Shown piece by piece: positions 1-64,000 of a stretch of 64,000 bases of DNA (position 1 is the first letter of the stretch; every line of letters starts with the position of its first letter). Source of the stretch: Cytophagales bacterium. Lineage in GTDB: Bacteria > Bacteroidota > Bacteroidia > Cytophagales > Cyclobacteriaceae. The translations under genes were made by a program, and so were the position numbers. The notes beneath the pieces were generated by a model. The model was not told the origin of the DNA. It worked only from the letters and a program-made list of their open reading frames with translations, and ran no database searches. Location: the NCBI GenBank assembly GCA_017303795.1, contig JAFLBR010000005.1:186001-250000 (forward strand). The letters are read 5' to 3'.

Positions 1-176
1 CCGGTAACAACACTTTTGTTATGGCGGGCCCATCATCTGGTGCTTCGGTTGTAGGCTTGCTTACCGAAGGCCACAAAGTGGAGATCAAAGACAAAAAAGA
101 TGTATGGTTAAAAGTGTATTGGGCCGATAAGTTTGCCTATGTGCGCCAATCGCAGGTGCTTGAAGTAAACTTATAG
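1..176 (+). CDS. SH3-like domain protein, C-terminal end (partial)
   Basis: The reading frame is open from the window edge (codons in phase with base 3) to TAG at 174-176, giving about 57 residues. Phrases such as GASVVGLLTEGHKVEI and WLKVYWADKFAYVRQSQV fit a bacterial SH3 (SH3b/YgiM-type) fold, in which short strands surround a conserved tryptophan. These domains usually sit in exported proteins and bind cell-wall or protein ligands. The N-terminus is outside the window, so the full architecture is unknown. Its stop overlaps the convergent permease stop by a few bases. Confidence 0.6.
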   Translation, partial: GNNTFVMAGPSSGASVVGLLTEGHKVEIKDKKDVWLKVYWADKFAYVRQSQVLEVNL

Positions 177-1115
177 TTGTTCTGAAACCGATTTGATTTT
201 CTTGCGCTGAACCGCATAACCATAATTAACTAAGTAAATACCGGCCACCGTTATCAGAAAGGCAAACCCGATTTTAGCATTCAGCTTTTCGGATAGCACC
301 AGCCAACCTAACACCACGGCCACCAGCGGGTTAACATACGAGTATAACGAGGCAATAGTAAGCGGCAACTGACTAAGCGTGTAAGCATACATACTAAACG
401 CACCAATCGATCCCACTACAATCAGGTAACTCAACGCAAAAAAAACTTCTTGCGAAAAAGTTATGTTCTCCAGATTATCGAACGTCAGGCTGAATGGAAT
501 ACAAAACAATCCACCAAACAACATTTGTAAACCAGTATTAAAGAATGGGTTTGAGTTTTTAATAGTGCGTTGCGTAAGTAAACTACCAACAGCCCACGTA
601 AGTGTGGCAACAAAAATCAAAACAATACCCAGGCTGTAGCGTGGGTTGGCAAAGTCGGCCAGGTATTCGCTAAACACCAACACAATACCACCCAACCCAA
701 CAAGCGAACCCAGTACAATTAAAAAATTGGGTAGCTCGTTGCGATTAATACTGATGTTAATAAGAATCACCACCACCGGCATGGTAGAACAAATGATGGC
801 GGCCAGTCCGCTGGGTACGGAAACTTCGGCCCACGAAACAAATCCATTGCCACACGTAATCATTAAAAAACCTCTGAACGCCTGAATGCCAAGTTCTTTT
901 GGAGCCGGTAGCTTTTCTTTTTTGATGATTAGAAAAAACAAACACATGATCAGTCCCGCTGTTATCTGCCGTAAGGCGGCAAACAAAAACGGTGGAAACT
1001 GCATTACGCCCACACGCATTACCAAAAAGGTGGTGCCCCAGATAATGCAGATGCCGGCCAGGCACAGGTAAGCAAGCGTTTTGGATTTCACGGCCGCGAA
1101 GATAGGAGTCGGCAT
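171..1115 (-). CDS. EamA/DMT-family permease
   Basis: This 314-residue integral membrane protein belongs to the drug/metabolite transporter superfamily. It shows the expected tandem EamA repeats of about five helices each (roughly residues 15-150 and 160-300), with the typical IIWGTTFLVMRVG start to repeat 1 and SYVNPLVAVVLGWLVLSE near the end of repeat 2. Family members export amino acids, metabolites or drugs across the inner membrane; the substrate cannot be told from sequence. The length is normal. The gene is divergent from the efflux operon that starts at 1227, and the 111-bp gap contains repeats that may be an operator. Confidence 0.9.
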   Translation of the reverse strand: MPTPIFAAVKSKTLAYLCLAGICIIWGTTFLVMRVGVMQFPPFLFAALRQITAGLIMCLFFLIIKKEKLPAPKELGIQAFRGFLMITCGNGFVSWAEVSVPSGLAAIICSTMPVVVILINISINRNELPNFLIVLGSLVGLGGIVLVFSEYLADFANPRYSLGIVLIFVATLTWAVGSLLTQRTIKNSNPFFNTGLQMLFGGLFCIPFSLTFDNLENITFSQEVFFALSYLIVVGSIGAFSMYAYTLSQLPLTIASLYSYVNPLVAVVLGWLVLSEKLNAKIGFAFLITVAGIYLVNYGYAVQRKKIKSVSEQL

Positions 1116-1134
1116 GCAATTGACATGCGATTAC

Positions 1135-1179
1135 CTACACTTTGATAGTGACGAACTACACTTAACGTGGAAAGTGTAA
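1135..1179. promoter_or_regulatory. Direct repeats CTACACTT spaced 21 bp plus an inverted copy; LytTR-operator-like
   Basis: CTACACTT occurs at 1135-1142 and again at 1156-1163, exactly 21 bp start to start, which is two helical turns. AAGTGTAA at 1172-1179 repeats the core in the opposite orientation. Short direct repeats with about 21-bp periodicity are typical of LytTR-family DNA-binding sites, and a LytTR regulator is encoded at the end of the operon that begins 48 bp downstream. That this is its operator is an inference. Confidence 0.45.
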
Positions 1180-1226
1180 ACAAATTTACGCAGCGAGGCG
1201 TACCTTAGGGTATAATTATAGAGTGT

Positions 1227-2300
1227 ATGGCTACGCGCATTGTATTTCTTGCCTTGCTGATGTGGAGTTGTAGTAAGGATAACCAACTTATAACACCACA
1301 AGTAAAACCTCTGATGGAAGCAGTTTATGCTTCCGGGTTTGTGGTTTCAGAACAAGAGTATCAGGTGTTTTCGCAAGCCGATGGTACGTTAGGCGAAATT
1401 CTGGTGCGCGAAGGCGAAGCGGTTAAAAAAGGAACGGCTATTCTTAAAATAAAAAGTGTACTCGCATCGGCACGATATGAGCAGGCTCGCGAAACCTATC
1501 AGCAAGCGGTAAATAATAAAGCGCCCGTAATCAACGAGCTTACCGCCATCGTGCAAAGTGCCCGCTCAAAAATGCAACTCGACTCCATTAACTTTTTACG
1601 ATTCACAAATCTGCTCAAAGCAAATGCCACTACGCGGTTGGAGTATGATCGGGCTGAGTTGCAATACAAAAATGCACGTAACGATTTTGATGCAGCCAAA
1701 AGCAGACTTGCCAAAACCCGAAACGATCTGGAAACCGCAATCAAAAATGCAAATAACCAATTACAGATTGCCGAAGAAGAATCGGGCAACTACATGTTGC
1801 GCAGCGATATTGATGGTGTGGTGTTAAAGATTATGAAAGAGCAAGGCGAACTGGTGCGCAGAAGCGAAGCCGTTGCTGTGGTAGGTAAGCCTGAAAATTT
1901 TTATCTGAAACTTTCTGTGGATGAATTAGATGTACAACGCGTTAAAGTAGGCCAACCTGCACTGATAAAGATTGATGCCTTCTCGGGAAAAATACTGAAT
2001 GGAAAAGTAACTAAGGTCTATCCGCTTATTGACACGCGCCAGCAATCGCTGCGGGTAGATGTAGCACTGGATGAAGATGCACCCGGTCTGATTTCAGGAT
2101 TGGCTGTTGAGGTAAACATTGTGGTTCAGCAAAAAGAAGCCGCATTGGTTGTTTCCAAACAATTGGTGCAACCGGGCGATTCGGTTTGGGTTATGGAGGG
2201 CAACAAGAAGCAAAAAGTAAAAATTGTTCGGGGTATTGAAACGCTGGATGAAGTAGAGATTTTGTCGGGCATTACGGCACAAAGCATCTTGAGCAATTAA
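1227..2300 (+). CDS. HlyD/RND-type periplasmic adaptor lipoprotein of an ABC efflux system
   Basis: This 357-residue membrane-fusion protein has a short signal with a lipobox (LLMWSC, Cys about residue 15), so it is probably anchored as a lipoprotein. A lipoyl/biotinyl-like half domain with GTLGEILVREGEAVKKG follows, then a long charged helical hairpin (about residues 85-185), the second lipoyl half (DGVVLKIMKEQGELV) and a beta-barrel region. The arrangement matches MacA/HlyD adaptors that link an inner-membrane pump to an outer-membrane channel. The permease gene starts 3 bp downstream, which indicates one transcript. No TolC-like gene is present in the operon. Confidence 0.9.
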   Translation: MATRIVFLALLMWSCSKDNQLITPQVKPLMEAVYASGFVVSEQEYQVFSQADGTLGEILVREGEAVKKGTAILKIKSVLASARYEQARETYQQAVNNKAPVINELTAIVQSARSKMQLDSINFLRFTNLLKANATTRLEYDRAELQYKNARNDFDAAKSRLAKTRNDLETAIKNANNQLQIAEEESGNYMLRSDIDGVVLKIMKEQGELVRRSEAVAVVGKPENFYLKLSVDELDVQRVKVGQPALIKIDAFSGKILNGKVTKVYPLIDTRQQSLRVDVALDEDAPGLISGLAVEVNIVVQQKEAALVVSKQLVQPGDSVWVMEGNKKQKVKIVRGIETLDEVEILSGITAQSILSN

Positions 2301-2303
2301 CAC

Positions 2304-3572
2304 ATGGTCGCACGATTTACATCGCTAAAACTTTCGTTAAGCATTGCGCGGGTGCACCTTTTCAGTAAACCCAAGCAAACTATTATTGCCATGTTGGGTG
2401 TAACGTTTGGCATTGGGATGTTTATTGCGTTGATTGGATTAATGACGGGCCTCAACGATTTCACCGAAGAGATCACCATGACTTCTTCGCCCGATATTCA
2501 CATCTACCATGATATTACTGAAAAGCGAGTAAGCATTCTCGAAGCGGTTAATCCACAAGGTATAAACGTAGTGCACCATCAAAAGCCAAAAAATGAAACG
2601 GCTAAACTTCGCGGAGCAGCACGCATGGTGGAAGTGCTTCGGCAGGATGCACGCATTTACGGTGTGGCACCTATGATAACCTCGCAGGTATTTTATAATT
2701 ATGGCCCGGCTCAGTTAAACGGACAAATACAAGGCGTAGAAATTCTGGAAGAGGATAAGTTGTTTGACCTAAAAGCAAAAATGAAAGACGGTCGGTTGGA
2801 AGATCTGCTCGCCTTTCACGAAGGTATTATTATGGGCAGCGGACTTGCCCGCAAACTCAATATAAAAAAAGGCGACCGTGTGGTGATAACTACTCCGCAA
2901 GGATTTACGCGTACACTAAAAGTAGTTGGCATTTTCCAGATTGGCATTGGTGCAGTAGATAATGTGCGCAGCTATGCCAACATGAGTATGGTACAAACCA
3001 TCCTGCAGCAAGATAAATCGTACATCACCGACATAAACATAAAACTCAAAGATCGCCACACCTCAAAAACAGTAGCTAAAGAACTTCAAACCAAGTTTGT
3101 GTATAAAGCAGAAGATTGGGAAACAGCTAACGCTACATTTTTAACAGGTGTTACTATTCGCAATATAATTACGTATGCAGTAAGCTTTACTTTGTTGGTA
3201 GTGGCAGGTTTTGGAATCTACAACATCTTGAACATGACCATCTACAACAAGATGAAAGACATTGCCATTTTAAAAGCGATGGGTTTTGCGGGTATGGATG
3301 TGCGCAGCATTTTTATGATTCAGTCGTTAGTTATTGGGTTGCTGGGTGGACTGTTGGGTTTGCTGGTAGGCTTCACCCTTTCATCGCTTATAGCTCAGGC
3401 ACCTTTTGATGGTGGCGATGTAATCAGTCTGGATCATTTTCCGGTAAACTTCAAATTGAAATATTATATAACCGGAATTGTTTTTGGCGTAAGCACTACT
3501 GCAATAGCCGGTTATATGCCTTCGCGCAAAGCAGCAAAAATAGATCCGATAGAAATATTAAGAGGCCAATGA
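2304..3572 (+). CDS. MacB/FtsX-type ABC transporter permease
   Basis: The 422-residue protein has one N-terminal helix (about residues 28-50), a large periplasmic MacB_PCD-like domain, and a C-terminal FtsX domain with three helices near residues 285-410. The FtsX region includes ILNMTIYNKMKDIAILKAMGF, ending in PSRKAAKIDPIEILRG, which is characteristic of this permease family. These permeases work as mechanotransmitters with an adaptor and an ATPase to extrude peptides, antibiotics or lipoproteins from the periplasm. The next gene starts within its last codons (4-bp overlap), so the two are translationally coupled. Confidence 0.92.
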   Translation: MVARFTSLKLSLSIARVHLFSKPKQTIIAMLGVTFGIGMFIALIGLMTGLNDFTEEITMTSSPDIHIYHDITEKRVSILEAVNPQGINVVHHQKPKNETAKLRGAARMVEVLRQDARIYGVAPMITSQVFYNYGPAQLNGQIQGVEILEEDKLFDLKAKMKDGRLEDLLAFHEGIIMGSGLARKLNIKKGDRVVITTPQGFTRTLKVVGIFQIGIGAVDNVRSYANMSMVQTILQQDKSYITDINIKLKDRHTSKTVAKELQTKFVYKAEDWETANATFLTGVTIRNIITYAVSFTLLVVAGFGIYNILNMTIYNKMKDIAILKAMGFAGMDVRSIFMIQSLVIGLLGGLLGLLVGFTLSSLIAQAPFDGGDVISLDHFPVNFKLKYYITGIVFGVSTTAIAGYMPSRKAAKIDPIEILRGQ

Positions 3573-4246
3573 ACCCGGTTCTGCACGCAAAAAATATTAC
3601 CAAGTATTTTTACGATCCTGAGAAATTTCAGGTACTGAAAAATATTGAGTTGAAAGTGGAACGCGGTCAGTTTCTTTCGCTGGTTGGAAAATCGGGCTGT
3701 GGAAAATCTACGTTGATGTATGTACTCTCCACTATGGATACCGACTATGAAGGCGAATTACAGATTGCAAATGAATTGCTAACCGGAAAGTCGCAGAATG
3801 CGTTGGCTAAATTCCGGAACCGGCACATCGGTTTTGTATTTCAGTTTCATTATTTGTTGCCTGAGTTTACTGTGTTGCAGAACGTAATGATACCCGCATT
3901 AAAATTAGGTGAGCTAACAACTGCAGAAATTGAACATCGGGCAATGGAAAAATTAGGGTTGTTAGGAGTGGCCGAACATGCCCGCAAAAAAACCAATAAA
4001 CTTTCGGGTGGGCAGCAACAGCGGGTGGCTATTGCCCGTGCGCTAATCAACAATCCAGATATTCTGATGGGCGATGAACCAACTGGAAATCTGGACTCGC
4101 ATAACTCGGGAATTGTGTTTGAGATTTTCAGAGAGTTAACCACCGTGCACAAACAAACTATTATTGCCGTTACCCACGATGAGGAGTTTGCCCGCAGAAC
4201 GGATAGAGTAGTGGAAATGAGTGATGGACAAATTATCACTAGCTAA
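3569..4246 (+). CDS. ABC transporter ATP-binding protein (LolD/MacB-type)
   Basis: This 225-residue nucleotide-binding subunit carries Walker A GKSGCGKST (residues 40-48), the Q-loop FVFQFHYLLPEFTV, signature LSGGQQQRV, Walker B ILMGDEP and the H-loop VTHDEEF. Length and sequence place it in the LolD/FtsE/MacB subfamily, which pairs with FtsX-fold permeases. Its start overlaps the permease stop. Together with the adaptor at 1227 it completes a tripartite efflux pump; the substrate is unknown. Confidence 0.95.
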   Translation: MNPVLHAKNITKYFYDPEKFQVLKNIELKVERGQFLSLVGKSGCGKSTLMYVLSTMDTDYEGELQIANELLTGKSQNALAKFRNRHIGFVFQFHYLLPEFTVLQNVMIPALKLGELTTAEIEHRAMEKLGLLGVAEHARKKTNKLSGGQQQRVAIARALINNPDILMGDEPTGNLDSHNSGIVFEIFRELTTVHKQTIIAVTHDEEFARRTDRVVEMSDGQIITS

Positions 4247-4296
4247 TAGAGTAGGGGTAACCGGTAGAGAAGGTGTCATTACCAAAACGAAACTTT

Positions 4297-4431
4297 ATGA
4301 CGACCCATTCAAATCAAAAATCAGAACCGTTGGTTAATTCTTATGCCAGCCATTTTCAAATTGCGTTGAGTAACTGGTACTTGTTGCAGATAGAACAAAT
4401 TAAAAAACGCCACAAGCGACATAAACCCTGA
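4297..4431 (+). CDS. Small ORF, 44 residues, upstream of the histidine kinase
   Basis: ATG at 4297 opens a 44-residue frame ending in TGA at 4429-4431, one base before the kinase ATG at 4433. The tight junction suggests translational coupling. The product (MTTHSNQKSEPLVN start, IEQIKKRHKRHKP end) is short, soluble-looking and strongly basic at the C-terminus, with no signal peptide or membrane segment. I do not recognise a family. It could be a real small regulator of the downstream kinase, or a translated leader that sets kinase levels. The support is position, not homology. Confidence 0.45.
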   Translation: MTTHSNQKSEPLVNSYASHFQIALSNWYLLQIEQIKKRHKRHKP

Positions 4432-4432
4432 A

Positions 4433-5461
4433 ATGAAGATAGCCCCAATCGGTTATAAAAGCTGGAACACGTTAGGCAGAACCTATGCAATTCTGATGGG
4501 CTTATGTGTGTTGGGATTTTTGGTGCGTCTTGCTGTGGTTGATTTATTTTCGGTGGAGTTTCAGTTCAAGGTTTTTTTGGTTTCCATACCGATTGTCTTT
4601 TTTAGTTGGGAAATACTAAGAGGCATTAGTTTATTTCTGGATCGCGTTTATCCTTATAGTCGGAATGTTGCCATGCGCATCATTATCCAACTTGCACTTG
4701 GAACTGTTTTCGGATTGATCAGCCGCATTCTCATCTATTATTATGGCGAACCCAACTTACCCATAACCGTAGATGAATTGTTTCTTACACTAACGTGGGC
4801 AGGTTACACTCTTTTTCCGGGTATTGTGAACATGGGTTTTTTCATTGCCTACTTTATTGGCAAATGGAAAGAAGAGTTATTAAAAGCCGAGCGATTGGAG
4901 AAAGAAAAAACACAGGTGCAATTTGAAAACCTGAAGAACCAACTTAACCCACATTTTTTATTTAATGCGTTAGCTTCGCTCAATAGTTTAATATTGGAAG
5001 ATCAACAACTCGCTTCTAAATTCCTGCAGCACTTATCTAAAGTCTATCGTTATGTGTTGCAACACAAAGAACAAAATCTGGTCTCGCTGCAAACCGAACT
5101 AGATTTTATTCAGAATTATACTTTTCTGGCCGAAACCCGCTTTGATAAAGCATTGTCAATTCGGGTTGTTACGCGCCCTGAAGATTTAGATAAGCAATTG
5201 GTTCCGGTTACGTTACAGGTTTTGTTGGAAAACGCTTTTAAGCATAATGTAATTGAGGTAACCCGACCGCTAAACATTCAGGTTTATACCGAAAATAATT
5301 ACCTGGTAGTACGTAATAATTTACAGGTGCGGAAGCAAGTAGAAGATTCCAATCAACAAGGACTTGAAAACCTGAACAAATTGTATCAATATCAAACCGA
5401 TAAACCGATAGTAATTGAAACAACAGAAACTCACTTCACTATAAAAGTGCCTTTGTTATGA
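4433..5461 (+). CDS. LytS-type sensor histidine kinase
   Basis: This 342-residue membrane kinase has four predicted helices (about residues 18-38, 46-62, 84-106, 126-145), a short linker, and the His_kinase (PF06580) motif LNPHFLFNAL with the phospho-accepting His at 174. An HATPase domain follows, with the N-box VLLENAFKHNVIE. No periplasmic sensor domain is visible, so sensing is probably in or at the membrane, as in bacitracin-type systems that watch their transporter. The response-regulator ATG overlaps its stop, and it lies downstream of the efflux genes in the same direction. Confidence 0.93.
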   Translation: MKIAPIGYKSWNTLGRTYAILMGLCVLGFLVRLAVVDLFSVEFQFKVFLVSIPIVFFSWEILRGISLFLDRVYPYSRNVAMRIIIQLALGTVFGLISRILIYYYGEPNLPITVDELFLTLTWAGYTLFPGIVNMGFFIAYFIGKWKEELLKAERLEKEKTQVQFENLKNQLNPHFLFNALASLNSLILEDQQLASKFLQHLSKVYRYVLQHKEQNLVSLQTELDFIQNYTFLAETRFDKALSIRVVTRPEDLDKQLVPVTLQVLLENAFKHNVIEVTRPLNIQVYTENNYLVVRNNLQVRKQVEDSNQQGLENLNKLYQYQTDKPIVIETTETHFTIKVPLL

Positions 5462-6204
5462 ACATACTAATAATTGAAGACGAGCCTTTGGTAGCGAAAG
5501 ACCTTCGCAATCTGGTATTGAAACTTGAGCCTGATGCACAAATTCTAAATACGCTGGGGAGTGTGGAGCAGGCCAAAGCATGGTTTGCTGAAAATGAGCA
5601 GCCGCAACTTATACTCTCTGATATTCAGTTAGCCGATGGCGTAAGTTTTGAAATCTTTGAAAAGCAAAAGATAAACTGCCCGATCATTTTTTCTACAGCT
5701 TATGATGCTTACGCCATTCGTGCGTTTAAACTTAATAGCATCGATTACCTGTTAAAACCAATTGACGAAAAAGAATTGGAACGTGCACTCGGCAAGTTTA
5801 AGAAGCTGGCAGCGGGCGCACACACTGAATCGTTATTTAATTTATTGCACCACTTTACAGAACCTCGTAAATACAAAGAGCGCTTTCTTTCCATGCAACG
5901 AAACAATTTCGTTCCTGTATCGGTAAACGATATTGCCTTCTTCAGCAAAGAAGAATTGATATTTATTAATACCGTTACCGGAGAAAAACTTTTGAGTGAT
6001 CATCACACCATGGACGAACTGGAGTCGTTACTGGACCCTGCTGTTTTTTATCGGGTAAACCGCCAACATCTTGTACACATTAAAAGTGTAGCTCGATTAA
6101 AAACTACACATAAAGGCCTCAATGTACAGCTTAAACCACCCTACACACTCGAACTGGAGTTGAGCCGTGAAAAAGTTACGGCCTTTAAACAGTGGCTGGC
6201 GTAA
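5458..6204 (+). CDS. LytTR-family response regulator
   Basis: The 248-residue protein has an N-terminal receiver domain (acidic pocket E7/D8, phospho-acceptor D55 in ILSDIQLADG, switch lysine in DYLLKP) and a C-terminal LytTR DNA-binding domain from about residue 145. The FYRVNRQHLVHIKSV segment is typical of LytTR. It is coupled to the kinase by a 4-bp overlap. LytTR proteins bind pairs of short direct repeats; such a pair lies at 1135-1163 upstream of the efflux operon, so autogenous control is a reasonable inference. Confidence 0.95.
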   Translation: MNILIIEDEPLVAKDLRNLVLKLEPDAQILNTLGSVEQAKAWFAENEQPQLILSDIQLADGVSFEIFEKQKINCPIIFSTAYDAYAIRAFKLNSIDYLLKPIDEKELERALGKFKKLAAGAHTESLFNLLHHFTEPRKYKERFLSMQRNNFVPVSVNDIAFFSKEELIFINTVTGEKLLSDHHTMDELESLLDPAVFYRVNRQHLVHIKSVARLKTTHKGLNVQLKPPYTLELELSREKVTAFKQWLA

Positions 6205-6615
6205 TTAACCGTTAATGGTATCGTACACCACCACGCGTTCCCACAGGTGCGAGCACTCAGCAATAAATTTTTGGTGTAGCGGATGATCCTGATAGGTTTT
6301 CTGACCGGCAAGGTCTTTGAAAAACATCAGTTCAGAAACAGCAAAGCTATTATCTACCACATCGCGTTTTTCGGTGCTGGCCGGAACACCCACATGGATA
6401 TATTGTATGGTTTCGATTTTAGAAAGCGATTTTACTCCGGCTATCAATTTTGCCAGGTCTTCTTTCGAGTTAGGGTTCTTCAACCAGAAAAACACATGGT
6501 GAACAAGTACATTTTTATCCTGATCCATAGCGGCAGCGTTTAAAGCTGGGGCTAAAGTTAATAAAGATGCGCTGGCTATAAATTTTCTGCGGGTGGTTTT
6601 GGTTGTCATGTTCAT
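6205..6615 (-). CDS. Dabb-family (stress-responsive A/B barrel) protein with Tat-like signal
   Basis: The 136-residue protein begins with TTRRKFIASASLLTLAPALNAAA, a twin-arginine-type signal, so it is probably exported folded. The mature part has the Dabb ferredoxin-like fold pattern (VLVHHVFFWLKNP at the start, an IHVGVPASTEKRDVVD centre, and YQDHPLHQKFIAE near the end). Dabb proteins are small dimeric barrels; known members act in stress or as cyclases, but most are uncharacterised. Its stop abuts that of the convergent LytTR gene. A second Dabb gene lies at the right edge of the window. Confidence 0.85.
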   Translation of the reverse strand: MNMTTKTTRRKFIASASLLTLAPALNAAAMDQDKNVLVHHVFFWLKNPNSKEDLAKLIAGVKSLSKIETIQYIHVGVPASTEKRDVVDNSFAVSELMFFKDLAGQKTYQDHPLHQKFIAECSHLWERVVVYDTING

Positions 6616-6740
6616 TTAATTAAAAATTAAAGGTACAAGTATTTTTAGGATAGCTTACTGGCCTGGCATACATTCAAAGAGTTTGATTCTTAAAATTTCT
6701 ATCTTAACCGTGTAACCTTTGTTAACCCTTCCGGTAACTA

Positions 6741-7310
6741 ATGCCGAAACCCGATAAAAGTATTGACCTGATGAGCGATGAAAAGATAATGGAAGCCGTA
6801 AAAAGCGGCAACCTGCAACAGGCCTCTTTGCTTTTCGATCGGTTTCATAAACGGATTTTCAATTTCCTGGTTCGGATGACGGGCGACCGCGATGTAGCGG
6901 AAGACTTAACACAGAATGTGTTTCTGCGGCTGCTTAAGTATCGTCACTCCTACAACCCCGAAATGAAATTTCAATCGTGGATCTACCAAATGGCACGCAA
7001 TGCCTTTGCAGATCACTATCAAAAGCAAAAGCAGCTAAAACCTGCCAACATGGAAGTGGAAAAATTACACGAAAGTTTGCCCGATCTGACCGAAGCTTTA
7101 GAGCAGGAAGAAACCGAAAAAAGGTTGATCCGCGCACTGGCTCAGCTACCAGACGATTACCGGGAGTTACTTGTGCTTACACGCTTCCAGCATTTGAAGT
7201 ATGAAGAGGTGGCCGGTTTTTTAAATATGACCGTGGCCAACGTGAAAGTAAAAGTGCACCGCGCTATTGGCCAGTTGCGCGAAAATTATTTCGAACTCGA
7301 AAACGCATAA
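6741..7310 (+). CDS. ECF-type RNA polymerase sigma factor
   Basis: The 189-residue protein has sigma region 2 (AEDLTQNVFLRLLKY, then FQSWIYQMARNAFADHY) and region 4 (LPDDYRELLVLTRFQHLKYEEVAGFLNMTVANVKVKVHRA), without regions 1 and 3, which defines group 4 (ECF) sigma factors. The anti-sigma gene starts 3 bp after its stop. The two exported proteins further downstream may be targets or part of the same operon. No own-promoter motif could be fixed with confidence. Confidence 0.95.
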   Translation: MPKPDKSIDLMSDEKIMEAVKSGNLQQASLLFDRFHKRIFNFLVRMTGDRDVAEDLTQNVFLRLLKYRHSYNPEMKFQSWIYQMARNAFADHYQKQKQLKPANMEVEKLHESLPDLTEALEQEETEKRLIRALAQLPDDYRELLVLTRFQHLKYEEVAGFLNMTVANVKVKVHRAIGQLRENYFELENA

Positions 7311-7313
7311 CCT

Positions 7314-8090
7314 ATGGATAAGCAAAAGTGGGAAGGCAGGTTGATTGATTACATTGATGGAAGAGCCGATGCAGCCGAGCGGGCAGCTATCGAAAACGAA
7401 TTGCTACACAACGAAGCAGTGCGTAATCTCTACAATCAACTTACTGAAGTTATCGGGGCCATGAATGAAGCCCGCGTGCTGGAACCTTCCGGAAAGTTGA
7501 AGGCCAACTTTGAACAAGCCTTGCAGGAAGAAATTGCATCGCAAGCCAGGCCAACCAAAACAGTTTTCTTCTCACCCGTGGTGTATCGGGTTGCTGCTGG
7601 GTTTGTATTGCTGATGGTGGGTTTAGCGATTGGTTATAAAATCAACCAAAGCAATGTGGAGGCGGATAGGCTTGCAAGATTGGAGAAAGAACTGGAAGAG
7701 AATCGACAAATGATGTTGGCTATGATGGATAACCAACTTTCGGCCAGCCAGCGTATGATTGGCGTTTCGGTTGCCTATGAAATGGAAAAACCTGATGATG
7801 AAATTGTGAACGTGCTGGTAAAAACCATGAACGAAGATGTAAACACCAACGTGCGCCTGGCTGCACTCGATGCGCTGGGTAAGTTTAGTAATGAAGAACA
7901 GGTTCGAAATGAATTAATCGGATCGCTTAAAACGCAGAAAGACCCAGTGGTGCAGATAGCTCTAATCCAGTTATTGGTTACAATGAAAGAAAAAGGTGTG
8001 CTGAACCAATTGGAAAAAATTACCCGCGATGCGGGCACACTGAAAGCGGTAAAAGACGAAGCCCATGCAGGAATATTGAAACTCTCGTAA
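7314..8090 (+). CDS. Membrane anti-sigma factor with C-terminal HEAT-repeat region
   Basis: The 258-residue protein starts with an anti-sigma-like helical domain (LIDYIDGRADAAERAAIENEL) that lacks the HxxxCxxC zinc ligands of classic ZAS domains. One membrane helix follows (about residues 83-105), then a coiled-coil stretch and a helical region whose VRLAALDALGKF and VVQIALIQLLVTM units look like HEAT repeats. The expected role is to hold the upstream ECF factor at the membrane. The HEAT-like outer domain would be the sensing part and is not common in anti-sigma factors; that role is inferred from layout. Confidence 0.85.
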   Translation: MDKQKWEGRLIDYIDGRADAAERAAIENELLHNEAVRNLYNQLTEVIGAMNEARVLEPSGKLKANFEQALQEEIASQARPTKTVFFSPVVYRVAAGFVLLMVGLAIGYKINQSNVEADRLARLEKELEENRQMMLAMMDNQLSASQRMIGVSVAYEMEKPDDEIVNVLVKTMNEDVNTNVRLAALDALGKFSNEEQVRNELIGSLKTQKDPVVQIALIQLLVTMKEKGVLNQLEKITRDAGTLKAVKDEAHAGILKLS

Positions 8091-8166
8091 TGCGCACTGC
8101 AGAACGCAAAGCAAGAGACTTGAATAGATAAATAAGTTTGAATCATAAAAATTAAAAAAGATAAGT

Positions 8167-8925
8167 ATGAAAAAGGTATTGGTTTTAATATGTGTTTGGC
8201 TGGCAGCACAAACAGCATTTGCGCAGGAGTTTAAAGTGGCAAAAAGTACGGGTCGCCTGGAATTGAACATTGGCCGGGTAACTGTGGAGGGACACAGTGG
8301 CAATGAGATTATTTTTTCTTCACGCGATAATCGCGAAAGCAAAGATGAACGCGCACAGGGATTACGCCCCATTAACGGAATGGGTCTTGATGATAACACC
8401 GGTTTGGGAATAAATGTAACCCAGAAGGGCGATGTAGTGGAGGTAAATCAATTGAAAAAAATGAATGCCCCCGATATCAAAGTACTGGTACCTAAAGGGG
8501 TGATTGTTTCATTCAGTCATCAATCGCAATATGGCGGTAAAGCCACCTTTAAGAATATGGAGAATGAAATTGAAGTCTCTGCCACGTACAACAGCATTGA
8601 GTTGGAAAACGTAACCGGACCGCTGGCTATAAAAAGTGTATATGGCCATATCGAAGCTAGCCTGGGTGGTAATATAAAAGGCCCTATCTCTATCGTATCA
8701 GTTTATGATTACGTGGATGTTGCGTTGTCGCCAGCTATTAAGGCTAATCTTAAACTCAGCACTTCGTATGGCGAAATTTTTGTTGGCCCTGAGTTCAACA
8801 TCGAGATTGAGAAGCAAGGTAATTGGGTGCAGTACAGCGACAAGGTAAACGGTAAGCTTAACGGTGGTGGCTTAAGTATAGATATTCGTGCGGATTACGG
8901 CAAAATTTACCTGCGCAAAAAATGA
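8167..8925 (+). CDS. Exported DUF4097-like beta-repeat protein (first of pair)
   Basis: The 252-residue protein has a clear Sec signal peptide (cleavage after AFA, about residue 19). The mature chain consists of short beta-strand units such as EVSATYNSIELENVTGPLAIKSVYGHIEA, the pattern of DUF4097/DUF2807-type right-handed beta folds. No catalytic motif is visible. It overlaps the next gene by 4 bp. Because it follows an ECF sigma/anti-sigma pair on the same strand, it may be regulated by that system in the periplasm or at the outer membrane. Function unknown. Confidence 0.75.
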   Translation: MKKVLVLICVWLAAQTAFAQEFKVAKSTGRLELNIGRVTVEGHSGNEIIFSSRDNRESKDERAQGLRPINGMGLDDNTGLGINVTQKGDVVEVNQLKKMNAPDIKVLVPKGVIVSFSHQSQYGGKATFKNMENEIEVSATYNSIELENVTGPLAIKSVYGHIEASLGGNIKGPISIVSVYDYVDVALSPAIKANLKLSTSYGEIFVGPEFNIEIEKQGNWVQYSDKVNGKLNGGGLSIDIRADYGKIYLRKK

Positions 8926-9644
8926 GAACGCTAATCGCACTCATGTTGTTTACCGGAGTTGCCATGGCGCAAAATCCGGTAAATAAAAGTTACCCGGTAA
9001 CAGCTGGTCAGAAGATTTCATTTCACTTTGATTACCCGGAACTGGTTAAGATCAGCACGTGGGATAAAAACGAAATCTCCATTACCGGAACGATAAGCAT
9101 TAACGGTGGCGAACATGATGATGCTTTTGAATTAGAACAATCAGCATCGAACAATACATTGTACATCGAAAACCGGATTAAAAATCTGAAATCGTTACCC
9201 AAGCGCATTACCGTAGTGCGGGGAACAGAGCGACTAACCTTTAAATCGGAAGCTGATTATAAAAAGTATTGTGAAGAAACCGGTAGCAACTTTAATGTAA
9301 AATCGTGGGGCGTGGATATGGATATTGTATTGGAAATAAAAGTGCCGCGCAATATGGAAACCAAACTGGTGTGCGTATATGGCCTGGCCGAAGTGAAGAA
9401 TTTTTTTGGTGCGCTAACAGTGGAAGCCACTTATGGTGGGGTTGATGTAACCGTTCAGGAAAAAACTACAGGCGAGTTATTGGCAGAAACCGGTTATGGT
9501 CAGATTTATTCTAATCTCGATTTTAAATTTACAGGTTCAGAATTTAAAGACTTCCATACGCAAGTGGTAGCCAAACCCGGCACTGGCCCGCGCTACAGCT
9601 TCGAATCGAAATATGGGAACGTGTATTTGCGAAAGGCATTGTAG
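8922..9644 (+). CDS. Exported DUF4097-like beta-repeat protein (second of pair)
   Basis: The 240-residue protein has a signal peptide (MRTLIALMLFTGVAMAQ) and the same strand-rich repeat pattern as the preceding gene (LVCVYGLAEVKNFFGALTVEATYGGVDV). Both mature proteins end in nearly the same phrase (YGKIYLRKK and YGNVYLRKAL), which suggests an old duplication. A hairpin follows its stop. Function unknown; joint envelope sensing or maintenance with the ECF pair is an inference. Confidence 0.75.
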   Translation: MRTLIALMLFTGVAMAQNPVNKSYPVTAGQKISFHFDYPELVKISTWDKNEISITGTISINGGEHDDAFELEQSASNNTLYIENRIKNLKSLPKRITVVRGTERLTFKSEADYKKYCEETGSNFNVKSWGVDMDIVLEIKVPRNMETKLVCVYGLAEVKNFFGALTVEATYGGVDVTVQEKTTGELLAETGYGQIYSNLDFKFTGSEFKDFHTQVVAKPGTGPRYSFESKYGNVYLRKAL

Positions 9645-9657
9645 ATGATTTTTATAC

Positions 9658-9691
9658 CTACGAAGTGCCACGGGCAAGTGGTGCTTCGTAG
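9658..9691. terminator. Hairpin between convergent genes
   Basis: CTACGAAGTGCCAC at 9658-9671 pairs with GTGGTGCTTCGTAG at 9678-9691: 14 pairs with two G-U wobbles and a 6-nt loop. It lies between the stops of convergent genes, the place of a bidirectional terminator, but no long T-tract follows on either strand. Confidence 0.55.
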
Positions 9692-9693
9692 TG

Positions 9694-10824
9694 TTAATCC
9701 AGCTTTTTGTGAAAAAACAATTCATACTCAGGTAACAACTGCGGATGCGCAATCTTAACCAGATCTTTCAGAATCAAATCGGGGCGCAGGTAGCCTAACT
9801 CCAAAAATTCACTACCACCTTTTGCACCTTTGCGGGCGTTGTAACTGTAAATCTGTTTTTCTTTTAATGGCTTGAATAACGTGTAGCGCGATTCAGTATT
9901 CCGGATTTCGTCTATAGTTTGAAAAGATCCAGCGCCAATCCATAAATCGGCATCTTTTGCTTTTTCATAAACGGCTTCAAAACTTAATTCCAGAAAGCCG
10001 GTAGATTCTGTATCAGCCCATAAGTATTTCGTGCCAGCATCGGCTAACAACCGGGCCGCATAATTTTTTCCGGCCGGCATAAACCAGGTATCGCCATACA
10101 CAACGCCACTCAGTACTGTAGGTTTTTGTGTAACGGCTTCAGCTAATTTTTGTGTGGCTAGGTAATCCTCTTCAATCACATTAAAGACTGAATCGGCTAC
10201 AGCCCGCTTATTATAAAACAAAGCCATAAACTTTATCCACTCGGCCCGACCTAACGGGTGCTCCTCCAGATATTCGGCATTGATTACTACCGGAATACCC
10301 AATTCACTAATCTTTCTAAGTTGACCAAGATCACTTGTCATCGTATAACTCATCACTAGCTCTGGCTTCAATGAATACAAAAGTTCCAGGTTCATTCCTT
10401 TATCAATACCTACATCGGTAACTTTTCCGGCATCAACTCTTGTTCGCATTTTTTCTGAACTAATGTAATCGGTAGTAGGAAAACCAATAAGTGTTTCGGT
10501 TTCGTTCAGATAATCCAACAATGGAATATGTGTAGTAGAAGTACACACAATAGTTTTTATGGGTGTTCGGATTACCGTTGCCGTATTGCTATGCTCAGGC
10601 ACTGCTTCTGTATGTGGCACCAGCAGATATTGGTACGCTTCTTTTGCACCCGGATAAGGCGAATTAATGCTCACATAATGAATGTTGCCTTTCGTTTGCA
10701 CCGAAAATCCCGTAGCATATTTCAGACGGGTAGTATCGGTTAAGGTTTTTGTTGTTTCCTTTGGCTGGCAGGCAGTTATTAGTAAAGTAAAACCTGCTAT
10801 TACAATCTTATTCAAATTAATCAT
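9694..10824 (-). CDS. BtuF/FecB-like periplasmic binding lipoprotein (probable cobalamin)
   Basis: The 376-residue protein has a lipoprotein signal (LLITAC, Cys 19) and a class III periplasmic binding domain (PF01497). The TPIKTIVCTSTTHIPLLDYL start, NLELLYSLKPELVMSY and the C-terminal GYLRPDLILKDL are typical of the family, which binds B12 or ferric siderophores. Cobalamin is favoured because it is divergent from a cobalamin riboswitch and a BtuB/BtuG-like pair. A heme or iron-chelate ligand is not excluded. No permease or ATPase gene is next to it. Confidence 0.85.
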   Translation of the reverse strand: MINLNKIVIAGFTLLITACQPKETTKTLTDTTRLKYATGFSVQTKGNIHYVSINSPYPGAKEAYQYLLVPHTEAVPEHSNTATVIRTPIKTIVCTSTTHIPLLDYLNETETLIGFPTTDYISSEKMRTRVDAGKVTDVGIDKGMNLELLYSLKPELVMSYTMTSDLGQLRKISELGIPVVINAEYLEEHPLGRAEWIKFMALFYNKRAVADSVFNVIEEDYLATQKLAEAVTQKPTVLSGVVYGDTWFMPAGKNYAARLLADAGTKYLWADTESTGFLELSFEAVYEKAKDADLWIGAGSFQTIDEIRNTESRYTLFKPLKEKQIYSYNARKGAKGGSEFLELGYLRPDLILKDLVKIAHPQLLPEYELFFHKKLD

Positions 10825-10825
10825 C

Positions 10826-10855
10826 GTGCAAGTTTATAAAAATAAGTTAAGTTTG
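10826..10855 (+). promoter_or_regulatory. Probable promoter for the B12 riboswitch transcript
   Basis: TAAGTTTG at 10848-10855 fits the Bacteroidetes -7 box TAnnTTTG. GTG at 10826-10828, 19 bp upstream, is a weak -33 match. The riboswitch begins a few bases downstream, which is consistent with the transcription start. Confidence 0.5.
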
Positions 10856-10861
10856 CAGCCG

Positions 10862-11047
10862 GATGTTGGTTTCTGAATGATGTTACAATCACACAGAATT
10901 AAAAGGGAATACCGGTGCTAAGTCCGGAGCTGTCCCCGCAACTGTAATCCACAAACAAAATTTGCCGGTAATCACGGCCACTGTAGCGCACATTGCGCCA
11001 CGGGAAGGCACCGACAAAGTGGAAAGCCAGGAGACCTGCCGCATCAA
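10862..11047 (+). promoter_or_regulatory. Cobalamin riboswitch
   Basis: The RNA has the hallmark B12-aptamer segments in order: GGGAATACCGGTGC (10905-10918), GGAGCTGTCCCCGCAACTG (10926-10944), a CACGGGAAGGC segment (near 10999-11009), and the B12 box AGCCAGGAGACCTGCC (11025-11040). It lies in the leader of the TonB receptor gene, about 95 nt before its start. High intracellular adenosylcobalamin should switch off the receptor operon. The mode (sequestering or terminating) is not clear from sequence; no T-tracted terminator is obvious before the start codon. Confidence 0.95.
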
Positions 11048-11140
11048 GTTAATATCAAAGCTTTCGGGTTGAAAGGCTGATGAGTAGATGATACTTGATT
11101 ATCGTGCTCACACTTTTTGATTTCGCAGACTTTGAATTGA

Positions 11141-13033
11141 GTGTTATACTTAATTCTGTTTGTGGTGAGATGGATTTTTTTCCTGTTGGTATGCTGTGCG
11201 AAAAGTTTCGCGCAAAGCGATAGTACGCTGCACTTAAACGCAGTGCAGGTATATGGTATGCCCATTACCAAATACGCACCGGGTAACAAGGTAACGCACT
11301 TGCATACCGAACATGCCCAAACACTTACCGATCTGTTAGGTCAACAATCACCACTTTATTTTAAAATTTATGGCAACGGGCAATTAGCAACAGTTGCCTT
11401 TCGGGGAACAAGCGCATCACAAACGGCAGTATTGTGGAATGGCATAAATGTAAACTCACCCACGCTGGGACAAACCGATTTTTCGTTATGGCCTACTTTT
11501 CTGTTGGAAGATGTTTCGCTGCAATATGGCACGGCCAGTGCACTTTATGGTAGCGATGCCCTTGGCGGAAGTGTGTTATTAAATGCTAGTGGTCCTACGT
11601 TTAATAAAAAAAATATATTATTAATTCAGCAAGAGGCTGGCAATTTCGGGCATTGGTTAAGCGGGGTTAAAGCAACTTATGGCACAACCAAAGTTGAACT
11701 GCGAACCAAGGCCTATCATCGTAAACTTGAAAACGATTTTGAATTCACTTCACCAAAAGTAGGCTACAAAAAGAAACAACACTTTGCTGCTACCGAAAGT
11801 TTTGGATTCGATCAGCAAGTGTTCTGGAAATTAACACACGCAAGTGAGCTTTCGGCTCATGCACAATACACACACAACTTTCGCGAAGTACAACCCACAG
11901 TTACAAGCAACACCGCAGGCAATGTATTGCAAGATAACAACACACGGCTTGCTGTTACTTACCGGCACGACTTTACCAGCGGCAGTTTGTTTTTTACCGG
12001 TGGCTACATTGTTAACGATCAACTTTACAATCGCACTTCGCGCACGCGCAGCGATCAGTTTACTACATTACTACAATATGATTTTGTAATTGGCAAAGCG
12101 AGTAGCATTCGCACCGGTGGCAATTTTACAAAGTACATAGCCCAATCAGATGGCTACACTAATCAACTGCATGATAACCGCTACGATGCATTCGTTTCAT
12201 TCAGGCATCGCGTTAATGCAATATGGTTATTGAGTATAAATGCACGCCAGTCAATCTATCAGGATTTAACCGCACCCTTTTCACCCTCGTGGGGAAATGA
12301 GCTGACACTGAAAGAGAACGAAAACTTAAAACTATCGTTGCGTACACAATTTGGTCGTGGGTATCGGGTTCCTACATTAAACGACAGGTATTGGGTGCCG
12401 GGTGGTAATCCTAACCTGAAAGCAGAAGATGGATTGCAGGCTGAAGTCGGATTATCTTTTACAAAACGAAACACGGCAAAAGAATTTTCATTCGATGTTA
12501 CACATCATCGCCTATGGATTGATGAGTGGATTGTGTGGCTTCCCAACAACTCGGGCTTATGGACACCCTCAAACCTGAGCAACGTGCATGTTAGCGGAAT
12601 TGAATCGCAGGTTAATTATAAAATTGAATATACCCGTTGGCACTGGCATACAGGTTTAACATATGCTTACACCCGTTCTCTTAATAAAGAAGGTCTTAAT
12701 GCGTTTGATGTCGCAACTATCAACAAGCAATTACCCTATGTGCCCGTGCATGCTGGTCGCGCTTTCGCGAAAGCGCAGTTTAAAACATGGCAACTTGAAA
12801 CTCAGGCTGAATACAACAGTGTACGCTACACTACACTGGATAATGCTCCGTATCAGACATTAGATGCGTACGCACTTTTATCAGCAACGGTAAGTAAAAC
12901 TTTTATGATCAAAAAAACAGAAGTTAATCTTCGGGTTCAGGCCAACAACCTGTTTAACACCTACTACGAAACTATCGAAAACCGGGCTATGCCGGGAAGA
13001 AATTTTTTAATCACGTTCATTTTTAAACTTTAA
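11141..13033 (+). CDS. BtuB-like TonB-dependent outer-membrane receptor
   Basis: The 630-residue protein has a signal sequence (VVRWIFFLLVCCAKSFAQ), an N-terminal plug with VAFRGTSASQTAVLWNGINVN and YGSDALGGSVLL, and a 22-strand-type barrel ending in INNLFNTYYETIENRAMPGRNF-like sequence. Length matches BtuB and CirA receptors. It is the first gene after the cobalamin riboswitch, so cobalamin is the likely cargo. No ATG is available near the N-terminus; GTG at 11141 is used, with in-frame GTGs at 11162 and 11165 as alternatives. Confidence 0.93.
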   Translation: MLYLILFVVRWIFFLLVCCAKSFAQSDSTLHLNAVQVYGMPITKYAPGNKVTHLHTEHAQTLTDLLGQQSPLYFKIYGNGQLATVAFRGTSASQTAVLWNGINVNSPTLGQTDFSLWPTFLLEDVSLQYGTASALYGSDALGGSVLLNASGPTFNKKNILLIQQEAGNFGHWLSGVKATYGTTKVELRTKAYHRKLENDFEFTSPKVGYKKKQHFAATESFGFDQQVFWKLTHASELSAHAQYTHNFREVQPTVTSNTAGNVLQDNNTRLAVTYRHDFTSGSLFFTGGYIVNDQLYNRTSRTRSDQFTTLLQYDFVIGKASSIRTGGNFTKYIAQSDGYTNQLHDNRYDAFVSFRHRVNAIWLLSINARQSIYQDLTAPFSPSWGNELTLKENENLKLSLRTQFGRGYRVPTLNDRYWVPGGNPNLKAEDGLQAEVGLSFTKRNTAKEFSFDVTHHRLWIDEWIVWLPNNSGLWTPSNLSNVHVSGIESQVNYKIEYTRWHWHTGLTYAYTRSLNKEGLNAFDVATINKQLPYVPVHAGRAFAKAQFKTWQLETQAEYNSVRYTTLDNAPYQTLDAYALLSATVSKTFMIKKTEVNLRVQANNLFNTYYETIENRAMPGRNFLITFIFKL

Positions 13034-13037
13034 ACCA

Positions 13038-14081
13038 ATGCTTATGAAAATTTTTAAGAATTATTTTTTGCCACTACTTATGCTTGTGGCGTTAACAGTT
13101 TCTTTTTCTTCCTGTAAGGATGATGAAACTCCGGCAGGTGAATTTGAATCAGGTGTACTGGTAGTGAATGAAGGCTCGTTTGGAAAATCCGATGGCAGCG
13201 TAACCTATTACAATCCGGAAACCCAGGCAGCACAGCAGGATATCTTCGGCATAAAAAACAATGGCCTTGCGTTGGGCGATATTGTACAATCACTAACCAT
13301 TGATGGCGACTTTGCGTATGCAGTAGTAAACAACGATAATAAAGTTGAGGTGGCAAATGCCAACACCTTTAAAAAAGTACACACCATTAGCGGTGTAAGT
13401 CTGCCGCGTTACTTTACAACCTTTAATGGTAAAGGTTACCTTACCGAATGGGTTAACTTTTCCGATCCGGGTCGAGTAGCGATAATCAATCTTTCATCGC
13501 ACACAGTAGAAACAACTATTGCTACCGATTACGGTTCTGAAAATATTATTGCCACGAACAACAAACTATTTGTGTCGAATAACTTTACTTATACTATTTC
13601 GGTAATCAATCCTGAAACAAAAGCAGTTTCAACTATTGAAGTAGCAAATGCTCCGGGCGAAATGATTGTGGATAGCGAAGGCAAGCTATGGGTTATTTGC
13701 GGGGGTAACTATGGTGAAGATAATGCTTCGCTGCATAGAATTAATACTACAACTAATGAAGTAGATAAAACAATTGACCTTGGCATGAGCTCCAGCCGCA
13801 TGGCTACCAACAAAGCAAAGAATCAATTGTATATAGTAAGTGGTAATAGTGTTTACAAGATTGCCATTACCGATACAACTCCTCCAGTAAGTGCTTTTAT
13901 TTCGGTTACAGCTGCGGTGGGACTTTATGGAATTGGCGTAGATCCCGAAACAGACGAAATTTACTTAGCTGATGCAAAAGGATTTGTTGCTAACGGAGTA
14001 GTTTATCGGTATAATGACAGCGGCACATTGGTTGATGAGTTCGCAGCAGGCAAAGGCCCTAACGGATTTGTATTTAGGTAA
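13038..14081 (+). CDS. BtuG-like surface lipoprotein, YncE-type beta-propeller
   Basis: The 347-residue protein has a lipoprotein signal (SFSSC, Cys 26) followed by acidic residues KDDE, which in Bacteroidetes favours export to the cell surface. The body is a beta-propeller with repeated blades (GVLVVNEGSFGKSDGSVTYYN, AYAVVNNDNKVEVAN, GIGVDPETDEIYLADA). It follows the BtuB-like gene by 4 bp under the riboswitch. In gut Bacteroides, BtuG is a surface propeller that captures B12 and sits on BtuB. Homology is judged by eye, so BtuG-like is the safe name. Confidence 0.8.
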   Translation: MLMKIFKNYFLPLLMLVALTVSFSSCKDDETPAGEFESGVLVVNEGSFGKSDGSVTYYNPETQAAQQDIFGIKNNGLALGDIVQSLTIDGDFAYAVVNNDNKVEVANANTFKKVHTISGVSLPRYFTTFNGKGYLTEWVNFSDPGRVAIINLSSHTVETTIATDYGSENIIATNNKLFVSNNFTYTISVINPETKAVSTIEVANAPGEMIVDSEGKLWVICGGNYGEDNASLHRINTTTNEVDKTIDLGMSSSRMATNKAKNQLYIVSGNSVYKIAITDTTPPVSAFISVTAAVGLYGIGVDPETDEIYLADAKGFVANGVVYRYNDSGTLVDEFAAGKGPNGFVFR

Positions 14082-14099
14082 GATGTTGAAAAATTTTTA

Positions 14100-14282
14100 G
14101 TGGAAGAAAATCAGAACAAAACCGGCAAACCCGAACAACCCGATTTTTATTGGGAAAATGGTTTGCTGGTTTTTACGGAAGCGTATCACCTTAAGCGTGG
14201 TTATTGCTGCACTAACGGTTGCCGCCATTGCCCGTATGGAAACAAAAAACCTAAAGCGAAGTCCGATAAAACTCCTCGATAA
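14100..14282 (+). CDS. DUF5522 small cysteine-rich protein
   Basis: GTG at 14100 opens a 60-residue protein. The core FTEAYHLKRGYCCTNGCRHCPYG is the signature of DUF5522 proteins, with four cysteines in a C-C-x3-C-x2-C pattern that could hold metal. Function is not known. The gene is 18 bp behind the BtuG-like gene and its 3' end overlaps the convergent MeaB gene by about 30 bp. The conserved motif makes it a real gene despite its size. Confidence 0.8.
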   Translation: MEENQNKTGKPEQPDFYWENGLLVFTEAYHLKRGYCCTNGCRHCPYGNKKPKAKSDKTPR

Positions 14283-15252
14283 TTTGTTGGGCTGCAGCGG
14301 ATGGTAGTATTTCTTCGGATGCAATCTGACTTTCGAACTGCGCAAGGCGGGTACTCATTTTTTTTGATTGCATGATGCGCCTGCGTAATTGGCTATTCAA
14401 ACTTTCGTGAAACCAAAGTTGGTTTTGCTCTTTGCGAGTTGCTTCAAAATAGCCATTAGCTTTAACGGTTTCCAAATAAGTTTCAATCAATGTACATACG
14501 TCTGCAACCCCACGGTTCTCCAAAGCTGAACTCGTACTCACTTTTGGTGTCCACCCCGAAGAAGATACATTCAACAGATGCAACGCATGTTGATAATTAG
14601 CACGGGCAAGATCAGCCAGTTTTTTGTTCTCGCCATCGGCTTTGGTAATTACTACGGCATCGGCCATTTCCATAATGCCCTTTTTAATTCCCTGCAATTC
14701 ATCTCCTGCACCGGCCAACATCAGCAATAAAAAAAAGTCTACCATGTTGCGCACTGCTGTTTCCGATTGACCTACACCAACCGTCTCAACTATAATAACA
14801 TCAAACCCGGCAGCCTCGCAAAGCAAAATAGTTTCGCGAGTGCAATCGGCTACTCCGCCTAATGTAGAACCCGTGGACGATGGGCGAATAAATGCATTCG
14901 GGTCTTTAGCCAGATTTTCCATGCGGGTTTTGTCGCCCAGAATGCTGCCCCTGGTTTTGGTGCTGCTCGGATCAACTGCCAGCACCGCTACCTTTTTTTT
15001 CTGAGCCGTAAGGTGCTTACCGAAAGATTCAATAAAAGTACTTTTACCCACACCGGGTACTCCGGTAATGCCTATGCGTACAGATTTTCCTGTTTGCGGG
15101 AGCAATTCCGTAATCACCCGTTGTGCCAGCATAACATCTTCGGCCCGCTGGCTTTCAGCTAATGTAATGGCCTGCGCCAATACCACTCGGTTTCCTTGCC
15201 GGATGGCATCCACGTAAAAATTTAAGTCTTTGGTTATAATGTGGTTTTTCAA
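14251..15252 (-). CDS. meaB: MeaB/ArgK-type G-protein chaperone of methylmalonyl-CoA mutase
   Basis: The 333-residue P-loop GTPase has Walker A GVPGVGKST (residues 64-72), VAVLAVDPSS, the base-binding TKAD and VETVGVGQSE. These are hallmarks of MeaB/ArgK, which loads adenosylcobalamin into methylmalonyl-CoA mutase and protects the enzyme from inactivation. The frame starts with TTG at 15252; no ATG is available upstream in frame. The mutase genes are not in the window. Its position next to the B12 uptake genes gives a cobalamin theme. Confidence 0.95.
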   Translation of the reverse strand: MKNHIITKDLNFYVDAIRQGNRVVLAQAITLAESQRAEDVMLAQRVITELLPQTGKSVRIGITGVPGVGKSTFIESFGKHLTAQKKKVAVLAVDPSSTKTRGSILGDKTRMENLAKDPNAFIRPSSTGSTLGGVADCTRETILLCEAAGFDVIIVETVGVGQSETAVRNMVDFFLLLMLAGAGDELQGIKKGIMEMADAVVITKADGENKKLADLARANYQHALHLLNVSSSGWTPKVSTSSALENRGVADVCTLIETYLETVKANGYFEATRKEQNQLWFHESLNSQLRRRIMQSKKMSTRLAQFESQIASEEILPSAAAQQIIEEFYRTSL

Positions 15253-15308
15253 ATCCTTGATTGATTGATGGGTTAAATTTCTAAATTTATATTGAAGTTT
15301 ATTAACCT

Positions 15309-16628
15309 ATGAAGAAACTCTCCTTACAAGCGCTTACTATCACCGTATTTGTTTTTATTCTGATGTGGGGTGTGAGTAAGATTACAGACCTTAAATTTTT
15401 CAATGCTTTTGACCCGGTTTCGCAAGCGTTAAGTGATTTTGAATTAACCGATTACGCATTTTCCAACCTTAGGGAAACACCATTGGTTGACCAAAGAATT
15501 ATTCTTGTAAACCTAGCCCCCACACGAGGATTAATTGCACAGCAACTTATGCAGCTTAAGCAATTAAACCCTAAAGTAATCGGTATCGATAGTTTTTTTG
15601 ATTGTGAAGGAGGCTTATACGACACACTGAATTGTCCTCAACTTTTAGATACACTTAGCAACTTAATGCTAAGCAATGCCATACAAGAATCGGGTAATGT
15701 AGTATTGGTTAGTAAGCTGTTGCAAACAAAAGCTCTTGCTAACAAAGGCGATACAGATGAGTATGATTCAATTGAATATTCAGATCAGATGTTTCGGGAA
15801 CATGCCATTAATGCTTACGCAAGTCTTCCAACAGATGCAAATTATCAAGATGATGTAAAACTTTGCAGATCCATATTTCCAAAAATGAAAGTGAATGGCA
15901 ATGAAGAGTTAGCCTTTAGTGTAAGACTTGCCATGATGTATGATTCGGTCAAAACAAAAAGATTTCTTGCCAGAGATAAATACGAAGAAGTCGTCAATTT
16001 TAGAGGCAATGTTGAACTAATGGATAACCGACTTAGTAGTATTGCCTCGCAGGATAATGCTACTACACGCTATCCAATTATGTTTTATGCCATTGACTGG
16101 GATAAATTTTTACAAGAGGAATACATAGGAGATATCTTTGAAGGCAGCATTGTAATGATGGGCTCGTTAGGGGCTAATTTTGGGGATCCAAGTTGGGAAG
16201 ATAAATTTTTCACACCATTGAATAAAAAAGTAGCTGGTCGTGCAAATCCAGATATGTTTGGATTAGTTGTTCATGCGAATGTAGTAGCTATGATTTTGAA
16301 TGAAGACTATATTGATGAACTACAAGAATGGCACAAATATGCAATTGCCATTCTGGTTTGTTTCTTCACCGTAATTCTTTTCATTCTGATTGATCGTAAC
16401 CTTCCCCTATGGTTCGATACATTGTCGGTGTTAATTCAGGTTGTACTCTTACTTTCCGTTTCAGGATCTGTTGTGTATTTCTTTAGTCACTTTTCGGTGA
16501 AATTGGATTTAGCACTTACTTTAGCCGCATCGGCTTTGGTTGGCCCAGCTTACGATATTTTCAAAGGCTTCCAAAATCAAATAAACAAATGGCTTACCAA
16601 GAAGCCTGCGGAAGTATTAACGGAGTAG
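15309..16628 (+). CDS. CHASE2-domain membrane protein
   Basis: The 439-residue protein has one N-terminal helix (about residues 7-25), a large extracytoplasmic CHASE2 domain (about 40-340, with PLVDQRIILVNLAPTRGLIAQQL and VIGIDSFFDCEG), and three C-terminal helices. CHASE2 is a sensory domain normally joined to a cyclase, kinase or GGDEF output. Here the chain ends shortly after the last helix, so there is no output domain. A secreted TPR protein follows 53 bp downstream and may be its partner. Ligand unknown. Confidence 0.85.
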   Translation: MKKLSLQALTITVFVFILMWGVSKITDLKFFNAFDPVSQALSDFELTDYAFSNLRETPLVDQRIILVNLAPTRGLIAQQLMQLKQLNPKVIGIDSFFDCEGGLYDTLNCPQLLDTLSNLMLSNAIQESGNVVLVSKLLQTKALANKGDTDEYDSIEYSDQMFREHAINAYASLPTDANYQDDVKLCRSIFPKMKVNGNEELAFSVRLAMMYDSVKTKRFLARDKYEEVVNFRGNVELMDNRLSSIASQDNATTRYPIMFYAIDWDKFLQEEYIGDIFEGSIVMMGSLGANFGDPSWEDKFFTPLNKKVAGRANPDMFGLVVHANVVAMILNEDYIDELQEWHKYAIAILVCFFTVILFILIDRNLPLWFDTLSVLIQVVLLLSVSGSVVYFFSHFSVKLDLALTLAASALVGPAYDIFKGFQNQINKWLTKKPAEVLTE

Positions 16629-16681
16629 TCGATTTTGGCACAATTTTTCGTAATTTCGAATTGCAAATCCACAAAAAAACC

Positions 16682-17608
16682 ATGAAAAAAGGCAGATTTC
16701 TATTATTAGTTGGCTTTTTCGCAGTTAGCAATCTGGCGTTAGCTCAGGATTACACCTTTAGGGTACTCGCTAACAAGGGCGCTAACGAAATTAAGTCAGG
16801 TGCGGCCTGGCAACCCGTTAAAACCGGTTCTACATTAAATGTTTCTGATGAGATAAGGATTTCAGAGAATGCTTCAGTAGGATTGGTTCATATTAAGGGT
16901 AAGCCGCTTGAGGTAAAGCAGCCCGGTGTTTATAAAGTAGCCGATCTGGCAGCCAAGGTGCAAACCGAGGCCAGCGTACTAAACAAATACACTGATTTTA
17001 TCCTGAGCAGTAACTCAGCAGAAGCAAAGAAAAACCGGTTAAGCGCCACAGGGGCGGTACATAGAGGTTCAAAAGATGCTATCCAACCTCAATTGCCTAA
17101 GAATGAAGGTGCTGAAATATTCGGTAATCAACTTGTAATTAACTGGGATACTGAAAGTGCAGGCCCCTTTGTTGTAACGGTTTTGAATATGTTCGATGAA
17201 ACAATCTTCAAGGCTGAAACAGCTCAAAAATCTTTAACTGTTGATCTGGCCGATGCTAAGTTTAATGGAGAAGATGCTTTGATTGTTGATATCAAATCGA
17301 AATCAACCGGTGCTAAATTAGCTGATGATTCAAGACCAATGGTAAAGCGTCTTAGCCCAGCTAAAGCTGCAACCATTAAAGCCGGTTTTGCTGATGTATC
17401 TAAGGAACTTGACGGCACTACCGCATTTGGCAACTTGTTTTTGGCAGGTTTCTACGAGCAGAACAGATTGATTGTAGATGCGATTGCTGCTTACGAGAAA
17501 GCAATTGCATTGGCTCCTGAAGATCCAACCTACAAAGAATATTATCTGGAGTTTCTCTATAGAAACAAACTGAAGGTTGATCCGAATGCACCGGTAAACA
17601 ATAAATAA
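16682..17608 (+). CDS. Exported protein with C-terminal TPR-like helices
   Basis: ATG at 16682 is preferred because a clean signal peptide follows (MKKGRFLLLVGFFAVSNLALAQ); a longer frame from 16589 would overlap the CHASE2 gene and hide this signal. The mature part (about 285 residues) starts with a FecR-like strand-rich region (WQPVKTGSTLNVSDEIRI, VGLVHIKGKPLEV) and ends in a TPR-like unit (VDAIAAYEKAIALAPEDPTYKEYYLEFLY). Such proteins often act with CHASE2 membrane proteins as signalling modules. A strong terminator follows. Function unknown. Confidence 0.75.
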   Translation: MKKGRFLLLVGFFAVSNLALAQDYTFRVLANKGANEIKSGAAWQPVKTGSTLNVSDEIRISENASVGLVHIKGKPLEVKQPGVYKVADLAAKVQTEASVLNKYTDFILSSNSAEAKKNRLSATGAVHRGSKDAIQPQLPKNEGAEIFGNQLVINWDTESAGPFVVTVLNMFDETIFKAETAQKSLTVDLADAKFNGEDALIVDIKSKSTGAKLADDSRPMVKRLSPAKAATIKAGFADVSKELDGTTAFGNLFLAGFYEQNRLIVDAIAAYEKAIALAPEDPTYKEYYLEFLYRNKLKVDPNAPVNNK

Positions 17609-17614
17609 ACAGAA

Positions 17615-17642
17615 GCCCCGCCTACAAAGCGGGGTTTTTTGT
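17615..17642 (+). terminator. Rho-independent terminator after the CHASE2/TPR pair
   Basis: CCCCGC (17616-17621) pairs with GCGGGG (17629-17634), followed by an uninterrupted run of eight T. This is a canonical intrinsic terminator 7 bp after the stop codon. Confidence 0.92.
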
Positions 17643-17666
17643 TGGCTTCAACTTTAGCAATACCAC

Positions 17667-17696
17667 TTGGCTACCAACAATAATCTCCTAATTTTG
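17667..17696 (+). promoter_or_regulatory. Promoter of sucD
   Basis: TTG at 17667-17669 and TAATTTTG at 17689-17696 are 19 bp apart, matching the Bacteroidetes sigma-A consensus TTG-N19-TAnnTTTG. The sucD ATG is 20 bp downstream, so the leader would be very short. Confidence 0.75.
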
Positions 17697-17715
17697 TGAG
17701 CTAACCTTTTTGTTT

Positions 17716-18591
17716 ATGAGTGTACTTGTTAATAAAGACTCCCGTGTAATTGTGCAAGGGTTTACCGGTTCTGAAGGTACTTTCCACGCAGGCCAGATGA
17801 TTGAATATGGCACCAATGTGGTAGGTGGTGTAACACCCGGTAAAGGTGGACAAATTCACCTGGGCCGTCCGGTATTCAATACGGTAAAAGAAGCCGTTGA
17901 AAAAACAGGAGCCGATGTGTCCATCATATTTGTGCCCCCGGCATTTGCAGCTGATTCCATTATGGAAGCTGCCGAAGGCGGAATAAAAGTTATTGTAGCT
18001 ATTACAGAAGGAATTCCTGTAAAGGATATGATGACGGCCAAAAAATATGTGAAGGAAAAGAGCGCTACTCTGGTTGGCCCGAACTGTCCGGGTGTAATTA
18101 CACCGGGCGAGGCAAAGGTGGGCATTATGCCAGGCTTTGTATTTAAGAAAGGCCGCATAGGTATTGTATCAAAGTCAGGAACATTAACCTACGAAGCTGC
18201 CGATCAGATTGTAAAAGCTGGTTTGGGGGTTTCAACAGCAATTGGTATCGGGGGCGATCCGATTATCGGTACACCTACAAAAGATGCGGTTGAATTATTG
18301 ATGAACGATCCGGAAACCGATGCAATTGTAATGATTGGCGAGATTGGTGGTAACTACGAGCCTGTTGCTGCGCGTTGGGTAAAAGAGAATGGAAATAAAA
18401 AACCGGTTGTTGGATTTATTGCCGGACAAACCGCGCCTCCGGGCAGAAGAATGGGCCACGCAGGTGCAATTATTGGTGGTGCAGAAGATACCGCAGCCGC
18501 CAAAATGGCAATCATGCGCGAGTGTGGAATTCACGTAGTGGAATCTCCGGCACTAATTGGCGAAACCATGCAAAAAGTGTTGAAGAAATAA
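17716..18591 (+). CDS. sucD: Succinyl-CoA synthetase (ligase) alpha subunit
   Basis: The 291-residue TCA-cycle subunit has the CoA-binding fold ([22 protein letters not shown]), [10 protein letters not shown], and the phosphohistidine loop [13 protein letters not shown] with its active-site His. It catalyses succinyl-CoA + NDP + Pi to succinate + CoA + NTP with the beta subunit. ATG at 17716 is chosen over an in-frame TTG two codons upstream. sucC is not next to it, so the alpha subunit is transcribed alone from its own promoter. Confidence 0.97.
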
Positions 18592-18612
18592 TTCTGTTTG
18601 AATAAGGTAATG

Positions 18613-18839
18613 TACTGATAAATAGTTGGTGGAATCTTTACTCAAAACTTTTTTTGGTAAGCCTTATGGCTAAAAAACTCATTTTCATTATCAAATCGAA
18701 CGCTTTGTTATGAGGTTGATAATTTTTTAGTGAGTCTGAAAAAGTTTAGTGAAACCCGTTTCACTAAACTTCTAAAAATCTAGTGTAACCAACTGGCTAG
18801 CAATCACTATGCCCTACGATCACCAACTATTTATCAGTA
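18613..18839. mobile_element. MITE-like element with 19-bp perfect terminal inverted repeats
   Basis: TACTGATAAATAGTTGGTG at 18613-18631 is repeated exactly as its reverse complement at 18821-18839. The outermost bases on both sides are TA, so a 17-bp inverted repeat flanked by TA is an equally good reading and is what IS630/Tc1-mariner elements leave behind. The inside has no ORF but more dyads: AAGTTTAGTGAAA with its exact complement (18742-18771, 4-nt loop) and ATTATCAA/TTGATAAT. A nonautonomous transposon is the best explanation; a structured RNA gene is the alternative. Confidence 0.6.
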
Positions 18840-18860
18840 ATACGCCTTGAATAATAATAG

Positions 18861-18900
18861 AGAAGCGGCTCATTGCATTAGCAATGAGCCGCTTCTTATT
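18861..18900. terminator. Strong hairpin terminator after sucD/MITE, before the convergent prx gene
   Basis: GAAGCGGCTCATTGC (18862-18876) pairs perfectly with GCAATGAGCCGCTTC (18881-18895) around ATTA. A T-rich tail lies on the + side and A-rich sequence on the other, so it can stop transcription in either direction. It is 25 bp from the stop of the convergent peroxiredoxin gene. Confidence 0.8.
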
Positions 18901-18924
18901 TACGGACTTTTATCAATCCTTGAA

Positions 18925-19560
18925 TTAAATGTTAGGCTGAGGCGTAGTACGCAAATATGGTTTAACCCGCGTATGTCCTTTCGGAAATTTGCCTGCAATT
19001 TCTTCATCTTTAACGGCTGCCGTAATAATTACATCTTCGCCTTGTTTCCAGTTTGCCGGAGTGGCCACACTGTAACCTGCCGTTAGTTGCAGGCTATCAA
19101 TAACTCGTAAAATCTCATCAAAGTTTCTGCCGGTTGATGCCGGATAAGTAATAGTAAGTTTTACTTTTTTATCAGGCCCGATAACAAACACAGACCTTAC
19201 TGTAAACTTATCGCTCACCTGTGGGTGAATCATATCATACAGATTAGCCACTTTAAATTCCGGGTCAGCAATCAACGGAAAGTTAACTTCGGTTTTTTGG
19301 GTTTCGTTTATATCGCCAATCCATTTTGTGTGCGATTCAAGCGGATCAGCACTTAAAGCAACCACTTTCACATTGCGCTTATCAAACTCGGCCCGCAGTT
19401 TTGCCACGGCTCCTAATTCGGTTGTGCACACGGGTGTAAAATCGGCCGGGTGCGAGAACAATACTCCCCAACTGTTTCCTAACCATTGATGAAATTGGAT
19501 AGAACCTTCTGTTGTATCAGCTTTAAAATCGGGTGCGATATCTCCTAATCGTAACGACAT
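18925..19560 (-). CDS. 1-Cys peroxiredoxin (Prx6 type)
   Basis: The 211-residue protein has the peroxidatic motif HPADFTPVCTTELG with Cys45 and no other cysteine, which defines a 1-Cys enzyme. The C-terminal part (PKGHTRVKPYLRTTPQPNI) is the long Prx6 arm. It reduces hydrogen and alkyl peroxides in the cytoplasm, with recycling by an external thiol, possibly bacillithiol given bshA in the window. A perfect inverted repeat lies 34-60 bp upstream of the start, and an Rrf2 regulator is encoded just beyond it. Confidence 0.95.
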   Translation of the reverse strand: MSLRLGDIAPDFKADTTEGSIQFHQWLGNSWGVLFSHPADFTPVCTTELGAVAKLRAEFDKRNVKVVALSADPLESHTKWIGDINETQKTEVNFPLIADPEFKVANLYDMIHPQVSDKFTVRSVFVIGPDKKVKLTITYPASTGRNFDEILRVIDSLQLTAGYSVATPANWKQGEDVIITAAVKDEEIAGKFPKGHTRVKPYLRTTPQPNI

Positions 19561-19594
19561 AGTTGTAAAATTTTAAGTTGGCTTCAAATTTATA

Positions 19595-19621
19595 ATAAGT
19601 CTATAGATTTTATAGACTTAT
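19595..19621 (-). promoter_or_regulatory. Inverted-repeat operator for Rrf2-type regulator upstream of prx
   Basis: ATAAGTCTATA (19595-19605) and TATAGACTTAT (19611-19621) form a perfect 11-bp dyad with a 5-bp spacer, 27 bp overall. Size and AT-rich character suit an Rrf2/IscR-type dimer. It lies in the 71-bp gap between the regulator's stop and the peroxiredoxin start. That the neighbouring Rrf2 protein binds it is an inference. Confidence 0.65.
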
Positions 19622-19631
19622 AAACAAAAAA

Positions 19632-20066
19632 TTACTTTTTGCTAAGGGCTTTTTCGCGTTTCACGATTTTGGCTAACGTGCTTTCTCTCAGGATTTTTAA
19701 CGTTTCATCGCGCACCCCTAAAAAGCTGTCGCGTATGCCACAGGTTTTTTCATCCCGGCACTCTTCACAGGCTTCGTAATAGTTAAGCGATACACAAGGA
19801 AGCATGGCAATGGCTCCGTCCATCAGGCGGATTATCTCAATTAGGTTTACATCTTCGGGTTTTTTAAAAAGATAATATCCGCCTCCTTTGCCTTTTTTAC
19901 TGTTAAGCACTTTTGCATTGCGTAACTCCAACAAGATGGCTTCCAGAAACTTTTTAGGAATATGTTGCTTTTCGGCAATTTCCTGAATATGGACGGGGCC
20001 TTGCTGATACCTTTCGGCCAGATAAACAAGGGCATGAATGGCGTATTTGCACTTCTTGGAAAGCAT
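19632..20066 (-). CDS. Rrf2-family transcriptional regulator with possible Fe-S cysteines
   Basis: ATG at 20066 gives a 144-residue protein with the standard Rrf2 N-terminus (MLSKKCKYAIHALVYLAE); a longer in-frame start at 20150 adds 28 residues of non-family sequence. The winged helix is followed by a cysteine cluster, C91, C100, C103 and C109, close to the three-Cys Fe-S site of IscR/NsrR. The protein probably senses iron-sulfur status, NO or peroxide. Its target is likely the downstream peroxiredoxin through the dyad at 19595. Confidence 0.92.
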   Translation of the reverse strand: MLSKKCKYAIHALVYLAERYQQGPVHIQEIAEKQHIPKKFLEAILLELRNAKVLNSKKGKGGGYYLFKKPEDVNLIEIIRLMDGAIAMLPCVSLNYYEACEECRDEKTCGIRDSFLGVRDETLKILRESTLAKIVKREKALSKK

Positions 20067-20197
20067 GACCGCCAAGATATACTTTTTGTCTATAATTTTA
20101 CTTTTGCTTAACAATAAACCTTGCTGAAGGATAGAAGTATCCCAATGCATATGGGGGAAGTGATTTTAATTTTTTTGTCGTCTTAATTTATTTAGTT

Positions 20198-20653
20198 GTG
20201 ATTGTCTCGAAACCTCGTTCGCAAACCCTTATCTCGTTTATCTTATTTCTAATCTTAACTTTTCTGGTATTTGGGTTGAATGTAACGGCCATACTGCGCG
20301 GCACGTATGCATGGTATAATCTTGCAATTGCCGGCATCTTATTGCCGCTGGGGCTTTTTGTCCTTTACAGGATTTTTATCCGATACAAAATAATCCGGGC
20401 GGGCGATAATCGGGTAGAAGTTGTTTACCCGGTATTAAGAAAGACGCATGCCTACACGATAAAACAGATTGCCAGTTGGCGCGAGAGCATAGTAAAAACC
20501 GGTAAAAGTTCCGTTTTCAAAGAACTTGAAATAGTTTTTGATAAACACTTTCGCCTAACTATCGGACAAAAAGAACATACCGAATACGATAAGTTGGTTC
20601 ACTACCTGCAGCGAAAAGTTCCAAGCAAAAAGGTAACAGCAGCAGGTAAGTAG
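20198..20653 (+). CDS. Hypothetical two-helix membrane protein with PH-like C-terminus
   Basis: A GTG start at 20198 yields 151 residues. Two hydrophobic segments (about residues 10-31 and 40-60) are followed by a strand-rich cytoplasmic part (NRVEVVYPVLRKTHAYTIKQIASWRE, FKELEIVFDKHFRLTIGQKEHTEYDKL), the layout of small bacterial PH-like (bPH2/DUF304-type) proteins. I cannot assign a function. It is divergent from the Rrf2 gene and is followed by the promoter of a tRNA-Leu gene. Confidence 0.65.
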   Translation: MIVSKPRSQTLISFILFLILTFLVFGLNVTAILRGTYAWYNLAIAGILLPLGLFVLYRIFIRYKIIRAGDNRVEVVYPVLRKTHAYTIKQIASWRESIVKTGKSSVFKELEIVFDKHFRLTIGQKEHTEYDKLVHYLQRKVPSKKVTAAGK

Positions 20654-20658
20654 CACCA

Positions 20659-20689
20659 TTGATAAAGTACCAAAACCTTTTTACTTTTG
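20659..20689 (+). promoter_or_regulatory. Promoter of tRNA-Leu(GAG)
   Basis: TTG at 20659-20661 and TACTTTTG at 20682-20689 are 20 bp apart, matching the Bacteroidetes promoter pattern. The mature tRNA begins 53 bp after the -7 box. Confidence 0.65.
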
Positions 20690-20742
20690 CCGTCCCTCAT
20701 TCAACAGGTTGTTCTTTTTAGCAGCAGGCTGAATAGTAAAAT

Positions 20743-20824
20743 GCCCAGGTGGTGAAATTGGTAGACACGCTACTTTGAGGGGGTAGAGCCGCAAGGTGTG
20801 CTGGTTCGAGTCCAGTCCTGGGCA
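20743..20824 (+). tRNA. tRNA-Leu, anticodon GAG
   Basis: Acceptor GCCCAGG (20743-20749) pairs with CCTGGGC (20817-20823), discriminator A at 20824. The D-arm TGGTGAAATTGGTAGACAC is followed by anticodon stem CTACT/GGTAG with loop TTGAGGG, so the anticodon GAG is at 20777-20779. A class II variable arm and T-arm GGTTCGAGTCC complete the tRNA. CCA is not encoded. The 3' end is duplicated 270 bp downstream, with a GIY-YIG ORF in between. Confidence 0.95.
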
Positions 20825-20826
20825 CA
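20801..20826 (+). repeat. tRNA 3'-end direct repeat, copy 1
   Basis: The last 26 bp, CTGGTTCGAG followed by TCCAGTCCTGGGCACA, cover the T-arm, acceptor strand and two further bases. The same 26 bp recur at 21074-21119. Base 20826, the end of the repeat, is also the A of the GIY-YIG start codon. The arrangement is that of the target-site side of an element inserted at a tRNA 3' end. Confidence 0.85.
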
Positions 20827-21071
20827 TGTTTTTTGTGTACGCAATCAGTAGTATCGAAAGAAACTACATTTATGTTGGACTAACCGATAACCCTGAAAGG
20901 AGGATAGGTCAACATAACTCAGGATATGAAAAAACTACTCGGGCGTATGCCCCGTTTTTGATTTTGCTGATTGAGTCTTTCCAGATACGGAGTGAAGCCC
21001 GTGTTCGAGAAAAATATCTAAAGTCAGGTGTTGGCAAAGAATATTTGAGAGAGCTTCAAAAAAGGCCTTGA
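20826..21071 (+). CDS. Small GIY-YIG nuclease-domain protein embedded in a tRNA-end duplication
   Basis: ATG at 20826 gives 81 residues that are essentially a single GIY-YIG domain: FVYAISSIERNYIYVGLTDNPERRIGQHNSG holds the VYAI...YIYVG core and the catalytic Arg in ERRIGQH, followed by EKYLKSGVGKEYLRE. A start ten codons upstream is an artefact because those codons are the tRNA T-arm. This UPF0213/COG2827-type domain is common in Bacteroidetes. The ORF fills the space between two copies of the tRNA 3' end, which suggests a homing-type mobile unit. Confidence 0.88.
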   Translation: MFFVYAISSIERNYIYVGLTDNPERRIGQHNSGYEKTTRAYAPFLILLIESFQIRSEARVREKYLKSGVGKEYLRELQKRP

Positions 21072-21073
21072 GT

Positions 21074-21119
21074 CTGGTTCGAGCCTGCCTGTCGGCAGAC
21101 AGGTCCAGTCCTGGGCACA
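21074..21119 (+). repeat. tRNA 3'-end direct repeat, copy 2, split by a 20-bp palindrome
   Basis: CTGGTTCGAG (21074-21083) and TCCAGTCCTGGGCACA (21104-21119) are identical to copy 1 (20801-20826) but are separated by 20 inserted bases. It begins two bases after the GIY-YIG stop codon. No 5' half of a tRNA precedes it, so it is a fragment and not a gene. Confidence 0.85.
21084..21103. repeat. 20-bp palindromic insert in tRNA-end copy 2
   Basis: CCTGCCTGTCGGCAGACAGG interrupts the repeat in the T-arm. It can fold as CCTGTC/GACAGG or as CTGCC/GGCAG, two overlapping stems. Short GC-rich palindromes of this kind occur dispersed in Bacteroidetes genomes; the mechanism of spread is not known to me. 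Confidence 0.65.
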
Positions 21120-21123
21120 ACAG

Positions 21124-21157
21124 ATTCAAAATTTGAAATTCTCAATTTTGAATTGAG
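21124..21157. repeat. Two overlapping AT-rich hairpins before tRNA-Leu(CAG)
   Basis: ATTCAAAATT (21124-21133) pairs exactly with AATTTTGAAT (21144-21153). CTCAATT (21141-21147) pairs exactly with AATTGAG (21151-21157). The two stems share bases and exclude each other. They end four bases before the tRNA. Either processing signal, small repeat or chance in AT-rich sequence. Confidence 0.4.
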
Positions 21158-21160
21158 TTA

Positions 21161-21244
21161 GCCGAAGTGGTGAAATTGGTAGACACGCACGTTTCAGGGG
21201 CGTGAGCCGTAACAGGTGTGCGGGTTCGAGTCCCGCCTTCGGCA
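21161..21244 (+). tRNA. tRNA-Leu, anticodon CAG
   Basis: Acceptor GCCGAAG (21161-21167) pairs with CTTCGGC (21237-21243), discriminator A at 21244. Anticodon stem CACGT/GCGTG holds loop TTCAGGG with CAG at 21195-21197. A class II variable arm and GGTTCGAGTCC T-arm are present; CCA is not encoded. It is intact, 40 bp after the split repeat. Confidence 0.95.
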
Positions 21245-21250
21245 CATATT

Positions 21251-21350
21251 GAAAAGTTGTAGGGTTCTCCCGATAGTTATCGGGACGCCTTCGACACTTA
21301 TTAAAAGTTGTGCAGGTTCTCTCGGCTATCGGGACGCCTAAGACGCTTAA
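21251..21350. repeat. Two imperfect ~50-bp tandem units with TCCCGATA palindromes
   Basis: The unit AAAAGTTGT..GGTTCTC..TATCGGGACGCCT..GACnCTTA occurs at 21251-21300 and 21302-21350 with several mismatches. The first unit contains the perfect hairpin TCCCGATA-GT-TATCGGGA (21268-21285); the second is decayed. They lie between a tRNA and a terminator and have no coding potential. Confidence 0.6.
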
Positions 21351-21354
21351 TTTT

Positions 21355-21390
21355 AAAGTCACTTGTTAAAATCGGGTGACTTTATTTTTT
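21355..21390 (+). terminator. Terminator of the tRNA-Leu region
   Basis: AAAGTCAC (21355-21362) pairs with GTGACTTT (21376-21383), followed by ATTTTTT. It closes the tRNA-Leu/GIY-YIG transcript 64 bp before the cytochrome gene. Confidence 0.75.
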
Positions 21391-21453
21391 CATTCGGATC
21401 TGATTTAAAATCAGGCATATTGTTTGGTAATGCAATAATCTCTAATCAACACC

Positions 21454-21876
21454 ATGAAGCGAACTGCAATCTTAATTTTATTCCTGATCTCGATGTCCTT
21501 CTTTTCTTTCGATCAAAGTTACGATCTGAAAGCAAGTATGGAACGCGGTAAATCTATTTACGAGGCTCAGTGCATGTCGTGCCACATGGCCGAAGGCGAA
21601 GGGCTGCCCGGTGTTTTTCCGCCTGTGGCCAACTCCGATTATCTGACAGATAAAAACCGGTTGGTTAAAGTTGTGTTGAAAGGCGTACGTGGCGAAATGA
21701 AAGTAAATGGAACAGACTATAATGGTGAGATGACCGGCTTTCAGCTTTCCGATCAGGAAACTGCTGATGTATTAAATTATATTGGTAACACGTGGGGCAA
21801 TAAGGCTGAGGCAATAAAGCCTGCAGATATTCAATCCGCATTAAAGGCCACCACCAAAGACTACCAACCTTACTGA
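21454..21876 (+). CDS. Small c-type cytochrome
   Basis: The 140-residue exported protein has a signal peptide (cleaved near residue 20) and a single heme site C40-x-x-C43-H44 in EAQCMSCHMAEGEGLPG. The likely Met ligand is in NGEMTGFQLSDQETADVLNYI. The class I cytochrome c fold is complete, and length is typical of single-domain periplasmic carriers that serve terminal oxidases or dehydrogenases. There is no redox enzyme beside it, so its partner is unknown. Confidence 0.92.
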   Translation: MKRTAILILFLISMSFFSFDQSYDLKASMERGKSIYEAQCMSCHMAEGEGLPGVFPPVANSDYLTDKNRLVKVVLKGVRGEMKVNGTDYNGEMTGFQLSDQETADVLNYIGNTWGNKAEAIKPADIQSALKATTKDYQPY

Positions 21877-21894
21877 TCAGCCACGAAATAAAAA

Positions 21895-21915
21895 GGCCAT
21901 CCAATCTGGATGGCC
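21895..21915 (-). terminator. Terminator on the minus strand for the 41-residue ORF
   Basis: GGCCATCC (21895-21902) pairs with GGATGGCC (21908-21915) around a 5-nt loop. On the + strand it is preceded by AAAAA, so on the minus strand it is followed by a T-run. The orientation points to a minus-strand transcript coming from 22065. Confidence 0.6.
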
Positions 21916-21939
21916 CTGACTTTGAAATTCGGTTACGGT

Positions 21940-22065
21940 TTAAGCCACAACTTCTTTACGGCTCCACGCACTGGCTTTTGGCTTCAACTCGCTATGGAGT
22001 TTTACCACAGAGGAAAAGAACACAAAAAAGAAAGTTAAAACGGCTGTCATGCAAAAAAGTATCAT
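21940..22065 (-). CDS. Small single-span membrane protein candidate, 41 residues
   Basis: ATG at 22065 on the minus strand opens a 41-codon frame ending with TAA at 21940-21942. The product begins MILFCMTAVLTFFFVFFSSVV, one strongly hydrophobic helix, followed by a charged tail (KLHSELKPKASAWSRKEVVA). A minus-strand hairpin with a T-run lies 25 bp after its stop, in the right orientation to end this transcript. I know no family for it. The membrane helix and the matched terminator make it more than a chance frame. Confidence 0.5.
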   Translation of the reverse strand: MILFCMTAVLTFFFVFFSSVVKLHSELKPKASAWSRKEVVA

Positions 22066-22271
22066 AGTGGTTGCGTTTTAATAATTCAAAAGTGGGAAAT
22101 CGGCCAGACCTGATATTTTACATAGACCGCCCAGAAGCACAGAAGTAATTTTCGCCCCACTTTTTTCAAAAAATACAAGTCTGGTTTTTGGCTCTCTGAT
22201 ACTTCGAATAATAAATGCGTTTCGAAAACGGTTTAAATGTATCTTGGCATAGTTTTTATCTTTCCACCGGT

Positions 22272-23897
22272 ATGACAAAAAAGATTTTACTGAGTGTAAT
22301 ATTTTCACTCGCATTCCTGTTTCCTGCTTTTTCGCAATATGCCACTACTAAACCTGTACCACAGGATTGGTTTTTACGCGACCCTGAATTGGATACCCTG
22401 CTGGGTGTAAGTTCTGAGCGCGCCTATGAAACCTTGCTGAAAGGTCAACCTTCTCGCACTGTAATCGTGGCTGTAATTGATTCAGGTGTAGATATTGAAC
22501 ACGAAGACCTGAAAAGTGTAATCTGGAAAAATGAAAAAGAGATTCCCGGCAACGGACTTGACGATGATAACAATGGTTATATAGATGATGTGTTCGGCTG
22601 GAATTTTATTGGTGGGAAAAATGGAAACGTGGAGGCCGACACATATGAACTTACCCGCGAGTATCTTCGGTTACACGCTAAATATGGTTCGATCGAAGAA
22701 GGCAAAGTAAACAAGAAACAAAAAGCTGAATATGAAACTTACCTTCAGATTAAAAACAAATACGAAAAACTAAAAGCGAAGAACGAACAGCAGTATAAAT
22801 TATATGCAAACATCTATCGCAACATCAATCACAGCATCGATACTATTAAATCGATTATGAAAGTTGAAAAACTCACGGCTGCCGATGTACAAAAATTTGA
22901 AACGAAAGAACCAGCCCTACTTTTTGCGAAAGGTTTTTTGCTAAGCATGTATAAAAACATGGGCGAAGATGAAAGCATTGAAGACTATGTAAACGAGTTA
23001 AAAGAAGCCGTAGATTATTATGAAGTGATTGTAAAATATGGATACAACGAAAAATTTGATTCACGTGTAATTGTGGGCGATGATATTAATAACCTGTATG
23101 AAAAGGGTTACGGTAATAACGATGTAACGGGTGCCGATGCCACGCACGGCACGCATGTGGCTGGTATTATTGCAGCCGATCGAACAAATGATGTAGGTAT
23201 AAAAGGTATTGCCAACAATGTAAAAATTATGGCTGTGCGGGCCGTGCCTAATGGCGATGAACGCGATAAAGATATAGCCAATGCAATCATCTATGCCATT
23301 GATAATGGTGCGCACATCATCAACATGAGTTTTGGTAAATCATTTTCACCCCAAAAAGAAGCTGTGGATAAAGCGGTGCGATATGCCGAACAAAAAGGTG
23401 TATTGTTAATACACGCTGCGGGTAATGATGGAGAGAATATTGATGAAGAAAAAAACTTCCCCACCCGTTTCTATAACGATGGCAAAGAAGCCAAAAACTG
23501 GATTGAAGTTGGCGCCTCGGCATGGGGTGGCGATGAGTTGGTAGGCAGCTTTAGTAATTATGGAAAAAAGATGGTGGCATTTTTTGCACCGGGTGTAGAG
23601 GTGTATTCTACTGTGCCTGGAAACAAGTATAAAAATGAAAGCGGTACCAGTATGGCAAGTCCATCAACCGCTGGTGTGGCTGCGTTAATTATGTCTTACT
23701 TCCCGGAGCTTAGTGCATTGGAAGTAAAAGATGTGTTGATGAAGTCAACCCGAAAGTTTGATAATCTGCAAGTGCAAAAACCCGGTGGTGGAAAAGCCAA
23801 ACTCGATCAACTTAGTATTACCGGTGGTTTGGTAAATGCATACGAAGCTGTAAAGTTGGCGCAAACTCTAAAAGCGCAAAAGCAACCTGTTAAATAG
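22272..23897 (+). CDS. Exported subtilisin-like (S8) peptidase with long helical insert
   Basis: ATG at 22272 gives 541 residues with signal peptide MTKKILLSVIFSLAFLFPAFSQ; an in-frame start 57 bp upstream would bury it. The catalytic triad is complete: D70 (VIDSGVDIEHEDL), H292 (THGTHVAG), S460 (GTSMASP), with oxyanion Asn385 (AAGND). Between Asp and His the chain is about 220 residues instead of the usual 30-60, with a charged helical insert at about 122-285. There is no T9SS C-terminal domain, so it probably acts in the periplasm or on the surface. Confidence 0.92.
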   Translation: MTKKILLSVIFSLAFLFPAFSQYATTKPVPQDWFLRDPELDTLLGVSSERAYETLLKGQPSRTVIVAVIDSGVDIEHEDLKSVIWKNEKEIPGNGLDDDNNGYIDDVFGWNFIGGKNGNVEADTYELTREYLRLHAKYGSIEEGKVNKKQKAEYETYLQIKNKYEKLKAKNEQQYKLYANIYRNINHSIDTIKSIMKVEKLTAADVQKFETKEPALLFAKGFLLSMYKNMGEDESIEDYVNELKEAVDYYEVIVKYGYNEKFDSRVIVGDDINNLYEKGYGNNDVTGADATHGTHVAGIIAADRTNDVGIKGIANNVKIMAVRAVPNGDERDKDIANAIIYAIDNGAHIINMSFGKSFSPQKEAVDKAVRYAEQKGVLLIHAAGNDGENIDEEKNFPTRFYNDGKEAKNWIEVGASAWGGDELVGSFSNYGKKMVAFFAPGVEVYSTVPGNKYKNESGTSMASPSTAGVAALIMSYFPELSALEVKDVLMKSTRKFDNLQVQKPGGGKAKLDQLSITGGLVNAYEAVKLAQTLKAQKQPVK

Positions 23898-23905
23898 GTT
23901 TGATT

Positions 23906-25357
23906 TTACTTCCTATCCAACCGTACCACATTTTCCACATGCATGGTTTGTGGAAACATATCTACCGGTTGCACGGCTGTAATAGTATAAAATTCGGTTA
24001 GTATTTTCAGATCGCGGGCCTGGGTGGCGGCATTACAACTTACGTAAATAATTTTTTCGGGTGCTGCCTGTAGTAGCATTCTGGTAACATCTTCATGCAT
24101 ACCGGCACGAGGCGGGTCGGTTATAATTACATCGGGCCTGCCGTGTTGCGCTAGAAAATTTTCATTCAGCAAATCTTTCATATCGCCAGCAAAAAAATCG
24201 GTATTGCTTATGTTATTTAGTTGCGCGTTCACTTTGGCATCTTCTATCGCGGAAGCCACATATTCCAACCCAATTACTTTTTTTGCATGGCCGGCAACAA
24301 AGTTGGCAATGGTGCCGGTGCCAGTGTATAAATCATACACTAACTCAGTACCTTTCAGATCGGCCATTTGCCACGCTATTTTATACAACTCGTGCGCTTG
24401 CTGCGAGTTAGTTTGATAAAACGATTTTGGGCCGATCCGATATTTTAAAATTCCCGACCCATCGGGTTTTAGCATTTGTTCCGTAATGTAAGGATTGCCT
24501 TTCCAGCAGATCACCTCCAGATCGGCAAAAGTATCGTTACGCTTATTATTGATAACATAGTTGGCCGATGTTATCTGTGGAAACGTATCGGTAAGTGCTT
24601 TAAGAATTAACTCAATCCATTTTTTTTCATCGTGCGTTACCTGAAGTATAACCATCACTTCGCCTGTGCTGGTGGTACGAATAGTTAATGTGCGCACAAA
24701 GCCAACCTGCTTCCGTAAATCAAAAAAAGGAATGTTATTTTCAAGAGCAATTTTTCTGGTCAGTAATCTTATACTGTTTGAGGGTTCTGGTTGAAGGTAA
24801 CAGGTGTGTACATCAAACACCCGATCGAACATACGTGGAATATGAAAGCCCAATCCCGGCTCATCCGGAAAACGACCGCTTGGTAATGGTTCAGCTCCGC
24901 TTTTCTTTTTCGTGTCAAGCTCTTCAAAAGTAAGCCACCGCCCGGCCGTAAAAGTATAATCGAGTTTGTTGCGGTAATGTTGCGTTTGTGCCGAACCAAG
25001 TATAGGCGAGATAGCAGGTAATGTTAAACCGCCTAATCGCTCCAGGTTATCAACCACCTGTTGCTGTTTATATTTTAACTGAGTTTCGTAATTAATGTGT
25101 TGCCACGAGCAACCCCCGCATAACCCAAAGTGTCCGCAAAAAGGTTTGGAGCGTAGGGTCGATAATTTTTGTACGGTTGTTACTTTTCCCTCCAGAAAAT
25201 TGCTCTTGATTTTGGTTAGCTCAACTTCTACTACATCGCCTGGTGCGCCACCTTGTATAAATAGTACCAGCCCGTTTACCTTAGCTACACATTTACCTTC
25301 GGCACCCATTGTCTCTATTGTGATACCTTCCAACCGATCACCCTTTTTCATTGTCAT
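23906..25357 (-). CDS. rlmD: 23S rRNA (uracil-5-)-methyltransferase RlmD
   Basis: The 483-residue protein has an N-terminal TRAM domain (GITIETMGAEGKCVAKVNGLVLFI), a CGHFGLCGGCSWQH iron-sulfur motif, an SAM-binding domain (LVYDLYTGTGTIANFVA, IVITDPPRAGMHE-like) and the catalytic cysteine in IYVSCNAATQARDL. These mark RumA/RlmD, which methylates U1939 of 23S rRNA. RlmCD-type dual specificity cannot be excluded. An in-frame Met two codons in is an alternative start. The stop is 8 bp from the convergent peptidase stop. Confidence 0.92.
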   Translation of the reverse strand: MTMKKGDRLEGITIETMGAEGKCVAKVNGLVLFIQGGAPGDVVEVELTKIKSNFLEGKVTTVQKLSTLRSKPFCGHFGLCGGCSWQHINYETQLKYKQQQVVDNLERLGGLTLPAISPILGSAQTQHYRNKLDYTFTAGRWLTFEELDTKKKSGAEPLPSGRFPDEPGLGFHIPRMFDRVFDVHTCYLQPEPSNSIRLLTRKIALENNIPFFDLRKQVGFVRTLTIRTTSTGEVMVILQVTHDEKKWIELILKALTDTFPQITSANYVINNKRNDTFADLEVICWKGNPYITEQMLKPDGSGILKYRIGPKSFYQTNSQQAHELYKIAWQMADLKGTELVYDLYTGTGTIANFVAGHAKKVIGLEYVASAIEDAKVNAQLNNISNTDFFAGDMKDLLNENFLAQHGRPDVIITDPPRAGMHEDVTRMLLQAAPEKIIYVSCNAATQARDLKILTEFYTITAVQPVDMFPQTMHVENVVRLDRK

Positions 25358-25441
25358 ACTAAAATCAAGGTGCGAAGTTACAGAAATGTGCAGGTTTTAG
25401 CACTCGTCTAAATTCATTACCTTTCCAATGGAGTTGGTTGT

Positions 25442-28138
25442 ATGAGAAAGATTTTACTCACGCTTTTATTGCTGATTGCATTTCCCGTGTTCGCCTCGCA
25501 CATTGTGGGTGGCGAGTTTGAGTTAATTCATATTTCAGGCAATCAATATCGGCTTAACCTCATTATTTATTTCGATCAGATAAATGGTGCACCAGGTGCG
25601 AAGGATCCTTCGGCCACGGTATCCATTTTTCGCAAACGCGATAAGGTTTTAATGCGTTCCGTAACGCTTAACCTGACTGACGAAAGTAATGTTCCATACA
25701 CACAACCCGAATGCGCTGTTCAGGAGTTGGTAACCCGTAAACTCATTTATACCAACGTGCTTACGTTGCCCCCCAGTCAGTTTAGCGACCCCGAAGGTTA
25801 TTTTGTGGTTTGGGAGCGGTGTTGCAGAAACTACAAAATAACGAACATCAATAGTGGGAACCCCCAATTAGGCCAGGAAGCTGCAGGCCAGACTTTTTAT
25901 TTGGAATTTCCGCCTGTGGTAAAAAACGGTGCACCATTTGTTAATTCTTCACCTCGGCTGTTTCCGCCTTTAAGTGATTTTGCTTGTCCTTTTATACCTT
26001 ATTATGTTGACTTTGCAGGGATAGATGATGATGGCGATTCTTTAGTCTATTCATTAACAACACCATTGAACACCACCTCTGCCGAAGCGTTGCCCCCTGC
26101 TTCACCGGGGCCTTTTCCGCCTGTTACCTGGAAATCTAATTTTAGCCTTACCAACATTATTAATGGTTTACCTGATTTACGCATCAGTAAGGAAGGATTA
26201 TTAACCGCTACACCGCGCACAGTGGGATTGTTTGTTTTTGCAGTTAAGATTGATGAGTACCGCGCAGGTGAAAAGATAGGTGAAAGCAGACGCGACTTTC
26301 AAATGCTGGTAGATGAATTATGTCCACAGTCCGACCCACCAGCTATTACCGGAAAAAAACTTACCGATACTGAGTTTACATATTCCGAAAACATGTCGGT
26401 GTCGTTTAGCAATGTTGTTACCGATGCCAACAGGTGCATTGATGTTCGCGTAAGCGATCTGGACGCCAGCAAGCTTAGCAATAACTTTACTGAGCGAGTT
26501 TCAATTCGGGTAGTGCCGCTTAACTTTAGAAAGGACATCAATAGTATTTTGCCAGCCACTACTACAACTGTACTTACCAATGGTAGCTCACACGATTTTC
26601 GAATCTGTTTTCCACAATGTCCATTTATTAACGGGCCTTACCAAATTGGAGTAATTGCGTTTGATGATGCGTGCAGTTTACCCTTAACCGATACCCTTAA
26701 AGTTATCGTAAACACACAACCCCCGCCCAACACGGCACCTTATTTTGTAAAACCTACACAACCCATTACCCAGGTTACGCTTTTGGAAGGCGGTGTATAC
26801 GAGGCAGAGTTTGAAGTTAGGGATAACGATGGTGATGAACTGATTCCGTTTATAACTACCGATGGATTTATTCTGGCCGATGCCGGATTTAAAGTTACGT
26901 TCGATGAACCTCGCGTTAATGGAAAACTTACCGGTAAAATCCGGTGGGATGCATTCTGCAACATTTTCGATTTTACTAATCGTACTTTTTTTGAAGTAAA
27001 GATTTTAGTAAACGATAGAGACCTATGCGATTACGGTGAACGCGTATCAGCTGCTTATAAGTTTCAGGTCATTTTGCCTGGCAATGCTGATCCTATAATT
27101 GATACCGACCTTACTCCTAATCCGCAAGAGCGATCGGTACTCAACATTCAGCGCAGAATAAATGAATCGCTTGCTTTCAATGTTACCGGAACCGATCTGG
27201 TGGATAGTGATTTTTTAACGTTAGATGCCTTGAAGCGCGATTCGATGGAATATTATGGAGCATCTTTCACGGCCAAAAGCGGAAACAGAAATCTTACTTC
27301 TCAATTTACATGGGATTTACGCTGCGCAAAAATTGATCTGAGCAAACGCAGCACCTTTGTATTTACATTTATTGTGACCGATGCGGCCAATAAGTGTCGC
27401 TTTTACAAAGCAGATACGGTTGATGTGCATGTAAAAGTTTTGCCGCCTATTAATACCGGCCCGTTGCTTGTTATCCAGAAAGAAAATCAAACTATAAATG
27501 AACAAACATTGCAATACGAAATAGGCAACACCATTTCGCTCACCCTTACGGGAACGGATGTAGATCTTTTTCCAGAACCGGATTTGCTTTCCTTACAACT
27601 GATTGAAGCCAATGGAAATGTAACACCAGAAGGTTATGAGTTTACGCCCGTACAAAGTGTTGGCCCCGTTCAAACCATATTTACATGGACACCAGACTGC
27701 TCCGTATTTCGTGATAATGTTTATGAAAATGACTATGTATTTATGTTTCGTGTAAGTGATAATCGGTGCTTTAATACCAAAGCAGACACAGTTACCATTA
27801 ATATTAAACTGAAAGATATAGTAGGTTTTGGAACGGAGTTTTTTCCACCGAATGTATTTACACCCAACAACGATGGCCACAACGATTACTTTGCGGTTGA
27901 AGGTATTGATCCATTTAGTTCCAATCCCAACCCTGATGCAACAGTAGCATTTCCACCAGATAATTGCCAGGGGCAGTTTGAATCTGTTAAAATTTTTAAC
28001 CGCTGGGGTAACCCGGTATTTGAAAGTACCGAGCGCAAGTTCAGGTGGTATGCACCCAATCAAGCAGCAGGAGTTTATTACTACGTAATAAAATTCACGA
28101 ACAAAGAATACCGCGGTTCTTTGTCGGTAAGAATTTAA
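25442..28138 (+). CDS. Large surface protein with T9SS type B sorting (gliding-motility) domain
   Basis: The 898-residue protein has a signal peptide (ends near VFASHIVGGEF), several cadherin/Ig-like beta modules of about 110 residues, and a C-terminal gliding-motility-associated domain: FPPNVFTPNNDGHNDYFAVEG, then VKIFNRWGNPVFES and AGVYYYVIKF, ending SLSVRI. This directs export by the type IX system and surface attachment or release. The modules each have conserved Cys and the INTGP/NxxP hinges. It probably acts as an adhesin or surface-layer component; the exact ligand is unknown. Confidence 0.92.
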   Translation: MRKILLTLLLLIAFPVFASHIVGGEFELIHISGNQYRLNLIIYFDQINGAPGAKDPSATVSIFRKRDKVLMRSVTLNLTDESNVPYTQPECAVQELVTRKLIYTNVLTLPPSQFSDPEGYFVVWERCCRNYKITNINSGNPQLGQEAAGQTFYLEFPPVVKNGAPFVNSSPRLFPPLSDFACPFIPYYVDFAGIDDDGDSLVYSLTTPLNTTSAEALPPASPGPFPPVTWKSNFSLTNIINGLPDLRISKEGLLTATPRTVGLFVFAVKIDEYRAGEKIGESRRDFQMLVDELCPQSDPPAITGKKLTDTEFTYSENMSVSFSNVVTDANRCIDVRVSDLDASKLSNNFTERVSIRVVPLNFRKDINSILPATTTTVLTNGSSHDFRICFPQCPFINGPYQIGVIAFDDACSLPLTDTLKVIVNTQPPPNTAPYFVKPTQPITQVTLLEGGVYEAEFEVRDNDGDELIPFITTDGFILADAGFKVTFDEPRVNGKLTGKIRWDAFCNIFDFTNRTFFEVKILVNDRDLCDYGERVSAAYKFQVILPGNADPIIDTDLTPNPQERSVLNIQRRINESLAFNVTGTDLVDSDFLTLDALKRDSMEYYGASFTAKSGNRNLTSQFTWDLRCAKIDLSKRSTFVFTFIVTDAANKCRFYKADTVDVHVKVLPPINTGPLLVIQKENQTINEQTLQYEIGNTISLTLTGTDVDLFPEPDLLSLQLIEANGNVTPEGYEFTPVQSVGPVQTIFTWTPDCSVFRDNVYENDYVFMFRVSDNRCFNTKADTVTINIKLKDIVGFGTEFFPPNVFTPNNDGHNDYFAVEGIDPFSSNPNPDATVAFPPDNCQGQFESVKIFNRWGNPVFESTERKFRWYAPNQAAGVYYYVIKFTNKEYRGSLSVRI

Positions 28139-28150
28139 ACGGGCTGCAGG

Positions 28151-29494
28151 CTACAACAACTCATTCGCCAGGTTAGCCAACTCAGACCGCTCGCCTTTTT
28201 CTAAGGTAACATGTGCATACAATTCATGATCTTTCAACCTGTCTATCAGATAGGAGAGGCCATTACTTTGTGCATCTAAGTATGGAGTGTCAATCTGATA
28301 AATATCGCCAGTAAAAATGATCTTGGTGTTTTCACCAGCACGGGTGATAATGGTTTTTACTTCGTGTGGCGTAAGGTTCTGCGCTTCATCCACGATAAAA
28401 CAAATATTAGATAGACTTCTGCCTCTGATATAAGCCAAAGGAGTTATCACCAACTTTTCGTTCTGTACCATCTCCGCGATTTTCGAGTATTCTTTATCCG
28501 ATTCGCTGTATTGGTTTTGAATAAACTTCAGGTTATCCCAAAGCGGCTCCATGTAGGGATTCAGTTTCGATTTTATATCACCCGGTAAATAACCAATGTC
28601 CTTATTACTTAAGGGTACGATAGGACGCGCGAGATAAATCTGTTTGTACTCGCGCTTTTGTTCCAAGGCCGCTGCTAATGCAATTAACGTTTTTCCCGTT
28701 CCAGCCACGCCTTGTATGGATACTAATTTTATTTCAGGTTTTAATACGGCATGGATTGCAAAAGCCTGTTCGGCATTACGCGGTTTAATACCGTAGGCAT
28801 TTCGCTTTTCAACTTGCTCAACCATTCCATTTATGGAATTGTAATAAGCCAGCACCGATTTTTTACCACTCTTCAAAATATAGTAGTGGTTCTTCATCGG
28901 CTTATCTTTACCCAACACATCTTCAGGCGGACAATATCCTTTTTCATACATCAGGTTGATTACCGTGGGGTCAACTTCTTCAATTACGGTTCGGCCCGTA
29001 TGGAGCGAGCTGATGTTCTGAATTTTTCCGGTAGTATAATCTTCGGCTTGTAGTCCTAGAGCTTTTGCTTTCAACCTCAGGTTTATATCTTTCGATACCA
29101 GAATAACTTTGCGCCCTTTTTCTTCTTTCTGCAAAAGCAAAGCAGAATTTAGAATGCGATGGTCAGCTTTGTCTTCATTAAAGATTTTGTTGGCATCCAT
29201 CAGGGCAGTGCCCCCTGTATCCATCACTACTTTAAAGTTGCCTTTACCCTTTCCATTGATGGGATTCCATTGGTGTAGCATCTGATCTTTGGCCAACTTA
29301 TCAATCAGTCGGATAAACTCGCGGGCTTCGAAATTTTTGGTATCGTTACCTTTTTTAAAGTTGTCAAGTTCTTCTAACACCGTTATCGGGATGCCGATGT
29401 CGTGTTCATCGAAATTAAGAATGCTGTTGTGTTCGTAAATGATTACCGAAGTATCGAGTACAAAAATTTTTTTCTCCTTATCTTTCTTACTCAT
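28151..29494 (-). CDS. PhoH-family ATPase with N-terminal PIN domain (PhoH2 type)
   Basis: The 447-residue protein joins a PIN ribonuclease-type domain (IFVLDTSVIIYEHNSILNF, DHRILNSALLLQ, VILVSKDINLRLKAKALG) to a PhoH ATPase domain (Walker A GVAGTGKT, Walker B FIVDEAQNL, sensor FTGDIYQID). PhoH2 proteins are RNA helicase/nucleases sometimes encoded with an antitoxin. None is adjacent here. A long-looped terminator lies immediately upstream of its start codon and may regulate it. Confidence 0.93.
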   Translation of the reverse strand: MSKKDKEKKIFVLDTSVIIYEHNSILNFDEHDIGIPITVLEELDNFKKGNDTKNFEAREFIRLIDKLAKDQMLHQWNPINGKGKGNFKVVMDTGGTALMDANKIFNEDKADHRILNSALLLQKEEKGRKVILVSKDINLRLKAKALGLQAEDYTTGKIQNISSLHTGRTVIEEVDPTVINLMYEKGYCPPEDVLGKDKPMKNHYYILKSGKKSVLAYYNSINGMVEQVEKRNAYGIKPRNAEQAFAIHAVLKPEIKLVSIQGVAGTGKTLIALAAALEQKREYKQIYLARPIVPLSNKDIGYLPGDIKSKLNPYMEPLWDNLKFIQNQYSESDKEYSKIAEMVQNEKLVITPLAYIRGRSLSNICFIVDEAQNLTPHEVKTIITRAGENTKIIFTGDIYQIDTPYLDAQSNGLSYLIDRLKDHELYAHVTLEKGERSELANLANELL

Positions 29495-29505
29495 ATGGGC
29501 AGGTT

Positions 29506-29575
29506 AAAAAAAAGCGAAGACACGTTTCTCACAGAAGCATTTAATCAAGCCTGCAAGTATGAAACGTGTCTTCGC
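29506..29575 (-). terminator. Terminator or attenuator just upstream of PhoH
   Basis: On the minus strand GCGAAGACACGTTTC (29575-29561) and its complement (29528-29514) form a perfect 15-bp stem around a 32-nt loop, followed by eight T (29513-29506). The T-run ends 11 nt before the PhoH ATG. It probably ends the AlbA/chelatase transcript, but because it lies in the PhoH leader it may also attenuate PhoH. Confidence 0.7.
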
Positions 29576-29680
29576 AAAGTCAAAATCTATATCGAAATCT
29601 AACAAAACGAATTGATAAAATGCAAGGGTTGGCCGGTAAACTTTTTGTCACCAATCATCTGGCTGTTCAACATAGCCTAT

Positions 29681-30343
29681 CTAAACCCTTGAATACAAAT
29701 CTCCTTTTTCTGAAGCGGTAATCTTAAGCACGTTAGCCAGTACTAACAAAATCAACTTGCGGCTGGCCCGAAAGCGATTTAGTCCTGAAAACTTTATGTA
29801 TTGTGGAAGGGTAATTTGTGGGTTCTGTTCCAGGTAGCTCATCAGGTTTTTCTCAGCATCACCAAACACAAAACGTACATCGCGTTTCTTTTTCGATCTG
29901 CGAATTATTTCCTGCATTTCGGCACTCGCTTTAATGCTCATATCCTGCACACGCACAAATGTTTCGCGGGTTTTATCTAAAATCTGAAAGTGAAGTTTTT
30001 CGCTGGGCGAAATATCGTAGCGGATTACCGAGCGATTCTCAGAAATAGGCAGCACCGATTCCTGATAAACCAATAATGGCCGGCATGTTTGCTGAAGCGC
30101 AGTGGTTATTACATGAATTTCTTCCTCTGGATATTTTAATCCCGGAATGGAGCCATCATCGTCCACACCAACTAACAAGGTTCCACCATCTGTGTTCGCG
30201 AAAGCAATAAACTCGCGCACAATTTTTTCGGGATGTGCCGCTTTGCGTTTAAATTCAAGGTGCTGGCCTTCGCCTTCCAACACCAGCTTGCGGATGTCAA
30301 AAAGATTTTGGGCCTCAGCGCTTGCCGGTGCCGAAGTCTTCAT
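29681..30343 (-). CDS. Schlafen/AlbA_2-domain ATP-binding protein
   Basis: ATG at 30343 gives 220 residues and overlaps the upstream ATPase gene by 29 bp; a longer frame from 30469 has an unrelated cysteine-rich N-terminus and is less likely. The AlbA_2 motif EGQHLEFKRKAAHPEKIVREFIAFANTDGGTLLVGVDDDGSIPG is clear at residues 27-70. This domain occurs in Schlafen-like and HTH-associated regulators; the C-terminal part looks like a winged helix (ITLPQYIKFSGLNRFRASRKLI). Probable DNA- or RNA-binding regulator; function unknown. Confidence 0.82.
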   Translation of the reverse strand: MKTSAPASAEAQNLFDIRKLVLEGEGQHLEFKRKAAHPEKIVREFIAFANTDGGTLLVGVDDDGSIPGLKYPEEEIHVITTALQQTCRPLLVYQESVLPISENRSVIRYDISPSEKLHFQILDKTRETFVRVQDMSIKASAEMQEIIRRSKKKRDVRFVFGDAEKNLMSYLEQNPQITLPQYIKFSGLNRFRASRKLILLVLANVLKITASEKGDLYSRV

Positions 30344-31820
30344 CGTCTTCCGGTTCGTCTTCATCGGTTGGCAAGCTAAACATACTACTAAGCAAATCCT
30401 TAAACTGCAAGCCCGAAGTAAGCGTATGTTTGCTGATGAGGCTAAACTCGGCAAGCCCATGCAACGCAAACTCCATCAGGAAAAGTTTTAATGCACTGTC
30501 GCCACCTTTATGAAACTCGTTTACCAGATCGGCCAGACCAGGAACTGATTTTAAAGTTTTTTCATAATCGGCTTGTGGCAATTCGTTCAACAGGTCTATA
30601 CTGTTGCCATCGCCAAACCAAGTGGTAATTTTTTTATACGGACTTTTTTCTTTCTGCTTGCGGAATTTATCCGGATCGGGAAAGTAATTCAGGAATTGCG
30701 TGCGGATGGCTTTGCCTACTAAGTTTTGCGCCACAATACCCGGCCCTTCTTGCTGCCCTTCATACACTAACTCAACTTTTCCGGTAACGGATGGTACCAC
30801 ACCTACAAAATCAGAAACGCGAATACTCGTGCTTTTCTCATCGTTGAGTAAAGTTCTACGTTCGGCAGCAGCCATTAGGTTTTCATAGGCAGAAATTGTT
30901 AAGCGTGCTGATACGCCACTCTTGGCATCTACAAACTCACTCTTACGCGCTTCGAAGGCAATTTGCTCTACAAGATCTTTAGCAAGTTCAGGTACGGCAA
31001 TATGCTTTTGGCCAGCGTGCACATTTGCTTCTTGCTGCGTTATTTTTTTCCCAATCTCCAATGTCTTGGGATAGTGTGTTATAATCTGGCTGTCGATGCG
31101 ATCTTTCAGGGGCGTAACAATGCTTCCGCGATTTGTGTAGTCTTCCGGGTTGGCGGTAAACACAAATTGAATATCTAACGGCAAGCGGATTTTAAAGCCC
31201 CGAATCTGAATATCGCCTTCTTGTAAAATGTTAAACAACGCCACCTGAATACGGGCTTGCAAATCGGGCAATTCGTTTATCACAAACAAACAGCGGTGCG
31301 AACGCGGTATCAAGCCAAAATGAATTACGCGTTCATCGGAGTAAGGAAGTTTTAACGATGCGGCTTTAATCGGATCCACATCACCAATCAAATCGGCAAT
31401 GCTTACATCGGGTGTAGCTAATTTCTCTGCGTAACGATCGCTGCGATGCAACCAGGCAACGGGTGTGTTGTCACCCAACTCAGCTACTTTATCTTTTCCG
31501 TATCTTGAAATAGGATGCAGCGGATCGTCATTTAAATCCGAGCCTTCAATAACCGGAATGTATTCGTCTAATAAGTTTATCATTAATCGCGCAAGCCGCG
31601 TTTTGGCCTGCCCACGCAAACCCAATAAGTTTATATCATGCCCGGCAAGTATGGCGCGCTCCATATCAGGGATTACCGTTTCTTCATAACCCCAGATACC
31701 GGCAAACACGCTTTCTTTCTTCTTTAATTTCTCAATAAGATTTTGGCGTAGTTCTTCTTTAATGGTTTTATGTTTATAGCCTGAAGATTTGAGTTGGCTA
31801 AGTGTTGTTGGCTTAATCAT
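30315..31820 (-). CDS. MoxR/magnesium-chelatase-I-like AAA+ ATPase
   Basis: The 501-residue protein has an AAA+ core with a Walker A variant GLRGQAKTR and Walker B-like LFVINELPD, followed by FVFTANPEDYTNRGSIVTPLKDRIDS, typical of MoxR/BchI-like ATPases that remodel partner complexes. The partner VWA protein is encoded at 32478-33575. There are no cobalt/magnesium chelatase genes near, so the role is probably protein maturation and not chlorophyll synthesis. It starts 3 bp after the DUF5615 toxin stop. Confidence 0.9.
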   Translation of the reverse strand: MIKPTTLSQLKSSGYKHKTIKEELRQNLIEKLKKKESVFAGIWGYEETVIPDMERAILAGHDINLLGLRGQAKTRLARLMINLLDEYIPVIEGSDLNDDPLHPISRYGKDKVAELGDNTPVAWLHRSDRYAEKLATPDVSIADLIGDVDPIKAASLKLPYSDERVIHFGLIPRSHRCLFVINELPDLQARIQVALFNILQEGDIQIRGFKIRLPLDIQFVFTANPEDYTNRGSIVTPLKDRIDSQIITHYPKTLEIGKKITQQEANVHAGQKHIAVPELAKDLVEQIAFEARKSEFVDAKSGVSARLTISAYENLMAAAERRTLLNDEKSTSIRVSDFVGVVPSVTGKVELVYEGQQEGPGIVAQNLVGKAIRTQFLNYFPDPDKFRKQKEKSPYKKITTWFGDGNSIDLLNELPQADYEKTLKSVPGLADLVNEFHKGGDSALKLFLMEFALHGLAEFSLISKHTLTSGLQFKDLLSSMFSLPTDEDEPEDDEDFGTGKR

Positions 31821-31823
31821 TAG

Positions 31824-32171
31824 TTATATTTTTCTTATCCGGATTTTATTTTTAGAAATAGTAATAAAATGAGGTGTCTCCTGGTACTGATATTTCTCGA
31901 CTACCTCCAATAACCCATTTTCGATTTGATGATATTCTGGCTGGTCATAACGAATAAAAACAACAGATAGATTGGTTATGCCATAGGCAAAAATCAACTC
32001 TCCAAAGTCTTTATCTTCTGTAATTAATATTCCTTTATGTTGTTGTGCAAGTTCTGCTACTTCCGGATCGCTCAGACGCGGGTGGGTTTCAGCAATAGAT
32101 AAGACTTGGTGATGCTTTTTGCGCAACAATTCAATCCAGTATCGTTCCAGATTTTCATCTGCAATAATCAT
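31824..32171 (-). CDS. DUF5615 PIN-like toxin
   Basis: The 115-residue protein matches the Mut7-C/DUF5615 PIN-like family: MIIADENLERYWIELLR at the N-terminus and ILITEDKDFGELIFA later, both containing the acidic residues of the nuclease site. It overlaps the DUF433 gene by one base, the usual antitoxin-toxin order. It is expected to be an RNase neutralised by DUF433. Its position splits the ATPase from its VWA partner gene, a sign of insertion. Confidence 0.85.
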   Translation of the reverse strand: MIIADENLERYWIELLRKKHHQVLSIAETHPRLSDPEVAELAQQHKGILITEDKDFGELIFAYGITNLSVVFIRYDQPEYHQIENGLLEVVEKYQYQETPHFITISKNKIRIRKI

Positions 32172-32401
32172 CAGGCAACTTCTTTCAGTTCTTCATTGGC
32201 AATAACGTCAGCTGCATATTCAAGTGCTGCGTTTATCTGTTCAGGTGTTAATTTTGGATAGGCCTCTAAAAGTTGCTGAAAATTGTAACCCGAGGCAAGT
32301 TTGCGTATAATCAACTCAACCGTAATTCGAGTTCCGGTAATTACTGGTTTGCCTAACATTATTTGTGGATTGCGTTCAATGAGTCCGTTGTATGCTTTCA
32401 T
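32171..32401 (-). CDS. DUF433 antitoxin
   Basis: The 76-residue protein is a DUF433 winged-helix type: IMLGKPVITGTRITVELIIRKLASGYNFQQLLEAYPKLTPEQINAALEYA is the family signature. DUF433 proteins are paired with DUF5615 toxins and probably repress their own promoter. The stop overlaps the toxin start (TGATG). A TATATTTG box (-7-like) lies 22-29 bp upstream on the minus strand, so it may have its own promoter. Confidence 0.88.
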   Translation of the reverse strand: MKAYNGLIERNPQIMLGKPVITGTRITVELIIRKLASGYNFQQLLEAYPKLTPEQINAALEYAADVIANEELKEVA

Positions 32402-32477
32402 AATAATGATAATTGGGTACTACAAATATAATGTATATCAATATAGCGATTGAGAAATTTATGAGTAGGAAGGCACG

Positions 32478-33575
32478 TCACAAATTTTTCGTTCGGTTTC
32501 GTTTAAAGTCTTCAAATACCAGATTACCTAATCCTTGCAAGCTGCTGTAATACGCGTTGCCATTGTTGGCTTTGGTAAACTCGCGCACAAAGGCTTTCAG
32601 ATACGGATCGGTTGCAATCATAAACGTAGTAACCGGAATTTTTATTTTGCGCAATTGCGAAGCCAGACTCAGGGTTTGATTCAAAATTTTCTGATCTAAC
32701 CCAAAACTGTTTTTATAATATTTTATTCCTTGTTTGATACACGTGGGTTTGCCATCGGTGATCATAAAGATTTGTTTATTGGAGTTTTTTCTGCGCCTTA
32801 AAATATCCATCGCTAATTCCAGTCCAGCCACAGTGTTTGTATGATATGGCCCAACTTGCAAGTAAGGAAGGTCTTTGATTTCAATCTGCCATGCGTCATC
32901 GCCAAACACCAGAATGTCTAATGTGTCTTTCGGATATTTTTTGGTGATGAGTTCAGCTAAAGCCATCGCCACTTTTTTAGCGGGTGTAATCCGATCTTCG
33001 CCATACAAAATCATGGAGTGCGAAATATCAATCATCAACACCGTGGAGGTTTGTGTTTTGTATTCGCGCTCCATTACTTCCAGGTCTTCTTCTGTCATGA
33101 AGAAATCGTCCACGCCATGATTGATCTGGGCATTACGCAGCGAATCTGTCATGGAGATTTGTTCCAGCGTATCGCCAAATTCATAATCTCGCCTGTCGGT
33201 AGTGGGTTCATCGCCACGGCCGCTGTGTGTGGTTTTATGATCGCCCGATTTTGTCTTTTTAAGTTTACCGAAAATTTCTTCCAGCGCTGACTGCCGCAGG
33301 TTTTGCTCGGCTTTGGCTTTCAATTTAAACTCTCCGTTGGGGCCATCATCGGTTATATAGCCGTTGCGTTTCAGGTCTTCAATAAAATCGCCAATGCCAT
33401 AATTTTTATTGGTGAGGTTGTATTGCTTGTCCACTTCGGTTAACCACTCTAAGGCCTCGCCCACATTGCCGGCAGTTATCAGAATCAACTGCATAAAAAT
33501 ATTAAGCAACTTTTCGAAGTCGCTCTTCGCGCTATCGGGTGGTGGCGTATATTTTGAAAACCGATGACCTATCAT
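32478..33575 (-). CDS. VWA-domain protein, partner of MoxR-type ATPase
   Basis: The 365-residue protein has a von Willebrand A domain from about residue 180 with MIDAS motif MIDISHSM (DxSxS) and later conserved Thr/Asp (ITDGKPT). The N-terminal 150 residues are helical and charged. It is soluble, without signal or membrane segments. MoxR-VWA pairs act in protein complex assembly and cofactor insertion. It is first in the minus-strand series that continues through the DUF433/DUF5615 pair to the ATPase gene. Confidence 0.88.
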   Translation of the reverse strand: MIGHRFSKYTPPPDSAKSDFEKLLNIFMQLILITAGNVGEALEWLTEVDKQYNLTNKNYGIGDFIEDLKRNGYITDDGPNGEFKLKAKAEQNLRQSALEEIFGKLKKTKSGDHKTTHSGRGDEPTTDRRDYEFGDTLEQISMTDSLRNAQINHGVDDFFMTEEDLEVMEREYKTQTSTVLMIDISHSMILYGEDRITPAKKVAMALAELITKKYPKDTLDILVFGDDAWQIEIKDLPYLQVGPYHTNTVAGLELAMDILRRRKNSNKQIFMITDGKPTCIKQGIKYYKNSFGLDQKILNQTLSLASQLRKIKIPVTTFMIATDPYLKAFVREFTKANNGNAYYSSLQGLGNLVFEDFKRNRTKNL

Positions 33576-33682
33576 GTTTGGATTCTAAAGAGTATCAGTA
33601 AAAGTTAATAACTCGTTTGCTTCGTTATTGTTTTTGGAAGTTAGTAAGTGGTGATCAGTATTCGGTAATCGGTCTTAAAGAT

Positions 33683-33716
33683 TTACAACCTTTTAGCCTA
33701 AGCAATAAGGTTGTAA
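33683..33716 (-). terminator. Possible hairpin terminator after bshA
   Basis: TTACAACCTT (33683-33692) pairs with AAGGTTGTAA (33707-33716), 14-nt loop. It lies between bshA (stop at 33748) and the VWA start at 33575, but has no strong T-run. A further GGTTGTAAA at 33736-33744 repeats the arm, so this may be a small repeat and not a terminator. Confidence 0.4.
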
Positions 33717-33747
33717 CCTTTTTGAGCCTGTAGGAGGTTGTAAACGT

Positions 33748-34899
33748 TTAAGACGTTTGCAAACCCTTCAAAGCCTGTGCTTTTTCCAACACGCGTTCGT
33801 AATATTTTTCGTACAACGGTAAAATTTGAGTGATGTCAAACTCGCGGGCACGGGCTACGGCATTCAGCTTAAACTGTGGTAGGTTGTCTTTATCCAAAAT
33901 AAAAAGTGCTTTACGTGTCATGTCTTCCACATCGCCCACATTACTCATAAAACCCGTTACACCCTGAATGTTCAACTCTGGCAAACCACCCGTGTTGGAT
34001 GAAATTACCGGCACTTCGCAAGCCATTGCTTCCAATGCAGCCAACCCAAAACTTTCTTTTTCTGACGGCATTAAAAATAAATCGGCCACGGAAAGTACTT
34101 CTTCTACTGCTTCTAATTTTCCCAAAAAACGAACGGCATCATTTATACCCAACTCGCGCGCAAGCGTTTCAGCGGGTTGGCGTTCGGGCCCATCACCAAT
34201 CATTAAAAGTTTGGAGGGCACTACTTTGTGGATATTATTAAACACATGCACCACATCCATTACCCGTTTTACTTTGCGGAAGTTAGAGGTGTGTACAATT
34301 AACGCTTCGCCATTCGGACAAATCGCTTTCTTGAAGTGATCTTTCTTTTGCTTCTTGAATTTTTCCAGATCGATGAAGTTGGGTATTACTTCAATCTCGT
34401 TTGTGATTTTAAACGAGTAATACGTTTCGCGTTTTAAATCTTCTGACACACTGGTAACACCATCTGATTGATTGATACTAAATGTAACTACCGGTTCGTA
34501 ACTCGCATCTTTGCCTACCAGCGTAATGTCGGTTCCGTGCAGTGTAGTTACTACCGGAATATAAATACCATGTGTTTTTAAAATCTGTTTAGCCATGTAC
34601 GCAGCCGAAGCATGCGGAATAGCATAATGCACATGCAGTAAATCAAGGCCTTCGTTTTTAACTACACTCACCATTTTGCTGGCCAATGCCAGTTCGTAAG
34701 GCGGATATTCAAACAAAGGATAAGAACGGAACTCTACTTCATGGTAAAATAAATTCTCGTTCAGAAAGTCTAACCGGCTCGGCTGACTGTATGTAATAAA
34801 GTGTACCTGGTGGCCTTCTTTGGCGAGCGCTTTGCCTAGTTCTGTTGCAACAACACCGCTACCACCAAAGGTAGGATAACACACAATTCCAATTTTCAT
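33748..34899 (-). CDS. bshA: Bacillithiol synthase glycosyltransferase BshA
   Basis: The 383-residue GT-B enzyme begins KIGIVCYPTFGGSGVVATELGKALA, the hallmark of BshA, and contains EVIPNFIDLEKF and LMPSEKESFGLAALEAMACEVPVIS with the donor-binding ExxxxxxxE-like site. It makes N-acetylglucosaminyl-malate from UDP-GlcNAc and L-malate, the first step to bacillithiol, the low-molecular-weight thiol of Bacteroidetes and Firmicutes. bshB and bshC are not in the window. Confidence 0.95.
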   Translation of the reverse strand: MKIGIVCYPTFGGSGVVATELGKALAKEGHQVHFITYSQPSRLDFLNENLFYHEVEFRSYPLFEYPPYELALASKMVSVVKNEGLDLLHVHYAIPHASAAYMAKQILKTHGIYIPVVTTLHGTDITLVGKDASYEPVVTFSINQSDGVTSVSEDLKRETYYSFKITNEIEVIPNFIDLEKFKKQKKDHFKKAICPNGEALIVHTSNFRKVKRVMDVVHVFNNIHKVVPSKLLMIGDGPERQPAETLARELGINDAVRFLGKLEAVEEVLSVADLFLMPSEKESFGLAALEAMACEVPVISSNTGGLPELNIQGVTGFMSNVGDVEDMTRKALFILDKDNLPQFKLNAVARAREFDITQILPLYEKYYERVLEKAQALKGLQTS

Positions 34900-35008
34900 T
34901 AGGTAGAGTTAAGTGGTTGGTTTGAAGATAAAACAAAATCTTAAAACCTCACCTGTAAACCCGTTAAGCGGTCATTTAGTTTCAGCAGATGGCGCTATTA
35001 ACTTATTT

Positions 35009-37738
35009 TTAATACTGGCTGTAGTTAAAAATGGCTTTATAAATAACCTCCTGGATGCGGGGCCGGATGTTGGCATTCAACAACTTATTGTTATTCATAT
35101 CGGGGTGTACCCGATTGGAGAGATAGACAAACACAAGATTAAATTGTGGATCGACCCAAATGCAGGTTCCGGTAAAACCGGTATGCCCGAAGGTGAGGGG
35201 CGATGCCAATAACGTTGTTGGACCGGCCCAATCGCTAACAGTAGGTTTGTCCCAGCCCAGCCCGCGTCTGCTGGTTTCAAATTGTTTGGTAGTAAAAAAT
35301 TCTACCGTTTCGGGTTTGTAGAATTGATGCCCACCATAGCTTCCTTTTTGTAACAACATCTGGCCTAGTTTAGCCAGATCGTTTGCGTTGCCAAACAATC
35401 CGGCATGGCCGGCAATGTTTCCATGCATGGCCGCACCCTGGTCGTGCACATAGCCTGTTAAAAGTCCACCACGAAAAAGTTTATCATCTTCAGTAGGGGC
35501 AATCTGGTTGGGCGAGAATTTTTGTAAAGGCAAATAACCAAGTGTATGTGCGCCCAGCGGTTCATAAAAATTCTGCTCCAGAAAATCTTCCACGGGTTGG
35601 TTTAACATTTTTTCGGCCAGCCGTTGAAGAATATAAAAACCCATGTCGCTATAGCGATACCCATACACCGTGCGTGGTGCTTTTTCCTGCACACGCGATT
35701 TTATTATCCATTGCCACAAACTGTCTTTCATAGCTTTAGAGGCAAACATTTTTTCCGTTACCGGGAATGGATAATTGCTACTGGCAGTAGAACTGTAATA
35801 TTCTGGTAGAGGCTTACTATCTTTTACCGTAGTTGCCCAAAACGGCAGGAAGGGCCACAGCCCAGCCTGATGGGTAAGAATATCTTTTAGTGTGTAATCT
35901 TTTTTGTTTGATTTTTTTAACTCGGGCAGATACACCGATGCTTTTTTGTTAATGTCAATCAACCCTTTTTCGTGCATGAACATAACCGTTTGCAATGTGG
36001 CGGCTACTTTGGTTATTGAGGCCAGATCGTATAAGGTGTTTTCCGTTACCGGATTTAGTTTGTCGTAGGTAAGCCAACCACTGGCCTTATCGTAAATTAC
36101 TTTGCCATCTTTAATAACCATTAAGTAGCTGCCGGGTGTGGCCCCGTTTTGAATAGCTTCTGTAGCAATGTTTTCAATTTCCCGTAATGTTTTACTGTCT
36201 ATTCCCGCAGCTTCCGGAAGTGTGTATGAAAAGCGATCAAGGGTAGCCGTTTCTATTCCTGTACCGGCATCAAATGCGTTTGGTATAGAAAACGGAAGCA
36301 CTCCGCGCGCTGGCATGCCTCCAAAAACAACCTGGGCAACAATTTTCTGAACTTCGGCTGCCGGAGTATAGCCGGTTACCAGCACCGGAAAATCTTTTAG
36401 CATCACCAACTCGCTCAGGTTACCGAAATGGCACACAACAAGTTGCTTTTCGGTTTGCAGATTCTTTAGAAATGAAATTACCGATGCATCAACGGTATCA
36501 AACAAGCCAACTACTACAACATCAATACTGGCTAATTCTGGTTTAAGGGTTAACACATCGCCACTTGTACCCAGATTAAAATGTTTGAAAGGGACATACT
36601 TATTCAAGTACCGGGCAAATTCAGTTGGGCCAAGGTTGCCTATTGAAATAGAAGCAAACTTTTTATTTTCTAACTGAACAACTGGTAAAACCTGATTAAC
36701 ATTATTCAGTACCGTAATTGTACTTTCCGAAATCTGATGCCGCAAAAGTTTTGCTTCTGGGTTATTCAAGCGGGCTATCAGATTATCGGTATTGATAATT
36801 TTAGCATTGCCTAATCCGGCATCGTATTTCAGTTCCAGAATTTTTTTTACGGATAAGTCAATCCGTGCTACCAGTTCCTTGTCTTTGCGCAAGGTCTTTA
36901 CAATCTTTCGAATGGCACCTGCAATATCATCGCTGCCAATCAGCACCTCGTGGCCGAGGTAAATAGCGGCCAGTTCTACTTCTCCTTCAGGCTGTTTACC
37001 AGCCAACTGTTTCAGGTAAGGAATATCGGCAATTAAAAGACCGTTGTAGTCGGGGTGCGGTAAAGCGTCTTCTATTTTTCCGCGTTCATCCGTTTCAAAA
37101 TCTACCAGGTTGGTAAAGGAAGATACCGCTCCACTAGTAAGTTTTATCAAATGTTTGGTAAAGGCAGAATCGGCTTGGGGCGAACTCATTATCCAGTTAA
37201 ACCCGCTGTTGGTTTTTAGTCCTTTCAGATAGTTGAGATACGTTTCTTTAAACCGTGAGTTCTTATAACTGTGAAAAGCCTCGTAGGTTTGTAAAGGTAC
37301 GGGCAGCAGGCTGGCGTGTATGCCAAGCAATTGTTGCTGCCGGGCCGATTCAACTCCGGCCTTTACTACCAGTTCGGGTTGCCACGATGCAGCCAACAAC
37401 CAGGGTGCCTGCATGGGTAACAAACTATCAATCTGCATTTCGGTCTCCCAACCGCGCTTGGTTACCAGCAAGGGCACATCAGAATTTTGCTGTAGTTTAT
37501 TTAGCCGCCTGGCGTGACTCACCGGCCCGCTTTGCGTTATGAGAATGCCACCGGGCTTAAGTTTTAAGAAATCATTTTCATCCGGATCGTCCGGAAGTTG
37601 TACCCAAAATAACTGGCTGATTTTTTCGGATAGATTGAGCGTTTGAAAAACACTATCTACCCAGCGGGTTTTTAAATCTTGTGCAGATACTGTTAACTGA
37701 ATGAATATGAAGAGAATAAAGAAAACTTTTTTCAACAT
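35009..37738 (-). CDS. Fusion of degenerate GH3 domain and serine beta-lactamase-like domain, exported
   Basis: The 909-residue protein has a signal peptide (FILFIFIQLTVSAQ). Residues about 30-330 align by pattern to a GH3/NagZ TIM barrel (LNLSEKISQLFWVQL, GGILITQSGP), but the KHFPGHGD loop is missing and the conserved VAIDQEGG-like position reads LVTKRGWE, so hydrolase activity is doubtful. From about 530 on is a class C-like/esterase domain with S574-x-x-K577 (SITK), Y696-S-D and H852-T-G. Such fusions occur in Bacteroidetes; a role in peptidoglycan recycling is an inference. Confidence 0.85.
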   Translation of the reverse strand: MLKKVFFILFIFIQLTVSAQDLKTRWVDSVFQTLNLSEKISQLFWVQLPDDPDENDFLKLKPGGILITQSGPVSHARRLNKLQQNSDVPLLVTKRGWETEMQIDSLLPMQAPWLLAASWQPELVVKAGVESARQQQLLGIHASLLPVPLQTYEAFHSYKNSRFKETYLNYLKGLKTNSGFNWIMSSPQADSAFTKHLIKLTSGAVSSFTNLVDFETDERGKIEDALPHPDYNGLLIADIPYLKQLAGKQPEGEVELAAIYLGHEVLIGSDDIAGAIRKIVKTLRKDKELVARIDLSVKKILELKYDAGLGNAKIINTDNLIARLNNPEAKLLRHQISESTITVLNNVNQVLPVVQLENKKFASISIGNLGPTEFARYLNKYVPFKHFNLGTSGDVLTLKPELASIDVVVVGLFDTVDASVISFLKNLQTEKQLVVCHFGNLSELVMLKDFPVLVTGYTPAAEVQKIVAQVVFGGMPARGVLPFSIPNAFDAGTGIETATLDRFSYTLPEAAGIDSKTLREIENIATEAIQNGATPGSYLMVIKDGKVIYDKASGWLTYDKLNPVTENTLYDLASITKVAATLQTVMFMHEKGLIDINKKASVYLPELKKSNKKDYTLKDILTHQAGLWPFLPFWATTVKDSKPLPEYYSSTASSNYPFPVTEKMFASKAMKDSLWQWIIKSRVQEKAPRTVYGYRYSDMGFYILQRLAEKMLNQPVEDFLEQNFYEPLGAHTLGYLPLQKFSPNQIAPTEDDKLFRGGLLTGYVHDQGAAMHGNIAGHAGLFGNANDLAKLGQMLLQKGSYGGHQFYKPETVEFFTTKQFETSRRGLGWDKPTVSDWAGPTTLLASPLTFGHTGFTGTCIWVDPQFNLVFVYLSNRVHPDMNNNKLLNANIRPRIQEVIYKAIFNYSQY

Positions 37739-37851
37739 CGGCCCGATCGATTTTTGTACTTTTACCTTTCTTTTAGAATCAAAAATCTGAACTATAACGA
37801 AAGGGAAAGGTTTATCAGATGCGAAGCTACGTTTAGATTAAAAGAAAAGCT

Positions 37852-38217
37852 ATGAAGTTTTTATCGTTGTTCACAAAAGCCCCGCAACATCAGCGGTTTA
37901 CGTACAAGCCCCGTTTTTACGACTCGCAGAAAGAAGAAATGCTGGAGCGCGAAAGCCGTATCAAAAAAGAGATTGAGCACGAGCGCGGCATTGTAACCGA
38001 AAGTCAAGGCGAATATCGTTCGCGCATTGCAGGTTCGTTTCATGCGGCCCGCAAACGCAGCCAGCCTACTTCAAGTACTAATGCAACTATGATCAGATTG
38101 GGTGTACTTCTCTTTCTGAGTGTTTTTATAATTGCTTTTATGACGTGGGGTAAGCCGGTGTTGTATTCGTTATTCCTGTTTATACCCGTTTACTTCTACC
38201 TCAAGTTTAAAAAATAA
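37852..38217 (+). CDS. Hypothetical two-helix membrane protein upstream of mutL
   Basis: The 121-residue protein has a basic/charged N-terminal half (KEEMLERESRIKKEIEHERG, coiled coil likely) and two C-terminal hydrophobic segments (about residues 80-98 and 101-117) ending KFKK. It precedes mutL by 17 bp and is probably cotranscribed. No function known to me. Confidence 0.7.
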   Translation: MKFLSLFTKAPQHQRFTYKPRFYDSQKEEMLERESRIKKEIEHERGIVTESQGEYRSRIAGSFHAARKRSQPTSSTNATMIRLGVLLFLSVFIIAFMTWGKPVLYSLFLFIPVYFYLKFKK

Positions 38218-38234
38218 TTCTCCGCACCGCATTC

Positions 38235-40034
38235 ATGCCCGATATCATTCATTTACTTACGGATGCCATTGCCAACCAGATTGCGGCTGGTGAAGTAGTG
38301 CAGCGTCCGGCATCGGCTGTAAAAGAGTTGATGGAGAATTCGCTTGATGCAGGCGCAACACAAATCAAACTTATTGTAAAGGAAGCAGGTAAAACTCTGA
38401 TTCAGATTATTGATAATGGCAGCGGCATGAGCGAAACCGATGCCCGCATGAGTCTGGAACGACATGCTACTTCTAAAATCCGCACAGCAGATGATTTATT
38501 TCGCTTACGCACTATGGGCTTTCGGGGCGAAGCGCTTGCTTCCATCGCAGCGGTATCGCAGTTTGAATTAAAAACCCGGCAAGCACAATCCGACCTCGGC
38601 ACACATTTAATTGTGGAAGGCTCGGAAGTAAAAACTCAATCGCCTGCTGCGTGCGAGAAGGGAACCAACATCAGTGTAAAGAATTTATTCTTTAACATCC
38701 CGGCCCGCAGAAATTTTCTAAAGTCAAACCCGGTAGAAATGCGTCATATCATAGACGAATTTCAAAGGCTTGCCTTAGCGCATCCGCAGGTAGCATTTCA
38801 ACTGCGGCACGATGAAGAATTGATTTATGATTTACAACCTTCCAAACTAAGCCAACGCATTGTAGCTATTTTTGGAAAATCATTTCAGGAACAACTTGCG
38901 CCTTGCCAGGAAGAAACCACGCTGGTAAAAATTACCGGTTATATCGGCAGGCCGGAATCGGCACGCAAAACGCGGGGCGAACAATTTATTTTTGTGAATC
39001 AACGCTTTATCCGCAACAACTATCTCAATCATGCAGTAACCAGCGCGTTTGAAGGGCTGTTGCCCGATGGTAATTTTCCGTTCTACGTATTGTTTATTGA
39101 AATTGATCCGAAACATATTGATGTAAACGTACATCCCACCAAAACCGAAATTAAGTTTGACGATGAACGTGCGGTATATGGTGTGGTATGGGCCGCGGTA
39201 AAACAAGCCTTGGGTACGCATAATCTGGCACCGGCTATCGACTTTCATGCTGATGTAAATCTGGTGGGCAAACTCAACCAGGGTGTTAGCAAAGAACAAT
39301 ATGTGGATGAACAATTTTCAAATTCACTTAACCGCAGCAACCTGAGCAACTGGGAAAAACTTTTTGAAAGTGAAGTTCCAGCTTCAAAACTGTTTCAGAA
39401 AACAGAACCGGAAAGCACCGTGTTGCGATTTGAAAGCTCAATCAACAAAACGGATGATGAGAAGCCGAACGAAGAGCAAGGTCTTTTCCAGTTTCAACAA
39501 AAATATATTGTGCGCGCTTCCAAAACCGGGTTAATGATTATCGATCAGCAAGCGGCACACGAGCGGGTTTTGTTTGAACGATACCTTGCGCGCCAAAAAG
39601 GCAATGCGGGTAACAGTCAGCAGAGTTTATTTCCACAAACGGTAACCCTCACGGCTTCCGATTATGCGTTGGCTATGGAAATTGAGCAGGAACTGATAGC
39701 CCTTGGGTTTAGGTTTGAAATTTTTGGTAAGAATGCCGTGTTGGTAACGGGCATACCGACAGGTGTAACCGGAACCGAAAAAGAATTGTTTGAAGGTTTG
39801 ATTGAGCAGTTTAAGAAAAACCAGGCCGAGCTACAGTTGCCCGTGCGCGATAACCTGGCGTTGGCACTAGCCAGACGGGCAGCGGTTAAATCGGGGCAAA
39901 AATTATTGCCCGAAGAAATAAAATCGGTAGTGGAGGGGTTGTTTGCCTGCGCTAAACCTAATTTTTCTCCTGACGGGCGCCCAACATTTTTTACCTTTGA
40001 AACGTCTAAGATAGAAAGTTACTTTACCCGATAA
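38235..40034 (+). CDS. mutL: DNA mismatch repair protein MutL
   Basis: The 599-residue protein has the GHKL ATPase motifs IAAGEVVQRPASAVKELMENSLDAG, DNGSGM, GFRGEALASIAAV and a conserved HPTK (NVHPTKTEIKF). The C-terminal dimerisation domain contains DQQAAHERVLFE, the DQHA(X)2E(X)4E endonuclease motif with His replaced by Gln, and a divergent GRPT box. It acts with MutS to direct strand excision. Nicking activity is uncertain because of the His-to-Gln change. The tightly linked rhomboid genes follow. Confidence 0.96.
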   Translation: MPDIIHLLTDAIANQIAAGEVVQRPASAVKELMENSLDAGATQIKLIVKEAGKTLIQIIDNGSGMSETDARMSLERHATSKIRTADDLFRLRTMGFRGEALASIAAVSQFELKTRQAQSDLGTHLIVEGSEVKTQSPAACEKGTNISVKNLFFNIPARRNFLKSNPVEMRHIIDEFQRLALAHPQVAFQLRHDEELIYDLQPSKLSQRIVAIFGKSFQEQLAPCQEETTLVKITGYIGRPESARKTRGEQFIFVNQRFIRNNYLNHAVTSAFEGLLPDGNFPFYVLFIEIDPKHIDVNVHPTKTEIKFDDERAVYGVVWAAVKQALGTHNLAPAIDFHADVNLVGKLNQGVSKEQYVDEQFSNSLNRSNLSNWEKLFESEVPASKLFQKTEPESTVLRFESSINKTDDEKPNEEQGLFQFQQKYIVRASKTGLMIIDQQAAHERVLFERYLARQKGNAGNSQQSLFPQTVTLTASDYALAMEIEQELIALGFRFEIFGKNAVLVTGIPTGVTGTEKELFEGLIEQFKKNQAELQLPVRDNLALALARRAAVKSGQKLLPEEIKSVVEGLFACAKPNFSPDGRPTFFTFETSKIESYFTR

Positions 40035-40043
40035 TCCGATCGC

Positions 40044-40637
40044 ATGTTTCGAGTTACTCCTTTGGTCAGAAATCTGATCATCATCAACATAGTGGTTTTT
40101 CTTGCTCAGAATTTGTTCAGCAATCTTCATGTTACTGAGTATATGTCGCTATGGAGTGTTCAATCCCCGTATTTTAAACCTTATCAATTTTTTACCTACA
40201 TGTTTGCGCATGGAGGTATGGGGCATATATTCTTTAATATGTTGGCGCTGGCTTCTTTTGCACCCATTCTGGAAAGTTATTGGGGCGATAAAAAGTTTCT
40301 GATCTTCTATCTGGCAACAGGTATTGGTGCCGGAATAATTTATGCTGCTGTGAATTATTTCCTTGGTGGAGGTGGCGGTGGTATTATGTTAGGCGCTTCT
40401 GGTGCTATCTATGGAATATTGATGGCTTTTGGAATGAGTTTTCCCAACATGGAAATCATGTTATTGTTTCCACCTATTCCAATAAAAGCAAAGTACATGG
40501 TGTTTATTATGGGTTTCATTACCTACGCGTTGGATAGCAGTGGTACCGTTGCGCATCTGGCGCACTTTGGTGGTGCGTTTGTGGCGTTTATTATTATCAG
40601 CATCTGGAAAGGGCAGGGCAACAATCGCGGTTGGTAA
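40044..40637 (+). CDS. Rhomboid-family intramembrane serine protease (first of pair)
   Basis: The 197-residue six-helix membrane protein has the catalytic Ser in GASGAIYG and His in AHLAHFGGAF, plus the HGGMGHIFFNM loop in which His helps the oxyanion hole. These are the features of an active rhomboid. It starts 9 bp after mutL. Substrates are unknown. Confidence 0.93.
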   Translation: MFRVTPLVRNLIIINIVVFLAQNLFSNLHVTEYMSLWSVQSPYFKPYQFFTYMFAHGGMGHIFFNMLALASFAPILESYWGDKKFLIFYLATGIGAGIIYAAVNYFLGGGGGGIMLGASGAIYGILMAFGMSFPNMEIMLLFPPIPIKAKYMVFIMGFITYALDSSGTVAHLAHFGGAFVAFIIISIWKGQGNNRGW

Positions 40638-40679
40638 CTGTTTAGAATAAAGATTATCTTAGGTAGAAATTGAAGGGTT

Positions 40680-41576
40680 GTGTTTGACGAATTTAAAAAC
40701 GCATTCAGCCGGCATAACAATGCCCATGTTCAGTTAATCATCATTAACGTGGTGGTTTTTCTGTTGCTTGCCGTTGTCATGGTGGTATCTAACATCACCG
40801 AATCGCCAAGTGTATTTGATTGGGTACATGCACAAGTTGCTATTCCGGCCCGGTTAGCAGACTTTATTCAAAAACCGTGGACAATTATCACCTATTCGTT
40901 TGTACACGATCTTTCCAGCATCTGGCACATTCTGTTTAATATGCTGGTGTTCTACTGGTTTGGTAGAATTTTTATCGAATACCTTGGCAGCGATAAACTA
41001 ATTGCACTCTATGTACTGGGAGCATTGACAGGTGCTATCTTTTACTTGTTGGTTTACAATACAATTCCATTTTATCACGATCGGATTCCTGAGCTTGGTA
41101 TGGTAGGAGCCTCGGCTGCAGTTTATGCGGTATTGGTTGCAACAGCTACACTCTTACCAGATTATACAATCATGCTATTGTTTTTCGGTGCTGTGCGCAT
41201 CAAGTATATCGCATTAGTTTACATTGTAATTTCATTTTTAGGAACGGTAGGGTTGAATGCTGGCGGCAATATTGCGCACCTCGGTGGTGCATTTATCGGT
41301 TACATTTATATTAAGCAATTACAAGCCGGAGTAAACTGGGGTGGCTGGATAACAACTACGCTTGAGTGGTTTAAAGGGTTATTCACACCGTCTTCAAAAG
41401 TGAAAGTAACCTATCGTAAAACAGAACCGCGGGCAGCTCAACCAACACCCACTTCAAAAGCGAGTAAAGCCAGTCAGGATGAGATTGATGCCATACTGGA
41501 TAAAATCTCAGATCGGGGCTACGAAAGTTTAAGTAAAGAAGAGAAAGAAAAACTCTTTAACGCCAGTAAAAAATAA
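40680..41576 (+). CDS. Rhomboid-family intramembrane serine protease (second of pair)
   Basis: A GTG start at 40680 gives 298 residues: about six helices with catalytic Ser in GASAAVYAV and His in NIAHLGGAFIG, then a basic cytoplasmic tail of about 85 residues, with SKASQDEIDAILDKISDRGYESLSKEEKEKLF near its end. That tail motif is common in Bacteroidetes rhomboids. It is 42 bp after the first rhomboid and shares its core architecture, so a duplication or long-standing pair is likely. Confidence 0.92.
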   Translation: MFDEFKNAFSRHNNAHVQLIIINVVVFLLLAVVMVVSNITESPSVFDWVHAQVAIPARLADFIQKPWTIITYSFVHDLSSIWHILFNMLVFYWFGRIFIEYLGSDKLIALYVLGALTGAIFYLLVYNTIPFYHDRIPELGMVGASAAVYAVLVATATLLPDYTIMLLFFGAVRIKYIALVYIVISFLGTVGLNAGGNIAHLGGAFIGYIYIKQLQAGVNWGGWITTTLEWFKGLFTPSSKVKVTYRKTEPRAAQPTPTSKASKASQDEIDAILDKISDRGYESLSKEEKEKLFNASKK

Positions 41577-41578
41577 AC

Positions 41579-42274
41579 TTAATCCTTCAGCGCAAAAAAC
41601 TGAATCATCATGGTGATGATCTCCTGTGCGGAAGTTAAATAAAACACATCCGGGTTTTCTTCATTAAAGCGTTCCAGCTTTTTGTTGTACTGTTCCTCGG
41701 TAAGGTTGTAAAGGCTAATCAATTGTTTTTTTGTTTCCGGATCGCTAATCGTTTTTCGATACGTTTCCGTGCGACTGAGTTCATCGCGTTTGTTTTTGGT
41801 TTTATCTTTTCCACCAAGGCCAATGGTAATGCCGGGGCCAAACACAGCAACCTCGTTGGGTGGAGGTTCTAAGGTCTGCTTCTTTAGTTGAATCTGTGTG
41901 TTGGGCGGTAAATCTTTTTTCCAATCGTCAATTCCTTTAATCTCGTAATCGCCATACACGGTTACATCTTTCAGCAATCGTGTGTCTTCGGCCAACATAA
42001 TTCTGAGGCGGTCGTTTGCTTTGGTAATTTTTAACAGAACGGGTTTATAACCCAATCGGGTAAATACTAGTGTATCGCCTTGCGTGCAAGATACAGTGAA
42101 GGTTCCGTTTTCGGTGGTAGAAATGCCAATGGGTTTGCCCTTAACTTGTACAGCTACAAATGGTAAAGCCTGAAAGGTGGTGGAGTCGAGCACGATGCCG
42201 CTTACAGTCAAATTACTTTGTGCTGTAGATGCAATACAGAAATGAAATAAAACAAATGCAAACAGTAATCGCAT
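41579..42274 (-). CDS. Exported carboxypeptidase-like regulatory domain protein
   Basis: ATG at 42274 gives 231 residues with a signal peptide (FAFVLFHFCIASTAQS) and an N-terminal CarboxypepD_reg-like beta domain (LTVSGIVLDSTTFQALPFVAVQVKG, GTFTVSC, FTRLGYKPVLL). The C-terminal half is helical and charged with no motif I recognise. Such proteins in Bacteroidetes lie on the envelope and often serve as adhesin or transport accessory parts. Convergent with the rhomboid gene. Confidence 0.8.
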   Translation of the reverse strand: MRLLFAFVLFHFCIASTAQSNLTVSGIVLDSTTFQALPFVAVQVKGKPIGISTTENGTFTVSCTQGDTLVFTRLGYKPVLLKITKANDRLRIMLAEDTRLLKDVTVYGDYEIKGIDDWKKDLPPNTQIQLKKQTLEPPPNEVAVFGPGITIGLGGKDKTKNKRDELSRTETYRKTISDPETKKQLISLYNLTEEQYNKKLERFNEENPDVFYLTSAQEIITMMIQFFALKD

Positions 42275-42321
42275 CAAAATAGGTTAAGCAGATTTAAGAT
42301 GGTGCAATGCACAAAAAAGTT

Positions 42322-43365
42322 TTAAGACTTATTCGCCAATTGCCCACACGCAGCATCAATATCTTTACCTCGACTTTTCCGAATGCGCGTAGTGATACCA
42401 TTTTTTTCAAGTAGATCCATGTACATATCCAACACGGCTTCATCGGCTTGTTGAAACTCGCCATCATCAATCGGGTTGTATTCAATCAGGTTTACTTTAG
42501 AAGGCACAAGCTTAGCAAACTTTAAAAGTGCTTGCGCATCAGTGGGTGTGTCGTTTACACCTTTCCAAACTACATACTCGTAGGTTACTTTGCTTTTTGT
42601 TTTTTGATACCAGTATTGTAATGCTTCGGCTAATTCTTCCAACGGGTTGGTATCGTTAATGGGCATGATAGACGATCGCGTTTCATTTAATGCCGCATGT
42701 AACGAAACAGCGAGATTAAACTTGGGATTATCATCGGCCATTTTTTTAATCATCTTGGCAATACCCACGGTTGAAACGGTAATGCGCCTGCTGGCCATGT
42801 TCAACCCTTTCGGGGATGTAATTTTTTCGATGGCCGCCATTACGTTGGCGTAGTTCAACATGGGTTCGCCCATACCCATAAACACAATGTTGGTAAGTGG
42901 CCTTCCAAAAAATACTTCGGCTTGTTCCTTAATAGCGGCTACCTGGTCGTAGATTTCATCTACACTTAAGTTGCGTTGGCGTTTCAATCGCGCGGTAGCG
43001 CAAAATTTACAGGCCAGGCTACAACCCACCTGCGAAGACACACAAGCGGTAATTCTTTTCTCAGCCGGAATTAATACCGATTCTACAACCAAACCATCGT
43101 GCAGCGTAACAGCATTTTTAATGGTGCCATCGGTGCTGCGCTGCATGTTGTCAACCTTTATATGGTTGATTACAAAGTTAGCCTTCAGCATGTCGCGGGT
43201 TTCGAGCGAGATGTTGGTCATCTGGTCAAAACTCTTGGCCGATTTCTGCCAAAGCCATTCGTAAACCTGCTGGGCGCGAAAAGCTTTATCACCCTTTTCA
43301 ACAAAGAATGCTTTTAGCTCCTCGAGTTTTAGTTTGCGAATGTCACGTTTGGCTGTATCTATCAT
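42322..43365 (-). CDS. rlmN: Radical-SAM 23S rRNA/tRNA adenine-C2 methyltransferase RlmN
   Basis: The 347-residue enzyme has the radical-SAM motif CKFCATA (CxxxCxxC), FMGMGEPMLNY, and the second catalytic cysteine near the C-terminus (DIDAACGQL). RlmN methylates A2503 of 23S rRNA and A37 of some tRNAs. ATG at 43365 is chosen over an in-frame TTG seven codons upstream. Confidence 0.95.
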   Translation of the reverse strand: MIDTAKRDIRKLKLEELKAFFVEKGDKAFRAQQVYEWLWQKSAKSFDQMTNISLETRDMLKANFVINHIKVDNMQRSTDGTIKNAVTLHDGLVVESVLIPAEKRITACVSSQVGCSLACKFCATARLKRQRNLSVDEIYDQVAAIKEQAEVFFGRPLTNIVFMGMGEPMLNYANVMAAIEKITSPKGLNMASRRITVSTVGIAKMIKKMADDNPKFNLAVSLHAALNETRSSIMPINDTNPLEELAEALQYWYQKTKSKVTYEYVVWKGVNDTPTDAQALLKFAKLVPSKVNLIEYNPIDDGEFQQADEAVLDMYMDLLEKNGITTRIRKSRGKDIDAACGQLANKS

Positions 43366-43459
43366 CTTTATCGTAATCGCCTGCAAAGGTACGTTAACAC
43401 AAAATATTTTTTTTGAGTTTCGGATTTTATCCCCGTATTTTTCGAGTCAGGAAAATTCT

Positions 43460-44536
43460 ATGGAAAAGACAAACGCAATAATTATTACGGCTGGTTATTT
43501 AGACAGCAACAACGGTAAAACCGCACACGGATTAATTCGGGGAACAGACCGATACACCATTGTGGGCGTAATCGATCAAAAACATGCCGGCAAAGATGCG
43601 GGTGAAGTGTTGGATGGAAAACATCGTAACATTCCGGTTTTTGCTTCTATCGAAGAGTTTTCAAAAAACTCAAAGCAACCAGCTAAGTATTGCATTATAG
43701 GTGTAGCCACCAAAGGGGGGATAATTCCAGATTCGCTGCGCGCTATTCTAAAGGACGGGTTGATACACGGGTATGGTTTGGTAAACGGTCTGCACGAATA
43801 TGTTTCGGATATTCCGGAGTTAGCTGATTTTGCACGCGCCCGCGGCCTTGAGATAATTGATGTACGCAAACCTAAAAAAGTTAAAGACCTACATTTCTGG
43901 TCGGGAAAAATTAAAAGTGTGCATTGCCCCAAGGTTGCTGTGCTGGGTACCGATTGTGCATTGGGTAAGCGAACCACAACTCGCTTTTTGGTGGAGGCCA
44001 TGAAAAAGGCGGGCTACCGGGCCGAGATGATTTACACCGGGCAAACCGGTTGGATGCAGGGCGCGAAGTATGGTTTTGTATTTGATAGCACGCTCAACGA
44101 TTTTATTTCGGGCGAGATGGAGCATGCCGTAGTGCAATGCTGGGAAGAAGCCAAGCCCGACATTATTTTTATTGAAGGTCAATCTTCGCTACGTAATCCA
44201 AGTGGCCCGGCTGGTGCCGAGTGGATTGTTTCGGCCGATGCTACTATAGCGGTGCTTCAACATAACCCGGTCCGTAAAAAATTTAAAGGGTTGGAAGATT
44301 ATCCGGCAGACCTCGCTCCGATAAAAGATGAAATTGATCTGATCAGAATTTATGGGGCCACCACGGTAGCTCTTACAGTTAATACCGAAAAAATGACTGA
44401 AGCTGATGCCCGTGCTTACGCAAAAGATCAGGAACAGGCGTTGGGTATTCCGGTAATTTTACCATTGGAAGATGGCGTTGAAAAACTGGTTCCTATCTTC
44501 AAAGATTTGATAGATAAATCAATTGCACAGGTTTAA
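43460..44536 (+). CDS. DUF1611 P-loop protein (DgcN-like acetyltransferase candidate)
   Basis: ATG at 43460 gives 358 residues; an in-frame start 126 bp upstream adds non-family sequence. The C-terminal domain carries a P-loop-like VAVLGTDCALGKRTTTRFLVEAMK and IFIEGQSSLRNPSGP, and the N-terminal IITAGYLDSNNGKTAHGLIRG is typical of DUF1611. Proteobacterial DUF1611 proteins (DgcN) acetylate D-glutamate and are paired with an enolase-type racemase. A member of that superfamily follows here at 44685, so D-glutamate or dipeptide use is plausible. Confidence 0.82.
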   Translation: MEKTNAIIITAGYLDSNNGKTAHGLIRGTDRYTIVGVIDQKHAGKDAGEVLDGKHRNIPVFASIEEFSKNSKQPAKYCIIGVATKGGIIPDSLRAILKDGLIHGYGLVNGLHEYVSDIPELADFARARGLEIIDVRKPKKVKDLHFWSGKIKSVHCPKVAVLGTDCALGKRTTTRFLVEAMKKAGYRAEMIYTGQTGWMQGAKYGFVFDSTLNDFISGEMEHAVVQCWEEAKPDIIFIEGQSSLRNPSGPAGAEWIVSADATIAVLQHNPVRKKFKGLEDYPADLAPIKDEIDLIRIYGATTVALTVNTEKMTEADARAYAKDQEQALGIPVILPLEDGVEKLVPIFKDLIDKSIAQV

Positions 44537-44541
44537 AGTTT

Positions 44542-44688
44542 ATGCTAACGAAATTTCAATAGCGAGAACTTGAGAAAAGAATTAACCGCTATGAGTCGGG
44601 TAAATCCAAGACGTATAGCTGGAAAGAGATTAAAAAATTGTTTGCAATCCGTTTAAGTAAAATTGAAAGTCAGAAAACTCCAAAATGA
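44542..44688 (+). pseudogene. Remnant of an addiction-module antitoxin (TIGR02574-like)
   Basis: ATG at 44542 is followed by a TAG after six codons (44560-44562). The frame then reads RELEKRINRYESGKSKTYSWKEIKKLF, which resembles the C-terminal part of the short addiction-module component family, and ends at TGA 44686-44688. The N-terminal half of the family is missing. Its stop overlaps the epimerase ATG (ATGA). No toxin is nearby, so it looks like a decayed toxin-antitoxin fragment. Confidence 0.5.
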
Positions 44689-45752
44689 AAATAAAAAACA
44701 TAAAAATTTGGTCGGCAGATCTGGGTAACACAAAACCCTACACTATTGCGTTCAAAACCGTAGATGAAGTTTGGAATGCTTTTGTAGAGATTACACTTGA
44801 TAATGGCATTACTGGTATTGGTGCTGCCAACCCAAGCGAGTACGTAACCGGTGAAAGTTTTGAACAGTGTACTGAAGCACTTCAGGAAAAGAACATTCAG
44901 TTTTTGGTAGGTCGCGATATTCGCGAACTCAATCAACTTACGTTTGAGGTTTGGCAGAAGCTACCCAAAAATCCTGCTGCACGGGCCGCGCTTGATATTG
45001 CCCTTTACGATGCCTTTACGAAACACCTGGATGTTCCGTTGGTGAAATATCTGGGTCAGAAAATAAAATCGTTGCCCACTTCCAACACCATTGGCATTAA
45101 GAATGTAACTGAAACCTTAAAAGAGGCGAAAGAATATGGCGAACGAGGTTTTAGCGTGCTTAAAGTAAAACTGGGTATAGACCTGGAAGAAGACATTGAG
45201 CGTATGGTAAAACTGCGCGAAACTTTCGGTAAAAAATTTGTGATCCGCATTGATGCCAATCAAGGGTATGATTCCGCTCAGACAATTGAATTTTACAATC
45301 GTACCAAAGCGTTAGATATCGAGTTAATAGAACAGCCCCAAAAAGCCAGGGCAATAGAAGAAACCCGGCAACTTCCGGCAGAGATCAGAAAAGTGATTGC
45401 AGCCGATGAATCGTTGTTGTCGCCACATAATGCCTTGGAGTTGGTTAAACCGCCTCTGGCTACGGGCATTTTCAATATTAAGTTAATGAAATGTGGCGGG
45501 GTAAGTCAGGCTATAAAAATTGCGGACATTGCACAACATGCTGGTGTGGATTTATTCTGGGGTTGTAACGATGAAAGTATCGTAAGCATTACAGCGGCCC
45601 TGCATGTTGCCTTTGCCAGCAGCAACACCAAGTATATCGATCTGGATGGTAGCCTTGATCTTGCCAAAGACGAAGTAACCGGTGGATTTGTTCTGAAGGA
45701 TGGTGTAATGTATTGCTCGGATAAACCAGGGTTGGGTGTAGAAAGAATTTAA
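44685..45752 (+). CDS. Enolase-superfamily dipeptide epimerase / DgcA-like racemase
   Basis: The 355-residue enzyme has the epimerase acid-base pair K160-x-K162 (LKVKLG) and K266, metal ligands D190, E216 and D241, and D319-x-D321, the DxD that binds the dipeptide amino group in L-Ala-D/L-Glu epimerases. The usual function is epimerising muropeptide-derived L-Ala-D-Glu. Because it sits behind a DUF1611 gene it may instead be a DgcA-type N-acetyl-glutamate racemase. The conserved DxD favours a dipeptide substrate. Confidence 0.85.
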   Translation: MKIKNIKIWSADLGNTKPYTIAFKTVDEVWNAFVEITLDNGITGIGAANPSEYVTGESFEQCTEALQEKNIQFLVGRDIRELNQLTFEVWQKLPKNPAARAALDIALYDAFTKHLDVPLVKYLGQKIKSLPTSNTIGIKNVTETLKEAKEYGERGFSVLKVKLGIDLEEDIERMVKLRETFGKKFVIRIDANQGYDSAQTIEFYNRTKALDIELIEQPQKARAIEETRQLPAEIRKVIAADESLLSPHNALELVKPPLATGIFNIKLMKCGGVSQAIKIADIAQHAGVDLFWGCNDESIVSITAALHVAFASSNTKYIDLDGSLDLAKDEVTGGFVLKDGVMYCSDKPGLGVERI

Positions 45753-46711
45753 TTCCGCAAGGCTCTCAGCAATTCCGCAAGCGAATTAAACTTCGTGTTA
45801 ATATTATTATGCGTCAACTCCCAGTTAATTTTATCGGATAAAGTTAAAATTCTAATGATGGTGGGGGCATCAGCTTCAAGCTCATACCCATTTCGTTCTA
45901 GTGCATTTTTTGTCCAGAGGTATTCAGGACCGGAACCTTCTACTTGAACCAATGTTTTGCGATAGGGGGCGTGTGAGATTTTTCCGGTCTTAAGATCAAA
46001 ACCCTTTAATTGAAAAACAGTATCAAAGGTGCCATCCAATACAAGATCTTCCGGAATACCAGTTACTATTTTTTTATCCTGCGTAGCCAACCAGATTTTG
46101 TCGGCTGTTTGCAACGCCAGGTCTAGCTCGTGTGTGGCAACTAAAATGGTTTTATTGGTTTCGCGGGCAAGCAATCGCAATAAGTTCATTATCTCAACTC
46201 TATTATTAAGATCCAGATGCGCGGTGGGTTCATCCAATAAAAGAATGTTTGCATCCTGTGCCAGCGCTTTAGCTATCATGGCCATCTGCAATTGGCCATC
46301 GCTTAACTGCGAAAGTTGTTTGTCTGCTATTGATTCAAGATGAACCTTACGAATAGCATTTTCAATTAGTTGGCGATCTTCATCATTCAACTTTAACCAC
46401 CAATTCAGGTGCGGGTAGCGGCCATATGTAACCAAGTCCCGTACCGTCATCAAGCTCCCCGAAATTTTATCGGTAAGAACAATAGCGGTAGAATAATTAC
46501 GGGTAACCTTACCCGCAATAGGTGGTTGAATTCCAGCCAGCGTTTTAATAAGTGTGGTCTTGCCAATCCCATTCGACCCCATGAAACAAACCAACTCACC
46601 TTGGTTAAGGGCTAGCGACAACGGTTCAAACAACACATGGTTTTGATTATTTTTTTTATAACCAACCTCCAGGTTAGTGGTTTGTAACGCTATGGTAGCT
46701 GAGTCAGACAC
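45749..46711 (-). CDS. FecE/BtuD-type ABC ATPase with C-terminal extension
   Basis: The 320-residue ATPase starts at GTG (46711), overlapping the permease stop. Walker A GSNGIGKTT, signature LSDGQLQM (a variant of LSGGQ), Walker B ILLLDEPTAHLD and the switch His ATHELD are present. An extra 65 residues at the C-terminus (from about 255) are not part of the basic NBD. With the FecCD permease it forms an importer for iron complexes or cobalamin. The binding-protein partner may be the BtuF-like gene at 9694. Confidence 0.9.
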   Translation of the reverse strand: MSDSATIALQTTNLEVGYKKNNQNHVLFEPLSLALNQGELVCFMGSNGIGKTTLIKTLAGIQPPIAGKVTRNYSTAIVLTDKISGSLMTVRDLVTYGRYPHLNWWLKLNDEDRQLIENAIRKVHLESIADKQLSQLSDGQLQMAMIAKALAQDANILLLDEPTAHLDLNNRVEIMNLLRLLARETNKTILVATHELDLALQTADKIWLATQDKKIVTGIPEDLVLDGTFDTVFQLKGFDLKTGKISHAPYRKTLVQVEGSGPEYLWTKNALERNGYELEADAPTIIRILTLSDKINWELTHNNINTKFNSLAELLRALRN

Positions 46712-47720
46712 TTATTCGTTTTGCTTTAATTACCATCCAGATTACAACAGGCGCACCAATCAGCGAAGTAATGGCGTTAAGTGGAAGCACTTGTGTCCTT
46801 CCCGGAAGCTGCGCTATAACATCACATATTAATAGAAGCATTGCACCACCAAGCATTACAGCCGGAAGCAAGGTTTTATGGTTGCTGGTTGGTAAGAGAA
46901 GTCGTACCAGATGCGGTACGGCCAACCCTACAAATGCAATCGGCCCACAGAAAGCTGTAACTACGCCTACCATCATGCCTGTGGTTATTACAATCAGAAT
47001 CCGGGTACGCCTAATATTAATAGCCAGATTCAGCGCATAACTTTCACCCAGCAGTATCCCGTTAAGGGATTTAATAAGGCTGATGCTGATAACAAATCCG
47101 ATACTTATTACAATACCCAGAACGGTTAACTCATACCAGTTGGTGCTGCCAACACTGCCCAGCATCCAGATCATGAACGTCTGTAGATCGTCTGCCTGGC
47201 TGGTGAATTGGAGAACACTTACGATTGAGGAGGTGGCTGCGCTGATCATCAAACCCACTATTAATAAAGAGGTATTATCCCGCACGTACCTGGCAATAGA
47301 GATAATAATTATAAAAACCATCGCACCTCCAAGGCTTGCAGCAAATGCTACGCTCCATGGATTTTGAACGAGGTTACCAATAGAAGATCCATACCGGCCA
47401 GCCATCAGAAGTGTAGCTACAAACAAACTCGATCCAGAAGTAAGTCCCAGTACATCGGGACCCGCCATTGGATTGCGAAAAAGGGTTTGCATCAGTAGGC
47501 CACCGGTGGCCAGGGCACTGCCTGCCAGCACACATGTAATTGCTTTTGGCAAGCGAAACTGCCAAAGAATATCAGCGTTAGTGCCGGTATTGGTAAACAA
47601 TGCTTTTATCACCTCCATAAGGGGAATAGAAACACTGCCTACCGAGATGTTTATTAAGAAAAGAATCACCAAACCCGTAGTTAGAAATAGTAAGGCAAGC
47701 CGGACGGAGTTTTGCTTCAT
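46704..47720 (-). CDS. FecCD/BtuC-family ABC permease
   Basis: The 338-residue membrane protein has about ten helices. It contains SALATGGLLMQTLFRNPMAGPDVLGLTSGSSLFVA and FCGPIAFVGLAVPHLVRLLLPTSNHKTLLPA, which are signature segments of this family. It imports B12, heme or ferric siderophores with a binding protein. The downstream ATPase gene overlaps by 8 bp. A hairpin lies 4-31 bp upstream of the start codon. No cobalamin riboswitch is visible upstream. Confidence 0.92.
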   Translation of the reverse strand: MKQNSVRLALLFLTTGLVILFLINISVGSVSIPLMEVIKALFTNTGTNADILWQFRLPKAITCVLAGSALATGGLLMQTLFRNPMAGPDVLGLTSGSSLFVATLLMAGRYGSSIGNLVQNPWSVAFAASLGGAMVFIIIISIARYVRDNTSLLIVGLMISAATSSIVSVLQFTSQADDLQTFMIWMLGSVGSTNWYELTVLGIVISIGFVISISLIKSLNGILLGESYALNLAINIRRTRILIVITTGMMVGVVTAFCGPIAFVGLAVPHLVRLLLPTSNHKTLLPAVMLGGAMLLLICDVIAQLPGRTQVLPLNAITSLIGAPVVIWMVIKAKRISV

Positions 47721-47723
47721 GCT

Positions 47724-47750
47724 TTTTCGGGTTGGGCAATCGCCCGAAAA
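47724..47750 (-). promoter_or_regulatory. Inverted repeat next to the FecCD start codon
   Basis: TTTTCGGG (47724-47731) and CCCGAAAA (47743-47750) form an 8-bp dyad, with the loop containing a second GGGC/GCCC pair. It lies 4-31 bp before the permease ATG, so it may be an operator or a translation-blocking hairpin. The rest of the gap to rplC (47751-47920) shows only AT-rich sequence. Confidence 0.35.
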
Positions 47751-47920
47751 GTAAAACCTTTTTAAGGTTGCTGAAACAAGGCTTTTATATGCATTTTCAG
47801 ATTTCTTGGAAAAAATCAGATAATATCTTTAAGTACGTTGATAATGAATTACTTATGATTAAAATTTTGTGACTAACATTGGGGCCACACGCATTTCCTT
47901 TAATTTTTTGAAACCCGCTC

Positions 47921-47950
47921 TTGGTAGCTACACTTTAGTTCCTATCTTTG
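47921..47950 (+). promoter_or_regulatory. Promoter of the ribosomal superoperon
   Basis: TTG at 47921-47923 and TATCTTTG at 47943-47950 are 19 bp apart, matching the Bacteroidetes sigma-A consensus. The leader to rplC is about 60 nt (ATG at 48014). It has no clear L4-type leader fold. Confidence 0.85.
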
Positions 47951-48013
47951 CAGTCCTTTTTGCGGTACAAAACCCTCAAAACGAATAAAAAACAAGTAAA
48001 ATAGGTTTCAACC

Positions 48014-48646
48014 ATGCCTGGAATAATCGGACGAAAAGTAGGAATGACCAGCGTATTTGGCGCAGATGGCCAAAATATCGCGGTAACGGTCATTGAAGCA
48101 GGCCCTTGTGTTGTCACTCAGGTTAAGAACGCTGAGACTGACGGATACCGGGCTGTGCAGCTTTCCTTCGCAGAGCGAAAGGAAAAGAATACTCCCAAGC
48201 CGCTGGTTGGTCATTTCAAAAAAGCCAACACCAGCCCTAAGAAATCTACAGTTGAATTCAGAGACTTCCGCGCGGAGTATGATGGAATTGTAGAACTTGG
48301 TAAGGAGATTAAAGTACAAGATGTATTTGTTGAAGGCGACTTCATCGATGCAGTAGGCACCTCGAAAGGTAAAGGCTTTCAGGGTGTTGTAAAACGCTAC
48401 GGTTTTAGTGGTGTAGGTGGTCAGACTCACGGTCAGCATAACCGCTTAAGAGCTCCTGGTTCTATGGGTAACGCGTCATTCGCGTCTCGTGTAATCAAGG
48501 GTAAGCGTTTGCCAGGCCGCATGGGTACAGATCGCGTAACAGTTACCAACCTGAAAGTGGTAAAAATTCTGGCCGACAAGAATCTTATTCTGGTTAGCGG
48601 TTCAGTACCAGGTGCAAAGAATTCAACCATAATCCTGCAGAAGTAA
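48014..48646 (+). CDS. rplC: 50S ribosomal protein L3
   Basis: At 210 residues it starts [16 protein letters not shown] and contains [16 protein letters not shown] with the conserved loop reaching the peptidyl-transferase centre. L3 initiates large-subunit assembly. It is the first gene of the superoperon here; rpsJ, usually in front, is missing. The L4 ATG overlaps its stop by one base. Confidence 0.98.
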
Positions 48647-49278
48647 TGGAAATAGCAGTTGTAAAACAGAGCGGTGAAAACACAGGCCGCAAGGTTAGCC
48701 TTACCTCAGAGGTATTTGGTATTGAACCTAACGATCATGCTATATGGTTGGATGTGAAAAGCTTTTTGGCTAACCAACGCCAGGGTACTCACAAATCAAA
48801 GCAGCGTAACGAAATCTCTGGTTCTTCTAAAAAGTTGAAGAAGCAGAAAGGCACAGGAGGCGCACGTGCGGGTAACATTAAGAACCCTCAATTCAAAGGC
48901 GGTGGACGTATTTTCGGACCAACCCCACGCGACTACTCATTTAAATTGAACAAAAAAGTAAAGGATCTGGCTCGTAAGTCGGCCCTTACTTATAAGGCAA
49001 AAGATAATCAGATTGCCATTGTAGAAGACTTCAATTTCGAAGCTCCAAAAACAAAGCAATACATCAGCTTACTTAAGTCTCTATCTGTTCAAGATAAAAA
49101 GACATTAGTAGTGTTACCGGAAGTAAAGAAGAACGTTGTTCTTTCAGGCCGTAACATTCAGAACTCTAAAATTATTACAGCCGATCAGATCAACACCTAT
49201 GATGTGATCAATGCGGACCGGATTATTCTGGTAGAGAGTTCGCTTACCAAGATTGATAACCTTTTAAATAAGCAGTAA
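48646..49278 (+). CDS. rplD: 50S ribosomal protein L4
   Basis: The 210-residue protein has a globular domain and the long basic loop ([27 protein letters not shown]) that lines the exit tunnel with L22. In E. coli L4 represses its own operon; whether it does so here cannot be judged. It is translationally coupled to rplC. Confidence 0.97.
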
Positions 49279-49282
49279 TCCC

Positions 49283-49570
49283 ATGAGTATCTTAAAACGA
49301 CCCCTGGTTACTGAAAAAGTTTCTTCCTTGAATGAAAAAGGCAAATATGGTTTCATTGTAGAAGCCACTGCCAATAAGGTTGAAATTAAGCAAGCAGTAG
49401 AAAAGTTATATGGTGTAAACGTTGAACGTGTAAACACTATTAATGTGCTAGGCAAATTCAAGAGCCGCTTTACCAAAGCTGGTGTATTGTCAGGCCGCAA
49501 GCCAAGCTACAAGAAGGCCATCGTAACGTTGGCTTCTGGTGAAGTAATTGATTTTTATAGCAACGTATAA
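49283..49570 (+). CDS. rplW: 50S ribosomal protein L23
   Basis: The 95-residue protein (SILKRPLVTEKVSSLNEKGKYGFIVEATANKVEIKQAVEKLYGV) is a typical L23, which forms the docking site for trigger factor and SRP at the tunnel exit. Spacing to rplD is 4 bp. Confidence 0.97.
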   Translation: MSILKRPLVTEKVSSLNEKGKYGFIVEATANKVEIKQAVEKLYGVNVERVNTINVLGKFKSRFTKAGVLSGRKPSYKKAIVTLASGEVIDFYSNV

Positions 49571-49580
49571 TTTCTGAACA

Positions 49581-50405
49581 ATGGCGTTGAAAAAACTTAG
49601 ACCGATCACAGCAGGCACCCGTCACCGGTTGTCTCCTGGTTTCGAGGATATCACAGAAAGCAAACCTGAAAAATCTTTGGTAACAACCATTAAGAAATCA
49701 GGTGGCCGTAACAGCAATGGTCGCATGACAATGCGCTACATAGGCGGTGGTCATAAGCAGAAAATTCGTTTGATAGATTTCAAACGCAATCGCTTCGGCA
49801 TCCCGGCAGTTGTAAAATCAATTGAATACGATCCCACACGTACCGCACGTATAGCAAAACTTTTCTATGCAGATGGTTTCAAGTCTTATATTCTGGCTCC
49901 TCAAGGAATCAAAGTAGGGCAAACCGTTTTGTCAGGAGAAGATATCGCACCAGAAGTAGGTAACGCATTGCCACTTTCTAAAATTCCGATTGGTACAATC
50001 ATCCACAACGTGGAGATTAAACCCGGAACAGGTGCTTCTATTGCACGTAGTGCTGGTGCATTTGTGCAATTGGTTGCGCGGGAAGCTATATATGCTACAC
50101 TTAAAATGCCTTCGGGCGAATTGCGTAATGTATTGGTAAACTGCCTTGCTACAGTAGGTGCTGTTTCCAACGCAGAACACATGAACGAAAGCGTAGGTAA
50201 GGCTGGTCGCAGCCGTTGGAGAGGTATTCGCCCGCGCACCCGCCCGGTAGCGATGAACCCGGTAGATCACCCTATGGGTGGTGGTGAAGGTCGTGCATCT
50301 GGAGGTCACCCCCGGTCACGTAACGGTTTGCTTGCTAAAGGCAAGAAGACGCGTCACCCGAAGAAGTATTCTGATGGTTTAATCATTGCAAGAAGGAAGA
50401 AATAA
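49581..50405 (+). CDS. rplB: 50S ribosomal protein L2
   Basis: The 274-residue protein has the two-domain L2 layout, with the conserved [17 protein letters not shown] loop near the peptidyl-transferase centre (including the conserved His). L2 joins the subunits and binds 23S rRNA. Confidence 0.98.
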
Positions 50406-50407
50406 TT

Positions 50408-50677
50408 ATGGGAAGGTCAGTAAAAAAAGGTCCTTATTTAGATGCCCGCCTCGCTAAGAAGGTAGTGGCTATGGAGCAATCAGGTAAGAAGTCAGTTATC
50501 AAAACCTGGTCACGCAGATCTACCATTACACCAGATTGCATTGGGCATACGTTTGCCGTGCATAACGGTAACAAGTTTATTCCTGTGTATGTAACGGAGA
50601 ATATGGTGGGCCACAAGTTGGGTGAATTTGCACCTACCCGCACATTCAAAGGTCACTCAGGTAATAACAAGGCTTAA
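50408..50677 (+). CDS. rpsS: 30S ribosomal protein S19
   Basis: The 89-residue protein ([18 protein letters not shown], then [32 protein letters not shown]) is a canonical S19, which binds 16S rRNA in the head with S13. It starts 2 bp after rplB. Confidence 0.98.
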
Positions 50678-50709
50678 GTAAAGCAGGTTAACAGTAAGAT
50701 TCCTGAACA

Positions 50710-51177
50710 ATGGAAACAATAAAGAAAACAAAGAAATCGGTAGTTAAACGGGCTAAGATCAAAGCAGTTAAAGAAGCTGCCAAGCAAGGTCCTGCTACTG
50801 CATATTTAAAAGATGTTCCTTCGTCACCTCGCAAAATGCGCTTAGTAGCGGATATGATTCGAGGTGTAAGAGTGAGCAAGGCTTTAAACATGTTGAAGTA
50901 CGAAGCAAAACATCCTGCTGCAAAAATGGAGAAGTTGTTGTTGTCGGCTATCAGCAGTTGGGAAGCAAAGAACAACGATGTAAAGCTTGAAGAAGCTGAT
51001 CTTTTTGTGAAAGAAGTATTTGTAGATGGCGGTCGGATTTTGAAACGTTTAAGACCCGCTCCACAAGGCCGCGCACACCGCGTTCGCAAAAGATCAAACC
51101 ATGTAACATTAACAGTTGACCGCATGCCTGCTAAGGTTGAGGCGGCTAAATCAGAATCTAAAGAAACGAAAGAGTAA
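50710..51177 (+). CDS. rplV: 50S ribosomal protein L22 with Lys-rich N-terminal extension
   Basis: At 155 residues it is longer than the usual 110. The first 30 residues are Lys/Ala-rich ([21 protein letters not shown]) before the canonical core ([20 protein letters not shown]). A short tail follows [14 protein letters not shown]. The loop that extends into the exit tunnel is present. The S3 gene overlaps its stop. Confidence 0.97.
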
Positions 51178-51962
51178 TGGGACAAAAGATTAACCCTGTA
51201 GGTTTCAGATTAGGCATCGTACGTGGCTGGGATTCTAGCTGGTTCGGTGGAAATACGTTTTCTGATAAACTGGTTGAAGACCAGAAGATAAGAAAGTATG
51301 TAGATGCTCGCATTCAAAAAGGCGGTATCTCTAAAGTTGTTATCGAGCGCACGCTTAAAAGAATTACGTTAACTATTCACACGGCTCGTCCAGGTGTAGT
51401 TATTGGTAAAGGCGGTAACGAAGTTGACAAGATTAAGGAAGAGCTTAAGAAGCTTACCAATAAAGATGTTCAAATCAACATCTACGAAATCAAACGTCCT
51501 GAATTGGATGCGCGCCTAGTAGGTGAATCTATTGCACAACAATTGGAAGCCCGGATTTCTTACCGCAGAGCCATGAAGCAAGCTATCGCTTCTACCATGC
51601 GTGTAGGTGCTGAAGGTATTAAAGTAAAACTGTCAGGTCGTTTGGCTGGTGCCGATATGGCCCGCACTGAACAATACAAAGAAGGTCGTATTCCATTGCA
51701 CACACTTCGTGCTGATATTGATTACGCAATTTCTGAAGCACAAACGGTGTACGGTAAGATCGGTATTAAAGTATGGATCTTTAAAGGAGAGGTTTATGGC
51801 AAGCGCGACTTATCGCCTAACGTGGGCATAGTGAGCAACGCGGCTGGCGAAAACAAACCTAATCAGGCCGGTGGTGGCGAAAGAAGAAGAGGTGGCGATC
51901 GTGAGCGTGGAGGAAGAAACGAGCGCGGTGGCGAACGTTCAGAAAGAAGACCAAAGAAATAA
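51177..51962 (+). CDS. rpsC: 30S ribosomal protein S3 with Arg/Gly-rich tail
   Basis: The 261-residue protein has the KH domain ([20 protein letters not shown]) and the helicase-helping S3 C-domain. The last 40 residues are an Arg/Gly/Glu-rich tail ([19 protein letters not shown]), which is longer than in E. coli S3. The tail is probably flexible and RNA-binding. One-base overlap with rplV. Confidence 0.97.
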
Positions 51963-51990
51963 TTTCAGACAAGTAAAATTTTAGGAAATC

Positions 51991-52422
51991 ATGTTACAGC
52001 CTAAACGGACGAAATTCAGAAAAATGCAGAAAGGCAAGGTAAAAGGATCGGCCACCCGTGGTCATTCTATTGCTTTCGGATCTTTTGCGTTGAAGGCCCT
52101 TGAGCCAGGTTGGATTACAGCCCGTCAATTAGAAGCAGCTCGTGTAGCTGTTACCCGCGCTATGAAGCGTGAAGGTCAGGTATGGATTCGCATTTTCCCC
52201 GATAAGCCAATTACCCGCAAGCCTGCTGAAGTGCGTATGGGTAAAGGTAAGGGAGCGCCAGAGTATTGGGTGGCCGTTATTAAGCCCGGCACAATTTTGT
52301 TTGAAGCAGGTGGTGTTACCATGGCAACAGCAAAAGAAGCATTGGCATTGGCAGATGGTAAGTTGCCAATCAAAACGCGCTTTACAGTTAGAAGAGATTA
52401 CGTAGAACAAGCAGCAAAATGA
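51991..52422 (+). CDS. rplP: 50S ribosomal protein L16
   Basis: The 143-residue protein starts [19 protein letters not shown] and includes [26 protein letters not shown]; typical L16, close to the A-site tRNA elbow. The L29 gene overlaps its stop by 4 bp. Confidence 0.98.
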
Positions 52423-52613
52423 AAAACGGAGACATCAAAGCTTTAACTCTGGCTGAGTTAAACGAGAAAATCGGCAGCGAGAACGAAGCCCTACGCAAAT
52501 TGAAGTTTGCGCACCAGGTTGCGGCTATCGAAAACCCGATGCGCATTAAAGAAACCCGCAGGTTAATTGCCCGCTTGAAGACTGAATTGAAAGCAAAAGA
52601 AACTCAAAAATAA
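52419..52613 (+). CDS. rpmC: 50S ribosomal protein L29
   Basis: The 64-residue helical protein ([47 protein letters not shown]) is a standard L29 at the tunnel exit. The ATG overlaps rplP by 4 bp, indicating coupling. Confidence 0.97.
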
Positions 52614-52619
52614 GTTGTC

Positions 52620-52880
52620 ATGGAGACGGCAAGGAATTTAAGAAAAGAAAGAGTCGGTAAGGTGGTAAGCAATAAAATGCAAAAGTCCATCACGATTGCA
52701 ATCGACCGCAAGGTAAAGCACCCGATCTACGGCAAGTTCATGAACAAAACAACCAAGTTCATGGCTCATGACGAAAAGAACGAGGCAGGCATTGGCGACA
52801 CTGTGCGCATAATGGAAACCCGCCCGTTAAGCAAGAGCAAAAGATGGAGATTGGTTGAAATCATTGAAAAAGCGAAGTAA
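52620..52880 (+). CDS. rpsQ: 30S ribosomal protein S17
   Basis: The 86-residue OB-fold protein ([36 protein letters not shown]) binds 16S rRNA early in assembly. It is 6 bp after rpmC. Confidence 0.97.
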
Positions 52881-52882
52881 TC

Positions 52883-53251
52883 ATGATATCTACAGAAAGC
52901 AGATTAGTTGTAGCCGATAACAGTGGTGCCAAAGAAGTTCTTTGCGTGCACGTACTGGGCGGAACAAGAAGAGAATCAGCGAGTGTTGGCGACAAAATCG
53001 TGGTAACGGTTAAGTCTGCTATACCAACCAGCCAGATTAAAAAAGGAACTGTATCAAAAGCTGTAATTGTGCGCACCAAAAAAGAGGTTCGCAGAAAAGA
53101 TGGCTCTTACATTCGCTTTGAAGATAACGCAGCTGTTTTGTTGAATGCACAAGACGAACCACGTGGTACCCGTATTTTCGGCCCCGTAGCCCGCGAGTTG
53201 CGCGAGAAGCAGTTTATGAAAATTGTGTCTTTGGCACCTGAAGTATTATAA
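52883..53251 (+). CDS. rplN: 50S ribosomal protein L14
   Basis: At 122 residues, with [23 protein letters not shown] and [16 protein letters not shown], this is a standard L14 at the subunit interface. Two bases separate it from rpsQ. Confidence 0.98.
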
Positions 53252-53254
53252 GTT

Positions 53255-53596
53255 ATGGAAAGAAAGTATAACAAGCAGCCCAAGTTGCACATCCGCAAAG
53301 GCGATACTGTGTTGGTGCTAGCTGGTGACGACAAGGATAAAGAAGGCAAAGTACTGGAAGTACTTGCTGACAAGAACCGCGCAATTGTGGAAGGTATAAA
53401 CATGGTGACGAAACACCAGAAGCCTTCTGCCGGCAAGCCTGAAGGTGGTATTAAAAAGATGGAAGGCACTATTCACATCAGTAACCTGATGGTGATTGAA
53501 CCTTCTAACGGTAAGCCCACCCGCACAGGTAGAAAGCTTAATGAAAAAGGTAAGCTGCAGAGATTTTCAAAGAAAACCGGAGAATTTATTAAGTAA
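53255..53596 (+). CDS. rplX: 50S ribosomal protein L24
   Basis: The 113-residue protein has the KOW motif ([23 protein letters not shown]) and an assembly-initiating role. The L5 ATG overlaps its stop by one base. Confidence 0.97.
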
Positions 53597-54147
53597 TGGC
53601 AACTCCAAGATTAAAAGAAAAATACCTGAAGGACGTAGTCCCTGGTCTGAAGCAAAAGTTTCAGTACTCATCAGTAATGCAGGTACCTAAAGTGGAAAAA
53701 ATTTGCATCAACAAAGGTATTGGCGCAGCTGTTGCCGATAAGAAATTGATTGATGTAGGTGTGGAGGAATTAACCACCATCACCGGCCAAAAGGCTGTAA
53801 CCACCCGTTCCAAAAAAGATATTTCAAACTTCAAACTGCGCAATAACCAGGCAATTGGTGCCAAGGTTACGTTGCGTGGCGATAGAATGTATGAATTTAT
53901 GGATCGCCTGATGAGTGTGGCTTTGCCTCGCGTGCGCGATTTCAAAGGCGTAAGCGATAAAGGTTTTGATGGTCGTGGCAATTACACACTTGGTGTAAAG
54001 GAGCAGATCATCTTCCCTGAGATCTCGATTGATAAAGTGAACAAAATCAATGGTATGGATATCACTTTCGTAACATCGGCTTCTTCTGATGAAGAGAGCT
54101 ACGAGTTGCTGAAAGCGCTGGGTATGCCATTCGTAAATAAAAATTAA
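53596..54147 (+). CDS. rplE: 50S ribosomal protein L5
   Basis: The 183-residue protein binds 5S rRNA. Conserved segments include [16 protein letters not shown] and [32 protein letters not shown]. Coupled to rplX. Confidence 0.98.
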
Positions 54148-54155
54148 TTGACTCC

Positions 54156-54425
54156 ATGGCAAAATTATCAATTGTTGCAAGAGACAAGAAGAAGGAAAAA
54201 CTGGTAGCACGCTACGCAGCCAAACGCAAAGCTTTGAAAGAAGCTGGCGATTGGGCCGGGCTGGATAAACTTCCAAGAAGTTCATCGGCTGTGCGTATCC
54301 GCAATCGCTGCAAACTTACTGGTCGCCCTCGCGGGTACATGGGTAAGTTCGGCATTTGCCGTAACCAGTTCCGCCAAATGGCCAGTGACGGTAAAATTCC
54401 GGGACTGACCAAGGCAAGCTGGTAA
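54156..54425 (+). CDS. rpsN: 30S ribosomal protein S14 (zinc-free long form)
   Basis: The 89-residue protein is the long C-minus type: the CxxC-x13-CxxC ribbon is absent and only isolated Cys remain ([29 protein letters not shown]). This form does not hold zinc. It precedes a 158-bp gap containing a second promoter. Confidence 0.97.
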
Positions 54426-54508
54426 GCGCCTTCTCACACATATTTGGTTGCTGAGTATCAAGGTCGGGGCACCCTCGTAAAACAGGCTAAGCCGAAACCG
54501 GGTAACAG

Positions 54509-54570
54509 TTTGGATAACAGAAATTGTTATATATCTTTGCAGCCCGTTCCAAAAAACGGGTTTGCTTTTT
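54509..54570 (+). promoter_or_regulatory. Internal promoter and 5' hairpin between rpsN and rpsH
   Basis: TTTG at 54509-54512 and TATCTTTG at 54532-54539 are 19 bp apart, a perfect match to TTTG-N19-TAnnTTTG. Directly downstream, CCCGTT (54543-54548) pairs with AACGGG (54555-54560) and is followed by TTTGCTTTTT, so the hairpin would be at the very 5' end of the transcript. It could stabilise the mRNA, or act as a terminator for the upstream transcript. The rpsH ATG is at 54584. Confidence 0.8.
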
Positions 54571-54583
54571 ATAAATAAGTAAA

Positions 54584-54988
54584 ATGAAAACAACGGATCC
54601 AATAGCAGATTATTTAACCCGGTTGCGCAATGCCATCAAGGCACGTCACCGCGTGGTAGAAGTTCCTGCTTCCAACATCAAAAAGGAAGTAACTAAAGTG
54701 CTCTTTGATAAGGGCTATATCCTGAACTACAAGTTCGAGGATACTTCCAACAAGCAAGGCAATATTAAAATTGCATTGAAGTACAATCCTGAAACCAAGG
54801 AGTCGGCTATTACGAGCCTTACACGCATCAGCTCTCCTGGTTTGCGCCAGTATAAGGCGGCTGATAGTTTACCTAAAGTATTGAACGGATTAGGCATTGC
54901 CATCCTTTCTACTTCAAAAGGTGTAATTACCGACAAGGAAGCTAAGGCGCTTAATGTAGGTGGTGAAGTTTTGTGTTACATCTATTAA
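54584..54988 (+). CDS. rpsH: 30S ribosomal protein S8
   Basis: The 134-residue protein ([42 protein letters not shown]) is a standard S8. In E. coli S8 is the repressor of the spc operon. Here it is the first gene behind the internal promoter, so autogenous control could act at this point; that is inference. Confidence 0.98.
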
Positions 54989-55000
54989 ACGAAGCAGGTC

Positions 55001-55558
55001 ATGTCACGTATAGGTAAATTACCCATAGCACTTCCGAAAGGAGTAACATTCTCCTTCGCAGCAGCAGACCATCTGGTGAGCATTAAAGGCCCTAAAGGTG
55101 AGTTGAAGCAAAAGATTGATGCTGACTTTACAGTAACCTTAGAAGAAGGAAACGTAGTAGTACAGCGCCCAACTGAACAAAAGCGCCATAAGGCTATGCA
55201 CGGTTTATATCGTGCGCTAATTGCTAATATGATAACTGGCGTAAGCGAAGGTTACAAAACACAATTGGAACTTGTTGGTGTAGGTTATAAAGCATCTGCT
55301 CAAGGCAATGTGTTGGATCTTAGCTTAGGTTACTCACACAGTGTAATTGTGGGTATTCCATCAGAGTTAAAAGTTGCAGCTACCCAGGAGAAGGGTCAAA
55401 ACCCAACCATTACTCTTGAAGGAATCGATAAGCAATTGATTGGTCAGGTTGCAGCCAAAATCAAATCGTTGCGTCCGGTTGAACCTTACAAAGGAAAAGG
55501 TATCCGCTTCACAGGTGAATATGTTCGTAGAAAAGCTGGTAAAGCAGCTGCTAAATAA
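55001..55558 (+). CDS. rplF: 50S ribosomal protein L6
   Basis: The 185-residue protein has the two L6 repeats, with the C-terminal VEPYKGKGIRFTGEYVRRKAGK motif near the sarcin-ricin loop. Standard length. Confidence 0.98.
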   Translation: MSRIGKLPIALPKGVTFSFAAADHLVSIKGPKGELKQKIDADFTVTLEEGNVVVQRPTEQKRHKAMHGLYRALIANMITGVSEGYKTQLELVGVGYKASAQGNVLDLSLGYSHSVIVGIPSELKVAATQEKGQNPTITLEGIDKQLIGQVAAKIKSLRPVEPYKGKGIRFTGEYVRRKAGKAAAK

Positions 55559-55568
55559 TAGTTGAGTT

Positions 55569-55916
55569 ATGGCAAACATTAAAGACAGAAGAGTCCGCAT
55601 TAAGAAGGGCATTCGCAAAAAGCTGGAAGGCACATCTGCCAGACCGCGCTTGTCTGTGTTCCGCAGCAATAAAGTGATCTATGCTCAAATCATAGACGAC
55701 TCTAAAGGGCACACTGTAACTTCATCATCTTCTACCGAACTGGATAAGAAGGGTGGCGTTAATCTTACCATCTCTAAAACAGTTGGTAAAAAAGTAGCTG
55801 AAAAGGCAGTAGCCGCGGGTATCACAGAAATTGTGTTCGATCGCAATGGCTATCTCTATCATGGTAACATCAAAGCTTTGGCCGAAGGAGCCAGAGAAGG
55901 AGGTTTAAAATTTTAA
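55569..55916 (+). CDS. rplR: 50S ribosomal protein L18
   Basis: The 115-residue protein ([30 protein letters not shown]) binds 5S rRNA with L5. The end [26 protein letters not shown] is canonical. Confidence 0.98.
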
Positions 55917-55922
55917 AAGAGC

Positions 55923-56441
55923 ATGACACAAAGTAACGTCAGCACGGTAAAAGCTAGCGAAATAGACCTGAAAGAAAAGGTTGTTGCTATTCAGCGTGTA
56001 GCCAAAGTAGTAAAGGGTGGTAGAAGATTCAGCTTTGCAGCCATTGTGGTTGTTGGCGATGGCAACGGAGTAGTAGGGTACGGTTTGGGAAAAGCCAATG
56101 AAGTAACCGATGCTATCACAAAAGGAATTGATGATGCCAAGAAGCACCTGGTGAAAGTTCCGATCATTAAAGGAACAGTTCCGCATGAGTCGCTTGGTAA
56201 GTTTGGTGGTGGCTTTGTATTGTTGAAGCCAGCTTCGCCTGGTACTGGAGTAATTGCCGGTGGTGCGATGCGTGCCGTATTAGAAAGTGCCGGTGTACAT
56301 AATGTATTGGCTAAGTCTAAAGGTTCATCTAACCCGCACAACGTGGTTAAAGCTACTTTCAAAGCATTAACCACTATGCGCGATCCGCAGACAATTGCCC
56401 GCAACCGCGGTGTATCATTATCGAAAGTATTTAACGGATAA
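55923..56441 (+). CDS. rpsE: 30S ribosomal protein S5
   Basis: The 172-residue protein has the S5 dsRBD-like segment ([22 protein letters not shown]) and the C-terminal fold ([39 protein letters not shown]). It helps control translational fidelity. Confidence 0.98.
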
Positions 56442-56446
56442 GAGTT

Positions 56447-56626
56447 ATGGCAAAAGTTAGAATTACTCAAACCCGCAGCACAATAAAGAGACCTGAGACT
56501 CAATTGAGAACAATTCAGTCGTTAGGTTTAGGAAGAGTACACCGTTCTGTTGAAGTGGAATACACACCACAGATTCAGGGCATGGTTAAGAAAGTAAAAC
56601 ATTTGGTGACCGTAACCGAATTATAA
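56447..56626 (+). CDS. rpmD: 50S ribosomal protein L30
   Basis: ATG at 56447 gives 59 residues (MAKVRITQTRSTIKRPETQL start, IQSLGLGRVHRSVEVEYTPQIQGMVKKVKHLV later). This is a standard L30; it lies between rpsE and rplO, where it is expected. Confidence 0.96.
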   Translation: MAKVRITQTRSTIKRPETQLRTIQSLGLGRVHRSVEVEYTPQIQGMVKKVKHLVTVTEL

Positions 56627-56628
56627 GA

Positions 56629-57075
56629 ATGAAACTGCATACACTTAAGCCGGCCGAAGGTTCGGTAAAGACAAATAAGCGCCTGGGAAGAGGTCAGGGC
56701 TCTGGTGGTAGCACCGCGGGTCGTGGACATAAGGGTGCACAATCACGCTCAGGTTACCATAAGAAATTTGGTTTCGAAGGTGGTCAGATGCCTTTACAGA
56801 GACGTATTCCGAAGTTCGGTTTTAAGAACAACGAAAAAGTATACTTTAAGGCAATTAATCTTGATGCCTTGGAAGAACTAGCGCAAAAAACAAAAGCTGC
56901 TTCGCTTACTGTTCAATTGATGATTGAGAACGGAATTGTAGGTAAGAAAGACAGTGTTAAGATTTTGGGTCGTGGAGAGTTAAAAGCAAAAGTTAGCGTA
57001 GAAGCACATGCTTTCTCAACCACAGCCACTAAAGCAATTGAAAACGTAGGAGGTACCGCCACAACCATTAAGTAA
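56629..57075 (+). CDS. rplO: 50S ribosomal protein L15
   Basis: The 148-residue protein has the Gly/Arg-rich N-terminal extension (GRGQGSGGSTAGRGHKGA) and GFEGGQMPLQRRIPKFGF. A late-assembly L15. The secY ATG overlaps its stop by one base. Confidence 0.98.
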   Translation: MKLHTLKPAEGSVKTNKRLGRGQGSGGSTAGRGHKGAQSRSGYHKKFGFEGGQMPLQRRIPKFGFKNNEKVYFKAINLDALEELAQKTKAASLTVQLMIENGIVGKKDSVKILGRGELKAKVSVEAHAFSTTATKAIENVGGTATTIK

Positions 57076-58394
57076 TGAAGCGTTTCTTTACTACCATAAA
57101 GAACATTTTTTCAATCGAAGACCTCCGGATTCGTATTTTAAATACGATCGGGTTTCTGATCATTTTCCGTCTCGGTTCATACATTGTATTGCCAGGCGTA
57201 GATGCAGTTATTCTCGAACAAACCGGTGGAACCCAGGGTGGTATTTTCGATTTGTTAAACACTTTCCTTGGCGGATCATTTAGCCGGGCATCCATTTTTG
57301 CACTGGGTATTATGCCTTACATCTCGGCATCTATCGTAGTACAACTTTTAACGGTAGCAGTTCCACACTTCACCAAACTTCAGAAAGAGGGTGAAAGCGG
57401 ACGTAAGCGTTTAAATCAATTCACCCGTATTCTTACTATCATCATCACGGCAGCACAGTCGTATGGTTATATCCGCGCAACCATCCCGAACGAAGCAGTA
57501 GTAAATCCGGGCTTGTTCTTTACATTATCGTCAATCGTGATTTTGATTGCAGGCACCATGTTCTGTATGTGGTTAGGCGAGCGCATCACGGACAAGGGAA
57601 TTGGTAACGGTATCAGCATGTTGATTATGATCGGTATTGTGTCACGTTTTCCAGTGGCTATCTATCAGGAAATTGATACTAAAGGAATGAATGGTATGTT
57701 GTTGTTTATCCTTGAGGTATTGGCTCTGTTCTTTGTAGTGGTGGGTGTAATTGCATTAACTCAGGCAACTCGTAGAATTCCGGTTCAGTATGCCAAGCAG
57801 GTTGTAGGTAATAAATTATATGGCGGCAAGCGTGATTTTATTCCATTGAAGTTGAATTCGGCAGGTGTAATGCCAATCATCTTCGCACAAGCGTTGATGT
57901 TTATTCCGCCTCTCGTTGCGCAAATCTGGCAAGACAGCGACATCGGAACCTATGTAGGTTCTACCTTTGCGGACTTTACTTCTTGGCAATACAACTTATT
58001 GTTTGCTACCCTTATTCTGATTTTCACTTTCTTCTATACAGCTATCACAGTGCCATCGAACGACATTGCTGATAACTTAAAAAGAAATGGCGGATTTGTT
58101 CCCGGTATTAAACCTGGAAAAGAAACAGCTGAATTTATTGATAGTATTCTATCTAAAATAACTTTACCGGGCGCCATCTTCCTGGCTGCGGTTGCTATCC
58201 TACCTGCATTTGCAGTGAAGGCTGGAATTACGCAGAACTTTGCTCAATTCTACGGTGGTACTTCACTTCTGATTTTGGTGGGTGTTGTGTTAGACACACT
58301 CCAGCAGATTGAAAGCTACTTGTTGATGCGGCATTACGAGGGGATGATGAAGTCAGGTAGAGTAAAAGGACGTTCTCAGTTTGCTGCGGCTTGA
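57075..58394 (+). CDS. secY: Preprotein translocase subunit SecY
   Basis: The 439-residue membrane protein has ten helices, with LGIMPYISASIVVQLL and FTFFYTAITVPSNDIADNLKRNGGFVPGIKPG typical of SecY. It forms the protein-conducting channel with SecE/SecG. Coupled to rplO. Confidence 0.98.
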   Translation: MKRFFTTIKNIFSIEDLRIRILNTIGFLIIFRLGSYIVLPGVDAVILEQTGGTQGGIFDLLNTFLGGSFSRASIFALGIMPYISASIVVQLLTVAVPHFTKLQKEGESGRKRLNQFTRILTIIITAAQSYGYIRATIPNEAVVNPGLFFTLSSIVILIAGTMFCMWLGERITDKGIGNGISMLIMIGIVSRFPVAIYQEIDTKGMNGMLLFILEVLALFFVVVGVIALTQATRRIPVQYAKQVVGNKLYGGKRDFIPLKLNSAGVMPIIFAQALMFIPPLVAQIWQDSDIGTYVGSTFADFTSWQYNLLFATLILIFTFFYTAITVPSNDIADNLKRNGGFVPGIKPGKETAEFIDSILSKITLPGAIFLAAVAILPAFAVKAGITQNFAQFYGGTSLLILVGVVLDTLQQIESYLLMRHYEGMMKSGRVKGRSQFAAA

Positions 58395-58400
58395 AGTTGA

Positions 58401-59195
58401 ATGATTCGCTATAAGACGGACGAGGAGATTCAGTTAATGCGAGACAGTGCACAGATCTTAGGAAAAGTGCACGGTGAAATTGCAAAACGGGTAAAACCGG
58501 GTGTAAAAACCAAAGAACTGAATGCGATTGCCGAGGAGTTTATTCGCGATCATGGTGCTTCGCCATCGTTTAAAAACTACCACGGGTTTCCGGCTGCCTT
58601 GTGCATGTCGGTAAATGAAGTAGTAGTGCACGGGTTTCCGGGTGAATACGAGTTGAAAGAAACCGATGTGGTTTCGATTGATTGCGGAGTGAAGTACCAG
58701 GGATACCATAGCGACTCAGCCTACACCTACCCACTTGAAAAAGTGAGTGCTGAAGTGTTGAAGTTGCTGGAACGCACCTACGAATCGTTGGAGATCGGAA
58801 TCTCACAAGCACGTTCGGGTAACCGGATGGGTGATGTAAGTTTCGCCATTCAACAACACGTGGAGCAGTTTGGATACGGTGTTGTGCGTGAGTTGGTAGG
58901 GCATGGAGTAGGGAAAGACCTGCACGAAGATCCAGATGTGCCTAACTACGGAAAGCGTGGAAAGGGTGTGAAGTTGGCTCCGGGTATGGTGTTCGCGATT
59001 GAACCCATGATAAATCTGGGAACCAAAAACGTAGTACAGGAGAAAGATGGGTGGACCATCCGAACCTCAGATCGTAAACCTTCGGCCCATTTTGAGCATA
59101 CGGTAGCGATCCACAAAGACAGAACGGAAGTCATAACGACTCACGAGTATATAGAACAAAACTATTCGTTCAAGTGGCGAAACAAAAGTCGATAG
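58401..59195 (+). CDS. map: Type I methionine aminopeptidase
   Basis: The 264-residue enzyme removes the N-terminal Met from new proteins. Motifs for the dinuclear metal site are all present ([20 protein letters not shown] for the two Asp, [15 protein letters not shown] for His, [10 protein letters not shown] and HFEHTVAI for the Glu residues). It overlaps infA by 22 bp. Confidence 0.97.
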
Positions 59196-59392
59196 AGCAG
59201 GACGGAACCATTTTGGAGGCACTTTCCAATGCCATGTTTAGAGTGCAATTGGAAAACGGCCACGAAGTGTTGGCACATATTTCAGGAAAGATGCGGATGC
59301 ACTACATCCGGATTTTACCTGGCGATAAGGTAAGACTGGAAATGTCGCCTTACGATTTAACAAAGGGAAGAATAACGTTTAGATATAAATAG
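59174..59392 (+). CDS. infA: Translation initiation factor IF-1
   Basis: The start is GTG at 59174, inside the map gene. The 72-residue OB-fold protein ([46 protein letters not shown]) is a full-length IF-1. The map stop lies 22 bp in, indicating translational coupling. Confidence 0.97.
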
Positions 59393-59399
59393 AAGGACT

Positions 59400-59516
59400 A
59401 TGAAAGTCAGAGCATCTATAAAAAAACGCAGTGCCGATTGCAAGATCATCAGGCGCAAGGGCAAACTGTTTGTTATTAACAAGAAGAATCCACGGTATAA
59501 ACAAAGACAAGGATAA
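59400..59516 (+). CDS. rpmJ: 50S ribosomal protein L36 (zinc-free form)
   Basis: ATG at 59400 gives 38 residues ([20 protein letters not shown] start, [17 protein letters not shown] end). The classic L36 zinc ligands C11-C14-C27-H33 are reduced to one Cys, so this is the C-minus paralogue, often used under zinc limitation but here in the main operon. Confidence 0.95.
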
Positions 59517-59518
59517 TT

Positions 59519-59899
59519 ATGGCACGTATTGCTGGTGTAGATATTCCGGACAACAAAAGAGGCGAGATCGCCCTTACGTACATCTATGGCATTGGCCGTA
59601 GATCGGCTCAGCGTATTCTTACGAAAGTAGGAGTAAACTGGGATAAGAAAGCAAAAGAGTGGAACGATGAAGAATCGAATGCCATCCGTGCTGCTATTGC
59701 CGAAGAATTCAAGATTGAGGGTGCCCTTAAATCTGAAGTTCAGCTTAGCGTAAAGCGGTTGATGGACATTGGATGTTACCGAGGGCTGCGTCACCGCAGA
59801 GGATTACCGGTTCGTGGTCAAACTACCAAGAACAATGCGCGCACCCGCAAAGGAAAGCGTAAGACGGTAGCGAACAAGAAGAAGGCAGTTAAAGGATAA
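59519..59899 (+). CDS. rpsM: 30S ribosomal protein S13
   Basis: The 126-residue protein ([65 protein letters not shown]) is a standard S13 at the head of the 30S subunit. Confidence 0.98.
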
Positions 59900-59931
59900 T
59901 TAATTTAAAAAAAACATAACAACTTTTCTGT

Positions 59932-60333
59932 ATGGCAGCACCAGTTGAAAAGAAGAAGGATAAAAGTAAAAAACGCGTAGTAGTGGTTGAGGCTATTGGC
60001 CAGGCTCACGTACGCGCAACCTTCAACAACATCATTATATCCATGACCAACTCAACCGGTCAGGTTATCTCCTGGGCTTCGGCAGGAAAGATGGGTTTTA
60101 AGGGTTCAAAGAAAAACACACCTTATGCCGCTCAGGTAGCTGCACAAGAGTGTTCTGTAAAAGCGTTTGAACTTGGATTGCGCAAAGTGGAAGTATTTGT
60201 AGTTGGCCCTGGTGCCGGCCGCGAGTCTGCCATCCGCAGCATTCAGGCTTCAGGAATTGAAGTGATGGTGATTAAGGATATGACGCCAATCCCGCACAAC
60301 GGTTGCCGCCCGCCTAAGAAAAGAAGAGTTTAA
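59932..60333 (+). CDS. rpsK: 30S ribosomal protein S11
   Basis: The 133-residue protein ([50 protein letters not shown]) is a standard S11 of the platform, ending [12 protein letters not shown]. Confidence 0.98.
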
Positions 60334-60358
60334 TAATTAACGACAACGTAATACTAAC

Positions 60359-60964
60359 ATGGCAAGATACACAGGCCCCAAAGCGAGAATCTCCAGAAGA
60401 TTTAACGAGCCTATTCTTGGTGAAAACAAAGCGCTGCAAAAAAAGAACTATGCACCGGGTATGCATGGTAAAGGTAAAAAGCGTAAGCAATCTGAATATG
60501 CAGTGCAGTTAGCTGAAAAGCAAAAAGCAAAGTATATCTACGGAGTGCTGGAACGCCAGTTCGAAAACATTTTCGATAAGGCTTCGCGCAAGAAAGGCGT
60601 AACAGGCGAAGTGTTACTTCAAATGTTAGAGTCGCGCTTGGATAACACAGTTTACCGTTTAGGTATTGCACCTACACGCAGAGCTGCGCGCCAATTGGTG
60701 GTGCACAAACACATTACTGTAAATGGCGATGTGGTAAACATTCCTTCATTGAGCCTTCGTCCTGGCGATGTAATTGCCGTACGCGAGAAGTCAAAATCGT
60801 TGGAAACCATCAGCAACTCATTGTCAGTTCAGGGAGCTAAGAAGTACAATTGGTTAGAATGGAATAACAGCGAACTGGAAGGAAAGCTGATTAATCTGCC
60901 ATTGCGGTCAGATATTCCAGAAAACATCAACGAGCAGTTGATTGTGGAATTGTACTCTAAGTAA
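60359..60964 (+). CDS. rpsD: 30S ribosomal protein S4 (zinc-free)
   Basis: The 201-residue protein has the S4 domain ([30 protein letters not shown]) and an N-terminal region without the Cys ligands found in some S4 proteins. S4 nucleates 30S assembly and in E. coli represses the alpha operon. Confidence 0.98.
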
Positions 60965-60988
60965 TTAACACATTTAATCAAATTTGAT

Positions 60989-61978
60989 ATGTCAATATTA
61001 GCGTTTCAAATGCCGGAAAAAGTGGTAATGGAAAAATCAGATGATTTCCATGGCCTCTTTACCTTCAAACCATTAGAAAAAGGTTACGGAGTAACAATCG
61101 GTAATGCTTTAAGACGGATTCTGCTTTCTTCTTTGGAAGGTTATGCAATCACTGGAATTAAAGTTCCGGGTGTGTTGCACGAGTTTTCAACTATAGAAGG
61201 TGTAGTAGAAGATGTAGCCGAAATTATTCTTAACCTGAAGCAAGTACGCTTCAAAAAGGTGAGCGATAATTTTGACAACAAGATTGTGGTGAATATCAAA
61301 AAGCAAAAGCAATTTAAAGCTGGCGATATTTCTAAGTTCACCTCATCGTTCGAGATATTGAACAGCGACCATGTAATCTGTAACCTGGACGAAACAGCTC
61401 AATTTGAAATTGAACTGACCATCGAAAAAGGTCGTGGCTACTTGCCAGCTGAAGAGAACAAACCTAATGAGCAGGTATTCGGATTTATTCCGATCGATGC
61501 CATCTTCACACCTGTAAAGAATGTGAAGTACAGCGTAGAGAATACTCGCGTTGAGCAGAAGACTGACTACGAAAAATTGTTGATTGATATTGAAACAGAT
61601 GGTTCAATCCACCCTGAAAAGGCATTGGAAGGAGCAGCTTTCATTTTGATTCAACATTTCCGTTTGTTCTCTGATAAATCAATTGAACTTGAAACCGGAA
61701 AAGATAGCGAAGTAGAGCAGGTTGACGAAGAGATGCTACACATGCGCAAGTTGTTGAAAACACAATTGCATGATCTGGATCTTTCGGTACGGGCCTACAA
61801 CTGTTTGAAAGCTGCCGATGTTAAGTCGCTTGGCGATTTAGTGCAATTGGATATTTCAGACATGATGAAATTCAGAAACTTTGGTAAAAAATCGTTGGCT
61901 GAATTAGAGCAACTGGTGGCTGAGAAGAACCTGACGTTTGGTATGGATCTGGCCAAGTATAAACTCGAAGAAGACTAA
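60989..61978 (+). CDS. rpoA: RNA polymerase alpha subunit
   Basis: The 329-residue protein has the assembly NTD ([41 protein letters not shown]) and the DNA-binding CTD ([25 protein letters not shown]). It is followed by rplQ at 3 bp. Confidence 0.98.
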
Positions 61979-61981
61979 CCC

Positions 61982-62491
61982 ATGAGACACGGTAAGAAAA
62001 TTAATCACTTAGGAAGAACTGCGGCTCACCGCCATGCACTTCTTTCTAATATGGCATCTTCACTTATTTTAAATAAGAGAATTACTACTACGGTTGCCAA
62101 AGCTAAAGCATTAAAGAAGTATGTTGAACCTTTGCTTACCAAAGCAAAAGATAACACAACACACTCACGCAGAACGGTAATGTCATACCTTCAAAACAAA
62201 GAGTCGGTTACGGCATTGTTTGGAGAAGTGGCAGGTCGTATTGGCGATAGACCAGGTGGATATACCCGGATTATCAAATTCAGTGCACCTCGCTTAGGCG
62301 ATGCTGCTGAAATGTGTTTGCTGGAGTTGGTTGATTTCAACGACATCTACAAAAAAGAAGGTGCCGAGAAGAAAGCTAAAACCCGCAGAAGCCGCGGAGC
62401 TAAAAAAGTTGAGGGTGCGGAAGAAACCTCGGCAGAGGTAAAAGCTGAGGAGCCAAAGAAGGCCGCCAAAAAGTCTAAGAAAAAGGAATAA
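61982..62491 (+). CDS. rplQ: 50S ribosomal protein L17 with acidic/basic C-terminal tail
   Basis: The 169-residue protein has the 115-residue L17 core ([56 protein letters not shown]) and a tail of about 45 residues rich in Lys, Ala and Glu ([23 protein letters not shown]). The tail is characteristic of Bacteroidetes. It is the last gene of the superoperon. Confidence 0.97.
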
Positions 62492-62515
62492 GTGGCCTTT
62501 GCAGGATATAACGAA

Positions 62516-62548
62516 GGGATTGAATTTCAGAATTCAATCCCTTTTTTA
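62516..62548 (+). terminator. Terminator of the ribosomal superoperon
   Basis: GGGATTGAATT (62516-62526) pairs perfectly with AATTCAATCCC (62531-62541) around TCAG, followed by six T. It is 24 bp after the rplQ stop. Confidence 0.93.
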
Positions 62549-62647
62549 TTGTCGTAACCGTTTGAAATCAGAATCTGAAATTTTAAGGAAATTAAAACCT
62601 GTAAAACCTTTAATACCAGTATTTTTGTTAACCAAAATCGAAACGAA

Positions 62648-63751
62648 TTGAGCGCAAAAGCATACTTACTCCTGGCCGATGGCCTTCTGTTAGAAGGAAA
62701 AGCAATTGGTAAACGTGGTACCACAGGCGGAGAGATTTGCTTCAACACCGGCATGACTGGCTATCAGGAAATCTACACCGATCCATCTTACTACGGCCAG
62801 ATAATCGTAAACACTACCGCGCATATTGGTAATTATGGTACGGTTGCCGAAGAACAGGAATCAGCCTCACCGAAAATAAGCGGTATTGTGGTGAACGAAT
62901 TCTCAGATGAATTCAGTCGCAAGACGGCCAAGGATAGTTTGCAAACTTATTTAGAGAAAAACGGAGTAGTAGGTATTTCAGACCTCGACACCCGAATGCT
63001 GGTGCGCTACATTCGCAGTAAAGGTGCTATGAATGCGCTGATCTCTTCGGAGTTAACACCCGAGCAAATGAAAGCTGAAATAAAGAAAGTGCCTTCTATG
63101 GATGGCCTTGAATTATCTTCGGTAGTAAGTACTAAGGAAGCTTACTTTTATGGTGATGCCAAAGCGCCCATTAAAATAGCCGCACTTGATTTAGGTATTA
63201 AAACAAATATTCTACGCAACCTTGCTTTGCGCGATTGTTACGTAAAAGTGTTCCCGGCTAAAACTTCCTTTGCGGAAATGGAAAAGTGGGAGCCACACGG
63301 CTACTTTATTTCCAATGGTCCTGGCGATCCTTCGGTAATGGATTATGCCATCAAAACGGTAAAAGATATTCTTGCGGCAGATAAACCTACCTTTGGTATT
63401 TGCCTTGGGCATCAGCTATTGGCGCTTGCAGCAGGATTAACAACCTATAAAATGCACCACGGTCATCGTGGGTTAAACCATCCGGTTAAAAATCTGCTTA
63501 GTGGCTTGGGCGAAATGACTTCGCAGAATCATGGCTTCGCGGTAAGCGAGAAGGAAATTGAAAAAAATCCAGATGTGGAAGTAACACACCTGCACTTGAA
63601 TGACAGTACGATTATGGGTATTCGCTTAAAAAGCAAGCGTGCATTTTCAGTACAGTATCACCCCGAAGCTTCGCCTGGCCCACACGATTCGCAATATTTG
63701 TTCGATCAGTTTGTAACTATGGTGAAAGAAGGTAACATGGTTGGCGTTTAA
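62648..63751 (+). CDS. carA: Carbamoyl-phosphate synthase small subunit
   Basis: The TTG start at 62648 gives 367 residues; no ATG is available. The N-terminal CPSase small-chain domain (SAKAYLLLADGLLLEGKAIGKRG, CFNTGMTGYQEIYTDPSY) is followed by a class I glutamine amidotransferase domain with catalytic Cys in FGICLGHQLL and His/Glu in QYHPEASPGPHD. It gives ammonia from Gln to CarB for pyrimidine and arginine synthesis. A TATTTTTG box (62620-62627) lies 21 bp upstream and may be part of its promoter. Confidence 0.97.
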   Translation: MSAKAYLLLADGLLLEGKAIGKRGTTGGEICFNTGMTGYQEIYTDPSYYGQIIVNTTAHIGNYGTVAEEQESASPKISGIVVNEFSDEFSRKTAKDSLQTYLEKNGVVGISDLDTRMLVRYIRSKGAMNALISSELTPEQMKAEIKKVPSMDGLELSSVVSTKEAYFYGDAKAPIKIAALDLGIKTNILRNLALRDCYVKVFPAKTSFAEMEKWEPHGYFISNGPGDPSVMDYAIKTVKDILAADKPTFGICLGHQLLALAAGLTTYKMHHGHRGLNHPVKNLLSGLGEMTSQNHGFAVSEKEIEKNPDVEVTHLHLNDSTIMGIRLKSKRAFSVQYHPEASPGPHDSQYLFDQFVTMVKEGNMVGV

Positions 63752-63767
63752 TAAATCCACATTCAAA

Positions 63768-64000
63768 ATGAAAAGAATACTACCTCTAATACTTTTTTTA
63801 ACGATTGCAGTTATGAGTTCAGCTCAGGAAAAATTACTTCAGCATGTAGTATTGTTTGAGTTTAAGACGAGTGCTAAACCTGAAGACATCAAGAAAATTG
63901 AAAATGCTTTCAGTGCGCTTTCAACCACCATTAAGGAGATCAAAAAATTTGAATGGGGAACTAACAACAGCCCTGAAAATCTTAACCAGGGATTTACGCA
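63768..64000 (+). CDS. Dabb-family exported protein (partial, runs off window)
   Basis: ATG at 63768 starts 77 visible codons: a signal peptide (LPLILFLTIAVMSSAQ) then KLLQHVVLFEFKTSAKPEDIKKIENAF, the Dabb stress-responsive A/B barrel pattern. It lies 16 bp after carA, so it may be cotranscribed. The 3' end is outside the window. Compare the Tat-type Dabb gene at 6205. Confidence 0.85.
   Translation, partial: MKRILPLILFLTIAVMSSAQEKLLQHVVLFEFKTSAKPEDIKKIENAFSALSTTIKEIKKFEWGTNNSPENLNQGFT

What the first reader, a model, noticed from the sequence alone, without database searches (positions are those of the whole stretch)
20743..21119. GIY-YIG ORF packaged between two copies of a tRNA-Leu 3' end
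The last 26 bp of tRNA-Leu(GAG) recur 2 bp after the stop of an 81-residue GIY-YIG protein. The start codon begins at the last base of copy 1, so the ORF uses the whole space. This looks like a homing-type endonuclease that inserts at tRNA genes and rebuilds the tRNA end, leaving a duplication. From memory, GIY-YIG proteins in Bacteroidetes databases often carry tRNA-like N-terminal artefacts, as here, which would mean that this is a recurrent, under-described arrangement.
Basis: partly seen in the sequence, partly recalled or inferred. Interest (0 to 1): 0.72.

Follow-up and report, generated by a model that had tools for sequence, protein, structure and literature searches.

The report
Tiny nuclease element targeting tRNA genes
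A roughly 300-base DNA element carrying one very small DNA-cutting enzyme sits beside a bacterial tRNA gene, between the working tRNA and a leftover piece of the same tRNA that is split by a short palindrome, and the same layout recurs beside tRNA genes in many related bacteria, which suggests a very small and little-described mobile element.

Summary
Between intact tRNA-Leu(gag) and a second copy of its 3' end lies an 81-aa GIY-YIG ORF, but the second copy is split (10+16 nt) by a 20-bp palindrome. Relatives found by protein alone sit next to tRNA genes: 95 of 103 distinct loci have a same-strand tRNA within 500 bp, none only an opposite-strand one; weaker homologues 2 of 12. In 78 of 89 evaluated loci the far side of the ORF carries a partial copy of the same tRNA; 72 of these 78 hold an insert of at least 12 bp. 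Palindromic inserts fall in tRNA loops or junctions in 53 of 62 cases, against 53% of positions. Both orders (tRNA-ORF, ORF-tRNA) occur. Congeners without the element show insertion. Best reading: a minimal homing-type element that inserts at tRNA genes, keeps one tRNA intact, and tags the spare piece with a palindrome that goes with the enzyme lineage. Closest known: phage GIY-YIG endonuclease SegB, reported to cut inside tRNA genes (PMC13096335). Cutting by this protein and the palindrome's role are inferred. Nine searches of an open-licence library gave no description.

The parts
20743..20825 (+). intact tRNA-Leu(gag), the occupied target gene
   Evidence: ARAGORN; Rfam RF00005 (20743-20824)
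20826..21071 (+). 81-aa GIY-YIG nuclease ORF incl. stop
   Evidence: PF01541; conserved residues in alignment A1
21074..21083 (+). first piece of the partial tRNA copy (CTGGTTCGAG, T-arm)
   Evidence: alignment (L001)
21084..21103 (.). 20-bp palindrome P in the T-arm of the partial copy
   Evidence: once in the genome by the strict pattern, twice by the looser one
21104..21119 (+). second piece of the partial tRNA copy (3' end)
   Evidence: in congener G308 (L172), which has no element, a flank similar to the one after this piece follows the tRNA directly
21161..21245 (+). neighbouring tRNA-Leu(cag); in congener G312 (L187) the element sits after this gene instead

Best explanation
A minimal free-standing homing-type element. 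Shown by sequence comparison: a unit of about 300 bp (GIY-YIG ORF + partial tRNA copy + palindrome) is present at tRNA genes and absent from the same place in congeners; it leaves one tRNA intact and a partial copy of that tRNA on the far side, in the 3' form (tRNA-ORF-partial) or the mirror 5' form (partial-ORF-tRNA); the partial copy is in most loci split by a palindrome, usually in a tRNA loop; units can occur in tandem. Inferred: the nuclease cuts conserved tRNA-gene loops of an empty allele (T-loop or D-loop), repair copies the element in with short tRNA homology as arms, and the palindrome in the spare copy breaks the cut site and/or the homology through which the element would be lost. 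The palindrome class tends to travel with the enzyme lineage.
For: Association: 95 of 103 distinct loci with same-strand tRNA <=500 bp, 0 opposite-only, 8 none; weaker homologues 2 of 12. Partial copies in 78 of 89 evaluated loci, 72 of the 78 with an insert >=12 bp; in three of the other six (L008, L050, L027) the palindrome is visible although the aligner missed it. Position: of 62 palindromic inserts 53 lie in loops or junctions against 53% of positions; 17 of 25 in the T-arm for the 3' form, 29 of 37 in the D-arm for the 5' form. No element at the homologous place: L172 for the 3' form, L242 and L245 for the 5' form; GIY within 500 bp of the tRNA in 4 of 28 and 4 of 19 scorable fetched loci, each set including the query genome itself. 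Another tRNA used in a congener: L187 after Leu(cag), its partial copy ending with the Leu(cag) 3' end. Arrays: L148, five full ORFs at 450 bp. Palindrome class on the protein tree: 3 changes over 66 labelled of 81 rows, shuffled mean 11.6, minimum 9. A second element in the same genome, at tRNA-Met, has another palindrome found once in the genome. Conserved GIY-YIG residues in 33 proteins. SegB, a phage GIY-YIG enzyme, is reported to cut within tRNA genes, with motif RAWTSGAAC in 23 of 83 sites (PMC13096335, passages); its reverse complement matches the tRNA T-loop consensus (consensus recalled, comparison mine).
Against: No cleavage data. The intact tRNA in occupied alleles still holds the presumed cut site. 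The protein has only the catalytic domain. Palindromes of this class also lie away from GIY ORFs and tRNAs (64 of 84 sites in the stretches I chose), so they are not confined to the element. 11 of 89 evaluated loci lack a significant tRNA copy. No homologue in the phage or plasmid collections at E<=1e-4, so the carrier between cells is unknown.
Confidence: 0.66

Rival explanations
1. Campbell-type integration: a circle carrying the ORF and a palindrome-split tRNA piece recombines with the chromosomal tRNA by host recombination; the nuclease is not the driver. Cross-over right or left of the palindrome gives the two mirror forms.
For: Geometry of both forms and the tandem arrays fit; L088 shows units at a non-tRNA site that, read by eye, shares about 11 bp with the tRNA 5' end, with a long host duplication.
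Against: No recombinase-like ORF in the unit. The palindrome mostly lies in the arm next to the host end (T-arm in 17 of 25 for the 3' form, D-arm in 29 of 37 for the 5' form), which would need cross-over in the shorter stretch of homology. No circle was looked for.
Confidence: 0.2
2. Two unrelated things: a homing nuclease at tRNA genes, and a dispersed palindromic repeat moved by another factor that lands in spare tRNA pieces.
For: 64 of 84 sampled palindrome sites are not within 400 bp of a GIY ORF or tRNA; spare copies with two palindromes (L012, L022, L041, L055).
Against: 72 of 78 spare copies carry an insert; in the window's genome the palindrome is found once or twice and the tRNA-Met element's palindrome once; palindrome class follows the protein tree; palindrome and GIY co-occur across genomes: 41 of 49 palindrome-positive against 61 of 247 negative genomes have the GIY profile, within-family permutation p=0.02.
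Confidence: 0.22
3. Host-serving gene: a GIY-YIG protein co-transcribed with tRNAs that acts in tRNA-gene repair or tRNA turnover, kept beside tRNAs by selection.
For: Strict same-strand orientation (95 same, 0 opposite only).
Against: Patchy presence at homologous places (4 of 28, 4 of 19), a different tRNA in a congener (L187), a decayed copy (L241), tandem arrays (L148).
Confidence: 0.06

Closest known systems
Phage SegB (T4/T6), free-standing GIY-YIG homing endonuclease
   Same: GIY-YIG nuclease gene next to tRNA genes of many isotypes in phages; reported to cut inside tRNA genes; its nuclease activity needed for tandem amplification of a tRNA-segB unit, with microhomology (PMC13096335: passages; section 10)
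   Different: Phage-borne and larger (size recalled); no partial tRNA copy with palindrome in the parts I read; no homologue of the window protein in 50,697 phage records at E<=1e-4
UPF0213-type stand-alone GIY-YIG proteins (PDB 1zg2, 1ywl)
   Same: Closest solved relatives by profile, E=5.7e-11 and 2.4e-9; similar size
   Different: Hypothetical proteins; their genomic context was not tested here
REP/RAYT (REPIN) systems
   Same: Short palindrome associated with one small DNA-processing protein
   Different: RAYTs are REP-associated tyrosine transposases (abstracts in the listing; HUH class recalled); here a GIY-YIG domain, a tRNA target, few palindromes per genome
tRNA-targeted integrative elements
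   Same: Insertion at a tRNA with part of it duplicated at the far end (definition recalled)
   Different: No recombinase-like ORF; unit about 300 bp; the duplicate is split by a palindrome; insertion at either end of the tRNA

Membership tests
GIY-YIG nuclease superfamily | GIY-YIG domain above curated cut-off | tested here: met
   PF01541 59.2 bits against cut-off 22.6
GIY-YIG nuclease superfamily | conserved motif residues, central Arg and later Glu | tested here: met
   A1 (33 rows): G18, R26, H30, E62 invariant; Y5, Y16, E50 at 90% or more; which Glu is catalytic was not determined
Free-standing homing endonuclease element | insertion polymorphism: alleles with and without the element at one site | tested here: met
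Free-standing homing endonuclease element | cleaves the empty allele at or near the insertion site | not testable with these tools
   needs a cleavage assay
Free-standing homing endonuclease element | spreads by gene conversion | not testable with these tools
   needs a cross
Free-standing homing endonuclease element | sequence match to a homing endonuclease family | tested here: inconclusive
   phrog_5123 'homing endonuclease with GIY-YIG motif' E=5e-4 over 31 residues; TIGR01453 far below its cut-off
REP/RAYT | HUH Y1 transposase (recalled) | tested here: not met
   only PF01541 in the ORF
REP/RAYT | palindrome dispersed in the genome | tested here: inconclusive
   1-2 copies here; up to 30 matches counted over both strands in another genome (G007)
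tRNA-targeted integrative element | own site-specific recombinase | tested here: not met
   ORFs of at least 50 aa between the tRNA copies: the GIY-YIG and an overlapping 64-aa antisense frame
Intron in a tRNA gene | interrupts the tRNA coding sequence | tested here: not met
   tRNA-Leu(gag) is continuous; Rfam gives only two tRNAs in 20000-22000

The most novel reading that the evidence does not exclude
A new kind of minimal mobile element: one GIY-YIG domain (about 80 aa) plus its own cognate palindrome, about 300 bp in all, which places itself at tRNA genes and places (or is marked by) the palindrome in tRNA-gene loops; a nuclease-palindrome pair that works like REP/RAYT but without a transposase, with ORF-less satellite arrays (L167) as its passengers.
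Probability: 0.3. Interest if true: 0.9.

Novelty: new variant of a known kind. Interest (0 to 1): 0.77.

Why it matters
If autonomous, a unit of about 300 bp with an 81-aa protein would be far smaller than typical insertion sequences (size comparison recalled). It would extend SegB-like targeting of tRNA genes from phages to bacterial chromosomes, give a reason for GIY-YIG ORFs beside tRNAs in Bacteroidota and in several candidate-phylum MAGs (L010, L015, L028, L032, L052; mis-binning not excluded), and tie a class of palindromes to one enzyme family. The sites with and without the element found here make the cut site directly testable.

Tried and rejected
Palindromes in general sit in hairpin loops: not supported. 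Away from GIY and tRNA, stems of 5 bp or more flank 17 of 61 sites against 24% of random positions (Mann-Whitney p=0.33); at 7 bp or more there is a small excess, 5 of 61 against 2.8%. My early idea that the palindrome belongs only to the element: weakened, 64 of 84 sampled sites are elsewhere (stretches chosen by me from the capped list). Cross-phylum transfer from L026/L084: withdrawn, they are the same contig; near-identical loci were found and removed before the count of 103. Phage or plasmid carrier: no match. A replicate in Patescibacteria did not run. My first loop count (57 of 62 against 51%) let inserts slide to a loop but not the background; one search repeats it without sliding (53 of 62 against 53%) and with sliding on both sides (57 of 62 against 61%).

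I saw listings and starts of abstracts only, apart from passages and section 10 of PMC13096335 and passages of PMC1564403. The library holds open-licence papers only.

Rows dropped or special: one search was given 99 loci and evaluated 89; eight had no tRNA in reach (L019, L030, L034, L067, L069, L083, L088, L099) and two too little flank (L070, L108). L034 has a stretch of N inside a tRNA-like sequence after the ORF; in L019, L030 and L069 the ORF or its flank lies near a contig end; L083 is inside an array with the tRNA 934 bp away, L099 has one 765 bp away; L067 has a tRNA-like 3' end with a palindrome after its stop but no intact tRNA in the stretch., 71 found no cloverleaf string for 9 of 77 loci, so the 62 inserts come from the rest. 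Tree: 81 of 89 loci (frames with stops or under 60 aa left out); palindrome classes were set by a script and, for ten rows, by hand (seven cut by the aligner; L008, L027, L050 where it missed the insert), and rows of no class were left out (66 of 81 used).

Full report
Observation. tRNA-Leu(gag) (20743-20825) is followed at once by the ATG of an 81-aa GIY-YIG ORF (20826-21071; PF01541 E=5e-16). After the stop, the end of the tRNA recurs, but as 10 + 16 nt around a 20-bp palindrome at 21084-21103. In the window's genome the strict palindrome pattern is found once, the looser one twice; the second place (L109) has no GIY or tRNA in its 3.1-kb stretch.

Recurrence. A protein-only scan of genome contigs gave 66 relatives. 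With the four of the window's genome and the best-scoring loci of two searches of 296 phylum members (about 30 loci fetched each), near-identical loci removed, there are 103 distinct loci: 95 have a tRNA on the same strand within 500 bp, 0 only on the opposite strand, 8 none. Isotypes: Leu 58, Arg 20, Ser 6, Ala 4 and seven others with one each. Weaker homologues (12 loci from seven palindrome-positive genomes) behave otherwise: 2 of 12. Isotype follows the protein tree (14 changes, shuffled mean 28.25).

Anatomy. The nearest tRNA was aligned to the far side of the ORF, with 20 shuffles of the flank as control. 78 of 89 evaluated loci have a significant partial copy, and 72 of those 78 an insert of at least 12 bp. 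In three of the other six (L008, L050, L027) the palindrome can be read in the sequence. The copy is the 3' part when the tRNA is upstream (37 loci) and usually the 5' part when it is downstream (41). Of 62 palindromic inserts (at least 15 bp, perfect stem at least 5) 53 lie in loops or junctions, against 53% of positions in the aligned parts; with sliding allowed for both, 57 of 62 against 61%. 17 of 25 are in the T-arm in the 3' form and 29 of 37 in the D-arm in the 5' form. Related loci are not independent. Thus the palindrome usually sits in the first arm counted from the end still joined to the host flank. Some spare copies hold two palindromes (L012, L022, L041, L055).

Insertion. In congener G308 (L172) the tRNA-Leu(gag) runs directly into a flank similar to the one that follows the spare copy in the window; the BLAST pieces meet over the shared tRNA end, and G319 shows the same. 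G303 (L175) has the same gene order without the ORF, its short spacer not clearly similar. In G312 (L187) the element is after tRNA-Leu(cag) and its spare copy ends with the Leu(cag) 3' end. For the 5' form, L242 and L245 lack what G029 (L085) has. Of 30 loci fetched for the first site 28 were scorable and 4 have a GIY within 500 bp of tRNA-Leu(gag): the window itself, L170, L171, and L187, whose element is at the neighbouring tRNA. Of 20 fetched for the second, 19 were scorable and 4 have one, G029 itself included. These were the best-scoring loci, not a census, and that all are the same site was checked by alignment only for the loci named.

Arrays and decay. L148 has five full ORF units at 450 bp and part of a sixth. 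L167 has nine units of about 77 bp, tRNA 5' half plus palindrome, without an ORF. L241 has an ORF with stops and the palindrome kept. L088 has two units at a non-tRNA site that, read by eye, shares about 11 bp with the tRNA-Leu 5' end, with a long host duplication.

Palindrome and enzyme. Across 296 genomes the palindrome is in 49 and the GIY profile (E<=1e-15) in 102: 41 of 49 against 61 of 247 (Fisher p=9e-15; genus level 39 of 42 against 31 of 97; within-family permutation p=0.02, or 0.0025 with the single-protein set). The within-family figure is the fairer one, since relatives are not independent. Seven of the other eight palindrome-positive genomes have weaker GIY matches; palindrome-negative genomes were not searched at that lower threshold. 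Palindrome class changes 3 times on the protein tree (66 labelled rows, shuffled mean 11.6); the tree has few columns and many open forks, and ten labels were set by hand. A second element in the same genome, at tRNA-Met, has the palindrome CCCGAAAGCTTTCGGG, found only there. Against an exclusive link: of 84 palindrome sites in 60 fetched stretches, 13 lie within 400 bp of a GIY, 12 of a tRNA, 20 of either, and sites away from both are not clearly in hairpin loops.

Mechanism. Most likely a homing-type nuclease whose target is the tRNA gene itself. SegB of phage T6, another GIY-YIG enzyme, is reported to cut inside tRNA genes, with a motif RAWTSGAAC in 23 of 83 sites, to lie near tRNAs in many phages, and to be needed for tandem tRNA-segB amplification with microhomology (PMC13096335). 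The reverse complement of that motif fits the tRNA T-loop consensus (recalled), which is where the palindrome mostly sits in the 3' form. I infer that the palindrome marks or breaks the cut site in the spare copy. The open difficulty is that the intact tRNA still has the site.

Standing. The protein is a GIY-YIG superfamily member (met). Membership among homing endonuclease elements is met for insertion polymorphism and untested for cleavage and conversion. It is not a RAYT, not an integrase element and not a tRNA intron (tested, not met). No description was found in nine searches of the open-licence library.

Noticed in passing
L088 (G294 C1 about 64 kb): Two GIY-palindrome units at a non-tRNA site that, read by eye, shares about 11 bp with the tRNA-Leu 5' end, flanked by a long duplication of host DNA; a possible ectopic insertion that shows how units enter.
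   Followed up: partly
L167:1500-2320 (G236): Nine units of about 77 bp, tRNA-Leu 5' half plus palindrome, upstream of an intact tRNA-Leu(caa), without an ORF; looks like a non-autonomous satellite array.
   Followed up: partly
L004 (G000 C1 about 365 kb): Another GIY ORF of the same genome lies between a tRNA called Met by ARAGORN and a near-complete second copy split by a different palindrome found once in the genome.
   Followed up: partly
L002 and L003 (G000 C1): Two further GIY ORFs next to tRNA-Ser/Arg without a detectable tRNA copy but with other imperfect palindromes beside them (read by eye).
   Followed up: no
L067:1600-1650: Right after the stop of a GIY ORF, a tRNA-like 3' end split by a palindrome, with no intact tRNA in the 3.3-kb stretch.
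   Followed up: no
window 21278-21349: Two copies of a TATCGGGACGCCT-type repeat after tRNA-Leu(cag), next to a CCCGATAGTTATCGGG palindrome.
   Followed up: no
L110, L115-L117, L162: Dispersed copies of the palindrome sit inside other repeated intergenic sequences of those genomes (read by eye).
   Followed up: no
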